The notes under the pieces were generated by a model. The model was not told where the DNA came from and did not search any database. It saw only the letters and a list, made by a program, of their open reading frames with translations. Source: Timaviella obliquedivisa GSE-PSE-MK23-08B (GTDB lineage Bacteria > Cyanobacteriota > Cyanobacteriia > Elainellales > Elainellaceae). Taken from it: a stretch of 64,000 nt of DNA. The position numbers and the translations under genes are program-made. The stretch spans positions 248,001 through 312,000 of the forward strand of contig JAHHII010000005.1 of NCBI GenBank assembly GCA_019358855.1, in the 5' to 3' direction. The first letter of the stretch is position 1, and every line of letters begins with the position of its first letter. Shown here one piece after another: positions 1-64,000 of this stretch.

Positions 1-133
1 CAGGGTAGCGATCGGGTTAAGGTGCCCAGAACCGGGCGGGCAAAACAAACCGAAGTGAACCATGATGAAATAAGGCCTTTCACAAATAATTGGATTTTTT
101 CACTTTAACAATCCAGCCTTTGTAGCGGTGAAG

Positions 134-276
134 AATTTCAGCGTAGATCGTTTTAACTCGCTATATCGTTTTTCACCATCCTTGAGATGCCACAAAATCA
201 AAAGCTTCCACTTGCCGCCCAACACCTTAAGCGTCATTTGCACGAACAATATACCGTCAGTTTAATTCGATTGCAT
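134..276 (-). pseudogene. HxlR-family regulator remnant
   Basis: On the minus strand an ATG at 276-274 is followed after only four codons by a stop. A different frame from about 243 downward then reads [17 protein letters not shown]...KRYSELKRS, the characteristic winged-helix core of HxlR-type regulators. The recognisable coding sequence ends near 134 and the usual second half is missing, so this is a broken fragment. It lies divergent to an SDR remnant, and HxlR regulators are often found beside oxidoreductases they control. The family assignment rests on the core motif only. Confidence 0.65.
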
Positions 277-304
277 TAACTCATTCTCCTCTGAGCTTAT
301 AGGA

Positions 305-322
305 ACTTACAAAAAAGTAAGT
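305..322. promoter_or_regulatory. HxlR-type operator palindrome
   Basis: ACTTAC and GTAAGT form perfect 6-bp arms separated by six A bases. The site sits between the divergent HxlR remnant and the SDR remnant, where an HxlR regulator would act. Its role as the binding site is inferred from position and symmetry. Confidence 0.4.
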
Positions 323-399
323 ACTTCCCAAAAAGTCAGTCGAAGTATACCTTGGGGTTTGGTCAAGAATCAGTTTGAGTTCGTTCAGGAGACAGAGCA

Positions 400-752
400 A
401 TGTCGTCATTGGCAGGAAAAGTCGTCGTTGGCAGGAAAAGTAGCCCTTGTTACAGGTGCATCGCGCGGGATTGGACGATCGGATTGCAGAACGGTTGGGG
501 CATGACGGTGCGAATGTAGTGATTACCTATGCTGGCAATTGAGATCAGGCAGAAGCGGTTGTTGAAACGATTAAAAACAATAGCGCAGAAGCGTTCAGCA
601 AAGTTGTGCAAAGGACAATCGCAGTTCAACCTGATATTAGTGATATCGAAAGTACACGTACTTTATTTGCCGATGCGTTTCTGGCATCGGAGTCGTATGA
701 GGCGACATGGATAAATGGACAGGTCATTCAGGTGAATGGCGGCATTTTATAA
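400..752 (+). pseudogene. SDR oxidoreductase, degraded and internally deleted
   Basis: The ATG at 400 begins MSSLAGKV, typical of FabG-like short-chain dehydrogenases. A 19-bp tandem duplication (403-421 and 422-440) then throws the frame off. Downstream the glycine-rich VALVTGASRGIG segment is readable in another frame, followed by further stops. The C-terminal motif WINGQVIQVNGG, ending at the stop at 752, comes right after the N-terminal third. The catalytic Ser-Tyr-Lys region is therefore deleted. The gene would have made a roughly 245-residue NAD(P)H oxidoreductase and is now non-functional. Confidence 0.8.
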
Positions 753-764
753 GCGAGGAAAAAG

Positions 765-1511
765 ATGGAAATTGCGAATTCAGTTGCGCTGGTGACAGGA
801 GCCAATGGAGGCTTGGGTCAATATTATGTGGAGGCATTGCGATCGCGAGGTGCTACCAAAATTTATGCGGCGGCTCGTAATTCCAATTCGCTAGCCGACC
901 TGGTAGCGACTGACCCTAACATGATTATTCCGGTTGCCCTAGATATCACCCATGAAGAAGCGGTAAACCAGGCAGCAGCCCAATGTCAAGACGTGACATT
1001 TCTAATCAACAATGCCGGGGTTGGATTCAATCAAGGGTTGATTGCAGCGTCTGATTTATCTCAAGCTCGCATGGAAATGGAAGTGAACTATTTCGGAACC
1101 TTGATGATGTGTCGTGCCTTTGCGCCTGTGCTGAAGCAAACTGGGGGCGGAGCAATTATCAACATGGCATCGATGGTAGCGCGCGTCAATCTTCCCTTCA
1201 ACGGCAGCTACAGCGCCTCTAAAGCAGCAACGCTATCGCTCACCCAGGGAGTCCGAGCAGAGTTGGCAGCACAGGGAACCTTAGTCATTGCCGTCTTGCC
1301 TGCGACCATTGATAGTGGCATGGGAAAATCCTATCCTGACCCGAAAGTGTCGCCGGAAGAGGTAGTCAACGATGCCCTACAAGCCGCGATCGATGGCGTT
1401 GAGGATGTTTATCCTGGTGAACAAGCTAAACAAATGGCAGCACAGTTGCTCAAAGATCCCAAAGCCCTTGAAAAAGCAATGGCGGTGATGTTACCCAGTT
1501 CAACTCATTAA
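765..1511 (+). CDS. Short-chain dehydrogenase/reductase (SDR)
   Basis: This is an intact 248-residue SDR of unknown substrate. The cofactor motif TGANGGLG lies at residues 12-19 and the NNAG motif near residue 82. The catalytic serine is in the MASMVA segment, with the YSASK Tyr-Lys pair around residue 148. The start is preceded by GAGGAAA. It lies 12 bp after a dead SDR and before a truncated MFS gene, so the three may once have been one operon governed by the HxlR remnant. It is the only intact member of that group. Confidence 0.88.
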   Translation: MEIANSVALVTGANGGLGQYYVEALRSRGATKIYAAARNSNSLADLVATDPNMIIPVALDITHEEAVNQAAAQCQDVTFLINNAGVGFNQGLIAASDLSQARMEMEVNYFGTLMMCRAFAPVLKQTGGGAIINMASMVARVNLPFNGSYSASKAATLSLTQGVRAELAAQGTLVIAVLPATIDSGMGKSYPDPKVSPEEVVNDALQAAIDGVEDVYPGEQAKQMAAQLLKDPKALEKAMAVMLPSSTH

Positions 1512-1604
1512 TCAGGGCTTCGGCTGAGTTTAGCAGGCATGATTCAAGCTTAAAAGATCACAACTGCCGCTATCCAAACTACGTGCAAACCTTGTCCTGA
1601 AAAT

Positions 1605-2099
1605 ATGATGAAATCCCGTAGTCCTGATACTTTTCTCGTCAAAATAACGCTACTGCTGGTCAGTGCCCTGACCGTGATGGCAGGCGCAACGATCGCCCCG
1701 GCTCTCCCAGCCATGCGGCAGTATTTTTCCGAGGTTGCCAATGCTGATTATTGGGTGAGGCTCATATTAACTGCCCCAGCGCTTTTTATTGCGATCGGTG
1801 CGCCCATCGCTGGAACAATCATCGATCGCTTTGGGCGTAAAGGGTTACTGGCTACTTCGGTTTTTCTTTATGGCTTGGCGGGCAGTTCTGGCTTTTTGCT
1901 CAATGAGATTGGGTTAATGCTGCTAGGGCGAGTGCTGCTGGGCTTAAGTGTGGCAGGAATCATGACCACAGCAACTACTCTCATTGCAGATTACTACAGA
2001 GATGCTGCCCGTGCCCAATTTTTGGGACTGCAAGCTGCTTTTATGGGATTTGGTGGCGTTATCTTCCTGACTTTGGGGGCTCTTCTGAGGTCTTGGTGA
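1605..2099 (+). pseudogene. MFS transporter, 3'-truncated by an IS
   Basis: The N-terminal part of a major facilitator superfamily drug-efflux-type transporter is readable. A first membrane helix (LLLVSALTVMAGATIAPALP) is followed by the loop-2/3 signature GTIIDRFGRKGLL. About 157 native residues are present out of the roughly 400 usual for the family. The frame runs into the left inverted repeat of the ISL3 element at 2077 and stops inside it at 2097-2099. The rest of the gene is not found on the far side of the element, so the 3' part has been lost rather than only split. Confidence 0.8.
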
Positions 2100-3325
2100 A
2101 GATGGTATAGTGAGGTACATTTTACTATGCCATCGGTTCATGGACTTTCATCTCGACACCCTTCTCAATCTACCTGATACGACGGTCGAAAGCTGTCTGC
2201 ACCAAGAGCAGCAAGTCGTCATGAAATTACGCTTTTTGTTGGAAAAAGGCGACTGTCCCGATTGCCAACAGTCGAGTGAGGATCTACACCAAAATCGCCC
2301 TATTTTAGTGAGGGACTTACCTGTTTTTGGTCAACCCGTACAACTCCAAGTGCCTCGTCGTCAGTTTTACTGTCGCCCCTGTCAACGCTACTTTACAGAA
2401 CATCTGACATTTATCGATTGGGAACGGCGTTACACGCAACGCTATGAAGACTATATTTACCAACGCGTGCAAGCGGCAAGTATGGAGCAAGTGAGTCGGG
2501 AAGAAGACCTCAGTTGGGATCAAGTTCAGGGAATTTTCAAGCACAAGTTTACCCAGCAAAAAAAACAGACTGGAGAACGGTAAGGCCTGTGGGAATTGAT
2601 GAAGTCAGTCAACGGAAAGGGCATAAAGATTTTGTCACGGTCGTCTGCGATATTGACCGAAGCAATCTCCTGGAAGTGATTGATAGCCATAAACAGACAG
2701 ATATCATTGAAGTGCTGCTCCAGCAACCCCTTGAGCTACGTCAACAAGTAGAGGAAGTCAGTGTCGATATGTGGGGAGGGTTTCCCAAAGTTGTTGCAGC
2801 AGTATTCCCCAATGCTCAGATTGTCTTCGACCGATTTCATGTGATGAAGCCAGTCAACGAAGAGTTGAATAAAGTGCGAAAACAAGTTGACATGACGCTT
2901 AAAGGCAGTAAGTTTATTTTACTCAAGAACGGGGTCGATTTAAGCCCAGAAGAGCAGATTAAATTAGCCGTAATCTTGAGTCAATCGGGACGCTTAAAAC
3001 TTGCCTACGAGTTAAAGGAAGAATTTAGAAGTATTTTTGAAACTTGCAATACGGTTGAGGCGGGCAAAGAACAACTCTTGGAATGGCTCAAGAAAGCTCG
3101 CTCTGTCTACTGTGAGGTCTTGACGACCATTCGCAGTCATCTCGATGGCATCTGCAATTACTTTTTGAGTCGGACGACCAGTGGCGTAGTCGAGGGGATG
3201 AACAACCGGATTAAATTGATTAAGCGTCAAGCTTATGGGTTTGCCAACTTCGATAATTTTCGAGCGCGGCTACTCGCTTGCTTCTCTGATTAGGCTCACT
3301 TATCACCATCAACCCAGAAGAGCCC
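2077..3325 (+). mobile_element. ISL3-family insertion sequence
   Basis: The element is about 1.25 kb with imperfect terminal inverted repeats. The left (2077-2099) and right (3303-3325) ends agree at 19 of 23 positions, starting with GGGCTCTTCTG. It carries one ISL3-type transposase reading. The flanking 8-mers (GACTTTGG and GGGATTTT) do not match, although ISL3 elements normally make 8-bp target duplications. One flank has therefore probably been deleted or recombined, which fits the missing 3' part of the MFS gene. Confidence 0.88.
2140..3293 (+). CDS. ISL3-family transposase (two frames, -1 shift)
   Basis: This is a DDE transposase encoded in two frames. The first part (2140-2583) has a zinc-ribbon-like N terminus (CPDCQQS, then CRPCQRYF) and a helix-turn-helix region. 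The second part carries GIDEVSQRKGH (first Asp), VSVDMWGG (second Asp) and VVEGMNNRIKLIKRQAYG (Glu). Frames change by -1 at an A8 run (2558-2565), where the heptamer A AAA AAA lies in the zero frame. The joined product would be about 383 residues, near the usual family length. This is either programmed slippage or an inactivating indel. I chose the ATG at 2140 over an upstream GTG. Confidence 0.85.
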
Positions 3326-3514
3326 GGGATTTTAGACAGAAACTTTCAGTCTATTAATAGTTCTGCCGCCTGAGTTACGAATAGGGTAGTGGTGTGAGAA
3401 TATTGGTTAGTATCTCAAATGTTAAGCAATCCTAAAGATGCTAGTAACGAAAAGCAGTAAATTTGCTTAGTATTTGGCATCAAGCTGGACTTCTTTAAGT
3501 GGGTGGTTAAGGAC

Positions 3515-4012
3515 ATGAGTTTTGAGGCAGAAAGGTTGATCATTCGTCCAATTCGAGGGTCTATTGAGCCGGAGCAATGCGCTCGAATGATGGTCGAGGA
3601 AGAACCTTGGGTTCGATTCGGAACTAGTTATAAAGATAGTTTGCATAAGATGCAAGACACAAGCAAAGAAATCTACGTTGCTGAATCTGACGCACAAGTT
3701 GTTGGATTTGTGATTGTCAATATGCAGGGGACGTTCATTGGATACATTCAGACCGTTTGTGTAGCAGCAGAGCAGCGTGGAAGAGGAATCGGAACAAAGC
3801 TGATTGAGTGGGCGGAAGGCAGGATATTTAGAGATAGTCCGAATGTATTTATCTGTGTTTCATCGTTTAATCAAAATGCCCGTCGTCTCTATGAGCGATT
3901 AGGATATTCAGTTATTGGAGAACTAAAGGATTACATTGTGAAGGGGCATTCAGAGCTACTTCTACGAAAGACTCAGGGAGCATGGCTTGATTTTCAAAAG
4001 CATAAATGTTGA
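3515..4012 (+). CDS. GNAT-family N-acetyltransferase (cassette gene)
   Basis: The protein has 165 residues with one GNAT fold. The acetyl-CoA binding motif is Q/RxxGxG-like (EQRGRGIGTKLIEWAE, about residues 88-103), and the C-terminal NQNARRLYERLGY segment is typical of the family. The ATG at 3515 follows AAGGA and is preferred over a GTG 12 bases upstream. The gene lies just downstream of the ISL3 element and ends 8 bp before an attC-like site. It therefore looks like the first visible cassette of an integron-like array. Acetyltransferases are common cassette cargo. The substrate is unknown. Confidence 0.85.
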   Translation: MSFEAERLIIRPIRGSIEPEQCARMMVEEEPWVRFGTSYKDSLHKMQDTSKEIYVAESDAQVVGFVIVNMQGTFIGYIQTVCVAAEQRGRGIGTKLIEWAEGRIFRDSPNVFICVSSFNQNARRLYERLGYSVIGELKDYIVKGHSELLLRKTQGAWLDFQKHKC

Positions 4013-4020
4013 TTGTGGCG

Positions 4021-4109
4021 GCAGAACAATCCGCTTGCACACCGACCGTATCAAGATGGTTAGTCTAGTCCAAAAGATCACTAGCGGCGTGTGAAGCGGG
4101 TCGTTAGGC
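4021..4109 (+). other. attC-like integron recombination site 1
   Basis: The left arm GAACAATCCGCTTGCACACCG and the reverse complement of the right end (AACGACCCGCTTCACACGCCG) pair along most of their length. An extra G is bulged in the left arm (CTTGCAC against CTTCAC). The right end is GTTAGGC, a perfect fit to the R' consensus GTTRRRY. Size (89 bp), position right after a gene stop and orientation all fit an attC (59-base element). The arms were aligned by eye. Confidence 0.75.
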
Positions 4110-4269
4110 TACTTATCTTTCGGGTGATGACAATAGTTCGAAATCGATTTGTCATTTCCCCAGCATTCACAGATTCAAGGTTATGAGTGAGGGCGGTGAT
4201 TGAGAGATTGTTGATATGTGCAAAATGTCAAGCTAGAATCATTCAGGAAGTTCGCGGTCAAATTTCTTG

Positions 4270-5004
4270 ATGAAGACGGCAATTCTCGCTCCACTTCAAG
4301 AAGAACTAGCTTTTCTGGTCGCTGAATTAGAGAAGTTTGGACTACAAAAAAGAGAGATTCGATTAGGTAGGCTAGACGTTTTTGAATTTAGCGAGATTGA
4401 CTTATTAGTTACCTATGGCGGACATGGCAAAACGCAGTTTAGTATCCAGTCCCAGTACTTGCTTTGCCAGGTTCCACAAATACAACTGTTAGTGTGCGCC
4501 GGAGCCGCTGGAGCATTGACTAGTTCATTGAACGTTGGCGATGTTGTGGTCGCAACTGAAACGGTTGAACACGACTACAACCTGAAATTTGTCAGCCGCC
4601 CTCTGCCTCGTTTCGCTGGAGATCCTCAAGTCATTGAGGTTCTCCAAAATTTACCTCAGTCGAATTTAGCGTTTTCAGTTCATTTTGGTGCTGTTGCAAG
4701 CGGTGACGAGGATATTGTTGATGCTGCAAGAGGGCAAGAGGTAATGAACTTAACCAATTGTATTGCTGTTGCGTGGGAAGGGGCAGGAGGGGCGAGAGCG
4801 TGTAAATTCAATGAGAAGTATTATATTGAGTTGCGTGGTGTAACTGATACGGCAAATCATCAAGCAGCGGCAGATTTTGAAGCGAATTTGGTGATAGCCA
4901 TGCACAATCTAGCTGAGGTCATTGTTCGATGGAGAGCAACGTTGCAACCAAGCGGCGCAGCACAACAATGCGGTGCAGCCGACCGTAAAGAGTTTCTTCA
5001 TTAA
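4270..5004 (+). CDS. Nucleoside phosphorylase/MTA-SAH nucleosidase-like protein
   Basis: The 244-residue protein belongs to the PNP_UDP_1 superfamily. The N terminus MKTAILAPLQEELAFL, the central VCAGAAGALTSSLNVGDVVV loop and the C-terminal AWEGAGGARACKF...ELRGVTDTAN segment match the purine-ribose site layout of methylthioadenosine/S-adenosylhomocysteine nucleosidases. It is more divergent than housekeeping MTAN, so the substrate is open. The ATG at 4270 is preferred to the adjacent TTG at 4267. The last 15 codons lie inside attC-like site 2. The gene therefore sits alone in a cassette running from about 4104 to 5039. Confidence 0.75.
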   Translation: MKTAILAPLQEELAFLVAELEKFGLQKREIRLGRLDVFEFSEIDLLVTYGGHGKTQFSIQSQYLLCQVPQIQLLVCAGAAGALTSSLNVGDVVVATETVEHDYNLKFVSRPLPRFAGDPQVIEVLQNLPQSNLAFSVHFGAVASGDEDIVDAARGQEVMNLTNCIAVAWEGAGGARACKFNEKYYIELRGVTDTANHQAAADFEANLVIAMHNLAEVIVRWRATLQPSGAAQQCGAADRKEFLH

Positions 5005-5045
5005 GTTCGAGAGATCCTCGCGGCGGCTGACCTGTGCCGTTAGAC
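4960..5045 (+). other. attC-like integron recombination site 2
   Basis: The left arm AACAATGCGGTGCAGCCGACCG is matched by the reverse complement of the right arm, AACGGCACAGGTCAGCCGCCG. It again has a bulged G (GGTGCAGCCG against GGTCAGCCG). The right end GTTAGAC fits GTTRRRY exactly. The site is 86 bp long and overlaps the 3' end of the nucleosidase-like gene, a common arrangement in cassettes. Confidence 0.75.
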
Positions 5046-5093
5046 AGTGCATACACCTACTAAAAAGCAGAATTTAAGTCAGGAGAAAATTAA

Positions 5094-5450
5094 GTGATTC
5101 GACTTGAAGATCAAGTAGCAATTATTACTGGAAGCAGGCGAGGTTTGAAACAGCCTATGCCCGCCTGCTGATGGGAAGAGGAGCACGAGTGGTTATACAT
5201 GGCGCAGGCGTTAACAAAGATGGAACCGGGTTCGATCCGAACGTGGCGGCTGATGCCGCAAGCAGGATTCGAGAAGTAGGCGGGATTGCGTTTCCGATCA
5301 ACGTCATCCTCGATAGTAGAGATAACTGCCGAAGAAAGAGTGGAAACTACACTGGAGAAGTTTGGTCGCCTCGACATTTTGATCTACAATGCGGGATGGG
5401 TTGCCATCAGTCAGTGCAAGATGCACCGGAACGGAGCGTAGGTTATTATT
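5094..5450 (+). pseudogene. SDR oxidoreductase remnant within cassette
   Basis: AGGAG at 5081-5085 precedes a GTG that opens VIRLEDQVAIITGSRRGL, the Rossmann start of an SDR. Indels then shift the frame. MGRGARVVIHGAGVNKDGTG appears in a second frame, and KFGRLDILIYNAGWVAIS appears in another. The catalytic half is absent. The product resembles the SDR domain of 3-hydroxyacyl-CoA dehydrogenase-type multifunctional enzymes, but that is only a guess. It occupies the first part of the third cassette. Confidence 0.7.
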
Positions 5451-5518
5451 GAGTTGCAAAGATTATTCTCGTCCAATGAGTTCAACCGTTAGTCTGCAAT
5501 TCCTGTTAAATGCCTATG

Positions 5519-5556
5519 ATATTATGTAAGCACTTACGCAACTGCTTACATAATAT
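5519..5556. promoter_or_regulatory. 14-bp perfect inverted repeat at marR start (operator)
   Basis: ATATTATGTAAGCA (5519-5532) and TGCTTACATAATAT (5543-5556) are exact reverse complements separated by 10 bp. The loop itself continues the pattern (CTTAC). The right arm overlaps the ATG at 5555 of the MarR-GNAT gene. MarR proteins commonly repress their own genes through such palindromes, so this is a likely autoregulatory operator. The symmetry is seen directly; the function is inferred. Confidence 0.6.
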
Positions 5557-6502
5557 GGTTTTTTACCCCCAAGTTGGTAAAGTAGCACTAGGTAGCCGTC
5601 TGCGACGATTAAGCGATCGCTTGACCGAAGATGCCGCAAAAATTTACACCCTTTACAGGGTTACGCTAGATCCAAAGTGGTTTCCTGTTTTCTATGTTTT
5701 GTCGCAGAAGGAGAGCGCAGCAGTTACTGAGATTGCTCAAATTATTGGACACTCTCATGCTTCTGTCAGCCAGATTGTTAGAGAGATGAGCAATCGAGGA
5801 TTCGCAACAACTGAAAAGCATAGTCAGGATGCGAGAGTGAGCGTTGTAAAACTCTCTGATTCTGGGAAGCAATTGATCCCTTACCTTGAACAGCAGTGTG
5901 TTGATGTAAACCAAGCTGTTGAGGAACTGTTATCAGAATCACAATATGATCTCTAGAACGCGATCGCAGAGGTTGAATTTCTGCTTGCTGACAAAAGCTT
6001 TTTTGCTCGTGTCCAAGCGGTGCAAAAAATGCGTGAACAGAAATCTGTTGAAATTATTGATTACTTACCAGAGTTTCACAATGATTTCAAGCGCCTGAAC
6101 TACGAGTGGATTGAGGAATACTTTCAGCTAGAAGAAGCTGATCACCAATCCCTCAGTCATCCCAATGAAAAAATTTTGAAGCCAGGTGGACACATCTTTA
6201 TGGCACGGCATAAAGGCGAAATTGTTGGGGGTTGTGCCCTAATCAAGATAGATGACCATACCTATGAATTGGCTAAAATGGCAGTCACAGAAAAAGCTAA
6301 AGGCAAAGGGATCGGATGGCTCTTAGGGCAAGCAGCCATCAACAAAGCGCGTGAGTTAAGAGCAGAAACAGTCTTTTTAGAGAGCAATACGATCTTAGAG
6401 CCTGCAATTAATCTCTACCAAAAGCTAGGGTTTCGGAAAGTAGTTGGGCAGCCTTCACCGTACCAACGCTGTAATATTCAGATGGAGCTAAAGCTTGTTT
6501 AG
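5555..6502 (+). pseudogene. MarR-GNAT fusion gene with in-frame TAG
   Basis: Residues 1-133 form a MarR winged helix (VFYVLSQKESAAVTEIAQ, then HSHASVSQIVREMSNRGF). After TAG at 5954-5956 the same frame continues with NAIAEVEFLLADKSFFARV. It then gives a GNAT domain with VTEKAKGKGIGWLLGQA and LYQKLGFRKVVG. Fused MarR-GNAT proteins of about 315 residues are a known architecture, and the residue at the stop is normally Trp, so TGG to TAG is the likely change. No other disruption is seen. A separate GTG at 6020 could restart the GNAT domain. The gene ends 21 bp before attC-like site 3. Confidence 0.8.
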
Positions 6503-6523
6503 GCATATCTCAAGGAGCAATTG

Positions 6524-6613
6524 AACCAACACAAGCTCGTTGCACACCGACCGACAGAGAGCGATCGGTGGGAATTCAAATATCCTGTCGGCGGGTGAAT
6601 GGGATCGTTAGTC
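6524..6613 (+). other. attC-like integron recombination site 3
   Basis: The left arm has AACACAAGCTCGTTGCACACCG followed by ACCGACAG. The reverse complement of the right arm has AACGATCCCATTCACCCGCCG followed by ACAG. The same extra G is present (TTGCAC against TTCAC). The right end is GTTAGTC, one base off GTTRRRY. Its 90-bp length matches the other two sites. The arms pair less well than in sites 1 and 2. Confidence 0.65.
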
Positions 6614-6799
6614 TGCTGTACACTACATTGTTTCGGCAGAAGAACGTTCATCGCCACGTCGAGCTTTGCGGCTCTGCTCTCTGAAGTTCAGCCCTTCACC
6701 CTGTCTCACCCATGACGATGAGCGTTTGGCTAGTATGACTTCTGCTGACTTCTCAATCAAAATTGGTGGCACTAAATTATACGGATCTTGGCTCGACCC

Positions 6800-8152
6800 C
6801 TAAATTTCTTTTACAGTGGTTGCCTGCACCGGAATTGAAATCATAAACTCTCTCCCTTGACCTAAAGTCGAGTTCACTTCTATCGTTCCGAAGTGCTTCT
6901 TAACTATGATTTGATGGACGATCGCCAATCCTAGCCCTGTCCCTTGCCTCACACCTTTGGTTGTAAACAGATGGTCAAAGATTTTTTGCTTCACTGCCTC
7001 GGTCATGCCAATCCCATGATCCTGAATTCGGATCACGGACTGTTGCTGATCTGCAGATAGTTCTGTTTTAATGATGATTTGATTGGGGTTGGCTTGACTT
7101 TCTGCAAAGCTGCGTCCTTGATTAAAGTCTTGTAGGGCATCGGTCGCGGAACGTGACGCACAGCTTTTGAATCTTTTCTTCTGATGCATCAATCGCATTT
7201 GCCAGCAGATTCATGAACACTTGATTTAACTGTCCGGCAAAGCATTCTATCTGTGGCAAATTACCATAATCAGTAATAACTTTAATTTCCGGGCGAGATT
7301 CATTGGCTTTGAGTCGATGCTTGAGAATCATGATCGTGCTGTCAATGCCGTCATGAATATTGCAAAGAATAGGGCGATCGCAATCAGACCGCGAGAAAGT
7401 TCTTAAACTAGTGCTGATGGCACGAATGCGAGCGACTCCTCCTTGCATCGAATCAATCAGGTTAGGTAAATCCGCTTGCAAGAATTTCAAGTCTATGGCT
7501 TCTAAAGCTTCCTTTAGGGTAGAACTTGGATGAGGAAGTTCTTTTTGGTAAAGATCAATAAGTTGAAAGAGATCTTTAATGTAGTCTTGAGCGGGTTGCA
7601 GATTACCAGCAATAAACACAAGCGGGTTGTTAATTTCGTGCGCCACACCCGCCACTAAATTGCCCAAAGCAGACATTTTTTCACGGTGGATTAACTGGAT
7701 CTGAGACTGTTGAAGCTGTGTCAGTGTTGCTTCTAAGTTAGACGTTTGCTCTGCTACACGTTGTTCTAGATTTTTGGTTAACTGCCGTAACTGCAAATGA
7801 GTTTTTACCCGTCGTAGCATCTCCTTCTCTTGAAAGGGTTTGGTGATGTAGTCCACAGCACCCAGAACAAATCCTTTCTCCTTACTATCGGCATCAGAGA
7901 GAGCGGTTATAAAAATGATCGGAATAACAGGCGGTTGTTGGATCTGCCTTCAGACGTTGGCAGGTTTCAAAGCCGTCAATTCCTGGCATCTGTACATCCA
8001 GTAAGATCAGATCGGGAGGATGGGCTTGGACTCGCTTCAGAGCGCGATCGCCATCGAGCGCTGTTGCCACTTCATACCCCGCATCCCCTAAAGTTTCACA
8101 AACTACTTCTAAGTTCGCAGGAATATCATCTACTACCAGAATTAATTCAGCA

Positions 8153-8160
<8 letters not shown>
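6800..8160 (-). pseudogene. Response regulator-histidine kinase hybrid, frameshifted
   Basis: Reading from 8160, a receiver domain (LILVVDDIPANLEVV; phosphoacceptor in LILLDVQMPG) breaks frame near 7930. It resumes as PIIFITALSDADSKEKGF and leads into a coiled coil and a kinase whose H-box is GVAHEINNPLVFI. A second frame change plus scrambled sequence near 7160 precedes the ATP-binding motifs RIQDHGIGM and GTGLGLAIVHQI. Receiver-HisKA-HATPase proteins of this type are common in cyanobacteria. With two frame breaks it cannot give one product. It overlaps the upstream kinase by 8 bp (ATGTCTAG), a translationally coupled layout from when both worked. Confidence 0.8.
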
Positions 8161-11048
<2,888 letters not shown>

Positions 11049-11442
11049 GCGTACCTCCAACCGATCATCGGTGATCATCGGTCGAGGCTACGCAACCTGC
11101 GACAATCTTGAGCGCGGGCGAAAACCAGAGACAACAATGAGGGCGGCGTTTCAACTTATCTTGAAATCCGCCCTAGCTTTAGGTTCTTATGTCAAAGCTG
11201 CTGTAACCCCAGCCAACCGATGACTTCTGACTTCTTGATGTACGTCACTACTCGTCTTAGAGCCTAATGACAAACCGCAGCAGCGACCGACAAACTTTGA
11301 ACTCTGCACCAGCGACTTCCGATCGTCCGCTGCCGTGACATGTTAGCCCGCGCTTCACAAAGTCATGACCCTCGCATTTCCCAACCTTCTCAACGGAAGG
11401 GTATTGCAACTTGTAAACCGCACAGTCCTCGCTTAACCCTTC
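11049..11442. other. Non-coding stretch with hairpin and possible fourth attC
   Basis: No gene is visible. A hairpin at 11140-11174 pairs AGGGCGG with CCGCCCT and TTTCAA with TTGAAA around a 6-base loop; it is terminator-like but has no T run. The 10-mer GATCATCGGT is repeated in tandem near 11063. At 11262-11348, GCCTAAT...AACCGCAGCAGCG and GCTGCCGTGACATGTTAGCC are partly complementary and resemble an attC, but the fit is weaker than in sites 1-3 and the right end GTTAGCC breaks the consensus. Confidence 0.35.
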
Positions 11443-11705
11443 ATCGTATTGAAAACCTTGCTAGAACCCTTTGAATTACCTAGTTCTATACCAATGCCTG
11501 GGGCGCAGATCAGCGCCATCTGCATCTTGCCTTGCACACGGTAGGTAAAAGTCATACTCAAACCATCGAGCGCAAGCATTCCATCTTACGCACAAGAATC
11601 AAACAGTTAGCCTGTAAAACCATTTGTTTTTCCAAGTCTAAATGGCTTCATGATGCTGTGATTAGACTGTTTATCAATCGGTATGAATTTGGCTTAGGTA
11701 TCTAA
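11443..11705 (+). mobile_element. IS1-family transposase C-terminal remnant
   Basis: After a short piece reading IVLKTLLEPFELP there is a one-base frame change. Then FYTNAWGADQRHLHLALHTV, KSHTQTIERKHSILRTRIK and LFINRYEFG run to a TAA at 11705. This is the C-terminal end of the IS1 (InsB) transposase with its terminal RYEFG-type motif. The N-terminal half and the IS ends are not recognisable, so it is a dead fragment. Confidence 0.8.
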
Positions 11706-11810
11706 CTGCTAATCCATAGGTCCAGAACACTACTATCAAGTAGATGCGAAAAAAACTTTCAAGTATTCGGTAAAAATGTGGGAGTAGTTGACGGAATTTA
11801 AACGATCGCC

Positions 11811-12818
11811 TTAATTCTCAGCATCCGTATCTTCTCGACGGATTTCTTCAACTTGTCCAGCGATAAATATCAGCGTAAATGGTTGTCCCATTTCACGCTG
11901 CACAAATGCTTCCAGAAGGGCTACTTGCCTGGGTGTAATCGGTTCCTTAGCGCGAACATTCAATCGGACTTCTGGAGGATTAGTTAACCAGTTGCTGCTG
12001 CTGCTTAACAAGTCTAAGCGCTGAAAGGTAAGGGTGCGATTTAATAGTGCCTGTCGTAAACTGGTTTCCAGGCGTGCCTGCCTCACCAATCGGGTAAAGC
12101 TAAACCCTAAAGGAAGCAACAGGATTGCAGTAAGAATAAGTATCCAGGCAAGTGCTTTATGAGCATGGCGAAAGGAAGCATAGCCTGCTAGTAAAAAAGT
12201 GACCATGCAGGATAGGGTGATGCCTAGTAGATTGGTTAGATAGAGCAACATAGCTCCCTGGCTGAGGGTCCAATTTGCCTGAGACAGCCCTAAGCCAATA
12301 ACGCAAATGGGCGGCATCAGGGCAACTGCGATCGCCGTTCCCGCAAGACTTTCTGAGATTTTCGGCTGTACCTTCGCATAGCCACTCACCCCTCCAGCCG
12401 CAACCGCAATCCCCAAATCCAGCAGCGTCGGTTCCGATCGCGCCAAAACTTCACTGTCAAAGTTAGAAATGCCGACCAATTTGCCCAACATCCAGGCAAG
12501 CACTACTGCCAGGGCAGTCCCCACAGCAACGGCGACTAAGCCCCGCCGAAACAGCACGATATTTCCTGTCAGCGCCCCAAACGCAAGTCCACGAATTGGC
12601 AGCATGAGAGGAGCAATAATCATCGCACCAATAATCACCGCCGTGCTGTTGGACAACAAGCCGAAGGTGGCGATCGCGCAAGAACTGATGATCAAGATCA
12701 GGTAAGATGAGTCGGGTGTTGATTCCGTCAGTAGCCCCACTTCAAGCTGCTGTGATTGGATCAAGCTCTGATTTTGATGCCTAAAAGTTCTGAAGCGATC
12801 GCGAAGATGAGTTAGCAC
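11811..12818 (-). CDS. DUF389 family membrane protein
   Basis: The 335-residue protein has about six predicted membrane segments. It carries the DUF389 hallmark VIIGAMIIAPLMLPI followed by RGLAFGAL, and later GTAIAVALMPPICVIGLGL. A soluble C-terminal tail follows. The function of the family is not established; transport across the inner membrane is a reasonable guess. It is divergent from the Na+/H+ antiporter gene with 112 bp between them, which must hold both promoters. Confidence 0.85.
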   Translation of the reverse strand: MLTHLRDRFRTFRHQNQSLIQSQQLEVGLLTESTPDSSYLILIISSCAIATFGLLSNSTAVIIGAMIIAPLMLPIRGLAFGALTGNIVLFRRGLVAVAVGTALAVVLAWMLGKLVGISNFDSEVLARSEPTLLDLGIAVAAGGVSGYAKVQPKISESLAGTAIAVALMPPICVIGLGLSQANWTLSQGAMLLYLTNLLGITLSCMVTFLLAGYASFRHAHKALAWILILTAILLLPLGFSFTRLVRQARLETSLRQALLNRTLTFQRLDLLSSSSNWLTNPPEVRLNVRAKEPITPRQVALLEAFVQREMGQPFTLIFIAGQVEEIRREDTDAEN

Positions 12819-12930
12819 ATTTGACTCCTTTTAAAATCCCAGAACTCTGACCTTTGCCTAGCATCTTACTTAAGGCTGTAGCGGTCATGCTCCAATAGTA
12901 TGAAAATTGTAGAGATTATCTTTTAAACAA

Positions 12931-14472
12931 ATGGCAATGGCTCCGACTTTAAGTGAAATGACGATCGAGACAAACCTGAAGCAGTTCTTGCTGGTGCTGT
13001 CGATTTCCTTGAGTGTGGCAACCTTGCCCCGCGTTTTTAGCTGGTTTCGTCAAATTCCTTATACCCTTTTGTTGGTGATTGTGGGATTAGGGCTGGCATT
13101 TATAGATGTGCGCCTGGTAGATCTATCGCCAGAGATGATTCTCTCTATTTTTTTGCCACCCCTCTTGTTTGAAGCCGCGTGGAATTTGAAGTGGTCAGAA
13201 CTCAAGCAGGAACTCCTGCCCATTTGTCTTTACGCCGTGTTTGGGGTTCTGGTGGCGATCGCAGGCATTGCGCTAGGACTGAACCAATGGGCAGGAGTTT
13301 CTCTGACGACTGCGCTACTGATCGGAGCCAGTTTGTCTGCCACTGATCCGGTGTCAGTGATTGCTTTATTTCGGGAACTAGGGGTAGGCAATCGGCTCAG
13401 CGTTTTAATGGAAGGGGAAAGTCTGTTTAACGATGGCATGGCAGTGGTTGCTTTCAGTTTTCTGGTGACCTTGCCGTTGGGAACAGCAGATTTATCAATT
13501 CAATCTGCTGTCATTGAGTTTGGGCGCGTGGTCGGCATCGGCATTGCAGGGGGTAGCCTCATTGGATTTGGTATCTCTTACCTGACGCAACGATTTGACT
13601 TGCCTTTGGTCGAACAATCATTTACCCTAGTGTCCGCCTATGGCACCTATTTAATTATTGAGGATTTGGGTGGTTCTGGGGTAATTGGCGTTGTGACGAT
13701 GGGCTTAATTTTAGGTAACTTTGGTTCTCGCATTGGCATGAACCCTCGCACGCGGATTATTGTGACTGAGTTCTGGGAATTTCTGGCATTTTTTGTCAAT
13801 TCGATCGTCTTCCTGCTAATTGGCGATCAAATTCATTTCAATACTTTGGGGCAAAACCTCGGCATCATTGCGATTACGCTAATAGCTATGCTGATCACAC
13901 GGGCGATCGCTATTTTCGGCTTGAGCGCTTTTAGTAATCGTCTGACCGAATCTACAGTTCCACTCCAAGAACAAACCGTGCTGCTGTGGGGAGGACTCAG
14001 AGGATCGGTGTCGATCGCCTTGGCATTGAGTGTACCTGCCATTCTGCCCGATCGTGAAGAAATTATTGCTACCGTTTTTGGGGTAGTGTTATTTACCTTG
14101 CTGGTACAAGGATTAACAATTAAACCGCTGCTGGAATGGCTAAATCTGTTAGGCAACCAACCGTTGCAACAGCAATTTTCAGAAGCGATTGCCCGCTTAT
14201 CTGCATTAAAAAGAGTGTTACAGCACCTGGGACAGTCTGAAGATCGTCCAGCCATTGAGCCAGAGTTTTACCGCTATCAAACGTCTTTAATTAAAGGAGA
14301 AATTGTACGTCTAGAGGAAGCGATCGATACCTTGCAAGACGAACACCCGGATTTACGCACATTTGCCGCCGAACAATTCAAGCTAGAACTGCTGGCAATT
14401 GAAGCAGATACTTACGCTGAGTTGGTTCGAGCCGGACAACTCAATCAGGAACTGGCTCCCTTCCTACAATAA
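12931..14472 (+). CDS. CPA1-type Na+/H+ antiporter
   Basis: The 513-residue protein exchanges Na+ (or K+) for H+ across the cytoplasmic membrane. It has about 12 hydrophobic segments. The ion-binding motif GASLSATDPVSVIALF holds the Asp of the ND/TDP site. EGESLFNDGMAVVAF and LLWGGLRGSVSIALAL are both typical of NhaP/CPA1 carriers. The C-terminal roughly 110 residues are hydrophilic and rich in charged helices. Start at ATG 12931; another ATG follows two codons later. Confidence 0.9.
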   Translation: MAMAPTLSEMTIETNLKQFLLVLSISLSVATLPRVFSWFRQIPYTLLLVIVGLGLAFIDVRLVDLSPEMILSIFLPPLLFEAAWNLKWSELKQELLPICLYAVFGVLVAIAGIALGLNQWAGVSLTTALLIGASLSATDPVSVIALFRELGVGNRLSVLMEGESLFNDGMAVVAFSFLVTLPLGTADLSIQSAVIEFGRVVGIGIAGGSLIGFGISYLTQRFDLPLVEQSFTLVSAYGTYLIIEDLGGSGVIGVVTMGLILGNFGSRIGMNPRTRIIVTEFWEFLAFFVNSIVFLLIGDQIHFNTLGQNLGIIAITLIAMLITRAIAIFGLSAFSNRLTESTVPLQEQTVLLWGGLRGSVSIALALSVPAILPDREEIIATVFGVVLFTLLVQGLTIKPLLEWLNLLGNQPLQQQFSEAIARLSALKRVLQHLGQSEDRPAIEPEFYRYQTSLIKGEIVRLEEAIDTLQDEHPDLRTFAAEQFKLELLAIEADTYAELVRAGQLNQELAPFLQ

Positions 14473-14643
14473 GATTTTCCAAAAGAGGTTTAATGTCATC
14501 ACTATTGGTCAAAGTCGCGAAACAAAATTATTGCCCTGTAAACAGAAATCCAAAACCTGCGGCAAAGCGATCGCTAAACCTGAGACAGAAGCGAGTCCTG
14601 CCCGTTTTGTGTACAATTCGGTTGCGATTTGGAAAGGAGTGTG

Positions 14644-15672
14644 ATGAACACAGACGTATTCACTGTATGGGATAAAGTTCAAGCAATGGCAAATGGCTTT
14701 TTTGTCTTGCTGCCTAATATTGTGCTGGCATTGATTGTTTTTACGATCTTTTTCTTCGTTGCCAGAGTTATTAAAGGAACGGTAAAAAAGCTAACTCGCA
14801 ATCATCGCCAAGCTCGTAATCTAGGATTAGTGCTGGGGCGATTGGCACAAGGCGTAACAATTCTGGTAGGATTATTCATTGCTCTGTCAATTGTGATTCC
14901 GTCTCTTAAAGCAAGCGATTTGGTGCAGTTACTAGGCATTAGCGGGGTGGCGATCGGGTTTGCATTTCGAGATATTTTGCAAAACTTTTTAGCTGGTATT
15001 TTGATCCTCCTAACTGAGCCATTTCAAATTGATGATCAAATTGTCTTTAAGGATTTTGAGGGCACCGTCGAACAAATTCACACGCGAGCAACAACAATTA
15101 GAACCTACGATGGTCGGCGTATTGTAATTCCTAATTCAGAGCTATTTACCAACTCAGTTACGGTTAACACTGCATTTGAAAATCGCCGTTTGGAGTACGA
15201 CATTGGGATTGGCTATGGCGATGATATTAATACTGCCAGACAGTTAATTCTGGGGGCAATTCATGAAACCGACGGGGTGTTAGAAAATCCTGCACCGGAT
15301 GCACTTGTAGTAGAACTGGCAGATAGCACCGTTAAAATTCGCGCTCGCTGGTGGGTGCAGCCGCCTCGTCGGGCAGATGTTTTAGATATGCAAGATCGCG
15401 TTTTAACCAACATCAAAAACAAACTGATGGAAAACGGAATTGATTTGCCCTTTCCAACTCAGCAAATTTTGTTCCACGATCAAACCGAAGACACCGATGG
15501 CGATCGCGCTCGTCAACGAGAAGGCTGGCCTTCTGGAAAACGCGAAGTTCCACAGCCCCGTAGTATTAGCCATGCTCTTAGACAGTTTACTGAGATCCAA
15601 TCTCAACGTAATGACGCGAAAAATGATAGTAGATCTTCAACAAATTACCATTCCTCTTCAAACAATCGATGA
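14644..15672 (+). CDS. MscS-family mechanosensitive channel
   Basis: The 342-residue channel would open on membrane tension to release solutes. TM helices lie near residues 20-45 and 70-95. The pore-lining TM3 segment is LLGISGVAIGFAFRDILQNFLAG, followed by the beta domain (PFQIDDQIVF, GTVEQIHTRATTIRTYDGRR, PNSELFTNSV). The C-terminal tail after residue about 285 is hydrophilic. ATG 14644 with GGAG just upstream is preferred over a TTG 15 bases earlier. The stop overlaps the next start (ATGA), so the two genes are coupled. Confidence 0.9.
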   Translation: MNTDVFTVWDKVQAMANGFFVLLPNIVLALIVFTIFFFVARVIKGTVKKLTRNHRQARNLGLVLGRLAQGVTILVGLFIALSIVIPSLKASDLVQLLGISGVAIGFAFRDILQNFLAGILILLTEPFQIDDQIVFKDFEGTVEQIHTRATTIRTYDGRRIVIPNSELFTNSVTVNTAFENRRLEYDIGIGYGDDINTARQLILGAIHETDGVLENPAPDALVVELADSTVKIRARWWVQPPRRADVLDMQDRVLTNIKNKLMENGIDLPFPTQQILFHDQTEDTDGDRARQREGWPSGKREVPQPRSISHALRQFTEIQSQRNDAKNDSRSSTNYHSSSNNR

Positions 15673-17003
15673 GACACGCAAAAATAGGCAAGTTTTGGGA
15701 CTCTTTACATTCCAGTTTCTGGTTTGTGCCAACCCTGATGGTAGTTCTATCGATCGCCTTTTCGTTTGTAACTATCGCCGTCGATCAGAGGCTAGAAACC
15801 AACGTTATTGAAAAACTGGGCTGGGCATATTCTTTAGGTCCTAACGGTTCACGTGCCATTCTCTCAGCGATCGCTAGTTCAATGATGAGCGTTGCCACCA
15901 CGGCTTTTTCCATTACAATTGTAGCCCTTCAGCTTGCATCTTCCCAGTTTGGACCCCGCTTGCTGCGAAACTTTATGCAAGATACGGGCAATCAAGTTGT
16001 GCTAGGAACCTTCATTTCCACGTTTGTTTATAGCTTGATGGTGCTACGAACGATCAACGGAGTGGAAGAGAATGAGTTCGTTCCCCACCTTTCTGTGACC
16101 TGCGGCATTGGTTTAGCGATCGCCAGTATTGGTGTGTTGATTTACTTTATTCATCATTCCGCCTCATCAATTCAGGTTGATCAGGTCATCAAAAAAGTGG
16201 GGCAGGAACTTGATGAGGCGATCGATCGGCTGTTTCCTGAAAAAATTGGACGCAGTGTGTCAAAGCAACGGCAGGACATGACCCTGGCAAATATTCCAGC
16301 CAACTTCGACAAAATTGCTCGTCCTATTAAAGCCGCAACCAGTGGCTATATTCAAGCCATTGATGATGAGCAATTAATGAAGATTGCAACTGAAAACAAT
16401 GTGTTACTTCGGCTCCAGCATCGTCCGGGTCACTTTATAATCCAAGGACATGAATTAACGCGGGTCTTTCCTGACGAAAAAGTAAATAAGCAACTTACAG
16501 ATCAAATCAACGATGCTTTTATTCTCGGCTCACAGCGCACAGCACAACAGGATATAGAGTTTTCGATCGATCAACTGGTTGAAATTGCCGTTCGGGCGCT
16601 TTCTCCAGGAATTAACGATCCGTTTACTGCTATTCGTTGCATTGATCAGTTAAATGCTGCCCTCTGTCACTTCGCCCAACAAGAAATTCCTTCTCCCTAT
16701 CGCCATGACGACCACGACCAGCTTCGCATTATTGCTGAACCGATCGCATTTGCAGATGTAACGGATGCTGCCTTTAATCAAATTCGGCAGTATGGACAAT
16801 CAAGTGTTGCTGTCACTATGCGGCTACTAGAAGCGATCGCCACAATTGCATCCTGCACGCACCGAACTACCGATCGCACTACACTTTTACGTCATGCCAA
16901 AATGATTGAACGCGGTAGCCAGGAGGGCATTTCAGAAGAATTAGACCGCAACGACATTAAAGGACGCTACTTAACAGCAGTAAAAGCGATCGAGCAGCTT
17001 TAA
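15669..17003 (+). CDS. DUF2254 membrane protein
   Basis: This 444-residue protein has four membrane segments in its first 170 residues (for example SFWFVPTLMVVLSIAFSFVT and MSVATTAFSITIVALQLASSQFGPRLLRNFM), followed by a soluble domain. This is the DUF2254 layout, and the family function is unknown. It overlaps the mechanosensitive channel gene by 4 bp, so the two are likely made together. A role in osmotic or ion homeostasis is inferred only from this neighbour. Confidence 0.85.
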   Translation: MRHAKIGKFWDSLHSSFWFVPTLMVVLSIAFSFVTIAVDQRLETNVIEKLGWAYSLGPNGSRAILSAIASSMMSVATTAFSITIVALQLASSQFGPRLLRNFMQDTGNQVVLGTFISTFVYSLMVLRTINGVEENEFVPHLSVTCGIGLAIASIGVLIYFIHHSASSIQVDQVIKKVGQELDEAIDRLFPEKIGRSVSKQRQDMTLANIPANFDKIARPIKAATSGYIQAIDDEQLMKIATENNVLLRLQHRPGHFIIQGHELTRVFPDEKVNKQLTDQINDAFILGSQRTAQQDIEFSIDQLVEIAVRALSPGINDPFTAIRCIDQLNAALCHFAQQEIPSPYRHDDHDQLRIIAEPIAFADVTDAAFNQIRQYGQSSVAVTMRLLEAIATIASCTHRTTDRTTLLRHAKMIERGSQEGISEELDRNDIKGRYLTAVKAIEQL

Positions 17004-17845
17004 TTCAAAGAGAAATAGTGTTGAGCATTGCTAAATTTGCAATAACTCCATTGTTACATAAAGACGAACTACGGTAATTAGGCTAAAAATGATTGGATCG
17101 ATGGATCAGGAGCTAGTTTGGAAAATACAACGACTATGAATGAAAGCGTCAATGATACTCAGAAGATTCAGCAGGAAATTTTGTGGGGGGTTGTATCAAG
17201 AATTTCGGAATCATGCCCGTCATCGTGAAATCTTGAGATCAAATGTGAGTAACTATATGCTGATTGTTTCTTCAGCATTAATCAATGTCTCTAAACTTGC
17301 TGTCATCTAGAAACATGCGAACATCTGCTTCATACATCAAGCGTACCAGCATCGACATGTTTAAGGATTCCCAGGGAAGTGTAGTGGAGCGATCGCAGCA
17401 GCTATTTCCTTCACCCATCCCGAAGCCTTCACCCATCCTGAAGCCTTCGCCCAGGCATCGCAGAATTCGGCAAAACTCGTTTTACCTGCAAATCCTGCCG
17501 GATGACTATCCGCTACCAGCCTTTCTAAAATTTCATAGATTGCTACTGTCCAAGTCGAAGAACGGGTATAGGGTTCCTTCGAGGCATTAGTGTAAGTCGT
17601 ACCTTCTGGTGCGGATCGCAAAGCGGGAAAACTACAGACTTCCGAGGTTGACTCTTGTGAAACTATTGCGCTCCGAAAGGTGAGAGCAACGGGGAACACA
17701 AAGCAAGCCTAAACATTGAAGAAGTCCTCTCTACTCGACAGTTCGACCACCAAAGGTTTGTCTAAAACACGTAGGTTCATTACTTTACTGTTAAAAATGT
17801 GTTGCTTTGGGCACTTTGTGTATGTAAGCATTAAAAATTAAAAAT
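17004..17845. other. Gene-poor stretch with gene remnant and short tandem repeat
   Basis: Apart from the remnant annotated at 17136-17312, no convincing gene is visible. An 18-bp unit (CCTTCACCCATCCCGAAG) is repeated at 17408-17425 and 17426-17443, with a partial third copy to 17452. Overlapping open frames on both strands across 17285-17699 show no recognisable domain. The minus-strand frame (17699-17361) reads through the repeat as duplicated ASGWVK. It may be a relic, but I cannot support it as a gene. Confidence 0.4.
17136..17312 (+). pseudogene. Small membrane-protein remnant
   Basis: MNESVNDTQKIQQEILWG is followed by a G6 run (near 17190) at which the frame must shift to continue as LYQEFRNHARHREILRSNV and SNYMLIVSSALINV. 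The last part looks like the start of a membrane helix. The downstream half is missing. It resembles the N terminus of small cyanobacterial membrane proteins with a helical lead, but no family can be named. Confidence 0.4.
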
Positions 17846-18739
17846 ATGAAACGGCGTCATTTTCTGTTGAGTAGTTGCTTATTTGTTGCAGGTTGCACAT
17901 CTGCTACAAATTCTTCGACTAATCAATCTTCTTCGCTAAAAGTAACCAACCAACTTGAGAAACTGCGCTTTGCCGTGTCAGATGTGAAAGGACTCGAAGA
18001 TTTACAGAAAGACTATGGAGCCCTACGAATTCTTCTAGAGGAGATTTTAGAGAAAAAGATTGAGTTTTTCCCTGTAGAAAGCTATATTGCCGCCGCTTCT
18101 GCGCTTCAACTTAATCAAGTAGATTTGGTATTCACAGGTCCATCAGAATATGTGGTGATGCGTGCCAGAACAAATGCTGTACCGATTGTTGCGATCGAGC
18201 GGCAGAAATATTACGCGGTAATTGCAACTCGATTGAACAGTGGTGTTCAGTCGGTGGCAGATATGAAAGGAAAAACGATCGCTATGTGGGAAACTGGGTC
18301 AACTAGTGGACATTTGGGTCCAACAAAGCTGCTGATTGATGCTGGGCTAGATCCCAAAGCAGACCTAAAAATTCAATTACTGGCAAAACAAGGGTTACCT
18401 GCCCTTCAGAAAAATACCGTCGATGCTTGGGGCGGATCGGTCAGGCGGTATGACAAGTTTCTTCAGTCCCAAGGGCTGTCTGAAAAAGACTTTCCCATCA
18501 TTGCCAAGGGACCTACGCTGCCCGCAGATCCGTTTGTTGCCAGCAGCCAACTAGATCCAATGTTTGTAGATCAGATTCGAGATCGCTTGCTGCAAAATCA
18601 GGACAAAGTAGTGCAATCGCTCGCTCTTTCAGATGAAGAGAAGTTTAAGGGTGCCAAGATGGTGCAGGTCAACGACTCCAACTACAACATGATTCGCGAT
18701 GTTTATAAATCGATCGGACAGGGCAACTTTGTTTCTTAG
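17846..18739 (+). CDS. PhnD-like phosphate/phosphonate-binding lipoprotein
   Basis: The 297-residue protein starts with a lipoprotein signal (RRHFLLSSCLFVAGCTS; lipobox Cys at about residue 16). It continues as a PhnD-type periplasmic binding protein with LRFAVSDVKG, the VDLVFTGPSEYVVMRAR ligand loop and ADMKGKTIAMWETGSTSGHLGP. ABC permease and ATPase genes are absent. A membrane histidine kinase follows after 72 bp, so this protein more probably feeds a ligand signal to that kinase than an importer. The ligand is unknown. Confidence 0.8.
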   Translation: MKRRHFLLSSCLFVAGCTSATNSSTNQSSSLKVTNQLEKLRFAVSDVKGLEDLQKDYGALRILLEEILEKKIEFFPVESYIAAASALQLNQVDLVFTGPSEYVVMRARTNAVPIVAIERQKYYAVIATRLNSGVQSVADMKGKTIAMWETGSTSGHLGPTKLLIDAGLDPKADLKIQLLAKQGLPALQKNTVDAWGGSVRRYDKFLQSQGLSEKDFPIIAKGPTLPADPFVASSQLDPMFVDQIRDRLLQNQDKVVQSLALSDEEKFKGAKMVQVNDSNYNMIRDVYKSIGQGNFVS

Positions 18740-18811
18740 TCCTAAAACTTTTTGCCCTTTTGCATAAATCCAATCACGCTAAATGTAGCAAGCTCCCCTA
18801 CCCAGTTTTCT

Positions 18812-20722
18812 ATGCTATTTCGAGCTATCTGTTCTAAAAAGAAAACTGTTAAAAAGAAGACAGTTAGCCTTTCTAATATTCCTGTTGAGTTTATTCAGCC
18901 AAACTACCTATTAGAACGGCTGAGCGGAGACTGGAGCATTGCGTGTAAAATCGGCTCTGGCTATGCCTTGTCAATCAGTATTGCGGTATTAGGAACAACT
19001 ATTGGGCTAGTGACCGGCAACTATTATCAAGAACAGGCACAGAAGCAGCAAGCAGTTACTGATCAACAGCAACACCTTTTGGGTCAGCTAGAGAGTGCGA
19101 TTAACATCGTTAGAGTACATCCACAGCGACTTGTCGGCGTACTAGGAGAATCAGTCTGGTTTGACTACGAGAAAAACAAATTTCTAGGTACGATGAGTCA
19201 GGTAAAAGAGTTGCTTGGTGAATTTGAGTCATTTACTGATCAACACACCAATGAACTGGCAATCAACATTCAGGTGTCAAAAGATTTGCTGAAGGGCTAT
19301 ACCGCTAGTATGGCAACCTATAAACAACTGACGGAAACCTCATGGCAGCAGCTTAAGCCCGCAGATCTAAAGGCAACAGAAATTGCAGCCGCGCAACAAC
19401 AGCTTCTAGCATCACTGAACACTTCACCCTCTATCAAAGTCAATATTGAATTAGACCGATTGACAGAGGTTTTGACCCGGCTTCAGAAAACTGCGGATGC
19501 ACAGCATCAACAAGCGATTATCCAGGTTGAACAAGCGGGAAAACTGCGGATGCAGATTGTCATTGTGAGCATGCTGCTATCTACTGCTATGGCGGCAATG
19601 TTAGCACTGATGACCTCCCAGGCGATCGCCCGTCCGCTCAAATCAGTGACCCAACTGGCTGAAGCCGTTGTGCAAGAGTCCAACTTCAACTTGCGAAGTC
19701 CAATCAGTACTCAGAATGAAGTGGGTTCTCTAGCAACTTCATTAAATCAGTTAGTCCAATGGGTTGGCGATAATACTTATGCCTTAGAGCAGGCTCGTCA
19801 AACCCTAGAACAGCGGGTTGAGGAGCGCACTCAGAATTTAACTGAAGCCTTATACGAACTCAAACAAACCCAGTTGCAGTTGATTCAAAGTGAAAAAATG
19901 TCTAGCCTGGGTCAATTGGTAGCTGGGATAGCCCATGAAGTTAATAATCCTATCAATTTTATTCATGGAAATCTTAAGCACGCTGACGAATACTCTCAAA
20001 CTTTACTAGAGCTAATTCATCTGTACCAGCAGCAATACCCGTGCCCAACTCCAGCGATTCAAACCTACATCGAAACAGTTGATCTAGATTTCATCAGAAA
20101 AGACTTGCCTAACTTGATTAGTTCTATGCAGGTGGGAACCGAACGAACTCGACAAATTGTACTGTCACTCCGCAATTTTTCTCGGCTAGATGAAGCCGAA
20201 ATGAAACCTGTTGATATTCATGAAGGAATCGAAAGTACCCTGCTGATTCTCAATAGCCGTTTGAGTCAGGGTATGCATCTAATTAAAAAATATGGCGCTC
20301 TACCGTTTGTAGAGTGCTATCCAGCCCAGCTTAATCAGGTGTTCATGAATTTAATTGTGAATGCAATCGATGCGCTAGAAGGAGGCAGGATGGAAAATGT
20401 AGTAAGTAGAACGGATAACCTCCAAGCTTCAAGATCAAACTTCCAAGTCGCAGATCCGATCATTACCATTTGCACAGAGCAAGTAGATCAGCATCATGTT
20501 TCTATTCAGGTTTGTGATAATGGTTCAGGAATTTCACCCGAAATTCAAGCAAAACTTTTTGATCCTTTTTTCACGACAAAACCTATTGGTAAAGGAACAG
20601 GGTTAGGTCTTTCTATTTGCTACCAAATTATCGAGAAGCATCAAGGGGAAATCCAGGTAACCTCAGAAGCTGGACAGGGAACAAAGTTCACAGTTTTACT
20701 TCCAATACATCCGCTAGCATAG
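18812..20722 (+). CDS. Membrane sensor histidine kinase
   Basis: The 636-residue kinase has a TM helix near residues 48-70, a periplasmic helical region, a second TM (MQIVIVSMLLSTAMAAMLALM), HAMP, a coiled coil and HisKA with phosphoacceptor His near residue 375 (LVAGIAHEVNNPINFI). The HATPase domain follows (VCDNGSGISPEI, GKGTGLGLSICYQII). ATG 18812 was chosen because the frame upstream of it starts without a plausible signal. It lies 72 bp behind the PhnD-like lipoprotein, and no response regulator gene is adjacent. Confidence 0.88.
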   Translation: MLFRAICSKKKTVKKKTVSLSNIPVEFIQPNYLLERLSGDWSIACKIGSGYALSISIAVLGTTIGLVTGNYYQEQAQKQQAVTDQQQHLLGQLESAINIVRVHPQRLVGVLGESVWFDYEKNKFLGTMSQVKELLGEFESFTDQHTNELAINIQVSKDLLKGYTASMATYKQLTETSWQQLKPADLKATEIAAAQQQLLASLNTSPSIKVNIELDRLTEVLTRLQKTADAQHQQAIIQVEQAGKLRMQIVIVSMLLSTAMAAMLALMTSQAIARPLKSVTQLAEAVVQESNFNLRSPISTQNEVGSLATSLNQLVQWVGDNTYALEQARQTLEQRVEERTQNLTEALYELKQTQLQLIQSEKMSSLGQLVAGIAHEVNNPINFIHGNLKHADEYSQTLLELIHLYQQQYPCPTPAIQTYIETVDLDFIRKDLPNLISSMQVGTERTRQIVLSLRNFSRLDEAEMKPVDIHEGIESTLLILNSRLSQGMHLIKKYGALPFVECYPAQLNQVFMNLIVNAIDALEGGRMENVVSRTDNLQASRSNFQVADPIITICTEQVDQHHVSIQVCDNGSGISPEIQAKLFDPFFTTKPIGKGTGLGLSICYQIIEKHQGEIQVTSEAGQGTKFTVLLPIHPLA

Positions 20723-21060
20723 TCTCAACTTCCTTCATTTCTTGGCATCGCTGAATAAGGAGTCGAGTTAAATCCTGCGCAGCAGTCATTCACTCCGCTG
20801 GTCTAAAAAACCGTGCTTGAGACGTTGATCTCACCCGGCTCTTCAACAACCGGGTGCTGGTCATTCATACCTGGATGAACTTGGTCGTGGCAGTGTTAAT
20901 GTAATACAGTCGAATTTTCCCATCTATCTCACGTCGGTCAAGGATACTTCTTTAGGAGAGGGGCTGAGATTCGTCCTTTCACTCAGCAACGCCACGGCTT
21001 TCTCTTCTCGGTAGCTTGCTACGTCCTGTTTGCCAAGTGCTGGTTGCCAAATCCTATAAA
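20723..21060. other. Non-coding stretch between convergent genes
   Basis: No gene is visible. CACCCGG (20832-20838) and CCGGGTG (20850-20856) form a short hairpin without a following T run; it could end the kinase transcript weakly. The rest shows nothing recognisable. Confidence 0.4.
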
Positions 21061-21098
21061 CTTCCTAACCTCTGCTCCTATTAACAGAGGTTAGGAAG
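21061..21098 (-). terminator. Terminator of alkaline phosphatase gene
   Basis: CTTCCTAACCTCTG (21061-21074) and CAGAGGTTAGGAAG (21085-21098) are a perfect 14-bp inverted repeat around a 10-base loop. It lies 12 bp downstream of the phosphatase stop codon. On the minus strand it is followed by TTTATAGG, a short T stretch. Confidence 0.75.
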
Positions 21099-21110
21099 AA
21101 AAGTAAATCG

Positions 21111-24100
21111 CTACACGGTGAAGCTACTTGCCCCGATCGCGCTGGGTTGAATGCCTGCTAAAGTTGCGAGAACAGTGTTTGTTTCAGTCAAAGTAACGAC
21201 TGTATCATCGGCAAAATCTCCGGTTCCAGCAGAGACTTGCAGTTGACCAAACGTTAAGTTCGCTAACCGAATTAAGTCTTCGCCTACTTTGAAGTCTACA
21301 ATCCAGTCGCGGCTTTCTGCAGCAATCACAAATTGATCGTTGCCAGCGCCCCCTGTCAACACGTTGAAGCCTGCGCCCCCGATTAGCGTGTCGTTACCCA
21401 GTCCACCGACTAGAGCATCATCTCCCGCTAAACCTACGAGTAAATCGTTGCCAGAGTAGCCCACCAGTACGTCATTCTCCGGTGTGCCTGCTAAGGTGTC
21501 AGAGGTTTCACCACCCCTGGCATAGTTAGGCAAGGAATCACGCCCAAACAGGGTTTGATACATGATTCTGTAAATCTCTGTGTTGTCGAGGGTTGACGGT
21601 AACAGATCGGCGTTCATGCCGTAGGTCTTGGAAACAATACTGCCAGGGAAATCAGGAGTGCCGACCCAGGCGATCGCAAAGTTACCCATGGGTCCATCAA
21701 TGCTATCCATCGCCGTAAATGGAACCCAGGGTTCAGATGCACTAGCTGTGCTGCCTTCAGCTCCATCCAGAAAATTGCGGACGGTGTTGGTGGTCGTGGG
21801 GTTAACGTTGATGAAAGGTACTTCCGGCTGACTATCTGCCAGGATCGGGTTGCTGGCATCAAAGTTTCCTGTGGAGCGGGTGTAAGGCGCAAACTGGAAC
21901 ACCTGTAAACCACCCGCGTCGCTGTCGGCAGCGGTAATGACAAGGGTATTGGGGTCTTGAGTATCAACATAATCGATCGCCACACCGATCGCCGCATCGG
22001 CTCGCCGCATTGCCTCAATGGTGCCCGCCGCATTGTTGTTATTGCCGAAGTTGTCGGTGCCTTCTTCTTCGACCACCACAAAGAAACCATCAGGATCTTT
22101 GTTGACGATTTTTAGCGAAGCTTCTAGCATTTCAGCAACGGTTGGCGCAGTAGCAACGTACAGCGGAGAAGGATTTGCGGTGTTTAGCCCTAGTGCTTCC
22201 TCAGTGCGATCGTCGAAGGTGTCAGTTGCTGCAAACACGCCGAGCAGTTTTTCGGGCGGATTGGCGCTATTGACAACAGCGTTCATCTCGTCTTCGGTGT
22301 AGACCACAGTGTAACCGAGGGATTTTGCCAAATCAATCAGGTTGATTGAAGGACGACGCTCTGGACGAGTTTCGGAAGCATCCTCCTCAGCAGTGACGTG
22401 GAATCCGGTGGTGCCAATGGGCAACATGTATAACTCACCTCCACCCAGGATCACGTTTGTACCTGAGCGAATGGTTTGTTCAATAATCTCGGCGTACTTG
22501 TCTCGTGCCCGCACGGTGTTACCCAGGCGGTTTGTGGTTTCTGCGGCAAACGCAGCGGTTCCAGGTTCTGCCATCTGACCCGATTGAATTAAAGCTGTGG
22601 CTTTGCCAGCCAGAATTGCCTCATCCAAAATGCTCAAGCCTTGACGACCCGAAGCTGGAACGACCAGTTCTTGGGTTTCTTCCAAGCCAAAGGATTCGTT
22701 AAACACCTTCACCCCGTTCGCGTGGGTAACAGCCCCTGCGTTGGAAGTTCCGGTCAATTGGTTTTCCATGTGACCGAGATACACCCCAGCATTGGACATT
22801 TTGTCCCAGTTGAGTCTACCGTCGGGGCCTTGATCAATGTTGCGCAGCGCCATGTAATGAGAAGGGCTGGTGCCATCAGGATGAATGAAGATGACGTTCC
22901 CCGTGTCTTTGGTCGCCTGCGGTGCTTTGGGTGCTTCTTGAATGCGAGGTGCTAATTCAACGCCGAATAGCGTCTCGTACATCAACTCATACATCACCGT
23001 GTTGTCTACTGTTGCGGTGAGTTTGTCGGCATTCAGCCCGTGTGCTTTAGAGACGATCGAGCCGCTGAAGTCTGGTGTTCCTGCCCAGGCTACGGCAAAG
23101 GGAAATACATCGCCGTTGGCATCGGGTTGAGAAATAAAGGGTAGAGTGTTGGCTCCGGTGGTTCCATCAAGGGGAACATTGCGGCTGGTAGTGGTGGGGT
23201 TAGCATTGACGGTGCCTAAGGGCTGACCTGCCGTGCGAGGGTCAACCACTTGCAAACCACCAGCATCGCTATCTGCTGCTGTTAGTAACAGAGTGTTGGG
23301 ATGACGCTCAATGAAGTCTAGGGCTGTCCCGATCGCCCGATCGGCTCGAATGGTGCCCTCAATGGTTCCAGCAGCGTTATTGTTGTTGCCAAAGTTATCG
23401 CTACCTTCTTCTTCAACAATAGTGATCGAACCATTGATGAAGTTAGGATGCTTTTCCATTAGCTGCTGCGTGATGTCCAGCATTTCGCCAATTTCAGGAG
23501 CCGTGGACTTATACAAGGGCAGATTGTTTTGAGCCAGGACTTCTTCAGGGCGATCGTTGAAGGTGTGGATGGGCGCAAATACGCCGAGTACTTTCGTCGG
23601 CGGGGTGGGAGTTTTAGACGTGTCCAACAAGTCCCGAAGCTGTTGCTCGGTGTAGACAACGGTGTAGCCCAGGCTTTTCGCCAAATCAATCAAGTTTTCG
23701 GAAGGGCGGTTTAAGGGATTGGAGCTAAGTGCATCATATTCAGCGGCTGTACCATGGAAGCCTGCTTGACCCACCGGAACCATATTAAGTTCGCCACCCC
23801 CTAGAATAAAGTCGGCACCCGATAGAATGACTTCTTTGGTGATGTCTGCTAAGCGCTGACGGGGAGGAACTCGCTGACCCGTTGACGAAATTGTTTCGCC
23901 AACTTGAGACACAAACGCTGCTGTACCCGGCTCATAAGCTGCTCCCGATTGAACAAGAGCCGTTACTTTTTTGGCTTCAATAGCTTCTTGAACAATGGTT
24001 TTACCTGTGGTGCCTGCAAGAGAGGTCACAGATGAATTATCTTGGTTGAGACCAAAAGATTCGGCGTAGACTTTGGTGCCTGTGGCGTGGGTAACGGCTC

Positions 24101-24278
24101 CTGCGTTGGAGGTTCCGCCCAACTGGTCTTCCATGTGTCCTAGGTAGACACCAGACTTATCCAACTTGTCCCAATTCAAGCGTCCGTCGGGGCCGTATTC
24201 TACAAAACGGGCAGCCGCGTAATGGGAGGGACTTGTGCCATCGGGGTGGATGAAAATAACGTGATTATTGCTAGGCAT
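21111..24278 (-). CDS. Tandem-domain alkaline phosphatase with RTX repeats
   Basis: The 1055-residue protein contains two complete copies of an alkaline phosphatase domain (about residues 5-445 and 461-905). Each has VIFIHPDGTSPSHY (metal ligand Asp), nucleophile loop TSNAGAVTHA (Ser57 in copy 1), VEEEG-DNFGNNNNAAGTIE and TAADSDAGGLQV. Both copies appear intact. Residues about 920-990 hold glycine/Asp-rich RTX repeats (GNDLLVGLAGDDALVGG), and no N-terminal signal is present, so export by a type I system as an extracellular Ca2+-binding enzyme is likely. It would release phosphate from organic esters. It sits next to the arsenic cluster. Confidence 0.9.
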   Translation of the reverse strand: MPSNNHVIFIHPDGTSPSHYAAARFVEYGPDGRLNWDKLDKSGVYLGHMEDQLGGTSNAGAVTHATGTKVYAESFGLNQDNSSVTSLAGTTGKTIVQEAIEAKKVTALVQSGAAYEPGTAAFVSQVGETISSTGQRVPPRQRLADITKEVILSGADFILGGGELNMVPVGQAGFHGTAAEYDALSSNPLNRPSENLIDLAKSLGYTVVYTEQQLRDLLDTSKTPTPPTKVLGVFAPIHTFNDRPEEVLAQNNLPLYKSTAPEIGEMLDITQQLMEKHPNFINGSITIVEEEGSDNFGNNNNAAGTIEGTIRADRAIGTALDFIERHPNTLLLTAADSDAGGLQVVDPRTAGQPLGTVNANPTTTSRNVPLDGTTGANTLPFISQPDANGDVFPFAVAWAGTPDFSGSIVSKAHGLNADKLTATVDNTVMYELMYETLFGVELAPRIQEAPKAPQATKDTGNVIFIHPDGTSPSHYMALRNIDQGPDGRLNWDKMSNAGVYLGHMENQLTGTSNAGAVTHANGVKVFNESFGLEETQELVVPASGRQGLSILDEAILAGKATALIQSGQMAEPGTAAFAAETTNRLGNTVRARDKYAEIIEQTIRSGTNVILGGGELYMLPIGTTGFHVTAEEDASETRPERRPSINLIDLAKSLGYTVVYTEDEMNAVVNSANPPEKLLGVFAATDTFDDRTEEALGLNTANPSPLYVATAPTVAEMLEASLKIVNKDPDGFFVVVEEEGTDNFGNNNNAAGTIEAMRRADAAIGVAIDYVDTQDPNTLVITAADSDAGGLQVFQFAPYTRSTGNFDASNPILADSQPEVPFINVNPTTTNTVRNFLDGAEGSTASASEPWVPFTAMDSIDGPMGNFAIAWVGTPDFPGSIVSKTYGMNADLLPSTLDNTEIYRIMYQTLFGRDSLPNYARGGETSDTLAGTPENDVLVGYSGNDLLVGLAGDDALVGGLGNDTLIGGAGFNVLTGGAGNDQFVIAAESRDWIVDFKVGEDLIRLANLTFGQLQVSAGTGDFADDTVVTLTETNTVLATLAGIQPSAIGASSFTV

Positions 24279-24470
24279 TTACACTCCAAAAGCGGTTTAA
24301 TGATGTTTGAGCTAAGTAACCTTAAAAAACTGCTCGCAACTTTTCTAAAACTACTACCGAATCTAGAACCACTGTTGCGCGCAGCTGATCACCAATCAGG
24401 ATCGCATTCTAAAGTTAAGAGATTGCTGTCAATGAGTTAAAAGATCGCTCTAAAAACACGTCATCCACCT

Positions 24471-25127
24471 TTAGTTAGATTTTACTTCTAAGGCTGCGTT
24501 AGCATTCTCGACGATCGCTTTTGCGGCTTTCTCTTTGCGTTCACTGTGGCGATCGGTGAGGTAATCTACTTGTTCTCGCAGCAGCATTGTGAACTTGTAA
24601 AGTTCCTCCATAACATCGACCACGCGATCGCGGTAGGGGGAGTCTTTCATAGTGCCGTCTTCGTTAAACTCTTGGTAAGCTTTGGCAACTGAGGATTGAT
24701 TGGGAATGGTAAACATTCGCATCCAGCGCCCTAACAGTCTTAAGGTGTTAACGGCGTTAAAAGACTGTGAGCCACCGCTGACTTGCATGACTGCGAGAGT
24801 TCGACCCTGGGTTGGGCGCAATGCTCCAATGCTGAGGGGAATCCAGTCCAGTTGGTTTTTGATAATGCCCGTGATCTGCCCGTGCATCTCTGGGCTAGAC
24901 CAAACTTGCCCTTCTGACCATTGGCTTAATTCCCGTAGCTCCTGTACTTTAAAGTGTGTGTCGGGGACGCTGCCATAAATTGGTAATTCGCGGGGGTCAA
25001 AAATTCGCACTTCTGCACCCAAGTCTTCAATAATTCGCGCGGCTTCTTCGGTAAGCAGACGACTATAAGATCGATCGCGCAATGAGCCGTACAAGAACAA
25101 GATTCTTGGTTTATGAGTAAAGTTCAT
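24471..25127 (-). CDS. arsH: ArsH, NADPH-dependent FMN reductase
   Basis: The 218-residue flavoprotein has the FMN phosphate-binding motif [13 protein letters not shown] near residues 14-26 and [36 protein letters not shown] is specific for ArsH. ArsH proteins oxidise trivalent organoarsenicals and reduce quinones or metals. It is the last gene of the ars run, 33 bp after a phosphatase gene. Its place in an ars cluster, not just similarity to other FMN reductases, supports the name. Confidence 0.92.
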
Positions 25128-25160
25128 GTTCTGGCTCCTGGTTTTCTGAGTGGGTATTGC

Positions 25161-25607
25161 TTATTGTTCTGCTAAGGTTTGTAAGAAATTTGTTTGAGAT
25201 TCTCGCAAGTCAATATCAGAATTCGCGTTGTTAATTATTTGCATTGCTTCGGCGTAGGATGATCCAGAACTGATCAAATAAGCGGCAATCATTGTGGCTG
25301 TTCGTCGCCGTCCATTGGTGCAGTGAATGGCGACGGCGTTGTCAAGCTGATTTTGCTGGTTAATGAAGCCTTGTAGTTTCTGAACTTGTTCTGGGCTAGG
25401 GGCAGTGCCTCCGGAGGTGGGAAGCCACACATGGGGAATGTTTGCTTCATCATATAAAGCTAGATTAGAAGGGTCATCTAATATGGAAGCGATCGCGCCA
25501 ATGCCTGCTTCTTTGAGTTCGTTAAGTTCTTCAGGGGTAGGTTTACGCACTCCGGCTAGTTTGCCTGGAATCACCCACCAGAGGTTTTCGGCGATCGGGT
25601 TTTCCAT
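25161..25607 (-). CDS. Dual-specificity-type phosphatase, HCX5R (copy 1)
   Basis: The 148-residue protein opens with ENLWWVIPGKLAGVRKPT and has the catalytic loop AIHCTNGRRRTATMIAA (HCX5R, Cys about residue 96) of cysteine phosphatases. A conserved Asp lies upstream (SILDDPSN). It is a paralogue of the next gene upstream and the pair sits between acr3 and arsH, where arsC often lies. HCX5R enzymes of the Acr2/Cdc25 type can reduce arsenate, so arsenate reduction is a plausible role. Ordinary protein phosphatase activity is equally open. Confidence 0.82.
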   Translation of the reverse strand: MENPIAENLWWVIPGKLAGVRKPTPEELNELKEAGIGAIASILDDPSNLALYDEANIPHVWLPTSGGTAPSPEQVQKLQGFINQQNQLDNAVAIHCTNGRRRTATMIAAYLISSGSSYAEAMQIINNANSDIDLRESQTNFLQTLAEQ

Positions 25608-25649
25608 GGGTGCTTCTTGACGATTGGAGGATAAGTTGCTGACACCAAA

Positions 25650-26105
25650 CTATTCTTGCGCTAACTTTTGCAGAAAAATAGCCTGGGTTTCTGGTAGTTC
25701 GATACTGGAGTTAGCATTCAGGATGGTTTTCATTGTGCTCTCATAGGACAAACCCGTCCCTATTAGGTATGCTGCCAAGAGGGTTCCAGTCCGATGTTTT
25801 CCTGTGCTGCAATGAACGGCAACAGCAAGGTTCAAAAGATTTTGATGCTCAACAAAGTTCTGAAACTCTTGAATTTGTGATGGGCTTGGAGCCGAATCTA
25901 CCGCGATGGGCAACCAAAGGTAAGGAATTCTGATTTGCTGATAGAAGTTCAGATTAGAAGAGTCATGAAAGACAGAGGCGATCGCGCCAATGCCTAATTC
26001 TTTGAGTTCGTTGAGTTCTTCAAATGTGGGCTTACGGACTCCGGCCAGTTTTCCTGGAATTACCCACCAGAGGTTTTCGGCGATCGGTTGAGTCGTTTGT
26101 ATCAT
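25650..26105 (-). CDS. Dual-specificity-type phosphatase, HCX5R (copy 2)
   Basis: The 151-residue protein shares the start ENLWWVIPGKLAGVRKPTFE with its downstream neighbour. Its catalytic loop is VHCSTGKHRTGTLLAAYLIG (HCX5R), differing at the variable loop positions from HCTNGRRRT. The two copies therefore arose by tandem duplication and have diverged around the active site. It begins 28 bp after acr3 ends and is surely in the same operon. The function is as uncertain as for copy 1; arsenate reductase is a candidate role. Confidence 0.82.
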   Translation of the reverse strand: MIQTTQPIAENLWWVIPGKLAGVRKPTFEELNELKELGIGAIASVFHDSSNLNFYQQIRIPYLWLPIAVDSAPSPSQIQEFQNFVEHQNLLNLAVAVHCSTGKHRTGTLLAAYLIGTGLSYESTMKTILNANSSIELPETQAIFLQKLAQE

Positions 26106-26133
26106 TGACGCTTTCTCTCAAATGGAATGAAAA

Positions 26134-27198
26134 TTAGCGAATGCGGGTTTCTGAAAATTGAAAGAATCGTCTTTGAAACCAGAATGAAACGTTGACTAAC
26201 CCAATTAGCATCGGAACTTCGACCAATGGTCCTACAACTGCTGCAAAGGCTGCCCCTGAATTGATGCCAAACACCGCTACGGCAACCGCGATCGCTAGTT
26301 CAAAGTTATTTCCTGCGGCGGTAAATGCCACACTTGCCGCTTGTGAATAGTCTGCTTTAATCTTCCACGCCAGGTAGAAACTGACGAAAAACATGATGAG
26401 AAAGTAAATGATGAGTGGAATGGCAATTCGCACGACATCAAAAGGGATTTGCACGATGAGGTTCCCCTTTAAACTGAACATGATGACGATTGTAAATAGC
26501 AGTGCAATTAGCGTGATGGGGCCGATTTTGGGGACAAATTCTTCGTGATACCACGATCGTCCTTTGGCTTTAACTAAAAAGTAGCGCGTCAAATATCCTG
26601 CCAAGAAAGGGATGCCTAAATAAATAAGAACACTTTGGGTAATTTCAGCAATGCTGACATTCACGACACTACTCTGCAACCCAAACAAAGGGGGTAGCAC
26701 GCTCAGGAAAAACCAAGCAAAAGGACTGTAGAAAATCACTTGAAAAATGCTGTTGAAGGCAACAAGTCCGGCGGTGTATTCCGTGTTGCCTCGCGCCAAA
26801 TCGCTCCACACAACCACCATCGCAATGCAACGCGCTAACCCAATGAGAATTAATCCCATCATGTATTCTGGGTAGCTGCTGAGAAAAGTGATGGCTAGAA
26901 CAAACATGATAATAGGACCAATCACCCAGTTGAGCAGGAGCGATAGCCCTAGTATTTTGCCGTTACGAAAAACGTCTCCCAATTCTTCATAGCGCACCTT
27001 TGCTAGGGGAGGATACATCATTAAAATCAATCCGATCGCGATCGGAATATTGGTTGTGCCAACCTGAAATTGATTGATGACTGCATCGACAGCAGGGAAA
27101 AAGTAGCCGATGCTAACGCCCACTGCCATGGCTAGAAAAATCCATAGAGTTAGGTAGCGATCGAAAAAGGAAAGCCGTTTTAGGGTTGATTGTTGCAT
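26134..27198 (-). CDS. acr3: Arsenite efflux transporter Acr3
   Basis: The 354-residue, ten-helix member of the bile/arsenite/riboflavin transporter family exports As(III) from the cytoplasm. The diagnostic [16 protein letters not shown] segment contains the Cys essential in Acr3, and [16 protein letters not shown] contains the conserved Glu of the TM9 region. It starts 50 bp after arsJ. It provides arsenite export, complementing ArsJ, which exports 1-arseno-3-phosphoglycerate. Confidence 0.93.
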
Positions 27199-27248
27199 CA
27201 GTGAGATGGATTTTGTGAAGTTTTTGGGGTGAGCTTAATTCAAAAATT

Positions 27249-28508
27249 TTAATCTCCATCGCCTACTTTCCATGCAATCTCTTTACTGGGTTGAGGATCA
27301 GGTAGCATACGCGTAATGACCGCTGCTGCCAACACCATTGCTGTTGATACCCACAAGCAGCCCACCAAACCATAGAACTGATAGACCAATCCAGATAAAA
27401 CGGTTCCCGCTAAGCGCCCACCAGAGTTTGCCATATAGTAAAAGCCAACATTTAACGCTACTTTGTCGTCATCGGTGAATGCTAAAACTAAATATGAATG
27501 AACAGCAGAGTTGAATGCAAAGACAACACCGAAAATAAGCAGTCCACCGACGATCGCCCCAGCCGCAGGAACTCCCGATTGAAGGGCGATGGCGATCGCG
27601 GCAGGAACCGCTGTGAGCAGAAAAGTCCAAAATTGCACCGTTTTGGATTGAGGTGGACGACCTGACCCGAATTGCTGTATTAATGTTGGAGCCAGGGTTT
27701 GAATCAGTCCGTAGCCAATGACCCAACAGGCGAGAAATCCGCCCACCTGAAAAAATGACCAGCCCAACACGCTCCGCAGGAAGACAGGTAATCCGACGAC
27801 AAACCAAACGTCTCTAGAGCCGAATAGAAAGAATCGAGCCGCAGAGAGAATATTGATTTCACGACTTTTGGAGAAAAGTTGAGTAAATTTAACTTTCGCC
27901 TTAATTTTGCCCATTCCTTTCGGCAGAAACAAGCCAGTGAACATTAATAGGAATAATCCTCCTGCCATAATCCAGAGAGAATTAATGAAGCCAAATAATG
28001 CTAGAAGAGCACTCCCCAAAAAGAAACCTACTCCTTTTAATGCATTTTTAGAGCCTGTCAAAATGGCAACCCATTTGAACAATGCAGACTGAGCATCTTG
28101 CGGCACGACTAATCGAATCGCGCTTTTGGTACTCATTTTGGTCAAGTCTTTAGCAACGCCTGAAAATGCTTGAGCCACCATTACATAAAATACAGCCAAC
28201 CCTTGTGCCCAGCCAGGATTGAGAAATGACAGCATTATTAGGGAAAAGATTTGCAATCCAATCCCCGTGTAGAGCGTGACCTTGAGTCCTAACTGAGATC
28301 CAATCCAGCCGCCTAAGAAGTTCGTAATCACTCCAAAGACTTCGTAGAATAAAAAGAGTGAGGCAATTTGAATGGGGGTGTAGCCGATGTTGTTGAAGTA
28401 GAGCAACACCAACATCCGCAGGGCACCATCGGTAATTGTGAAGCCCCAGTAGGTTAGGGTTACGAGGATGTAGTTCTTAAAATTGGCACGAGAGGCGGTA
28501 TTTGCCAT
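27249..28508 (-). CDS. arsJ: ArsJ, organoarsenical MFS exporter
   Basis: The 419-residue MFS transporter matches ArsJ in its N terminus (NYILVTLTYWGFTITDGALRM), in GGWIGSQLGLKVTLYTG and in AKDLTKMSTKSAIRLVVP. Work on Pseudomonas showed that ArsJ removes 1-arseno-3-phosphoglycerate, made by the partner GAPDH from arsenate. The GAPDH gene is directly upstream with 55 bp between, as in other arsJ loci. About 12 membrane helices are visible. Confidence 0.92.
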   Translation of the reverse strand: MANTASRANFKNYILVTLTYWGFTITDGALRMLVLLYFNNIGYTPIQIASLFLFYEVFGVITNFLGGWIGSQLGLKVTLYTGIGLQIFSLIMLSFLNPGWAQGLAVFYVMVAQAFSGVAKDLTKMSTKSAIRLVVPQDAQSALFKWVAILTGSKNALKGVGFFLGSALLALFGFINSLWIMAGGLFLLMFTGLFLPKGMGKIKAKVKFTQLFSKSREINILSAARFFLFGSRDVWFVVGLPVFLRSVLGWSFFQVGGFLACWVIGYGLIQTLAPTLIQQFGSGRPPQSKTVQFWTFLLTAVPAAIAIALQSGVPAAGAIVGGLLIFGVVFAFNSAVHSYLVLAFTDDDKVALNVGFYYMANSGGRLAGTVLSGLVYQFYGLVGCLWVSTAMVLAAAVITRMLPDPQPSKEIAWKVGDGD

Positions 28509-28563
28509 AGGAAACGAGGAAGTAGGGAGGGCTAAATTCTTAGGAAAGACGCTTAACTCAGAC

Positions 28564-29574
28564 CTATAGCAAACTTATTGCAACTTTTTTCGCGAGTTCT
28601 ACCATGCGATTTGAGTAGCCCCATTCGTTGTCGTACCACGCCAAAATTTTGACTTGTGTTTCATTGACAACCATGGTGGAAAGCGCGTCAATAATTGAGG
28701 AGCGCGGATCATCTTTGTAATCGATCGAGACTAAGGGGCGTTCTTCATAGCCCAAAATACCGTTGAGTGCTCCTTCAGCCGCTGTTTTTAGCAGTTGATT
28801 CACTTCTGCAACGGTGGTCGATCGCGCCACTTCAAAGACGCAATCTGTCAGGGATGCATTGAGCAAGGGGACTCGGACAGCTAACCCGTTAAGCTTTCCA
28901 TTCAGTTCGGGATAAATTAGCCCGATCGCCGTTGCTGATCCGGTGGTGGTTGGAATCAACGATAAACTGGTTGCTCTTGCCCGACGCAGATCTTTATGGG
29001 GTGCATCGACGATCGTTTGAGTATTGGTGTTGTCGTGAATTGTGGTAATCACACCATGTTTGATGCCCAGCCCTTCATGGATTACTTTGACAACGGGGGC
29101 AAGACAGTTTGTGGTACAAGATGCGGCTGTGACCAGATGGTGTTCGCTGGGCTGATAGAGATGATCATTGACGCCCATTACAATATTGAGTGCTCCTTGC
29201 TTGACGGGAGCCGCCACAATTACCTTTTTCACGCCTCGCTTAAAGTAGGGTTCGAGCGCTTCGGGCGTGCGAAACTTTCCAGAACATTCCAATACAATAT
29301 CAATTCCGTAATCCTCCCAAGCTACATCGCCGGGTTGGGCGTGTTCGCTGAAGGTCAGGGATTTTCCGTCAATCAAAATTCGATCGTCACCTGCTTCTAC
29401 TTCAGGTGCCCAACGTCCATGCACCGAGTCAAATTTAAGCAAATGAGCCGCTGTGACTGCCCCGCCTTTGACTTCATTGATATGCACAAACTCGATTTCT
29501 GACCAACCCCAAGCTGCCCGTAAATCCAAGCGTCCAATTCTGCCAAATCCATTAATTCCGACTCGTACAGCCAT
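28564..29574 (-). CDS. ArsJ-associated glyceraldehyde-3-phosphate dehydrogenase
   Basis: The 336-residue GAPDH has the NAD-binding start [19 protein letters not shown], the active-site [16 protein letters not shown] with catalytic Cys and His in DNTNTQ, and the C-terminal [36 protein letters not shown] marks the ArsJ-linked subgroup. It would add arsenate to glyceraldehyde-3-phosphate to form the unstable 1-arseno-3-phosphoglycerate that ArsJ exports. ATG 29574 with AGGTGA upstream is chosen over a GTG 9 bases earlier. Confidence 0.92.
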
Positions 29575-29713
29575 AGACTTCACCTAGCGAATTATTTTTA
29601 TATTTCAATTTAATTTAGTATATTGCTTTATTGTAGTTGCTTCAGATAGAGATCTTAAGGCTTATACAAAAAGTTAAATCTAAAAAAATTGATTTATTTT
29701 GAACTTAGGCTTG

Positions 29714-29762
29714 ATTGGCTATCTCCGATCGCTCAGTTACATGGCGATCGGGGATAGCCAAT
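29714..29762 (-). terminator. Inverted repeat after pstS-like gene
   Basis: ATTGGCTATCTCCGATCGC (29714-29732) and GCGATCGGGGATAGCCAAT (29744-29762) pair with one mismatch around an 11-base loop. The hairpin begins 3 bp past the pstS-like stop. On the minus strand it is followed by CAAGCC rather than a T run, so termination may be partial. It separates arsR-pstS from GAPDH-arsJ and onward. Confidence 0.6.
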
Positions 29763-29765
29763 ACC

Positions 29766-30857
29766 TTAAAAAGTTGCCTGTTTGCGCAACAATTCCTCAA
29801 TAGTCACATCGGGTTGGGGAATCCCTTCAAACACTGTTCCAACTTTACCCCGGTAAAAGTGCAGTTCACTAAGACGATAGCCTGCGTCGGGAAGGGGGAT
29901 GAACTGCGCCACTTCCGAAACCCGTTTCGCATTCCGAACATAAAAGAGAACAAATTCCTGAAGTTCAGGTTTCTGCTGGACTGCTGCCGTGTTGATGTAA
30001 ATGAACAAGGGGCGGGCAAAGGGACGATACGTTGCCTTTTCAACCGCTGCCCGCGACGGAGCCACCGCGCCTTGACCTTTGCCATAATCCACGGCTAAGG
30101 CTTTTAGCTGATCCTGCGTGTCCTCAAAATAAGAAAACCCAAAATAGCCGAGCGCGTTCGGATCTTTGCTTACGCCTGCAACAAGTTCGCTATCATCTTC
30201 GCTGGCGGTGTAATCGGTGCGGCTTGCGTCAGCGTCTCCATTGACGACTTCGTTGAAGTAATCAAACGTTCCCGAATCCTGTCCTGCCCCATAGAGCTTC
30301 AAGGGGCGATCGGGATATGAGGCTCGAATTTGTTTCCAATTCGTAATTTTTCCTTGCGCCGCGGGTTCCCAAACCTTTTGCAACTCTGCCACCGTGATGT
30401 CTTGTGCCCAAGTATTTTGGGAGTTAACGGCGATTGTTAAGGCATCAAACGCTACAGGCAGTTCAATGTAGCGCACACCCTTTTGGCTACAAGCTGCCAT
30501 TTCCTCTTTCAAAATTGGGCGAGAGGCATTGCTGATGTCAGTTTCTCCAGCGCAAAACTTTCTAAAGCCGGCAGTCGTCCCAGAGAACTTAACATCAATG
30601 GGAACCGCGCTTTCTCCTTCAGATTCTCTGTATTCTTTGGCGATCGCGTCACTAATTGGAAAGACTGTGCTCGATCCATCAATTTGAATAGTACCTGATG
30701 TCGGGACGACAGGATTGGAGATTTCTGGTGAAGCTGTTGCCACTTGCGTCTGATTGGAATCTGCTGAGTTTGGAGCGCTACAGCCAATTAATCCAAAGAC
30801 TGCCACAACACATAAACTAAAAAGTGTTCTGGTTGTAATCGATACACTAGCAATCAT
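29766..30857 (-). CDS. PstS-like phosphate-binding lipoprotein
   Basis: The 363-residue protein has a lipoprotein signal ending FGLIGCSAP and then the PstS fold: IQIDGSSTVFPISDAIAKEY, KFSGTTAGFRKFC (phosphate loop), GAGQDSGTFDYFNEVV and LGYFGFSYF. The ATG at 30857 is chosen because it places the signal at the N terminus; an upstream TTG adds 23 unneeded residues. It is transcribed with arsR, which suggests control by arsenite. It might bind phosphate or arsenate in the periplasm. No pstCAB follows in this window. Confidence 0.88.
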   Translation of the reverse strand: MIASVSITTRTLFSLCVVAVFGLIGCSAPNSADSNQTQVATASPEISNPVVPTSGTIQIDGSSTVFPISDAIAKEYRESEGESAVPIDVKFSGTTAGFRKFCAGETDISNASRPILKEEMAACSQKGVRYIELPVAFDALTIAVNSQNTWAQDITVAELQKVWEPAAQGKITNWKQIRASYPDRPLKLYGAGQDSGTFDYFNEVVNGDADASRTDYTASEDDSELVAGVSKDPNALGYFGFSYFEDTQDQLKALAVDYGKGQGAVAPSRAAVEKATYRPFARPLFIYINTAAVQQKPELQEFVLFYVRNAKRVSEVAQFIPLPDAGYRLSELHFYRGKVGTVFEGIPQPDVTIEELLRKQATF

Positions 30858-30936
30858 ATAAATTTCACTTTCAAGTGCCCTAATAAGGAACACTACAATT
30901 ATTTCAAATAAAGTTGATTGTTCCAAGTACAGTGCA

Positions 30937-30953
30937 ATACAAATTTGATTAAT
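30937..30953. promoter_or_regulatory. Candidate ArsR operator before pstS-like gene
   Basis: On the minus strand the site reads ATTAATCAAATTTGTAT. It is nearly the same as the site over the arsR start (ATTAATAAAATTTGATG). It lies between arsR and pstS-like and has partial dyad symmetry (CAAATTTG). The role is inferred from recurrence. Confidence 0.4.
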
Positions 30954-30973
30954 AAATGTAAAAAACTTGATTC

Positions 30974-31297
30974 CTAATCACGACAAGTACGACTGGGAAG
31001 CATCGGGCTGAAGCGGCGAAACTCTGCTAAATACTGCTCTAGGACAACAAATTGGGGTAGATGCAAGCTGTAGTAAATCCAGCGTCCTTCTTGTCGGGCT
31101 TGCAATAATTTGGCTTCTTTTAAGACTTTAAGATGAAACGATAGCTTCGATTGCGTCACTTTAAGAATTTCGCATAGATCGCAGACACAGAGTTCTTGCT
31201 CTCGCAGCAGATCGAGAACCTGAACGCGAAGCGGATCTGAGAGTGCATGAAAGCTAGAAGAAACTAAAGTTGATGGGAGAGAAGGTACTGTTTGCAT
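30974..31297 (-). CDS. arsR: ArsR-family arsenite-responsive repressor
   Basis: The 107-residue winged-helix protein has the As(III)-binding motif ELCVCDLCEIL in the recognition region, with the three cysteines seen in ArsR of plasmid R773. The HTH helix SKLSFHLKVLKEAKLL follows, then the wing RQEGRWIYYSLH. It should repress the ars genes and let go on binding arsenite. ATG 31297 is preferred to the overlapping TTG at 31300. A further Cys lies near the C terminus (RTCRD). Confidence 0.93.
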   Translation of the reverse strand: MQTVPSLPSTLVSSSFHALSDPLRVQVLDLLREQELCVCDLCEILKVTQSKLSFHLKVLKEAKLLQARQEGRWIYYSLHLPQFVVLEQYLAEFRRFSPMLPSRTCRD

Positions 31298-31311
31298 CAA
31301 ATTTTATTAAT
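31295..31311. promoter_or_regulatory. Candidate ArsR operator over arsR start
   Basis: The minus strand reads ATTAATAAAATTTGATG and runs into the arsR ATG. A near copy lies ahead of the pstS-like gene. Binding here would block arsR transcription or initiation. The motif is seen in the sequence; the function is inferred. Confidence 0.4.
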
Positions 31312-31462
31312 GAGATAGTCCATTTTAGGCAAAATTTAGGATAAGTGTCATTCTAAACTTATTGATTTAGTCTGTAAAAAGGATAATACTTCTGCACCGC
31401 AAAGTTTTCTGGATAGTGGTCTAAGCCTGTGAATCACTCTTAATTAAAAGGGAGCGATCGTC

Positions 31463-31613
31463 AGAGGTTGTCTGAGAAGTCTAGGTTGCTATCCAGTCTG
31501 CCCCCTAAATCCCCTATTTTGGGGGACTTTGAAGAAGGAGTGGCTCGGAAGTCCCAGAATGGGGGGTTGGAGGGCGAGTGTAAGAATCTTTGATACTTCT
31601 CAGACATCCTCTC
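31463..31613 (+). repeat. MITE-like element, copy 1
   Basis: The ~150-bp non-coding element has terminal inverted repeats GAGGTTGTCTGAGAAGT and ACTTCTCAGACATCCTC and an internal palindromic stretch (CCCCCTAAATCCCC ... TTTTGGGGGACTT). TCA stands at both outer edges, as in the second copy at 40852-41005, which is in the opposite orientation. A 3-bp target duplication of the TNA type is used by some IS5-group elements. No transposase lies inside. Flanking sequence in this roughly 500-bp gap holds no gene. Confidence 0.75.
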
Positions 31614-31755
31614 AATTTTAGACTTACAGAATCACAATAGGACTCATCTGACTCTAGTTAAGTTAAAAAAAATAAATGCCATTTTGATGTGACATAGAGA
31701 GCGCCCCCTGCAACACGTAGGCGATCGCTCGGCTCCTCGAGAAGTGACTGAAATT

Positions 31756-31785
31756 AAAAACCCTCTCGCATAAGAAAGGGTTTTT
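31756..31785 (-). terminator. Rho-independent terminator
   Basis: AAAAACCCT and AGGGTTTTT pair around a 12-base loop. On the minus strand the stem ends in five T bases, 27 bp after the stop of the gene starting at 32291. Confidence 0.7.
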
Positions 31786-31811
31786 AGAAAACTAGTACTC
31801 TTGCATTTTTT

Positions 31812-32291
31812 CTAGAGCTTCTGGTGCGTATAAGCGTGCTGCTTCACATTATCCTCAGTTTTGATAATACGTTCCGAGTTCAACACTCGTTTCCGCTCAG
31901 TCGAAAAATTAAAATCACTCTTTGTCGTGCCTAACGGAATATGCTCCTGCGCTACCGTTCGAGTCTTATAAGTCCGAGCCGCCGAAGTTGCCCGATAAGC
32001 AAAGTCATCACAAAACTGAGCGTCCGCCGGAAACCCCTCAGGGAGCAGAGGCTCTTCACCGTCTAAAACTGCCCCCATCGTGGTCGCAAAAGCTGCCTCA
32101 TAAGAAGTCGGAATCCCTTTAACGATAGCTTCTAACGCCGCCGAAGGGATAGGTTCCACCACTTGCACTTGATGAATCTCACCATCGTCTTTAATGAAGC
32201 AACTTGCCAGACCAAGAACCACATAGTCCTCAGCCACAATATCGGGAGTGTTGGGATAAATATTGGCGGTGGTTGTGTTTGCCGAAGTCAT
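31812..32291 (-). CDS. Conserved hypothetical protein
   Basis: The 159-residue soluble protein is not recognised. It has no signal peptide or membrane segment. The N-terminal half (EDYVVLGLASCFIKDDGEIHQVQVVEPIP) looks folded and the C-terminal tail is hydrophilic and basic. ATG 32291 (MTSANTTTANIY) is preferred over an ATG-like start 21 bases earlier. It has its own terminator and lies 49 bp downstream of the bestrophin gene on the same strand; co-transcription is possible. Confidence 0.6.
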   Translation of the reverse strand: MTSANTTTANIYPNTPDIVAEDYVVLGLASCFIKDDGEIHQVQVVEPIPSAALEAIVKGIPTSYEAAFATTMGAVLDGEEPLLPEGFPADAQFCDDFAYRATSAARTYKTRTVAQEHIPLGTTKSDFNFSTERKRVLNSERIIKTEDNVKQHAYTHQKL

Positions 32292-32340
32292 AAGAGAAAA
32301 TTGCCGATCCACTGTTGTGATTTGTGATGAAGATCTTAGT

Positions 32341-33234
32341 TTAACGGGTTATCGGTTCTACCTTGGTCAAGTCATCAATATTTCTTTTCATCGTTTCACA
32401 AATCGTATCTAAAGGTAGGTCATTATAATCCCGTCCAAACGGATTTTCAATTTCCATCCCGATCGCCTCAATGCCAAACAGAGTAAAGCTTACCAGCATC
32501 ACCACAGCCGATGTCCACCATCCTAACTCCGTCACAAATTGAAACGGCAAAGTCAAACAATAAATTAGCAGCAATTGCTTTAAGTGAATCGCATAAGCCA
32601 TAGGAATCGGCGTTTTCAGAATGCGTTCACAGCCTCCCAAACTATCCACCATGCTATTCAAAAGCAGTTGCAAGCTCACCAACTGATGAATATTGATGCG
32701 ATCGCCCTCATACTGCTGCTGCAAATAATCTTGAATCCAAAACGCGACTTCCAAAGGCGGATTATTCATCCTCTTCAAATTCTCATACTGCGCCAACGGC
32801 AATAACGGCAGCAGTTCCTTGTTTACCGCATCCCGCCGCAAATGCAGCTTCATTGTTACTGCAAAAGCCACCAACAGATCCAACACCATCCGCTTCTCAT
32901 GCCGATCTTTAGGCGATCGCTCTGGCACAATAACCCAAATCTGCCGCGCCAAATTCCGCGTTGCATTCGTCAGCCCACCCCACAGCTTTCGCCCCTCCCA
33001 AAACCGCTCATAGGCAGTATTGGTTCTAAAGACCAGCATCAAACCTAGCACCACATTTGGCACCACACTCGCTAGCACTGGCAAATTAACAGGCATTCCC
33101 CAATGATGTAACGCCGAAATTAACCCCGCAAACGTTCCACACAACAGCGTTCGAGGCAAAATAGCCGGAATGACAGAACCCCGTATCTGTAGGGTCGATC
33201 GCATCCAGGAAAGCTGATCTGGATCTTGATGCAT
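32341..33234 (-). CDS. Bestrophin-like channel protein (UPF0187)
   Basis: The protein has about 297 residues and about four membrane helices. Family marks are LGLMLVFRTNTAYERFWEGRKLWG and GCERILKTPIPMAYAIHLK, both strongly conserved in bacterial bestrophins and plant VCCN channels. Such proteins carry chloride or bicarbonate, and some cyanobacterial and algal members are linked to bicarbonate supply. ATG 33234 is the most likely start; longer and shorter starts exist (33288 TTG, 33204 ATG). Confidence 0.85.
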   Translation of the reverse strand: MHQDPDQLSWMRSTLQIRGSVIPAILPRTLLCGTFAGLISALHHWGMPVNLPVLASVVPNVVLGLMLVFRTNTAYERFWEGRKLWGGLTNATRNLARQIWVIVPERSPKDRHEKRMVLDLLVAFAVTMKLHLRRDAVNKELLPLLPLAQYENLKRMNNPPLEVAFWIQDYLQQQYEGDRINIHQLVSLQLLLNSMVDSLGGCERILKTPIPMAYAIHLKQLLLIYCLTLPFQFVTELGWWTSAVVMLVSFTLFGIEAIGMEIENPFGRDYNDLPLDTICETMKRNIDDLTKVEPITR

Positions 33235-33327
33235 AACCAAAGCAAAACGATAAACGGCGCTGCTACATAGAAGTATAAATCTACTCAAAGCCCCTTTCCT
33301 TCAAGAGAGGGGTTGGGGGGGAGATCT

Positions 33328-34467
33328 CTACTTCTGTCCTGCCCGCATCGTATCCACAAACTTCTCAAACAAATAATCCGCATCATGCGGACCCGGACTC
33401 GCCTCCGGATGATACTGCACCGAAAACAACGGCAACGACTTGTGCTTTAACCCTGCCACAGTTTGATCATTTAAATTCAGGTGAGTTATCTCCACCTCAG
33501 CCCCTTCAACCGAACCTGCCTCGATCGCAAATCCATGATTCTGGCTCGTAATCTCGACATGCTGATTCAACCCCGCTGGCTGATTCAACCCCCGGTGTCC
33601 AAACTTCAGCTTGAACGTTTCCGCCCCCAGCGACAACCCCAAAATCTGATGCCCCATACAAATCCCAAAAATCGGCTTTTCGCTCCCCAACAAATTCTTA
33701 GCCGTTGCAATTCCCTCCGTCACTGCCGCCGGATCGCCAGGGCCATTCGACAAGAAAATTCCATCCGGCTGATGCTTCAAAATTTCCTCAGCCGACGTAT
33801 CAGCAGGCACCACCACCACTCGACATCCATAGCTAGCCAAGCGTCGTAAAATATTGCGCTTCACCCCAAAATCCAAAGCCACCACCGTCAAAGGCTCACG
33901 CACACCGCCACCGCCACCAAACTCCCAAGCTTCTGCACTAGGCTCCACCCATTCATACATTTTCTCGGTCGTCACATCCTTGACCAAATTCAACCCCGCC
34001 ATACTCGGCGCTTCCTGCACCCGCATCAGCAGTTCAGCCGGATCAAGCACCTCCGTTGAAATTCCCCCATTCATTGCCCCAGTCGATCGAATTCGTCGCG
34101 TCAAAGCCCGGGTATCAATCCCAAAAATCCCAGGAATTCGGTGCTGCTTCAAATAATCTGACAGTGATTGAGTCGATCGCCAATTACTAGGGCGATCGCA
34201 CACATTCCGCGCAATCAAACCCCTGACATGGGGACGGCTCGACTCCTCATCCTCCAAATTTACTCCCGTATTGCCCAACTCCGGGTAAGTAAACGCCACA
34301 ATCTGCCCACAATAGCTAGGATCAGTCATCACCTCTTGATAACCCGTCATCCCCGTATTAAACACCACCTCCCCAATCGTGGTGCCCATTGCCCCAAACG
34401 ACCAGCCCCGGTAAACCGTCCCATCAGCCAGCACCAACAAAGCCGCTTGAGCACCAGAAAACAGCAT
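33328..34467 (-). CDS. carA: Carbamoyl-phosphate synthase small subunit
   Basis: The 379-residue glutaminase subunit supplies ammonia for carbamoyl phosphate, used for arginine and pyrimidines. The N-terminal half has [20 protein letters not shown] and the C-terminal class I amidotransferase domain has [15 protein letters not shown] (nucleophile Cys) and [14 protein letters not shown] (His, Glu). GAGGA lies 7 bp ahead of ATG 34467; a TTG in the Shine-Dalgarno region is disfavoured. The large subunit is not in the window, as is usual in cyanobacteria. Confidence 0.95.
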
Positions 34468-34631
34468 AAAATTCCTCAACGATTGGACTGGGCGATACTA
34501 TACTACGTCTCCAGTAGGCGAATGGTATAGTGCCCAGCAGAATTTTCTCCACCGATCGATCGCGCCCCATATAGCCATAGGATCAAAGTAAATCTGTGTC
34601 CGTTAAAAATTAGTTGAAGGAGTGAATAGCA

Positions 34632-35558
34632 ATGCGAATCTTAATCATGGGTGGAACCCGCTTCATTGGCGTTTATCTCACCCAAATTTTGCTAGACCAG
34701 GGGCACGAAGTCGTTCTCTTCAACCGCGGCAACAAGCCTGTCCCCGCAGGCGTAACCCAAATCCAGGGCGATCGCACCCAACCTGCCCACCTCGAAAAAC
34801 TCTCCGCCGAAACCTTCGACACTATCTTCGACAACAACGGACGCGAACTCAGCGACACGCAGCCGTTAGTCGAAATCTTCAAAGACCGCATCCAACACTT
34901 CGTCTACGTTAGTTCTGCCGGAGTTTACCTTAAATCCGACCAGATGCCCCACATTGAAGGCGATCGCACCGATCCTAAAAGCCGTCACAAAGGCAAAGCC
35001 GAGACAGAAACCTACCTCGCCGCCCAAAAAATTCCTTTCACATCCATTCGCCCCGTCTACATCTATGGCCCCCAAAACTATAACGACTTGGAAGCCTGGT
35101 TCTTCGATCGCATTGCGCGCGATCGCCCCATCCCCATCCCTGGCAACGGAATGCATACCACCCAGTTCGGTCACGTCCAAGACCTAGCCGCAGCCATGGC
35201 AGCCGTCCTGGGTAACCCCAAAGCTGTGGGGCAAACCTACAATATTTCGGGCGATCGCTACATCACTTTCGATGGCATTGCTCGTGCTTGTGCCGCCGCT
35301 GCTGGCAAATCTCCCGAAGACCTAAAGCTTGTTCACTACGATCCCAAACAATATGACTTCGGTAAACGCAAAGCCTTCCCGATGCGAGTCCAACACTTCT
35401 ACACCGACATCCACAAAGCCAAAACCGAACTCGACTGGCAGCCCCACTTTGACCTGATTTCAGGACTCAAAGACTCCTACCAAAAAGACTACCTGCCTTC
35501 CGATCGAAGCACAGCCGAGATAGACTTTTCAACCGACGAAGAAATTCTAAAAAACTAG
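34632..35558 (+). CDS. CSP41-like NAD-dependent epimerase family protein
   Basis: The 308-residue extended SDR has MRILIMGGTRFIGVYLTQIL at the N terminus and FNRGNKPVPAGV. VYVSSAGVYLKSDQMPH has the Ser, but the usual YxxxK is modified. GGTRFIG plus FNRGN and QTYNISGDRYITFDGIARACA fit the chloroplast stem-loop binding proteins (CSP41) and their cyanobacterial homologues, which bind RNA rather than act on sugars. AAGGAG precedes the start. It is divergent from carA. Confidence 0.85.
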   Translation: MRILIMGGTRFIGVYLTQILLDQGHEVVLFNRGNKPVPAGVTQIQGDRTQPAHLEKLSAETFDTIFDNNGRELSDTQPLVEIFKDRIQHFVYVSSAGVYLKSDQMPHIEGDRTDPKSRHKGKAETETYLAAQKIPFTSIRPVYIYGPQNYNDLEAWFFDRIARDRPIPIPGNGMHTTQFGHVQDLAAAMAAVLGNPKAVGQTYNISGDRYITFDGIARACAAAAGKSPEDLKLVHYDPKQYDFGKRKAFPMRVQHFYTDIHKAKTELDWQPHFDLISGLKDSYQKDYLPSDRSTAEIDFSTDEEILKN

Positions 35559-35575
35559 TAAAATATCATGCCCCC

Positions 35576-35619
35576 GGAGTCAGAAACCAGATAAATCTGG
35601 AGGCTTTTATTCTGACTCC
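35576..35619 (+). terminator. Stem-loop after CSP41-like gene
   Basis: GGAGTCAGAA (35576-35585) and TTCTGACTCC (35610-35619) are perfect complements. A nested stem, CCAGA with TCTGG, lies inside. The stop codon is 18 bp upstream. There is no T run after it, so it may be a processing or weak termination signal. The rest of the gap to 35796 shows nothing. Confidence 0.5.
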
Positions 35620-35796
35620 ATGCAACTAGGGGGCAAACTCAACTAGCCTAACCAACCAGGGGAAACATCCAACTGTGCCAAGGGTTATCAGTATTTTCCG
35701 TAACCCTCAATCTATTCATAACACAGAAATCAAGTAAGAATACGGATTCCCTAACTTTTATTAAACTTGCTTAAGAAATAGATCTCGATAAGTCCC

Positions 35797-36693
35797 TCAA
35801 ACCACCTCCAAACAGAACGCCTGACAAGTCACCACAGGCGAATCTACCTGTCCCTGCATAGGGCATCTCGCCGTGGCACACCACTCACAGTTAGCCTCCA
35901 CTGGCAACACAATTTCCTGTGCCGCATAAAGACTGATCCCCTGACTCATAAATCCCTGCGCCTCCAACTCCGAAAAGCGATCGCCAATTAACAGCGCCCG
36001 CTCCACTCCCATCTGCTGCCGCGCATAATTAATCTTCTCCAAAGTTTTCCGAAACCCCTTTGTCTCCGAAAAAATTTCCACCACAATCTTCTGCTCCCGG
36101 CTTTTAAAGCAAGACGGCTTCTCTTGAGCAAAAAGATCTTTATACTGAATTGCCACCCGACCATCCAGATAATATTGCGCTCGTATCAACCTCAAAAACG
36201 GCACCGTAAAATTCCCGTCTTCATCCGGCATATACCACCAAGTTTTATGCCAGGTTTCCTGCGGCAAATGCAAAATCGTCTGAATTTGTTCTGAAGAAAA
36301 ACCTGCCTGCGACAACCGCGCGATCGCCTGTGCCAAATTTGTAATCAGCCCCAAATCCCGTGTTTCCGCCTCACACCGCGTCAAATCAACATACCCCCGT
36401 TGATTTCCATGCCGCTGCGAATACTCCGTCACCGCCCGTTCCGCATCCTGCGGCGAATCAATTAAAACACACTCAATTTCCTCCAATTGAATCATGCCAT
36501 CTACTGACTTTTTCGCTTCAATCGGAACACCAATGCTAGACCGAATACTCCCAATTCGGTGAGACGGCGCGATCGGTGGAACGCACTCCGTCAGAATCGA
36601 TTGCAGAATAGTAGAGTCCGCGATCGCTAATGCAATCTGTACCCGATCACGAAACGGCGGTGGATCAGGTTGTAAGGCAGAGTAAGTTAGCAT
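35797..36693 (-). CDS. Conserved hypothetical protein with C-terminal Cys cluster
   Basis: The 298-residue protein is not recognised. The middle contains an HTH-like helical part (ARLSQAGFSSEQIQTILHL). The segment KIVVEIFSETKGFRKTLEKINYARQQMG resembles the E-x-K-bearing core of restriction-like folds, but that is weak. The last 40 residues hold five cysteines (CEWCATARC, then CQAFC) plus one more, suggesting a metal or Fe-S site. ATG 36693 is preferred over the upstream in-frame start at 36750. No operon partner is evident. Confidence 0.6.
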   Translation of the reverse strand: MLTYSALQPDPPPFRDRVQIALAIADSTILQSILTECVPPIAPSHRIGSIRSSIGVPIEAKKSVDGMIQLEEIECVLIDSPQDAERAVTEYSQRHGNQRGYVDLTRCEAETRDLGLITNLAQAIARLSQAGFSSEQIQTILHLPQETWHKTWWYMPDEDGNFTVPFLRLIRAQYYLDGRVAIQYKDLFAQEKPSCFKSREQKIVVEIFSETKGFRKTLEKINYARQQMGVERALLIGDRFSELEAQGFMSQGISLYAAQEIVLPVEANCEWCATARCPMQGQVDSPVVTCQAFCLEVV

Positions 36694-36845
36694 CAGCAAT
36701 CCTCCCTTTAAGCCATCTTTCGATATTGTCACTGCTCTATCAAAAAGCAAGAGATTTTACGCACTTCTTTTAACAAAATTGAGCAGAACGACACAGAACT
36801 TTATCATGTCGTCTTCCTCAGCCTTGTTCCATCTGCTACAAAGGC

Positions 36846-38750
36846 TCAAATCAACCCATACACTTTTGCTTCCCAAGGAAAAATCGGCTCTCGCCCCACC
36901 CATTCCTCAGCCACCACCCGATCCTGCGTAATTTCTTTCCAGCGTTTTTGAAACGGCGTATCAGGAAAATTAGGAATCACATACTCTGCTCCCAGCCCAT
37001 TCGGCGTTCCATAATCCGAGAAATTAGCCACCACCACCACCATCATTTCCCCATCCCCCCGCCGCCAAACCAACACCCGTTTCCCCGCCTCAAAATCTAC
37101 ATGAATAAACACCACATCATTAACCGCTAAAGCATCCGCAGCCGTCCGAAACCGAGTCAGCCGCGCCACATACTCAAATACCCGCCGCCGCCACGCTTCA
37201 TCCATGCGCCCATAATTAACCGGATCAACCTGCTTAGAATCGCTCAAGCTCAAATCATGCTGATCCGCAAACTCCTCCCCGGCAAAAATCATCGGGATGC
37301 CCACAGCCGTCATTAAACAAACAAACGCCAGCTTAATTCTCTCCTCAGAATTAGCAATACCATTACTGGTCAAATAGTTATAAAGCCGTTCATTTCCATA
37401 TCCTCCGACATCATGAGAAGTTAGATAATTAATTGCCTGAGTTCCATCTCTAAACCCTAACAATCGACAATCAATCAACTTCCGCACACTTTCTTCAAAG
37501 CTTTCCCCATCCACCGATTTACCTAAAATCACCCGCCGCAAAATTTGCTTAAAATGCTCATTCCACAAACCATCTAACCGATTCTGATGCACCAAAGCCA
37601 AAGGCATACTCAGATCTTCTCCCACTGCCAAAAACTGATCCGCCGCTCCACCCTTTTCCAGCCAAACCTGCCGTGCCAAATCCTTAAACTCTTGAACAAA
37701 ATCGTAGTTCCCAATATTGTTCACACTATCGAGACGTAATCCATTCACGCTGTAGTAGTTCATCCAGTGAATTAAGTAAAGTTTCAGGTATTCACAAGCC
37801 GGTACAAATCGATCGCGCTTTCCAGTTATAGGATGGTAACCCTCCACCCAATGATTAAACTTAAACAAATCCCCCCCAAACCCATCGCGATCGCCCTGCT
37901 CAGGATCACGCCAGCCCCAAATCTTCCACTGCACAAAAAAGTCAGCAAAATTGACATGACGCAAAGCATTATTCCGCGCAAACGCCATGACCACATCTAA
38001 AAAAAAGCGAATCCCCTGCTGCCGACAATCGTCTATTACATCCATTAAATCTGTAGAAGCCGCCAGCGTGGGTTCTTTCTGATTTTCCGATTGTGAAAGA
38101 CCTAAATCAAAGTCCGCTGCAAAAAAGTTAGCTGTCCCATATCCCCACTCCGACTGATCATCGCTATCCGCAGGTGGCAACAATTCCAACGCATTAATGC
38201 CCAATTGCACCAAATGAGCAGCAGAACCCGATAACAGCGATCGCACATCCCGAAAAGTCCCTACCCCGATCGCCTCTTGCCCCACTTTTGTCCACCGAAC
38301 TGGCAACTCATATATCACCAGCCGATTATTAGCAGGCAAGTGATCCGTCTCTGTATTCTCCCTTTCTTCCTTAACCTGCCCCTGCGGATCACAAGCCACC
38401 AATAGCCCGCCGCGATATAAAATCACACTAGCAGGCTCACTGCCCCCTGGACTTAACACCTGCCGATTCACCGCATAAGCCACTGGATCCGTGCAATAAA
38501 CTGTTCTCCTATTCTCATAAGGACAACTGCTCCGCACCTTGAACCAGTAGTGGTAAACCCGTCCCTCAATTAACCCACACTCCAGTGCCGCCACTTCCCA
38601 CAGATCAGGAAACTCAGGCAACTGCCACAGCGAAATTTCTTCAAAATCCCCGCCCACCTCGCCAATGCGAAGACTAGGAACATCTTGCCCACCTGTCGCC
38701 CGCCACAAAACAAAATGGGTTTGTTTACGCTTAAATAAATCAACCAACAT
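36846..38750 (-). CDS. GH13 alpha-amylase family glycoside hydrolase
   Basis: The 634-residue enzyme has an N-terminal CBM48-like part (residues 1-110). A GH13 barrel follows, with region I FFLDVVMAFARNN, the nucleophile Asp in GLRLDSVNN (about residue 338), the acid Glu in LAVGEDLSMP and the region IV His-Asp in YLTSHDVGGYGNE. Branching-enzyme or isoamylase-like activity on glycogen is plausible but not certain. The long CBM-like N terminus suggests a starch or glycogen substrate. It is divergent from the hydrolase gene starting at 38901. Confidence 0.88.
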   Translation of the reverse strand: MLVDLFKRKQTHFVLWRATGGQDVPSLRIGEVGGDFEEISLWQLPEFPDLWEVAALECGLIEGRVYHYWFKVRSSCPYENRRTVYCTDPVAYAVNRQVLSPGGSEPASVILYRGGLLVACDPQGQVKEERENTETDHLPANNRLVIYELPVRWTKVGQEAIGVGTFRDVRSLLSGSAAHLVQLGINALELLPPADSDDQSEWGYGTANFFAADFDLGLSQSENQKEPTLAASTDLMDVIDDCRQQGIRFFLDVVMAFARNNALRHVNFADFFVQWKIWGWRDPEQGDRDGFGGDLFKFNHWVEGYHPITGKRDRFVPACEYLKLYLIHWMNYYSVNGLRLDSVNNIGNYDFVQEFKDLARQVWLEKGGAADQFLAVGEDLSMPLALVHQNRLDGLWNEHFKQILRRVILGKSVDGESFEESVRKLIDCRLLGFRDGTQAINYLTSHDVGGYGNERLYNYLTSNGIANSEERIKLAFVCLMTAVGIPMIFAGEEFADQHDLSLSDSKQVDPVNYGRMDEAWRRRVFEYVARLTRFRTAADALAVNDVVFIHVDFEAGKRVLVWRRGDGEMMVVVVANFSDYGTPNGLGAEYVIPNFPDTPFQKRWKEITQDRVVAEEWVGREPIFPWEAKVYGLI

Positions 38751-38900
38751 TGTGTTATCCCTGATTTGACTCCGGGTAGAGTACCTCTAGTTAAAGGTTT
38801 TTAGAACACTTCAAGAAGTTTAAAGATTACCCTAACGGGGTAGAGAACAAAAAAGTACGACCTATTATGTTTGACTAACCCCAACACATTACCCACTCTC

Positions 38901-40070
38901 ATGACAGCAACCGTAGCGCCTACCCGCGTCACCCCCAGTGCCGCTCAAATTCAACAAACCCAACAAGCGATCGCCACCTACATTCAACGCATCGACGCTA
39001 ACCCCGATCGCCGCGTCGGCGCATACCCCTATTGCCGCCTTCATGCGCCCGGCGAAGCCATCCTTGGCACCATCATGATTTTCCATGGATTCAGCGCCAA
39101 ACCCCATCAAATGTGGCGATTGACCGAATACCTCTTTCAAAACGGTTACAACATCTATCAACCCTCGATCGCCGGACACGTTTACCTACCCCCCAGCGAA
39201 CATTGGTGTCAGGTCGACCTCAAACCCGAAATTGCTGACCCTCTCCGCGCCAAAGTTGCCCAAGACCCAGTTCTCCAGCTTTACCTCGCCAACCTCTCTA
39301 CCTCCGAAAACTTTACGCGCCCCGGCTATACCCAGCGCCTCGCCCTGATGGCAAAACTTAAAGAACTCGATCCTCGCCTCGAAGAAATTATCGCTACTAC
39401 CCAAGGCGACAATGATACGACCTTCCAAAAATACTTCGTCTCTAGTCACATGAACTATCTCAGCGATGCCCGCGATCGCCTTCAAGAGCTAGATGCTATG
39501 CCCGGAGATATCTACACCCTCGGGCTTTCTGTCGGGGGAGCCGTTGCTCTTGGTCTCGCCGCCGATCGCCCCGACCGCATCAAAAAAGCGATCGCCTACG
39601 CCCCCCTCCTCGAAATCTATGGCGAAGACCGTCGCCAATACGTTAACCTGGCGGGCCCTCTTGACATCAAAGAACTTGGCTGGGATCCCAACCTCTGCTT
39701 CCCCGTTGGCGCACTGACTGCTGCTGCCCGCTTCGGCAAATCTGTCATCAAAAACGCCGCAAAACTTAGCAACACCCCCACCTTCATGGTGCTCACCGAA
39801 AACGAGGACGCTGCTGACATTCAAACCAACCAAGACTTTTTTCAAGCGATCGGCGGTACTGCCAAAGGGCATCAATCCTTCCTCTACCGCGCCTCCGACC
39901 TCGTACCGCACCCAATGGTAGATCCAACAGAAGTCAGCCAAGGCATGAGCAACCGCTTCTGGCAAACCCTCTACCAGGAAACCTATCGCTTTCTGACGAC
40001 GGGCAAAGCAAGGCTAGAAAACATGGAAAAGATCCAGCAAGATCTTACCTTGGCGATCGTGGCTAACTGA
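38901..40070 (+). CDS. Alpha/beta hydrolase
   Basis: The 389-residue enzyme has the nucleophile elbow LGLSVGGAVALGLA (GxSxG type), an oxyanion segment IFHGFSAKPHQMW, a likely acid in VLTENEDAADI and His in VPHPMVD. A roughly 60-residue helical cap lies between strands. No signal peptide is seen. The ATG 38901 (MTATVAPTRV) is preferred over a TTG 30 bases upstream. Family members act as esterases or lipases; the substrate is unknown. Confidence 0.85.
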   Translation: MTATVAPTRVTPSAAQIQQTQQAIATYIQRIDANPDRRVGAYPYCRLHAPGEAILGTIMIFHGFSAKPHQMWRLTEYLFQNGYNIYQPSIAGHVYLPPSEHWCQVDLKPEIADPLRAKVAQDPVLQLYLANLSTSENFTRPGYTQRLALMAKLKELDPRLEEIIATTQGDNDTTFQKYFVSSHMNYLSDARDRLQELDAMPGDIYTLGLSVGGAVALGLAADRPDRIKKAIAYAPLLEIYGEDRRQYVNLAGPLDIKELGWDPNLCFPVGALTAAARFGKSVIKNAAKLSNTPTFMVLTENEDAADIQTNQDFFQAIGGTAKGHQSFLYRASDLVPHPMVDPTEVSQGMSNRFWQTLYQETYRFLTTGKARLENMEKIQQDLTLAIVAN

Positions 40071-40086
40071 ATCTTTAGAGCGCCTT

Positions 40087-40126
40087 CGTTCCCAACCCAT
40101 CTCTTCCAAACGATAGGTTGGGAACG
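40087..40126. terminator. Bidirectional terminator-like inverted repeat
   Basis: CGTTCCCAACC and GGTTGGGAACG are perfect 11-bp arms. They sit between the convergent alpha/beta hydrolase and DUF2996 genes, 17 and 9 bp from their stops. It could serve both. No long T run follows. Confidence 0.6.
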
Positions 40127-40134
40127 TCAAGATA

Positions 40135-40656
40135 CTAATTCCTCAACAGCCACTTTTCACCATTTAACCGCTGCATTGTGTAGAGCAACAGCAAATCCAA
40201 TGAAACCTTGCGCTCATCGATCATAAAAGACTCCAGCAGGCTCGGCTTAGCACCATTGTCCGCACAACAATAAAATTTAGGTGCTTGAATATCTTCTTTA
40301 GAGAAAATAATTACAAACTGGCGTTTTCCTCCCAACCAGGTGCCGATTACCTGCCAGCAATCCCCCTCACCTGTTACAGGCATCCGCTTCTTCTCAAACT
40401 TCAAATCAACATTCGCTAGCCCCATTTTCGGCAAAGTTTGCTTCAAAGCAGGCAAATAATCCTGATTAATAAACTCGTCAAAAGGCTTAGCTTCCAAAGC
40501 AGGGGGCTTTTCCTTCTTAGGAGCTTTAGCAGGCTTTTCTCCACCGACTGCTTTAGCAGGCTTTTCTTCAGCCGTCACTTGAGCAGTTTTAGCAGTCGCT
40601 TCTTCAGTTACTGAGGTGGAAGATTCTGGAGTTTGGGAAGTGGTTTCTTCTGGCAT
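40135..40656 (-). CDS. DUF2996 family protein
   Basis: The 173-residue protein has a disordered Glu/Lys/Ala/Thr-rich N terminus (about residues 1-70, with repeated EKPAKA). A folded DUF2996 domain follows (FDEFINQDYLPALKQTLPKMG, then GEGDCWQVIGTWLGGKRQFVI and APKFYCCADNG). The family is cyanobacterial and its role is not established. ATG 40656 is used because the upstream 30 codons lack family features. Confidence 0.8.
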   Translation of the reverse strand: MPEETTSQTPESSTSVTEEATAKTAQVTAEEKPAKAVGGEKPAKAPKKEKPPALEAKPFDEFINQDYLPALKQTLPKMGLANVDLKFEKKRMPVTGEGDCWQVIGTWLGGKRQFVIIFSKEDIQAPKFYCCADNGAKPSLLESFMIDERKVSLDLLLLYTMQRLNGEKWLLRN

Positions 40657-40851
40657 GGTTAATTTGCAGCGTAAAACAAGTAAGCCTATAGTATCGAGTT
40701 CCGCCAGAGAATGCATGTCGCCCAGCCATCTAAGTTTTATGGACAAACCTCAAAATGAAGTGGCAACGTCATACTCTTGTCTTGATAACAACTCGTGAAC
40801 TTAATAAGTGCAGATTATTAAGTACAGGCTAGTGAAGTAAAAGGAAGCATC

Positions 40852-41005
40852 AGAGGATGTCTGAGAAGTATCGAAGATTCTTACACTCGCCCCCAAATCC
40901 CCCATTTTGGGGGACTTCTGAGCCACTCCTTCTTCAAAGTCCCCCAAAATGGGGGATTTAGGGGGCGGATTGGATAGCAACCTAAACTTCTCAGACAACC
41001 TCTCA
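40852..41005 (-). repeat. MITE-like element, copy 2 (inverted)
   Basis: This is the reverse complement of the element at 31463-31613, differing at scattered sites. The ends are GAGGATGTCTGAGAAGT and ACTTCTCAGACAACCTC, with a long internal palindrome (CCCCAAATCCCCCATTTTGGGGG ... CCCCCAAAATGGGGG, in pieces of under 20). TCA flanks both ends. It lies in the roughly 680-bp gap between DUF2996 and DUF2949 genes. Open frames across it are products of the palindrome, not genes. Confidence 0.75.
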
Positions 41006-41334
41006 GGATTCTCAGAAATCTCAAAGGGTTTCTCATTTTTAGCTCTGTCCGGAGAAAGAGTTGTCAACAGTGAATCTGTGGATAGAATCATTCACAGCCC
41101 AACCAAAAGAACTTTGAGAATCCTGGAATCCTTAAGCCGTAAGGGCGGAAGTCACTAATCGAGAATTCTTAAAAAAATGCTAACAAGTGCAATTTCTTCG
41201 TTATAATGCCCTCAATAATACTGAAATTGCTTTACATTGCTTTACATAAGTGCTGTATTTTAAACATTCACGCACGTACATCTAATCCGATCGCAGTCTT
41301 CTTATTACATTCGACTAAAAAAGAGGTGACAACT

Positions 41335-41535
41335 ATGGAGGGACAATCTACAGCACAAGCTCGACTCATCCACTTTCTAAAAGAAGAACTAGCAGTGCCA
41401 GCCGCGGCGATCGCGCTAGCATTACGCCACCTTAATGAGCAGGGCTCCAACTTGCTGCCTGTTGTTCTGTGGCAGTACGGACTGATTACCCTTGAGCAAC
41501 TAGAACGTGCTTTTGATTGGATGGAAACTGCCTAA
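41335..41535 (+). CDS. DUF2949 family small protein
   Basis: The 66-residue protein MEGQSTAQARLIHFLKEELA... matches the short cyanobacterial DUF2949 family, with an all-helical core ending in LPVVLWQYGLITLEQLERAFDW. ATG 41335, preceded by AGAGGTGA, is the right start; the frame is open further upstream but that part is AT-rich and unrelated. Function is unknown. It precedes ftsH by 180 bp. Confidence 0.85.
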   Translation: MEGQSTAQARLIHFLKEELAVPAAAIALALRHLNEQGSNLLPVVLWQYGLITLEQLERAFDWMETA

Positions 41536-41717
41536 GCCTCTAAAGTTCTTAATCATCAGTGGGCTATTGGTGGACTACCTCAACTCTCCTCAAAATGAGC
41601 TACTCCAATAGTAAGAACTTAGGTCAGGGTAGGGTTTTCCGCCCTCCTTTTGCTACTGTGAAATCGCCAAACAAATTACGATAAGTACATAAAACTTAAG
41701 AAAGGGACGTTGAATCT

Positions 41718-43583
41718 ATGGCGATTAAAGACCAGCCCCAGCCCCCCCGTTCACGCCAAATTGGTAGCATTCTATTGCTACTTTCTGGTTTGTTCCTGTT
41801 GGCAAACTTGTTTTTGCCCAACTTGCTAGGTACACCGATTCCAAGAGTTCCCTACAGCTTGTTTATTCATGAAGTCCAAGACGGACAGGTTCAGGGAGTT
41901 TCGGTGGGTCAGAACGAAATTCGATACCAGATGAAGGGCGAAAATGAGGAGCCTGGGCTAGTTTATGCGACGACCCCAATTTTTGACCTAGAGTTGCCTA
42001 AACTTTTAGAAGAAAAAGGGGTAGAATTTGCCGCTACGCCGCCGCCTAAGAATGGCTGGTTAGGCAGCGTCTTGAGTTGGGTAATACCGCCCCTGATTTT
42101 TGTAGCTATTTGGCAACTGTTTTTAGGGCGCAGTGGTGGACAGCAGGGCGTTTTATCGATTGGTAAAAGCAAAGCCAAAGTCTATGTTGAGGGAGATTCG
42201 GGAAAGGTAACTTTTACCGACGTTGCAGGTGTTGAAGAAGCGAAGACAGAACTTGTCGAAGTCGTGGATTTCTTGAAGGAACCGCTAAGATTTACAGAAA
42301 TTGGGGCGCGAATTCCAAAGGGCGTGTTGCTCGTTGGACCTCCAGGAACTGGAAAAACGCTGCTAGCTAAGGCAGTGGCAGGTGAAGCAGGTGTGCCATT
42401 CTTTAGTATTTCGGGTTCAGAATTTGTAGAAATGTTTGTGGGCGTTGGCTCCTCACGGGTACGTGATCTGTTTGACCAAGCAAAGAAGCAGGCTCCTTGC
42501 ATTATCTTTATTGATGAGCTAGATGCGATCGGGAAGTCTCGGGCTTCTAACGGTTTTTATGGAGGCAACGATGAGCGGGAGCAAACCCTCAACCAGTTGT
42601 TAACTGAGATGGATGGGTTTGCGGCAACCGGAGCAACCGTCATTGTCCTAGCAGCTACCAACCGTCCAGAAACCCTTGATCCTGCGCTTCTGCGTCCAGG
42701 TCGATTCGATCGCCAAGTCCTAGTCGATCGCCCTGATCTTTCCGGTCGTCTAGCCATTCTTGAGATTCATTCTAGAAAGGTGAAGCTGGGTGCAGATATT
42801 GACCTTAAGGCGATCGCCACTCGGACCCCAGGTTTTGCCGGAGCAGACCTGGCAAACCTGGTTAATGAAGCCGCATTGCTTGCCGCTCGCAACAAACGAT
42901 TAGCCGTAGCACAAGAAGATTTTGCTGAAGCCATCGAGCGGGTTGTAGCGGGGTTAGAAAAGAAGAGCCGAGTCCTCAACGAAAAAGAGAAAAAGATTGT
43001 TGCTTATCACGAAGTAGGGCACGCTTTAGTCGGCTCCCTGATGACAGGCAGTGGCAAAGTTGAGAAAATCTCGATTGTGCCTCGCGGGATGGCGGCGCTA
43101 GGTTACACGCTGCAATTGCCCACAGAGGATCGCTTTTTAATGAGTGAAGACGAATTGCAAGGACAAATTGCGACGCTGTTAGGGGGGCGATCGGCAGAAG
43201 AAATTATTTTTGGAAGCATTACTACGGGTGCATCCAATGACCTGCAACGCGCAACCGACCTAGCAGAACGCATGGTGACCACCTATGGTATGAGCAAGGT
43301 GCTAGGGCCTCTGGCATATCAGCAAGGGCAACAAAACATGTATCTGGGCAATGAAGGCCCCAATCCTCGCCGCATGGTCAGCCCTCAGACAGCAGAGGCG
43401 ATCGACCAGGAAGTCAAAGGCATCGTAGAATCAGCCCACGATCATGCCTTAGAAATCCTTAAGCTGAACCGCGACTTGTTAGAAACCATTTCGACCAAGC
43501 TGTTGGATAAAGAGGTCATTGAAGGCACTGAACTTCATCAACTTTTGGCACAAGTCAAGTCTGTAGAAGCAGTAGCCGTCTAA
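41718..43583 (+). CDS. ftsH: ATP-dependent zinc metalloprotease FtsH
   Basis: The 621-residue protein is a membrane-bound AAA protease. It has a TM helix ([18 protein letters not shown]) near residues 16-33, a second near residue 120, Walker [12 protein letters not shown] (about residue 206), Walker [12 protein letters not shown], and the zinc site HEVGHALVG (about residue 430). It removes damaged membrane proteins; cyanobacterial FtsH acts in photosystem II repair. The paralogue identity (FtsH1-4) cannot be told from this window. Confidence 0.95.
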
Positions 43584-43607
43584 TCCAACTAACTCTGCCA
43601 ATAATCT

Positions 43608-43643
43608 AGAACCCCGACTTATAAAAAGTCGGGGTTCTTTTTT
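43608..43643. terminator. Rho-independent terminator for ftsH/glk
   Basis: AGAACCCCGACTT (43608-43620) and AAGTCGGGGTTCT (43626-43638) are perfect 13-bp arms with a 5-base loop, followed by T bases. It lies between the convergent ftsH and glucokinase genes and can end the ftsH transcript. Confidence 0.9.
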
Positions 43644-44685
43644 AAAAGAAATTAGCGTACAGGGCAGCGCCAATTAACCCAACATGCGGGTTAAGAATAA
43701 CGTGAACTGGAATTTGCTCCATTAGGGGTCGCATTCTTCCTTTATCAGTCATTGCTCTCATAAATCCACCCGACTCAAGCAGGGATAAGTTTTTAGTTGC
43801 AATGCCCCCGGCAATGTACAAGCCGCCATAGGGTAAAAGCTTCAGTGCCAGGTTTCCAGCTTCCGCACCATAAGCTTCGGCAAAAAGCTGCATTGTCCGT
43901 TCACACAGATAATCTTGTCCAGCAGCGATCGCAATCACAGCTGCCGGGTCAACCGACTTTTCGCTAATGCCCGCCTCGTGTTCCCAAGTCCGAATAGCTT
44001 CCGCCACTTGGGGCGACTCAACGGCAGACTGGCGATCGCGCAGGAACTGGTAAATTGCCACAATTCCCTGCCCCGATACTACTCGCTCTACTGAAATACG
44101 AGTAATTTGATGCTTCTCCCGCAGATACTTCAAAAGCTGGAACTCTAGCTCTGAACGAGGCGCAAAGTCTGCATGTCCTCCTTCTGAAGCAAAAACTTGG
44201 TATTGCTGATCCTGGCGAATCAAGAAGCACTCGCCCAAGCCTGTTCCAGCCCCCAAAATAGCGATCGGAGCATGAGGCTGAGACTCGGCAATTTGAAGCG
44301 TTCGCAAATCGGAAGATTCCAGCCCCCCAACGCCATAGCCCACAGCAGCAAAGTCATTGATTAAATTCACATGAGCGATCGCCAAATCTTTTTCTAACTG
44401 CTTAGCTTCCAAAAACCAAGACAGATTAGTAACCGATGAAGTGTTGTTGACAACAGGCCCCGCGATCGCAAAGCAAGCCTTTTCAGGAGCAGGTACCTCT
44501 CCGACCTGTTGGGTGGCTTCGACGAGAAACTGCCGCACCATGATGGCTAAATCTGCAAACTCTGCGCTCATATACCGAGCTTCGTACAGCGTTTTCAGCG
44601 TCGTTCCCTCTGCTTTAGAATAGGCATCGACCCATCGCAAAATCGTTTTGGTGCCACCAATGTCTCCTGCCAGTAGTTGTGTCAT
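43642..44685 (-). CDS. glk: Glucokinase
   Basis: The 347-residue ROK-independent glucokinase has the phosphate-binding motif LLAGDIGGTKTILRW near the start, NLSWFLEAKQLEKDL, the glucose loop NLINDFAAVGYG, and LGAGTGLGECFLI with ASEGGHADFAPRSELE. It phosphorylates glucose with ATP. ATG 44685 is preferred; an in-frame ATG three codons upstream is possible. It converges on ftsH across a shared terminator. Confidence 0.92.
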   Translation of the reverse strand: MTQLLAGDIGGTKTILRWVDAYSKAEGTTLKTLYEARYMSAEFADLAIMVRQFLVEATQQVGEVPAPEKACFAIAGPVVNNTSSVTNLSWFLEAKQLEKDLAIAHVNLINDFAAVGYGVGGLESSDLRTLQIAESQPHAPIAILGAGTGLGECFLIRQDQQYQVFASEGGHADFAPRSELEFQLLKYLREKHQITRISVERVVSGQGIVAIYQFLRDRQSAVESPQVAEAIRTWEHEAGISEKSVDPAAVIAIAAGQDYLCERTMQLFAEAYGAEAGNLALKLLPYGGLYIAGGIATKNLSLLESGGFMRAMTDKGRMRPLMEQIPVHVILNPHVGLIGAALYANFF

Positions 44686-44694
44686 GATTGCCAT

Positions 44695-45091
44695 CGCCCT
44701 TTGCTACAACTTCCTAGTCTAGGGGTTCAGGGTCGATTATTGGCATGACGCGATCGCCCCCTTTTTCTAAAACTCATGCATCTGTTTTACAAGATTTATT
44801 CAGTGTTTACCGACAACTCTCAAAGTATACTCGTATTATTTTATACGAAATAGTAGGTAGCCAAAAACCTAGAGTTTCCCCCAACGCCGGGAAACTGCGA
44901 GAACTTGAGAAGTTGCGGGAATTCTAATGGCAAACACAATAGACAGCAGAATTACATTGTTGAAGGTTTCTAGTAGAATTTGGGTGAATTTTGGGTTTTT
45001 TACAGATGTCTTTTTACAGATGTTATCAGCCACTTAAAGGGCACAACAGACTTGACTTAAGAATTTTTTTTGTAGGGCATACCGGGAATCC
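44695..45091. other. Non-coding stretch with two hairpins
   Basis: No gene is visible. AGTTTCCC (44873-44880) and GGGAAACT (44889-44896) form a perfect 8-bp hairpin. TCGTAT (44831-44836) and ATACGA (44843-44848) form another. The stretch just downstream is purine-rich and repetitive (GAGAACTTGAGAAGTTGCGG). These could be the leader of the PAS-GGDEF-EAL gene or a small RNA; neither is shown. Confidence 0.4.
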
Positions 45092-46915
45092 ATGAACCAC
45101 CCCTTATTTGACATGCTTCTAACTAATACTGTAGAGCTATTGCAGTTAAAAGAGGAACTACAGCAAGTCCGGCAAAGCGAAGAGCGATATGCGCTAGCGG
45201 CACAAGGCGCAAATGATGGAGTGTGGGACTGGAATTTGCAAACTAATCAAGTGTTCTTTTCCCATCGCTGGAAGACAATGCTGGGCTATTCGGTGGATGG
45301 ATTGAGCGATCGCCCTGAAGAATGGTTCGATCGCGTCCACCCCGATGACTTGCACTGGGTCAAACACGAAATGACCGCCCATTTAGAGCAGCAAGTTGCC
45401 CAGTTTGAATGCCAACATCGAATGCGGCACCAAAAGGGAGAATACCGCTGGATGCTGAGCCGTGGCTCAGCAATTTGGAATGAAGACGGGAAAGCCCTTC
45501 GGATAGCAGGTTCTCAGACCGACATTACCACCTGGAAACACGCTGAAGAGAAGCTAGTTTACGAAGCATTACATGATACCTTAACAGGCTTACCGAACCG
45601 AATCTTTCTAATGGAACGCCTTCGGCAAGCTTTACAGCTAACAAAACGCCACAGCGATTACCTGTTTGCAGTTCTGTTCATTGACCTCGATCGCTTCAAG
45701 GTTATCAACGACAGCTTAGGGCATATGATTGGCGATCAGCTTTTAATTGCTATCTCTCATCGCATTTCCAACTGTCTTCGTCCCACAGACACCATTGCAC
45801 GGCTTGGAGGCGATGAGTTTGTGATTTTGTTAGCAGATGTGAAAGACCGGGATAGCGCCACCCGGGTTGCCGATCGCCTGCAAGAAGAACTGTTGCTGCC
45901 ATTCAACCTGGATGGGCATGAGGTTTTTAGTGCTGCTAGTGTTGGCATTGCCTTCAGCAGCGTCGGTTACGATCGCCCTGATGATTTACTCCGCGATGCC
46001 GATATTGCCATGTATCGCGCCAAAGCCCACGGTAGAGCGCGGTACGCTATTTTTCAACCCGGAATGCATAGCAAAGCCGTAGCGCTACTGCAAATTGAAA
46101 CCGATCTGCGACGGGCGATCGAGCGCCACGAGCTACGACTTCACTATCAGCCCATTGTTTCTCTTAGAACATGCCAAGTAACTGGCTTCGAGGCACTCAT
46201 TCGGTGGGCACATCCTCAGCGCGGCATGATTTCTCCAGGTGAGTTTGTCCCAGTCGCTGAGGAAACGGGATTAATTACCCCTATGGGCTGGTGGGTACTG
46301 CAAGAATCTTGTCGTCAAATGCAGCGCTGGCACGAACAGTTCCTGAGCGCCCAATCCTTAATTGTGAATGTAAATTTGTCGAGCAAGCAATTTAGCCCCC
46401 ATTTAGTCGATCAAATTAGCCAAATTTTGGAAGAAACTCAGCTACCGCCCCATTACCTCAAACTAGAAATTACTGAAAGTATTTTGATGGAAAATGCTGA
46501 ATCAGCAGTGACAACTTTAAGTCAGCTTAAAACCCTGGGAACGCTGTTGGCGATCGATGATTTTGGGACAGGCTATTCGTCATTAAATTATCTGCATCGA
46601 TTTCCCATTGACACGCTTAAAGTCGATCGCTCCTTCGTTAGTAAAGTTGATGTCGATGGTGAGCAGCTTGCGATCGCCCGTACCATTATTACCCTGGCGT
46701 GGAATTTGGGTATGGAGGTCGTGGCAGAAGGCGTAGAAACAATGAAACAGTTAGCCCAGTTGCGATCGCTTCAGTGCGACTATGCCCAAGGCTTCCTCTT
46801 TTCTTTACCTCTAGATGTTGCAGCAGTCGAACACCTCATGGCAAGCCAACCTCATCAGCCCATTATTCTCAACCCAACCACAAGCGTTGCCCAGAACTTA
46901 CTCACAGAAGGATAA
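45092..46915 (+). CDS. PAS-GGDEF-EAL cyclic-di-GMP regulator
   Basis: The 607-residue protein has a PAS/PAC sensor (DGVWDWNLQTNQVFFSHRWK) at about residues 30-150, a GGDEF diguanylate cyclase domain (RLGGDEFVILL, about residue 240) and an EAL phosphodiesterase domain (GFEALIRWAHP, about residue 366; DDFGTGYSSLNYL). Both catalytic motifs are intact, so it may make or break cyclic di-GMP. No membrane segment is seen. It is followed by a TetR gene after 89 bp. Confidence 0.93.
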   Translation: MNHPLFDMLLTNTVELLQLKEELQQVRQSEERYALAAQGANDGVWDWNLQTNQVFFSHRWKTMLGYSVDGLSDRPEEWFDRVHPDDLHWVKHEMTAHLEQQVAQFECQHRMRHQKGEYRWMLSRGSAIWNEDGKALRIAGSQTDITTWKHAEEKLVYEALHDTLTGLPNRIFLMERLRQALQLTKRHSDYLFAVLFIDLDRFKVINDSLGHMIGDQLLIAISHRISNCLRPTDTIARLGGDEFVILLADVKDRDSATRVADRLQEELLLPFNLDGHEVFSAASVGIAFSSVGYDRPDDLLRDADIAMYRAKAHGRARYAIFQPGMHSKAVALLQIETDLRRAIERHELRLHYQPIVSLRTCQVTGFEALIRWAHPQRGMISPGEFVPVAEETGLITPMGWWVLQESCRQMQRWHEQFLSAQSLIVNVNLSSKQFSPHLVDQISQILEETQLPPHYLKLEITESILMENAESAVTTLSQLKTLGTLLAIDDFGTGYSSLNYLHRFPIDTLKVDRSFVSKVDVDGEQLAIARTIITLAWNLGMEVVAEGVETMKQLAQLRSLQCDYAQGFLFSLPLDVAAVEHLMASQPHQPIILNPTTSVAQNLLTEG

Positions 46916-47004
46916 CCCCATTTATAAATTTTTTCACCTCAACTCCTCACCACTCCGGCATTGCCAGTACTATCTCTAAATAAGTTACCTGTGGAGTTCC
47001 GGTT

Positions 47005-47625
47005 ATGCGCACGTTTCGGACGACACCCCCAACCGAGGCAGAAACTCAAACTCGAATCCTTAAGGCAGCGCAGCGACTCTTTGCGCGGCGAGGGTTTGAG
47101 GGCACCACAACCCGCGAACTAGCCCAAGCAGCAGGGGTTGCAGAAGGAACGCTGTTTCGATATTTTGAAAATAAGAAAGCCATTTTGATAGAAGTCGCAA
47201 CTCAAGGTTGGATCGAGATTTTAACCGACTTGTTGACTGAGCTAAGCGAAATGGGCAGCTACAAGGCGATCGCTCAAGTCATGCGTCGCCGAATGATGAA
47301 CCTCCATGAAAACGCCGACCTTCTGCGCGTGTGCTTCATTGAGGCGCAATGTCATCCTGACTTGCAACAGCGTATTCAAACCGATGTCATTGTTAAAATG
47401 ACCGATGTCGCCGAAGCCTTCTTTGAAACAGCAATGGATCAAGGCATTTACCGCCGAATGAATCCTCGGATGGTCGCCCAAGTGTTTCTAGGCATGTTCA
47501 CAGTCGCTGGGTTTAGCCAAGACTCCATCATGCCGACTGGCTCCGCACCTCATGAAATGCAGGAAATGGCGGAGAGCTTAGCAGATATTTTCTTAAATGG
47601 TGTGCTGGCAAAACCTGCGCCTTAG
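47005..47625 (+). CDS. TetR-family transcriptional regulator
   Basis: The 206-residue protein has an N-terminal DNA-binding domain: AQRLFARRGFEGTTTRELAQAAGVAEGTLFRYFENKKA (in two pieces), residues about 20-57. A helical ligand-binding domain follows. The downstream gene encodes a manganese exporter, but a riboswitch already controls that, so the target is not evident. The start is the ATG at 47005. Confidence 0.88.
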   Translation: MRTFRTTPPTEAETQTRILKAAQRLFARRGFEGTTTRELAQAAGVAEGTLFRYFENKKAILIEVATQGWIEILTDLLTELSEMGSYKAIAQVMRRRMMNLHENADLLRVCFIEAQCHPDLQQRIQTDVIVKMTDVAEAFFETAMDQGIYRRMNPRMVAQVFLGMFTVAGFSQDSIMPTGSAPHEMQEMAESLADIFLNGVLAKPAP

Positions 47626-47685
47626 GAAGTTTTCGTTAGAGAAAATTTGACAGGCTACAGTCAACCTAGTAAGCTGTAGGACTAA

Positions 47686-47812
47686 TGAAAGGGAGTAGCT
47701 ACTGGAGCAGGTTTGCATAGCCTCACCAGTCCGTCTTAGTCAACATACTGGTGATGAACCTGGCTGAGGCGACAAAGCAAAATTTTGCGTTTGGGAGCGA
47801 GACTTTCACTAA
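47686..47812 (+). promoter_or_regulatory. yybP-ykoY (Mn2+) riboswitch
   Basis: The leader contains AAAGGGAGTAGCTACTGG near its 5' end, then CCGTC, GTCAACATACTGG/TGATGAACC, GGCTGAGGCGA and finally GGAGCGAGACTTTCAC. These are the conserved blocks of the yybP-ykoY motif in the right order. It lies 85 bp ahead of a GDT1/Mnx family gene, which this class of riboswitch commonly controls. Manganese would favour expression of the exporter. Confidence 0.8.
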
Positions 47813-47896
47813 GTTCACGATGTGAGCTTGGTGGATTGTCTCAAAAATCTATCAAGCTCACTCAGATTCACTACGATTTTCTGAGAGGCTAGATGG

Positions 47897-48613
47897 ATGT
47901 TCGAATTAGGGATATTAGATGCGGGGCTACTTAAAAGTCAGATGTTTGAGTCCTTTACCAAAGGGCTTTTACTGGTTGGATTTTCTGAGTTAGGCGACAA
48001 AACTTTTTTTATAACCGCTATTTTGGCAATGCGCCACCCACGGCGCTGGGTTTTGGTTGGAGCGATCGCAGCCTTAACGACCATGACTATCATTTCAGTC
48101 TTAATGGGACAAGCCGTTTCCCACTTTCCCAAGGTCTATGTGCGAGGGGCTGAGGTGATATTGTTCATCGCCTTTGGGCTGAAGTTGCTTTATGATGCGA
48201 CTCAAATGACCCATCAACCGAATTTGGAAGAGCAGAAAGAAGCGGCTGAGGCTGTAGAAAAAGCAGAAGCTAAGCTTTCTAAAAAATCATTCCACCGAGG
48301 TGCTGGGGTCAGAGGATTTTGGGGCAGAGGGACTTGGGTCATTGTCGGCGAGGCGTTTAGTCTCATCTTTTTAGCCGAATGGGGCGATCGCACTCAGTTT
48401 GCGACCATTGCTCTGGCAGCGGCTAATAATCCGCTTGGGGTCACGCTAGGATCAATTTTGGGTCATGCCATTTGTGCAGCGATCGCTGTGATGTGCGGTC
48501 GTTTCGTCTGTGGTCGCATCTCAGAACGCACCATCACCACCCTGGGTGGCGCACTATTCCTAATCTTTGCGGTTGTAGCAGGACTGGAGCTAGGACAATC
48601 AGGCGGGATTTGA
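47897..48613 (+). CDS. GDT1/TMEM165 family Mn2+ exporter (Mnx-type)
   Basis: The 238-residue membrane protein has two copies of the family motif: FSELGDKTFF in TM1 and LAEWGDRTQFA in TM4, about 120 residues apart. Six helices in total are visible with a charged central linker (EEQKEAAEAVEKAEAK). Cyanobacterial homologues (Mnx of Synechocystis) move Mn2+ out of the cytoplasm, and plant ones act in the chloroplast envelope. The manganese riboswitch upstream supports the same role here. Confidence 0.9.
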   Translation: MFELGILDAGLLKSQMFESFTKGLLLVGFSELGDKTFFITAILAMRHPRRWVLVGAIAALTTMTIISVLMGQAVSHFPKVYVRGAEVILFIAFGLKLLYDATQMTHQPNLEEQKEAAEAVEKAEAKLSKKSFHRGAGVRGFWGRGTWVIVGEAFSLIFLAEWGDRTQFATIALAAANNPLGVTLGSILGHAICAAIAVMCGRFVCGRISERTITTLGGALFLIFAVVAGLELGQSGGI

Positions 48614-48615
48614 CT

Positions 48616-48957
48616 TTAACCCAAAGACCTTAACCCAAAATAGGTCAAGACCAGTTCCTCCACGCCATTGTTTTGAACCTCATGCACTTCTCCTGTTTCT
48701 ACGGCGACGCAAACCCCAGCACTCAGGGGATAGCTTTGACCATCAACCTGAATCACACCTGTTCCAGATTCTACAAAAAACACTTCGCACATATCAGCAT
48801 GAGCGTGCGCCGCAGCAACTTGTCCAGGAGCAAAGCGCGCTTGAGAAAAATTAGTCAGATGCGGCAAATCTCCTAGACGCAACATCACCTTTTTCTGAAT
48901 AGCAGGATTGTGGGAAACCTGTTCTGGTAAAAGCTGATGCAAATCGCAGTGTTTCAT
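48616..48957 (-). CDS. Cupin-domain protein
   Basis: The 113-residue single-domain cupin has the two conserved motifs. AAHAHADMCEVFFVESGTGVIQVDG holds the His-His-Glu metal ligands. PLSAGVCVAVETGEVHEVQN holds the second. It ends 2 bp from the stop of the Mn exporter gene, converging on it. Function is unknown. A metal enzyme or a binding protein is possible. Confidence 0.85.
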   Translation of the reverse strand: MKHCDLHQLLPEQVSHNPAIQKKVMLRLGDLPHLTNFSQARFAPGQVAAAHAHADMCEVFFVESGTGVIQVDGQSYPLSAGVCVAVETGEVHEVQNNGVEELVLTYFGLRSLG

Positions 48958-49177
48958 AGGAAATTACGGATGGGGTTGATGAAGGGGTAGTAAAACTAGA
49001 AAACTTTTCAAATACCAGAGATCTTGAGAAAACGATACCAAAAATCTGACTGAGAGAGTCTACAGCAGAAAATCTCTACTTTAGGAATCCTTCATAAATT
49101 ATCAGGAGCAGTCGTAAACTAAGACATACTAATCAGAAATAAGCCAAATTTGGAAGTCCTGAACGCCCCCTTTGCCA

Positions 49178-50107
49178 ATGCTCCTTCCGCACTCTTCTCC
49201 ATCCTCCTCATCAACTCACGGCAGCTTCCGCGCTGCTGTCCTTTCTGGCGATTTTTTAGTGACAGCAGAAGTAATGCCGCCCAAGGGCACAAACCCGGCT
49301 CACATGATTGAGATGGCAAATCTGCTGAAGGGGAGGGTGCATGGGGTCAATATTACAGATGGTAGCCGAGCAGTCATGCGGATGTCGTCGTTAGCAGCGG
49401 CAGTGCTGTTGCAGCAGCAGGGCATTGAGTCAATTTGTCAATTGGCTTGCCGCGATCGCAACCGCATTGCTCTCCAGGCAGACTTACTAGGAGCCCAGGC
49501 ATTGGGCATTAATAATATTTTGGCGTTAACTGGCGATCCGGTTAAAGCCGGAGATCATCCTGATGCTAAAGGAGTTTTTGATCTAGAAGCAGTGCGGCTG
49601 CTGCGGCTAATTGACAAACTGAATCAGGGAATAGATGCCAATGATAAGCCTTTAACAGATGGGGCAACTGCATTATTTTCGGGTGCAGCCGTTGACCCCC
49701 AGTGTGGCAGTTGGTCAGGGTTGAAAAGTCGGTTTGAACGCAAAGTAGAAGCAGGAGCACAGTTTTTTCAGAGTCAGCTAATTTGTGATTTCGATCGGCT
49801 AGACAAATTCATGACCCAGATTGCGAGTGGTTGCAACAAGCCAGTGCTGGCGGGAATATTTCTACTAAAGTCTGCTAAAAATGCTCAATTCATTAACCGC
49901 AATGTGCCAGGAATTGAGATTTCGCCGGAAATTGTCGATCGCCTAGAAAAATCTTCTCACCCATTACAAGAGGGAGTGGCGATCGCTGCTGAGCAAGTCA
50001 AGATTGCCCGACAGCTTTGCCAGGGCGTACATTTGATGGCAGTCAAACGAGAAGACCTCATTCCCCAGATTTTAGATCAAGCTGGAATTCATCCCCTCGT
50101 TCCTTAG
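49178..50107 (+). CDS. metF: Methylenetetrahydrofolate reductase
   Basis: The 309-residue TIM-barrel flavoprotein has VTAEVMPPKGTNP, HGVNITDGSRAVMRMSS and QLACRDRNRIALQADLLG. The loop NNILALTGDPVKAGDHP and AQFFQSQLICD follow. It reduces methylenetetrahydrofolate to methyl-THF, the methyl donor for MetH, whose gene lies 10 kb away. The ATG 49178 is preferred over the TTG two codons upstream. The first 18 residues are variable. Confidence 0.9.
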   Translation: MLLPHSSPSSSSTHGSFRAAVLSGDFLVTAEVMPPKGTNPAHMIEMANLLKGRVHGVNITDGSRAVMRMSSLAAAVLLQQQGIESICQLACRDRNRIALQADLLGAQALGINNILALTGDPVKAGDHPDAKGVFDLEAVRLLRLIDKLNQGIDANDKPLTDGATALFSGAAVDPQCGSWSGLKSRFERKVEAGAQFFQSQLICDFDRLDKFMTQIASGCNKPVLAGIFLLKSAKNAQFINRNVPGIEISPEIVDRLEKSSHPLQEGVAIAAEQVKIARQLCQGVHLMAVKREDLIPQILDQAGIHPLVP

Positions 50108-50252
50108 AAACCCGTAACATCCATCATCTACGGCATTCAACAAACTACATTTCTACGTCATTTTCATGTCAATGATGGGTGTCACACCTCTTGTGCAATT
50201 TGCGTTCTCTTGCCATGATGCAACCAGTGACGATTTTCAGGAACTTTTAATT

Positions 50253-50279
50253 CCCCAGGCAAATTGCCTGGGGTTTTTT
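50253..50279 (+). terminator. Rho-independent terminator
   Basis: CCCCAGGC (50253-50260) and GCCTGGGG (50266-50273) pair around a 5-base loop and are followed by TTTTTT. It lies about 145 bp past metF and is the likely end of its transcript. Confidence 0.85.
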
Positions 50280-50312
50280 ATGAGTTTTTATTAGTAAAAA
50301 TTTCATCAGTAA

Positions 50313-50346
50313 AAAGCCTGGGGAATACAGATATTCTCCAGGCTTT
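50313..50346 (-). terminator. Rho-independent terminator of lipoprotein gene
   Basis: AAAGCCTGG and CCAGGCTTT are perfect arms, with a second inner pair GAATA/TATTC. The minus-strand end is followed by TTTTTA. It lies 21 bp beyond the lipoprotein stop. Confidence 0.8.
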
Positions 50347-50367
50347 ATCTTTACCTAAAGTCCATTG

Positions 50368-50883
50368 TTAGGGCTTTGCAACACTAGCAATGCTGGTGCT
50401 CAGTGCAGTTAGGGCATCCATCACCTTAGTTTTATCAGGTTGGGCTTCGCCTAAAGCTGTATTAACGTTTCCTACGTTAGTTTCGATCGCAGTGTAGCCA
50501 TCCGATGAAGCGGTTTTAATCCCTTCTCCAACCTTTGACCAAGAATCGCCAAACTTAGCAAACTCTTCCTTAGCTTTAGCAAAGTCGCCCGCTTCAACAG
50601 CAGTCTCAGTATTAGTGACCACAGACATGAGTTCGCCTGCGCCCATGGCAACCGTGCCAGAAGTCGCTGTGTTCTGGGCTGTATCGTTCGCAGCACCAGC
50701 CGCATCTTTTGCCGCATCAGCAGCAGTGTTCGCCGCGCCAGCTGCATCTTTTGCCGCATCAGTTGAAGCTTGCTGAGACGAATCCACCACAGAAGGGTTG
50801 CTGGCTTGGTCAGGGTTAGAACAGCCTGCTAATGACAACAGACCAACCGTACCTAAGGCAAGCAATTGACTAATACGAATCAT
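50368..50883 (-). CDS. Alanine-rich lipoprotein with internal repeat
   Basis: The 171-residue protein starts MIRISQLLALGTVGLL and has the lipobox LSLAGC. A low-complexity region follows with two near-identical DAAKDAAGAAN units (a 42-bp DNA repeat unit at about 50702 and 50744). The C-terminal about 90 residues (TNTETAVEAGDFAKAKEEFAK) are predicted helical. GAGGAG sits upstream of ATG 50883. No known domain is identified; a role in the outer layers is inferred from the signal. Confidence 0.75.
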   Translation of the reverse strand: MIRISQLLALGTVGLLSLAGCSNPDQASNPSVVDSSQQASTDAAKDAAGAANTAADAAKDAAGAANDTAQNTATSGTVAMGAGELMSVVTNTETAVEAGDFAKAKEEFAKFGDSWSKVGEGIKTASSDGYTAIETNVGNVNTALGEAQPDKTKVMDALTALSTSIASVAKP

Positions 50884-50950
50884 GAGTAAGCTCCTCAAAA
50901 ACAATTTCTTCTTTCAATACCGTCCAATATATACCCATGATGTGAGGATT

Positions 50951-52042
50951 TCATGGAGACGCAATTTCACTCCGAGCCTCTGGCAAAATTAGCATGGCAT
51001 CACCAAAGGAATAAAACCGATATTGCTCAGCGATCGCCATCTCGTACAAATCCATCAGTCGTTGCCGCCCCACCAAAGCACTTACCAACATCAGCAAACT
51101 CGACTTGGGCAAATGAAAATTGGTAATTAGCCCGTCTACCGTTCGCCACTGGTAACCAGGGTAAATAAACAGTTCGGTCTTACCACAATAGGGCGCAAGT
51201 ATTCCCCCCTGCGATGCGCCTTCCAGCGATCGCGCTGCCGTAGTACCAACTGCAATTACTCGTCCGCCTTGAGCCTTTGTTCGCTGAACCATCTCTACAG
51301 TTTGGGGGGGGACTTCTACCCACTCTGCGTGCATCTGATGCTCAGTAATATTCTCGGCTTCGACAGGGCGAAAGGTGCCAACGCCTACATGAAGTGTCAC
51401 GAAGGCTTGAGAGATTCCTTGGGCTTCGAGACGGGCTAGAAGCTCAGGGGTAAAGTGTAAGCCTGCGGTCGGAGCCGCCGCAGACCCAGGGCGATCGCCA
51501 TACACCGTTTGATACTGCTCTGGCGCTGCTTGAGATTGAGTGATATACGGCGGCAAAGGGACGCTTCCCAACTCAGCCAGAACGGCAACTAGCGATCGTT
51601 CTGAAAGCAACTCAAATTGGAGAATGCGCCCTCCTGTTGCCTCATCAACCTCCACAACTTGAGCTTTCAAACTTACCTCGGGCGATCCAAATTTAATCCA
51701 AGCGCCCGACTTTAAGCGCTTTCCGGGTTTAACCAATGCTAACCAGCGATCGGGATGCAATTCTTCTAGCAACAGAACCTCAACCTTGCTGCCTCCAACC
51801 TTATTCCCATACAGTCTGGCAGGAATCACCCGCGTATTATTCAGCACTAGCAGATCGTTAGGTTTTAGCTGTTCGGGCAAAGCCTGGAAAATCTCGTGTT
51901 GAATATGGGAAAAAGCACCCACGACCAGCAAGCGAGAGCTATCCCTGGGCACAGCCGGATTTTGGGCAATCTGCTCAGACGGCAATTGATAGTCGTAGGC
52001 TGACAACGATAGATTGAGATTGGAAGAAGAAAGGCTGGACAC
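50951..52042 (-). CDS. queA: QueA, tRNA ribosyltransferase-isomerase
   Basis: The 363-residue enzyme uses S-adenosylmethionine to make epoxyqueuosine in tRNA. Visible marks are [68 protein letters not shown] and [19 protein letters not shown]. The start is GTG 52042; no other in-frame ATG lies before the conserved N terminus. Confidence 0.95.
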
Positions 52043-52241
52043 GGTTTTAGTCTGCTATTGGGAATAATAAAGAAAAGATAGAGGCTTGAGAGGATTACTC
52101 TTGAAAGTTAGTCCTCTAAAACTTGGCTATCTGAACCAAATTGGGGGGAATCCCCATAGTAGGACGGGGATGTCTCCCCTATCGGTTTATGGCGTTTCTC
52201 GCAATGATAAATATGTAAGCGCTTGCCAGGACTGTCAACTC

Positions 52242-52631
52242 ATGGAATACCTCTATTACCTCGCAAATGCCAGTCTGACCCTTCGAGTGGTCGAGCATCT
52301 CCATGTTATGCCTTGGCTTCCGGTTCGCTTTATCACAGTGATCCATCAAATTGATGGGTGGGTCGTTAAGGTCAAACTCGATCGCGCTTTAGATCAACAA
52401 GAAGACGGTGATTTCCGGGCTTTTCTCAACGAGCAGGGAATTCCCTACGAGCCTGAGATCCGGGTACGGATGGCGCTTTGGGGTTTGGAAACGGGGCAGT
52501 CTCCAGTTGAGGTGATGCGACGATACCAAGTGGCAGTGGTTTCCCATGGCAACCCTGATCGCACAGACATTGAAGAGTTCCGTCAGCAGTTTGTTCAAGG
52601 CTTGGGCTATTGCCCCGAAACACTGGCTTAG
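52242..52631 (+). CDS. Conserved hypothetical protein
   Basis: The 129-residue soluble protein MEYLYYLANASLTLRVVEHL... is not recognised. It has no signal, TM segment or repeat. The C-terminal half (VRMALWGLETGQSPVEVMRRY) looks helical. ATG 52242 is chosen because upstream codons (52086-52241) include low-complexity and improbable residues. It is divergent from queA and convergent with YraN. Confidence 0.6.
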   Translation: MEYLYYLANASLTLRVVEHLHVMPWLPVRFITVIHQIDGWVVKVKLDRALDQQEDGDFRAFLNEQGIPYEPEIRVRMALWGLETGQSPVEVMRRYQVAVVSHGNPDRTDIEEFRQQFVQGLGYCPETLA

Positions 52632-52704
52632 AGTGGAACTAAATTTTGGGTGGTGAACTTGAGGCGTACATTGTGCGCCTTTTTTTTGTCCGTTTTTCCG
52701 TCGT

Positions 52705-53208
52705 TCAAGTTTCTATGGCATCAAAGGCAGCAGGAATGTATTGTTTAAGCGTCAGGAAATATCCGGCGATCGCCACTGCCTTCCCTAACTCCACGGGACT
52801 CGGAATCTTTAGCCCATCCCCTGTTTGACCTGTCACTCGCCGACAATGCACCAGTGCCACATCAAATGAACAAGCCACGTTTGCTAATGCCGGATAAGTG
52901 GCTAAAAATAATTGAGCCGATCGCCATAGTTTGATCTGTTTCTGAGCATTCACAGCCAACATTCCATTGGCATCCCAGTTACCGCTGCTGCGTGCCTTGA
53001 CTTCAACAAACGCCAGGTTAGCAGGCATGTCAGAGCAGCGAGGAGAACGATAAGCCACTAAGTCTAATTCGCCCATAGAACAATGCCAACGTTCTTCTAA
53101 AATTTCCCAGCCTTGCTCAATCAACCATTGCGCCACCAAAGCTTCTGCCAGTGTGCCCTTGGCGAGAGCGGCTTGTCGGACAGCTTTGCCAGAAGAGGGT
53201 TGAAGCAT
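52705..53208 (-). CDS. YraN family (UPF0102) endonuclease-like protein
   Basis: The 167-residue protein has the UPF0102 core: AEALVAQWLIEQGWEILEERW, then MGELDLVAY and LAFVEVKAR, the E and E-x-K residues of a restriction-like nuclease fold. CSFDVALV follows in the last strand. Family members are proposed to act in DNA repair or recombination; the substrate is not known. An N-terminal extension of about 15 residues precedes the fold. Confidence 0.85.
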   Translation of the reverse strand: MLQPSSGKAVRQAALAKGTLAEALVAQWLIEQGWEILEERWHCSMGELDLVAYRSPRCSDMPANLAFVEVKARSSGNWDANGMLAVNAQKQIKLWRSAQLFLATYPALANVACSFDVALVHCRRVTGQTGDGLKIPSPVELGKAVAIAGYFLTLKQYIPAAFDAIET

Positions 53209-53329
53209 GGGTAAAATTCACAAAGAAGTAGATGAAGAGTACCCAACTTGAAGTCTAATTCTACGATGCTCTCTACATTCAGGTAGGATCAAAAGTAGAG
53301 ATTTTGTTTGAGCCTATCTTATATTTCAT

Positions 53330-53845
53330 ATGACTGTATTGCATCAAAAAGTGGTTCTTATTCTCGGCTGGATGAGGCGTTGCATTTGTCTCTTGATGAG
53401 CGCGATCGCCACATTTTCTTTCTTTTGCCCTCCTGCCTTCGCCCTCGACTACAACCGCGAATCCTTAATCAAAGCCGATTTTTCAGGGCAAGTACTCACC
53501 GATGCTGAGTTTACCAAAGCCAACATGCGCGGCAGCAATCTCAGCCATACTGACTTGCGTGGAGTCCAAATGTTTGGCACCAATTTGGAAGGGGCAAATC
53601 TAGAAGGGGCGAACCTCAGCTACGCCACGATAGACTCGGCGCGAATGGTTGATGCTAATTTGAAAGACGCGGTATTAGAAGGAGCGTTTGCTGCCAGCAC
53701 TAAGTTCAATCGTGCCAACATTGAGGGCGCAGACTTTACCGATGTGCTGATGCGGAAAGATATGCACGATATTCTATGCGAAATGGCAACGGGTACAAAT
53801 CCTACGACCGGACGAGAAACTCGTGAAACGTTGGAATGCGATTAG
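53330..53845 (+). CDS. Pentapeptide repeat protein with signal peptide
   Basis: The 171-residue protein has an N-terminal hydrophobic signal (CICLLMSAIATFSFFCPPAFA, cleavage after AFA). About 15 pentapeptide repeats follow, A(D/N)LXX (for example SNLSHTDLRGVQMFGTNLEG), forming a right-handed helix. Cys residues lie in ILCEMATG and ETLEC. It resembles thylakoid-lumen pentapeptide proteins (TL17 type). The stop overlaps that of the Uma2 gene by 4 bp. Confidence 0.85.
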   Translation: MTVLHQKVVLILGWMRRCICLLMSAIATFSFFCPPAFALDYNRESLIKADFSGQVLTDAEFTKANMRGSNLSHTDLRGVQMFGTNLEGANLEGANLSYATIDSARMVDANLKDAVLEGAFAASTKFNRANIEGADFTDVLMRKDMHDILCEMATGTNPTTGRETRETLECD

Positions 53846-54450
53846 TTTAAGTCAAGGATCTCGTTAGCGGTCAGGCTAAGAGTTTTAAAGAGAGGAGAAA
53901 TGATACGATCGCTTCCTCGAAATTGTTGAAGTTGATATAAACCATTCTGCATCGCGTAAACGCTGAATGTGGGCTGCTTTGGCGAACCAATATGTCGTTT
54001 CCCACCCAGTGCCCGATAGTCGGCGATCCAATATTCAGCAATGCCCATTTCTTCGTAATCTTCTAGTTTCTTAGCATAATCGTCTTGCCAGTTGGTCGAA
54101 ACGACTTCAATTACCAGCGGCACAGAATTACCGTGAATAATGGTCGATGCTTTTTTCCAAAGCGGTTCGTTCTGAAGCTGAGGGCGATCGAGCACAATCA
54201 CATCAGGAATATACCCATCTTCATTTCCAGAAGGTTTGACGCAGCAGGTTTTTGGAATGAAAAAAGGAAGATTGAGGGCTTCAATTTCCCGATCGATTTT
54301 GCGAGTCAGCAGCCCAGAAATTTCTTCATGATCGCCAATGGGTCGCATTTCAATCACCTGTCCGCTGATCAGTTCGTATCGTTTGCCGTCTTCGGGATAC
54401 CACTCCAAGAACTCATCAAAGGTAATGGATTTAGCGATCGCTTGCACCAT
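53842..54450 (-). CDS. Uma2 family endonuclease-like protein
   Basis: The 202-residue protein (DUF820) has the PD-(D/E)XK-type core: TFDEFLEWYPEDGKRYELISGQ, YIPDVIVLDRPQ, PLVIEVVSTNWQDDYAKKLEDYEEMGIAEYWI and a final YALGGKR-like stretch. Such genes are abundant in cyanobacteria and their biological role is unclear. It converges on the pentapeptide gene with a 4-bp overlap. A mid-size DNA or RNA nuclease activity is predicted, not shown. Confidence 0.88.
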   Translation of the reverse strand: MVQAIAKSITFDEFLEWYPEDGKRYELISGQVIEMRPIGDHEEISGLLTRKIDREIEALNLPFFIPKTCCVKPSGNEDGYIPDVIVLDRPQLQNEPLWKKASTIIHGNSVPLVIEVVSTNWQDDYAKKLEDYEEMGIAEYWIADYRALGGKRHIGSPKQPTFSVYAMQNGLYQLQQFRGSDRIISPLFKTLSLTANEILDLN

Positions 54451-54516
54451 TGGACTCGTCTCCTCATGCTTCCTGTCCTTATGTTGTCCGCATTGTAGCT
54501 TGTCTAAGACGCTTGC

Positions 54517-56460
54517 CTAAGAACGCTCCAGGGCTTCTGCAAACTCGCCTACCCAGGGAATGAGAGCCAAGTCGGTGAAAGTAGTTTGGCGTTGCTGTTG
54601 GTCGAGTTCGGCAATGCGCAATTTCTCGGCATACACTTGCTGCTGGTAATACTGCCTCAATTCAGGAGCCGTGGTGTCATCGGTTTTTTCCCAGAGGTTG
54701 AGCAAATGTCGATAGCGTTTTTCGCACAGGACACGCTCAATGCAGGCGATCGCCGCCCGAATCACCAGAGGCGCACGCAATACATCTCGTTTAGTTTTTT
54801 CATCGAGTTGAATTAGGTGATAAATGTATGCCAGTTTGTCGGGATACTCGGCGCAACGGTCTTGTAATTGATCGATCAGTTCTTTGGGGTTGTGCAACTC
54901 CATTTCTTCAATGTTCATCATCTGCTGCCAGAAGAAGCGATGATGCGCCAAGCTAAAATCCAAGTCGCGTTCATCTAGGGATTCTCGGATGAAGGAGCGA
55001 TACTCAGACAACAGTAGATAGAGGCGCAAAAGCTGAGCTTCGGCTTCTTCTTGGAGAGTGCGATCGCCCGGTCGCTGCCATTTTTGCGATCGCCCGTGCC
55101 AGCGTTGTCCTCGTACCTGAGTTCGCAGGTCGGCTTCTAGCTGCATTGTTAAATGGGGATTGCCATGACTCAACAGTTCCGCACAACGGTGAATATAATG
55201 AGTTCGCAAGGTGGCATTGGGTAAATCGCCCAACAGCTTGACGATCGCCTGAGTGCTTTGCTGAAACTGATCGGCTTGATTGAGGTCTGCCCCGTCCAAG
55301 GTGCGCTGAATTTGCCAGTCTAACCAAAGCGGCGCATTGTCTAAAAGCGATTGGTAAACTTCTGCCGACTGGATTTTGAGGAATTCATCGGGATCTTTGC
55401 CTTCAGGCAAATTAAGAATCCGCAGCTTGACTTCGCCCTGATAAGCCAAATCGCCCACCTCCCCGATCGCCCGTTCTGCCGCTTTGTTCCCGGCTGTATC
55501 GCCATCAAAGTTGAAGATAATTTGCTTAGACTCGGTGTAGCGAATTAGCGATCGCACTTGAGGCAAACTGAGCGCAGTGCCCATAGAGGCAACCACGTTA
55601 GTAATATTAACAGCATGGAGAGAAATTACGTCGAAGTAGCCTTCGACGACGACAGCTTTATCCGTTTTGGCGATCGCGGCTCGTGCTTTATCTAAAGCAA
55701 ACAGCGTCTTGCCTTTATCAAAAAGCTCAGTTTCGGGAGAGTTGAGATACTTGGGCTGCTCATCGCCCAAAGCGCGACCGCCAAAACCAATGACTCGCCC
55801 TTGTAAATCGTGAATGGGAATCATCAGGCGATCGCGGAAGCGATCGTAATGTCCGCTGCCCTGTCCAGCTTGACGCGGCACAATCAGCCCAGCTTTCTCA
55901 ATTAGCTCTACCGGATATCTTTTGTGATCAACCAAGTAGCCATACAGCGTTTGCCAACCTGCCGGAGCATAGCCCAGTTGAAACTGCTGAATCGTTTCAT
56001 CACTCAGCCGCCGCTGATCTTTGAGATATGCCAAGGCTGCTTCGCCCGATGGCTGCCGCAGAGCATGTTCAAAAAACTTGGCGGTAATAGCAACCACTTC
56101 ATAGAGTTGCTCACGCAGAGAAATTTGTCGCTGGAGTTCTTGCCGTTGGGCAGGTTCTAGAGTTTTGACAGGAATCTGGTAGCGGTTCGCCAGTTCTAGT
56201 ACCACATCCCCGAAAGATTGCTTGCCAATTTCCATGACAAACTTAATGGCATTGCCGCCTGCGCCGCAGCTAAAGCAGTAGTAGAATTGCTTGGTGGGGC
56301 TAACGCTAAAACTGGGAGACTTATCATCATGGAAGGGACACAGCCCCGTAAAATCCTTACCTCGCTTCCGCAGCACAACATGCTCAGAGATGACATCCAC
56401 AATGTCAACGCGCTGCTTGACTTGCTCAATGGTGTCGGGGTGAAGGTGGGGAATGCTCAC
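54517..56460 (-). CDS. dnaG: DNA primase
   Basis: The 647-residue primase has a CHC2 zinc finger (LCPFHDDKSPSFSVS ... FYYCFSCGAGG, residues about 40-67). It has the primase core with GRALGDEQPKYLNSPET and a TOPRIM domain with VVVEGYFDVISLH and FNFDGDTAGNKAA. A C-terminal helicase-binding region follows. It makes RNA primers for replication. It lies 246 bp from the divergent cell-wall hydrolase gene. Confidence 0.95.
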   Translation of the reverse strand: MSIPHLHPDTIEQVKQRVDIVDVISEHVVLRKRGKDFTGLCPFHDDKSPSFSVSPTKQFYYCFSCGAGGNAIKFVMEIGKQSFGDVVLELANRYQIPVKTLEPAQRQELQRQISLREQLYEVVAITAKFFEHALRQPSGEAALAYLKDQRRLSDETIQQFQLGYAPAGWQTLYGYLVDHKRYPVELIEKAGLIVPRQAGQGSGHYDRFRDRLMIPIHDLQGRVIGFGGRALGDEQPKYLNSPETELFDKGKTLFALDKARAAIAKTDKAVVVEGYFDVISLHAVNITNVVASMGTALSLPQVRSLIRYTESKQIIFNFDGDTAGNKAAERAIGEVGDLAYQGEVKLRILNLPEGKDPDEFLKIQSAEVYQSLLDNAPLWLDWQIQRTLDGADLNQADQFQQSTQAIVKLLGDLPNATLRTHYIHRCAELLSHGNPHLTMQLEADLRTQVRGQRWHGRSQKWQRPGDRTLQEEAEAQLLRLYLLLSEYRSFIRESLDERDLDFSLAHHRFFWQQMMNIEEMELHNPKELIDQLQDRCAEYPDKLAYIYHLIQLDEKTKRDVLRAPLVIRAAIACIERVLCEKRYRHLLNLWEKTDDTTAPELRQYYQQQVYAEKLRIAELDQQQRQTTFTDLALIPWVGEFAEALERS

Positions 56461-56706
56461 AGTCGTCTCAAATAGTGTTGCTGCTGCTTTAGTTGTAAAC
56501 TAATCCGCTACATCTGGCGTAACTCTTAATAAAGTAAACTAAACTCTGTAAGAAATAAAGGCGAACTGCTGCCTCAGGTAGGCGATCGCGCCAGATAGGT
56601 ACACCTGACCTATTTCTATCATCGCATGTTCGCTAAGGGGCGGGCGAAATTGGCAAAGCAGATCATCTGAACAAAAGCAATGTTGGGCGACCCTGGAGAG
56701 TGAATA

Positions 56707-58065
56707 ATGGGAAGGATTATTGTTTCGGCAGCACATGGCGGCATTGAGAGTGGCAGCCGCGATCCGGGTGCTGTGGTGGATGGAGTCACTGAAGCGCGGG
56801 AAATGATTTTGCTGCGTGATTTGATTGTGCAGACCTTGCGATCGCGCAATTACGAAGCCCTCGCCGTTCCCGACGACCTGAGTTTGCAGCAAACCCTCGA
56901 TTGGGTCAACAGTCGCGCTACCGTTGGCGATATTGCCCTAGAAATTCACGCCAACGCCTTCAGTGACACAACGACGCGGGGCATTGCTGTTTTTTACCTT
57001 GCCAACAACGAAGAGCGGAAAGCCCAGGCAGAACTGCTGCTGCAAACCTACATTCGCCGGGTGCCCCAAATGCCCAGCCGAGGTGCTAAACCCGATACCC
57101 AGACAGGATTAGGCAACCTGGCATTTTGTCGGCAAGTGGTGATTCCTTCCTTGCTGATGGAAGTTGGACTGCTCACAAATTCCGACGATCGCCGCATTCT
57201 GCAAAATCAGCGTCAGGATGTGGCTCTTGGCATTGCTGAAGGACTGGCAACTTGGAGCCTGGGCAGAGTTCCCTCCAACCCGTCGCCCAGCCCAGTCCCT
57301 ACACCAGGACTTTACCCAGATTGCAACATCAACCTCAACGGCGGTATTTTTGAAGCTCGGGGCATTGTCGTCGAGGGCAATGCTTATATTCCATTAGATT
57401 TAGTTGATCAATTAGGAATTGAGTTGCCCCTTTCCTACCGCCGCATTACCTATCAAAATATTGTTTTTATTCGAGCCGTTGACCTAAGAGATTTTAATGT
57501 TTCTGTGGGTTGGGACGGCAACACCCGCACCGTTTCATTGCGATCGGCGCTGTCAATCTGCGGTGATCAGATCGATCGCATCATGGGTCATGGCAATACT
57601 TCTTTGGTACAGTTGATCACGTTCCTAAAAAGCAAAAACCCCGATGCTCTCAACCGCTTTCCCGACTTACCCAAGTTCTACCGCGAAGAAGGCAACGCAG
57701 AGGGCGTTAACTTTGATATTGCCTTTGCCCAAATGGGAATTGAAACCAACTTTTTGCGCTTTGGTGGCATTGTAAAACCAGAACAAAACAATTTTGCGCG
57801 CTTGGGCGGGATTGGAACAGGCGAGGGCGGTGCAACTTTTTCTAGTGCGCGCTTGGGAGTGCGGGCACATATTCAGCACCTCAAAGCCTATGCCAGTACA
57901 GAGCCATTGCGACAGGCTGAGGTTGATCCACGCTTTCGCTTTGTGCGGCGAGGCATTGCGCCGTTGTTAGATCAACTGAGCGGGCGCTGGACGGCAGACA
58001 CCCAGTACGGTACGAAGATTTTGAATGTAGTGCGGCAGATATATGAGTTCACAGGGCTGTTGTAG
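56707..58065 (+). CDS. Three-part cell-wall hydrolase (amidase, linker domain, glucosaminidase)
   Basis: The 452-residue protein has an N-acetylmuramoyl-L-alanine amidase-3 domain (residues 1-175; AAHGGIESGSRDPGAV, IALEIHANAFSD, PSLLMEVGLLTN). A proline-rich linker and a copper-amine-oxidase-like beta domain follow (residues about 205-280). The C-terminal GH73-type glucosaminidase-like region has FDIAFAQMGIETNFLRFGG. The order suggests a peptidoglycan hydrolase that cuts both peptide stem and glycan. No signal peptide is visible at ATG 56707. Confidence 0.82.
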   Translation: MGRIIVSAAHGGIESGSRDPGAVVDGVTEAREMILLRDLIVQTLRSRNYEALAVPDDLSLQQTLDWVNSRATVGDIALEIHANAFSDTTTRGIAVFYLANNEERKAQAELLLQTYIRRVPQMPSRGAKPDTQTGLGNLAFCRQVVIPSLLMEVGLLTNSDDRRILQNQRQDVALGIAEGLATWSLGRVPSNPSPSPVPTPGLYPDCNINLNGGIFEARGIVVEGNAYIPLDLVDQLGIELPLSYRRITYQNIVFIRAVDLRDFNVSVGWDGNTRTVSLRSALSICGDQIDRIMGHGNTSLVQLITFLKSKNPDALNRFPDLPKFYREEGNAEGVNFDIAFAQMGIETNFLRFGGIVKPEQNNFARLGGIGTGEGGATFSSARLGVRAHIQHLKAYASTEPLRQAEVDPRFRFVRRGIAPLLDQLSGRWTADTQYGTKILNVVRQIYEFTGLL

Positions 58066-58095
58066 GAAAACATTCTGTAGGAACTGGTTTAAGGA

Positions 58096-59715
58096 ATGAA
58101 TTTTAGTAAACCATTGAGCCGGGTTTATAACTGGCGATCGCTCGTCATTCTCCTATTATTGCTAGGTCTATTTTTTCGCATTGCTAATCTCGATCGCAAG
58201 ATCTACTGGGTCGATGAAGTGGCTACGTCAATTCGGGTGGCGGGCTATACCAGAACTGAAATTATTAATGAGGTAACATCGGGCAAAATCCTTCATCCGC
58301 AAGATTTACTCAACTATCAAAAACTCACGCCTCAGCGAGACTTGCAGGACACCTTCCGAGCCTTGTCTAATAGCCCTGAACATGCACCGCTTTATTTTTT
58401 AATAGTGAGAGCTTGGGCAATGGTATTCGGCAGTTCTGCGGCGGCAATGCGATCGCCCTCTGTTCTCTTTAGCCTGATTGCCTTGCCCTGTCTTTATGGA
58501 CTAACGCTAGAGCTTTTTCAATCGCACTTTGCCGCTAGTCTTGCCCTTTCACTGGCTGCTATTTCTCCATTCTTTGTAGCTTATGCCCAGGAAGCCCGTC
58601 CTTATAGTCTTTGGCTGGTTGCAATTCTACTCTCTAGCCTATTGTTGTTGAAAGCAGTACGGCTCAATCAACGCGGAATCTGGGTGCTTTATGCGCTATC
58701 TCTTGTCTTTGGGTTTTACACGTCTTTGCTCTCAATTTGGGTCGCTCTAGGTCAGGCGGCGTGGATCATGCTGGGGAGACGATCGCGGCTGAGGAATTTT
58801 GCGATCGCTTTCACTAGCGCCCTCTTTGCCTTTACGCCCTGGCTGTGGATCATGGTTCAGCACTGGCAACGGCTTCAGGACAATACAACCTGGATGCGAG
58901 TGCCGATGGGTTTTCTGCCTAGAGTGGCGATCGGGCTGTACAGCGTTGTGATCGGATTTGTAGACTTTCCGGTTTATGTTCCTGTTGATGCCGTGATCAT
59001 TGCGGCGATCATTGCCGATATTGGGTTGTTAACGCTGATTGGATTTTCCTTTTACTTTGTACAAGCTCAATCAGTTCGTCCAGTCCATCTATTTATTTTC
59101 ACGCTAGCGATCGCTACACCGTTATGTCTAGTTGTGATTGATTGGATGACCAACGGTCAAAGCTCAACGGCTCCTCGGTATCTAATTCCCTGTCAAATTG
59201 CAGTACAGTTGGCGATCGCTTTTGTGTTTAGCCACAAGTTACGCTCAGAAAAACCACAGGTCTGGAAAATGTTATGGGTTGTGTTAATCTCAATGGGGAT
59301 ATTATCCTGCGCAGCGAACCTAGAAACATCACCCAAATATCAAAAGATTCGGAATCTGCATAATCTGGCGATCGCTACTGTTATTAACCAAGTGCAACCC
59401 CTTGCAGGTACCTCGAAGCCTGCCCCCCTAGTCATTGCTGAATCAACCCAAACGATGGATTTATTATCCCTGAGTCGGAATCTTGCAGAGAATATAGAAA
59501 TTAAGATATTATCCCAAAGTGATCCTTCAAGTATTCCTAACGTTTGTCAGCAGATATTCCTTTTTAACCCCTCAAAAGAGTTCCGTGCCGCCATTGTCGC
59601 TCAGAGGGCGATCGTTCCTGTCTACCAACCCAAACTGCTGATCCCTGGCGAAATTTCACTGACGCTCTGGGCGGTTAAAAATGATTCTTGTTCCCCTAAG
59701 AGGATGGCTCAATGA
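58096..59715 (+). CDS. GT39-like membrane glycosyltransferase
   Basis: The 539-residue protein has about ten to twelve membrane helices. Dolichyl-phosphate-mannose type family 39 marks are visible: KIYWVDEVATSIRVAGYT near the N terminus (Asp of the loop), and EHAPLYFLIVRAWAMVFG, followed by AISPFFVAYAQEARPYSLWLV. It would transfer a sugar from a lipid donor. It overlaps the next gene by ATGA (59712-59715), so they are coupled. The acceptor is unknown. Confidence 0.82.
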   Translation: MNFSKPLSRVYNWRSLVILLLLLGLFFRIANLDRKIYWVDEVATSIRVAGYTRTEIINEVTSGKILHPQDLLNYQKLTPQRDLQDTFRALSNSPEHAPLYFLIVRAWAMVFGSSAAAMRSPSVLFSLIALPCLYGLTLELFQSHFAASLALSLAAISPFFVAYAQEARPYSLWLVAILLSSLLLLKAVRLNQRGIWVLYALSLVFGFYTSLLSIWVALGQAAWIMLGRRSRLRNFAIAFTSALFAFTPWLWIMVQHWQRLQDNTTWMRVPMGFLPRVAIGLYSVVIGFVDFPVYVPVDAVIIAAIIADIGLLTLIGFSFYFVQAQSVRPVHLFIFTLAIATPLCLVVIDWMTNGQSSTAPRYLIPCQIAVQLAIAFVFSHKLRSEKPQVWKMLWVVLISMGILSCAANLETSPKYQKIRNLHNLAIATVINQVQPLAGTSKPAPLVIAESTQTMDLLSLSRNLAENIEIKILSQSDPSSIPNVCQQIFLFNPSKEFRAAIVAQRAIVPVYQPKLLIPGEISLTLWAVKNDSCSPKRMAQ

Positions 59716-60473
59716 ATTCGTTTTATACAAACCTGAAAGCCAAATACCGACAATGGATTTTAACAGAAGGCGAGAAAGCTATCCGCCGCGTAGAAGGTTA
59801 CATTGGGCGCAATTCTCTCGTAGGCGATACACCCTTTCTGGCGGCTGAACAATTTAGTTGGATTCCTGAAATAGAAGCAAATTGGCAAGTCGTTCGTAAA
59901 GAGCTAGATGTATTGCTAGAGAAAGTGGACGAACTTCCTAATTTTCAAGATATTTCTAAAGATCAATATGCTGTTACTACGGATAACCTCTGGAAGACTT
60001 ACTTTTTTTATGCCTATGGCTTTAAAGCAGAAGGCAACTGTCAACAATGCCCCGAAACTGCCCGTTTAATTGAAAGCATTCCTGGCATCAATCTGGCATT
60101 TTTCTCCATTTTAATGCCCCACAAGACAATTCCAGTTCATCGCGGCCCCTATAGAGGAGTGGTGCGGATGCATTTACCCCTCAAAGTTCCAGAACCTGCG
60201 ACCGAATGCGCTATTCGAGTGGGAGAAGAAGTTCAGCACTGGGAAGAAGGAAAAGTTATCCTATTTGACGATACTTATCCCCACGATGCGTGGAACCATA
60301 CTGACGGAATTCGAGCCGTTTTATTTATTGATTTTATTCGTCCGATGCGGTTTCCCGCCTCGCTGGTGAATCGGCTCCTAATCCAACTCATTGCTTGGTC
60401 ACCCTACATTCGAGGCGAGAAACCCGCCTTTGAGCAATGGGATCAGCGGCTGACGCAGATCTTTAAGCGCTAA
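59712..60473 (+). CDS. Aspartyl/asparaginyl beta-hydroxylase family protein
   Basis: The 253-residue protein is a 2-oxoglutarate/Fe(II) oxygenase of the Asp/Asn hydroxylase (lipopolysaccharide-associated) group. Iron ligands are likely in [22 protein letters not shown] (His) and [26 protein letters not shown] (Asp, His). It is coupled to the GT39-like gene. A role in tailoring a lipid or surface molecule is inferred from that. The last 11 bases overlap the 3' end of metH on the other strand. Confidence 0.85.
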
Positions 60474-63400
60474 AGTATTTCGCCATCGGATGATATGCCA
60501 CGAACGCCGTAGTCGATTGCTCAGGATAAATTTGTTCGCTTTCATCCATATATAAATTGATGCGATCGCTTTTCAACAACTCCAATTGCTTAAACTGATC
60601 GTGAATATTGGGACACGCCGGATAGCCAAAGCTATACCGAGAACCCTGATACCGCTGCGCCAACATATCACGGATATTATCAGGATCTTGGTCGCCACAG
60701 CCCAGTTCTCGACGAATGCGAGCGTGAGTCCATTCAGCCAACGCCTCCGCTAACTGGACTGCCATACCGTGAAAGTAAAGATATTCGGTGTAGTTATTGG
60801 CTTTGAATAGCTCCTGAGCCACCTCAGAGGCAATGTGACCCATCGTTACCGCCTGCATGGGCAGCACATCCATTTGCCCTGACTCTTTTGAGGCAAAGAA
60901 GTCGGCAATGCAATAGCGGCGCATAGATTTTTGCCGAGGAAATTTCCAGGTGACAAACGGCTGAGTGCGAGAGCCATCTGAGTCATAAACATCTGGGTCA
61001 TAAACATGAAGTAAATTCCCTTCCGATTGACAGGGAAAGTAGCCATACACAACTTGAGGATGCAGCAAGTTCTCTGTCAAAACTCGAGCTTTCCAACGCG
61101 CCAAAACGGGATAGACTTTTTCCTCCAAAAAAGCATCATACTCCTCGCGGGTTTGCTCACGAGGCTTGCGAAACTGCCACTGTCCAGCAATCAAGGCTTG
61201 CAAATCAAGATGCCAGAATAACTCTTCCCAGGGAATATCAACAGGATTAAGAATTTGGGTTCCCCAGAACGGAGGCGTAGGGCGAGCAATGTTAGCATCA
61301 ATAGCTTCCGATCGCCGCGTATCTTCCTCTACTGGCTCTGTTGTTACCGCTGGTGCGATCGCTGTCTCTTCTTCTACTTCTTCATCCTTAATCAGATCAA
61401 CAGGATGACCTGCCTCATCCAAAAAGCCCTTCAGGTCATCCCAATGATGCTCTGTCTTGGCAGGCATGAGCTTATCCATAAAGTGCAAATCAGCAAAGGC
61501 ATCTTTGCCATAAATCACTTTGCCCTTATAAACTCGCTGACAATCTTCGTAGACAAACTTACGTGTTAGAGCCGCTCCTCCTAAAATAACGGGAACTGTA
61601 ATGCCTTGATCGCTAAACGTCTGGAGGTTATCTTTCATGAACGCAGTTGATTTAACTAAAAGACCGCTCATCGCAATGCAATCTGCCTTATGTTCTTTAT
61701 AGGCATTAATAATATTTTCAACAGGCTGCTTAATACCTAAGTTAATTACTTTGTAACCATTATTAGTCAAAATAATATCCACGAGGTTCTTACCAATGTC
61801 GTGAACATCTCCCTTAACGGTAGCAATCAGAAAAACCCCTTTCGAGTCACTGCTGCCTTCAATCTTCTCCATCATAGGTTCTAAGAACGCTACCGCCGAC
61901 TTCATAGTTTCGGCGGATTGCAGCACAAAGGGCAATTGCATTTGCCCCGAACCGAATAATTCGCCCACTACTTTCATGCCATCTAGCAAAAAAACATTGA
62001 CGATATCCAGCGGCTTGTACTGCTCTAGCGCAATTTTTAGCGCATCTTCTAAGCCAATACGTTCGCCATCAATGATGTGCTGCTTCAGGCGTTCCTCAAT
62101 CGGTAAATCTGCCAGTGTGGCAGTAGAACGGGCATCTTTAACCGACACGCCTTCAAACATTTTTGTCAGTTCAGTCAGCGGATCATAAACGCAAATATCG
62201 CCTTCAAAACGACGGCGATCGTAAATTAAATCTCGACAGACTTGCTGCTGCTCTGGCGTAATTTTTGATATAGGCAGCAGCTTTGCCGCACTGACAATGG
62301 AGCCATCCATGCCAGCAGCGATCGCCTCATGCAAAAACATCGAGTTCAGCACAATCCGAGTTGCCGGATTGAGACCAAAAGAAATGTTCGATACGCCTAA
62401 CATGAAGTGACAGGATGGCAATAATTCCCGAATCCGGCGAATGGACTCGATAGTCGCTTTGCCGTTCTCCCGATCTTCCTCAATTCCGGTTGAAACAGGT
62501 AACGCTAACGTATCAAAAAAAATCTCGTGAGGTGGAATACCATATTCCAGCACTGCATGATAAGCGCGTTCTGCAATCTTAACCTTCTGATCAGCAGTTC
62601 GTGCCATTCCCTCTTCATCAATCGTGCCAATCACTACCCCTGCACCATAGGTTTTTGCCAGTTCTAGCACCTTCAAAAAGCGTTCATCGCCATCTTCATA
62701 ATTAGTAGAATTAAGAATGCACTTACCTCCTGCAACCTTCAACCCCGCCTCCATCTTTTGCCACTCTGTCGAGTCCAGCATCAGCGGGATAGTAGCAGTA
62801 GTAACTAGGCGCGATACCAACTCCTTCATATCGCGTTCGCCATCTCGCCCCACGAAGTCTACGTTCACGTCTAAAACGTGCGCTCCCTCTTTGATTTGGG
62901 AACGGGCGATCGCCACCAAACCATCCCAATTCTCCTCGTTCAAAAGTTCCCGTACCTTTTTAGAACCGCTGGCGTTCAAGCGTTCACCCACAATCAAAAA
63001 CGAATTATCCTGCTCGTAAGGTTGCGCTGAATAAATCGATGCCGCAGCAGGCGTGTACCCCAAGTTAGGACGAGGAATATCAGAAGTGTAAACCGCTCCA
63101 TTTTTCCAATGTTGGCGATCGACCCGTACCGATCGCTCTTTTGGTGTTAAGGTCGCTGCTACCTCTGCCAACTGCCGAATATGCTCAGGACGAGTGCCGC
63201 AGCAACCGCCAATCACCTGCACTCCCATATCTTCAACAAAGTGCAACAACGCCATCCGCAGTTCCATTGGCGTTAACTTATAATGCGCATGTCCTCCAAT
63301 GTTTTCGGGTAGCCCTGCGTTAGGAATACATGACACCACAAAGGGCGCATTCTCCGTTAAATATTGAATATGGGGCTTCATTAAGTCGGGCCCTGTGGCA

Positions 63401-64000
63401 CAGTTCAACCCCAGAATATCAATGGGATAAGGCTCTAAAATTGCTAACACACCACTGATATCAGTGCCTACTAGCATGGTTCCCTGCTGTTCCATAGTGA
63501 CTGAAACCATGATGGGGCGGCGATCGCCCTTTTTCGCAAACACCTCCTCAATAGCATTCAGCGCCGCCTTAATTTGCAGTACATCCTGACAAGTTTCGAC
63601 TAAAAATAAGTCCACTCCGCCATCAAACAAGCCCTCTGCCTGCACCACAAACGCCGCTTTCAACTCGTCATAGCCCACGTGCCCCAACGTCGGTAGCTTC
63701 GTTCCAGGGCCAATGGAACCCGCCACAAATCGCGGCTTTTCGGGCGTAGAATACTCGGCGGTACAACGTTTTGCCAACTCTGCTGCCTTGCGGCTCAAGT
63801 CATAGGCTTGGTCAGCCAGATCGTACTCTACTAGCACCAATGGGCTGCTACCAAAGGTGTCTGTCTCGATTACATCGGCTCCTGCTGCCAAAAAGTCGCG
63901 GTGGACTTTGGCGATCGCCTCTGGTTTAGTCACCACCAAATACTCATTACAACCCTCGTATGCCGCTCCTCCAAAGTCCTCAGCGGTCAGGTTTTGGGAC
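60463..64000 (-). CDS. metH: Methionine synthase MetH (5' end beyond window)
   Basis: This is the cobalamin-dependent methionine synthase; the reading frame is open to the window edge, so about 20-30 N-terminal residues are missing. In order: homocysteine domain ([34 protein letters not shown] zinc cysteines), folate domain ([28 protein letters not shown]), B12 domain ([14 protein letters not shown] with axial His) and activation domain ([10 protein letters not shown]). It converts homocysteine to methionine with methyl-THF, supplied by MetF encoded upstream. Confidence 0.95.

Follow-up and report, generated by a model that had tools for sequence, protein, structure and literature searches.

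The window, by which we mean the whole 64,000-nucleotide stretch of Timaviella obliquedivisa DNA analysed here, contains a run of four gene cassettes with their attC sites. The run starts at the remnant of an attI site, which abuts an insertion sequence, and is followed by a fragment of a group II intron. The features are listed below. Scores for attC are from the covariance model R1 (see below), whose E values, like those of the attI model R2, are only roughly calibrated.

1605–2099, + strand: MFS-transporter-like gene, 5′ fragment, from the open reading frame list; family read from the sequence; outside the integron
2077–3325, + strand: ISL3-family insertion sequence; its transposase spans two overlapping frames, with ISL3 transposase, Zn-ribbon and HTH matches
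3326–3366, + strand: attI remnant; core inverted repeat and crossover core G|TT (GTTCTGC, 3360–3366)
3503–4012, + strand: cassette 1, GNAT N-acetyltransferase (PF00583, E 4e-17)
4021–4109, + strand: attC A, ending in GTTAGGC (R1 46.3 bits, E 2.8e-8 for 64 kb)
4267–5004, + strand: cassette 2, MTA/SAH-nucleosidase-like gene of the PNP_UDP family (PF01048, E 8e-21)
4960–5045, + strand: attC B, ending in GTTAGAC (R1 58.9 bits, E 3.6e-11 for 64 kb)
5096–5453, + strand: cassette 3, frameshifted SDR-oxidoreductase-like pseudogene, read in shifting frames; putative family
5414–5494, + strand: degraded attC between cassettes 3 and 4 (R1 20.4 bits, E 0.021)
5510–6502, + strand: cassette 4, MarR-GNAT fusion with an in-frame TAG at 5954–5956
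6524–6613, + strand: attC C, ending in GTTAGTC; R″ degenerate (R1 41.7 bits, E 3e-7 for 64 kb)
6646–6778, − strand: group II intron remnant (RF01998 at 6691–6778, 34.9 bits; gathering score 35)
11262–11348, − strand: lone attC; R′ core mutated (CATTAGG) (R1 51.3 bits, E 1.9e-9)

R1 was built from 33 attC sites lying beside intact cyanobacterial integrases, drawn from 20-kb stretches adjoining intI (TIGR02249) genes; no sequence from the window was included. In a profile search of 390 genomes from the same class, 125 had a TIGR02249 match exceeding the cut-off. When aligned, the 33 sites show the expected stem; 13 of its 18 pairs are preserved by paired changes in the two arms, and the R″/R′ cores are invariant. 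Sites A, B and C had been proposed in an earlier note on this DNA. All three lie exactly at the positions given there, in a single orientation and each 3′ of an open reading frame, and R1 recovered them with strong scores. The note had also remarked on a bulged G in the left arm, and this is genuine. R1 matched the sites end to end, including the L″/L′ stem with its extrahelical base; the bulged G is present in all three. In the alignment of the 33 sites it occupies column 17, an invariant G in the bulge of the consensus stem, and so is a fixed trait of cyanobacterial attC. The R′ boxes of A and B fit GTTRRRY with its crossover core and that of C fits at six of seven positions. Compared with the R″ consensus RYYYAAC, sites A (GCAGAAC) and B (GCACAAC) keep the AAC and depart from the consensus upstream of it; the degenerate R″ of site C reads AACCAAC with a 2-base shift. 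As a control, R1 was run at an E value of 0.001 on 12 integrase-poor cyanobacterial genomes: ten were without any match, and the remaining two hold several attC each, scoring up to 73–85 bits. Sites A to C are attC sites, beyond chance.

The cluster described in the earlier note is thus a real attC array, with four cassettes rather than three, the degraded site at 5414–5494 having been overlooked. This site resembles intact sites in two other loci (L022:4729–4816 and L027:4119–4210), and it splits the SDR pseudogene from the MarR-GNAT gene. R″ of B and R″ of C agree poorly with the preceding R′ (5/7), so the order of the array may have changed since insertion. A CALIN is reportedly (Cury et al., IntegronFinder) a cluster of attC sites lacking an integron-integrase. 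Four attC, one of them degraded, lie within 2.6 kb (R1) and there is no intI nearby; the assignment of the cluster as a CALIN is correct by the definition used in IntegronFinder 2, which asks for two or more attC and no intI (PMC9024848). We note that the lone attC at 11262–11348, likewise not listed in the earlier note, is opposed to the cluster and sits between a gene for a DUF389-like membrane protein and a sensor-kinase operon.

The cassette genes follow the order read earlier, with sites A, B and C behind the acetyltransferase, the nucleosidase-like and the MarR-GNAT genes; the last of these is broken by its in-frame TAG. The Aphanocapsa homologue is open at this point. The stop codon, together with the frameshifts in the SDR gene, indicates that the locus is decaying. 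The cassette 2 gene also matches PRK05584 (E 4e-31, below that model's cut-off) and its reading frame extends into attC B. A defence-library scan of the cassette genes gave weak matches only, none meaningful. Just upstream of the MarR-GNAT gene, at 5525–5560, there is a near-perfect inverted repeat (TATGTAAGCACTTACGCAACTGCTTACATA), partly kept in the Aphanocapsa homologue, which is perhaps an operator.

Homologues of the nucleosidase gene were found in 5 of 380 genomes of the class; no other member of the family had one. Cassette 2 matches DNA of genome G048, probably Myxacorys almedinensis A, at 82% identity over 933 bp. The homology sets in 15 bp past the site A core, stops precisely where site B ends and has attC on both sides. 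Cassette 2 is therefore an exact unit of gene plus attC shared with other families, as for a unit moving between genomes. In G198, probably a Myxosarcina MAG, an attC again lies behind the nucleosidase gene and is truncated where the contig stops. G161, probably an Aphanocapsa MAG, has the nucleosidase and MarR-GNAT genes adjacent (83% and 78% DNA identity; for MarR-GNAT, 77.8% over 982 bp to locus L097), the intervening attC being mostly lost. A GNAT homologue in genome G121 has an attC 39 bp downstream. The earlier suggestion of cassette exchange is borne out to the extent that counterpart genes with attC do occur at cassette positions elsewhere. These comparisons support exchange across cyanobacterial families, and the locus documents cassette genes common to several of them.

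In a functioning integron, IntI recombines attI with the attC of a circular cassette, using the folded bottom strand of the attC and the G|TT point of attI. Once a cassette has entered at attI, the attI junction and R″ are expected to be exactly complementary. The junction upstream of cassette 1, GTTCTGC, and R″ of site A are complementary at every position. A BLAST search against the fetched loci matched window 3326–3362 with the attI of L034 and L017, which are about 200–220 bp upstream of intI. A profile of nine integrase-adjacent attI (nhmmer) matched 3326–3364 with an E value of 1.5e-6 in 1.07 Mb. This score falls among those of true attI, which lie about 180–290 bp upstream of intI, and the same profile also recovers the held-out attI in L018. 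R2, a longer sequence-only model comprising repeat plus core, scored the window attI at 28.3 bits (E 4e-7). With both the profile and R2, the core part alone is present at the window locus and the upstream repeat is missing, so that what remains of attI beside the first cassette is its core only. An exact-pattern search of the genome for attI gave no match because the spacer length differs. Several weaker R2 matches occur in relatives with no attC nearby; an attI-like inverted repeat can occur away from integrons by low-level sequence similarity.

The earlier note had reported no integrase. We searched for intI and found none in the window and none beside the attI remnant. There is no complete intI in the T. 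obliquedivisa genome, nor was the N-terminal integrase domain PF13495 found in it. The sole integrase trace is a C-terminal open frame of 93 residues on contig C3 (about 403345–403623; L001:1462–1740), which matches TIGR02249 positions 232–313 with an E value of 6.5e-36. A second tyrosine recombinase is located on contig C6; the C3 frame is the sole integron-integrase match. In a sister species of the same genus (G233) the position orthologous to that on C3 carries an intact intI, and synteny extends far on the downstream side. A direct pairing of the window attI with the C3 integrase was considered and rejected, as the attI of G233 (in L015) is clearly different. The window integron is therefore probably a second, separate one. 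The plasmid collection contained no DNA similar to the locus.

The ISL3 element has matching ends, read from the sequence as GGGCTCTTCTG...CAGAAGAGCCC. The left end cuts the MFS-like gene and the right end directly abuts the attI remnant at 3326. No target-site duplication was seen around the element. The simplest reading of the ISL3–attI junction would be that a deletion linked to the IS removed the integrase side.

It therefore appears very probable that a chromosomal integron once stood here and lost its integrase, and that the locus, an attI remnant and four cassettes with attC, is its surviving end. From established integron biology, the cassettes would have been inserted at attI by IntI in the past. 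The intI gene would have been lost later, most likely in a deletion associated with the ISL3 element, whose right end now lies at attI, and the cassettes would be immobile in the present strain unless an outside IntI arrives. Our placing of a lost intI next to the cluster relies on the attI alone, since the upstream attI half and traces of intI are absent at the locus. Like known CALINs, the locus has several attC in the same orientation behind accessory genes and no nearby intI, on a 430-kb contig and far from its ends. It differs in keeping an attI core, which points to the route of formation, namely loss of intI at a real platform. Compared with the sedentary chromosomal integrons of cyanobacteria, the attC sequence and structure, the attI core and the cassette layout match those beside intact intI, whereas the locus is without intI, the promoter side and the upstream attI repeat, and has a short array with two broken genes. 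Integrons in cyanobacteria are already known (PMC8352920, PMC9668308, PMC2426708), as are CALINs, and a cyanobacteria-specific attC covariance model was published by Ghaly et al. 2021 (PMC8352920); the attC model used here was built independently of it. The window holds a genuine decayed integron, or CALIN with an attI remnant. It would be a clear case of CALIN formation, in which the remnant marks a real platform with a lost integrase and not a stray insertion.

With R1 at E 0.001 the T. obliquedivisa genome has 17 attC on several contigs, and attC are present in all 36 family genomes (3 to 122 each). R2 matched attI-like sites in 35 of the 36, mostly away from intI, the true attI count being uncertain because R2 also matches palindromic repeats with no attC nearby. 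Four of the nine core-containing attI in the T. obliquedivisa genome have a same-strand attC at most 4.5 kb downstream (chance 0.9% each; P 7e-7), as do four of six in each of the genomes G024 and G118 with the intI-linked site excluded (P 6e-9 and 2e-9); these P values rest on unselected match lists of the three genomes, while some of the relatives' loci were chosen for nearby attC. Among 33 fetched attI loci, a full intI was found in one, an N-terminal piece in one and a C-terminal scrap in one. It could be argued that the window locus belongs to a dispersed set of many attI platforms, none of which ever carried its own integrase, and that a single distant IntI fed them in trans, for example the C3 integrase, whose counterpart in the sister species remains intact. 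Such a history fits at least four loci of the genome that combine attI and attC and have no intI. It also fits the complete genome G024, where one cassette, which is non-coding, recurs at three attI (one linked to intI, two with no intact intI beside them) and behind two attC, the common boundary being G|TT. We nonetheless regard it as unlikely for the window. Scraps of integrase persist at some attI (N-terminal 75 residues in L170, C-terminal 18 residues in L150), and many attI retain a small open reading frame that neighbours intI, which points to local integrase loss. Most of the integrase-less attI platforms look like copies that lost intI.

For the family as a whole, we tentatively entertain a broader proposal: its integrons may form a dispersed system of many attI platforms, often beside an open reading frame of 66–98 residues and without their own integrase, served by one trans-acting IntI, with the window platform now dead since the last integrase was truncated. 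In the textbook rule, attI works beside its own integrase. Were integrase-less attI to accept cassettes in trans, this rule would need widening. The occurrence of several such platforms per genome, here and in relatives, is an unexpected pattern worth testing. Nothing on ‘orphan attI’ was found in the open-licence literature, which is no proof of novelty.

The proposed origins of CALINs include both loss of intI and off-target insertion (PMC8618304). In the latter an integrase acting in trans would have used a non-attI site, with no platform ever present; attG sites are a described route (PMC12901181), and the scatter of about 17 attC over several contigs would be consistent with it. This origin is quite improbable for the window, as cassette 1 begins precisely at the attI remnant's crossover core, not at an arbitrary GTT, and an attI remnant at the start of the cluster argues for a decayed integron. 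Chance or unrelated inverted repeats behind genes, such as terminators or small transposable elements, might be suggested by the modest single-strand DNA folding z-scores (−2.2, −3.1 and −1.0 for the three sites; not decisive alone) and by an Rfam scan of the window that returned nothing for attC at the gathering score, but are refuted, with next to no probability left, by held-out R1 E values down to 4e-11, the double compensatory changes, the almost empty control genomes and the cassette-bounded homology.

Some further observations concern attI elsewhere. Three more attI-like sites, each followed by same-strand attC and with no intI, are found on contigs C4 (19 kb), C8 (205 kb) and C16 (81 kb) of the T. 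obliquedivisa genome (loci L071, L069 and L068). On C16 the R″/R′ complementarity is exact through attI and three cassettes. G024 (L150–L157) and G118 (L161–L164) each have several attI platforms without an adjacent intI. The small conserved open reading frame of 66–98 residues is found beside intI in some genomes and beside integrase-less attI in many (for example L068:12017–12214, L151:9860–10117, L021:632–856 and L022:80–277). It has no Pfam match; it is possible that it encodes an integron-associated protein.

The group II intron remnant lies directly after attC C, on the strand opposite to the cassettes, and is 81% identical to introns beside attC in loci L083 and L084. Group II introns have been associated with integrons and CALINs (PMC7923331). 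The window remnant resembles these in its position right after an attC and opposite to cassette transcription; it differs in being a fragment of roughly 130 bp with no intron-encoded protein. We note that the introns near attC in L083, L084 and L085 are 76–81% identical to the window remnant and are always opposite to the cassettes.
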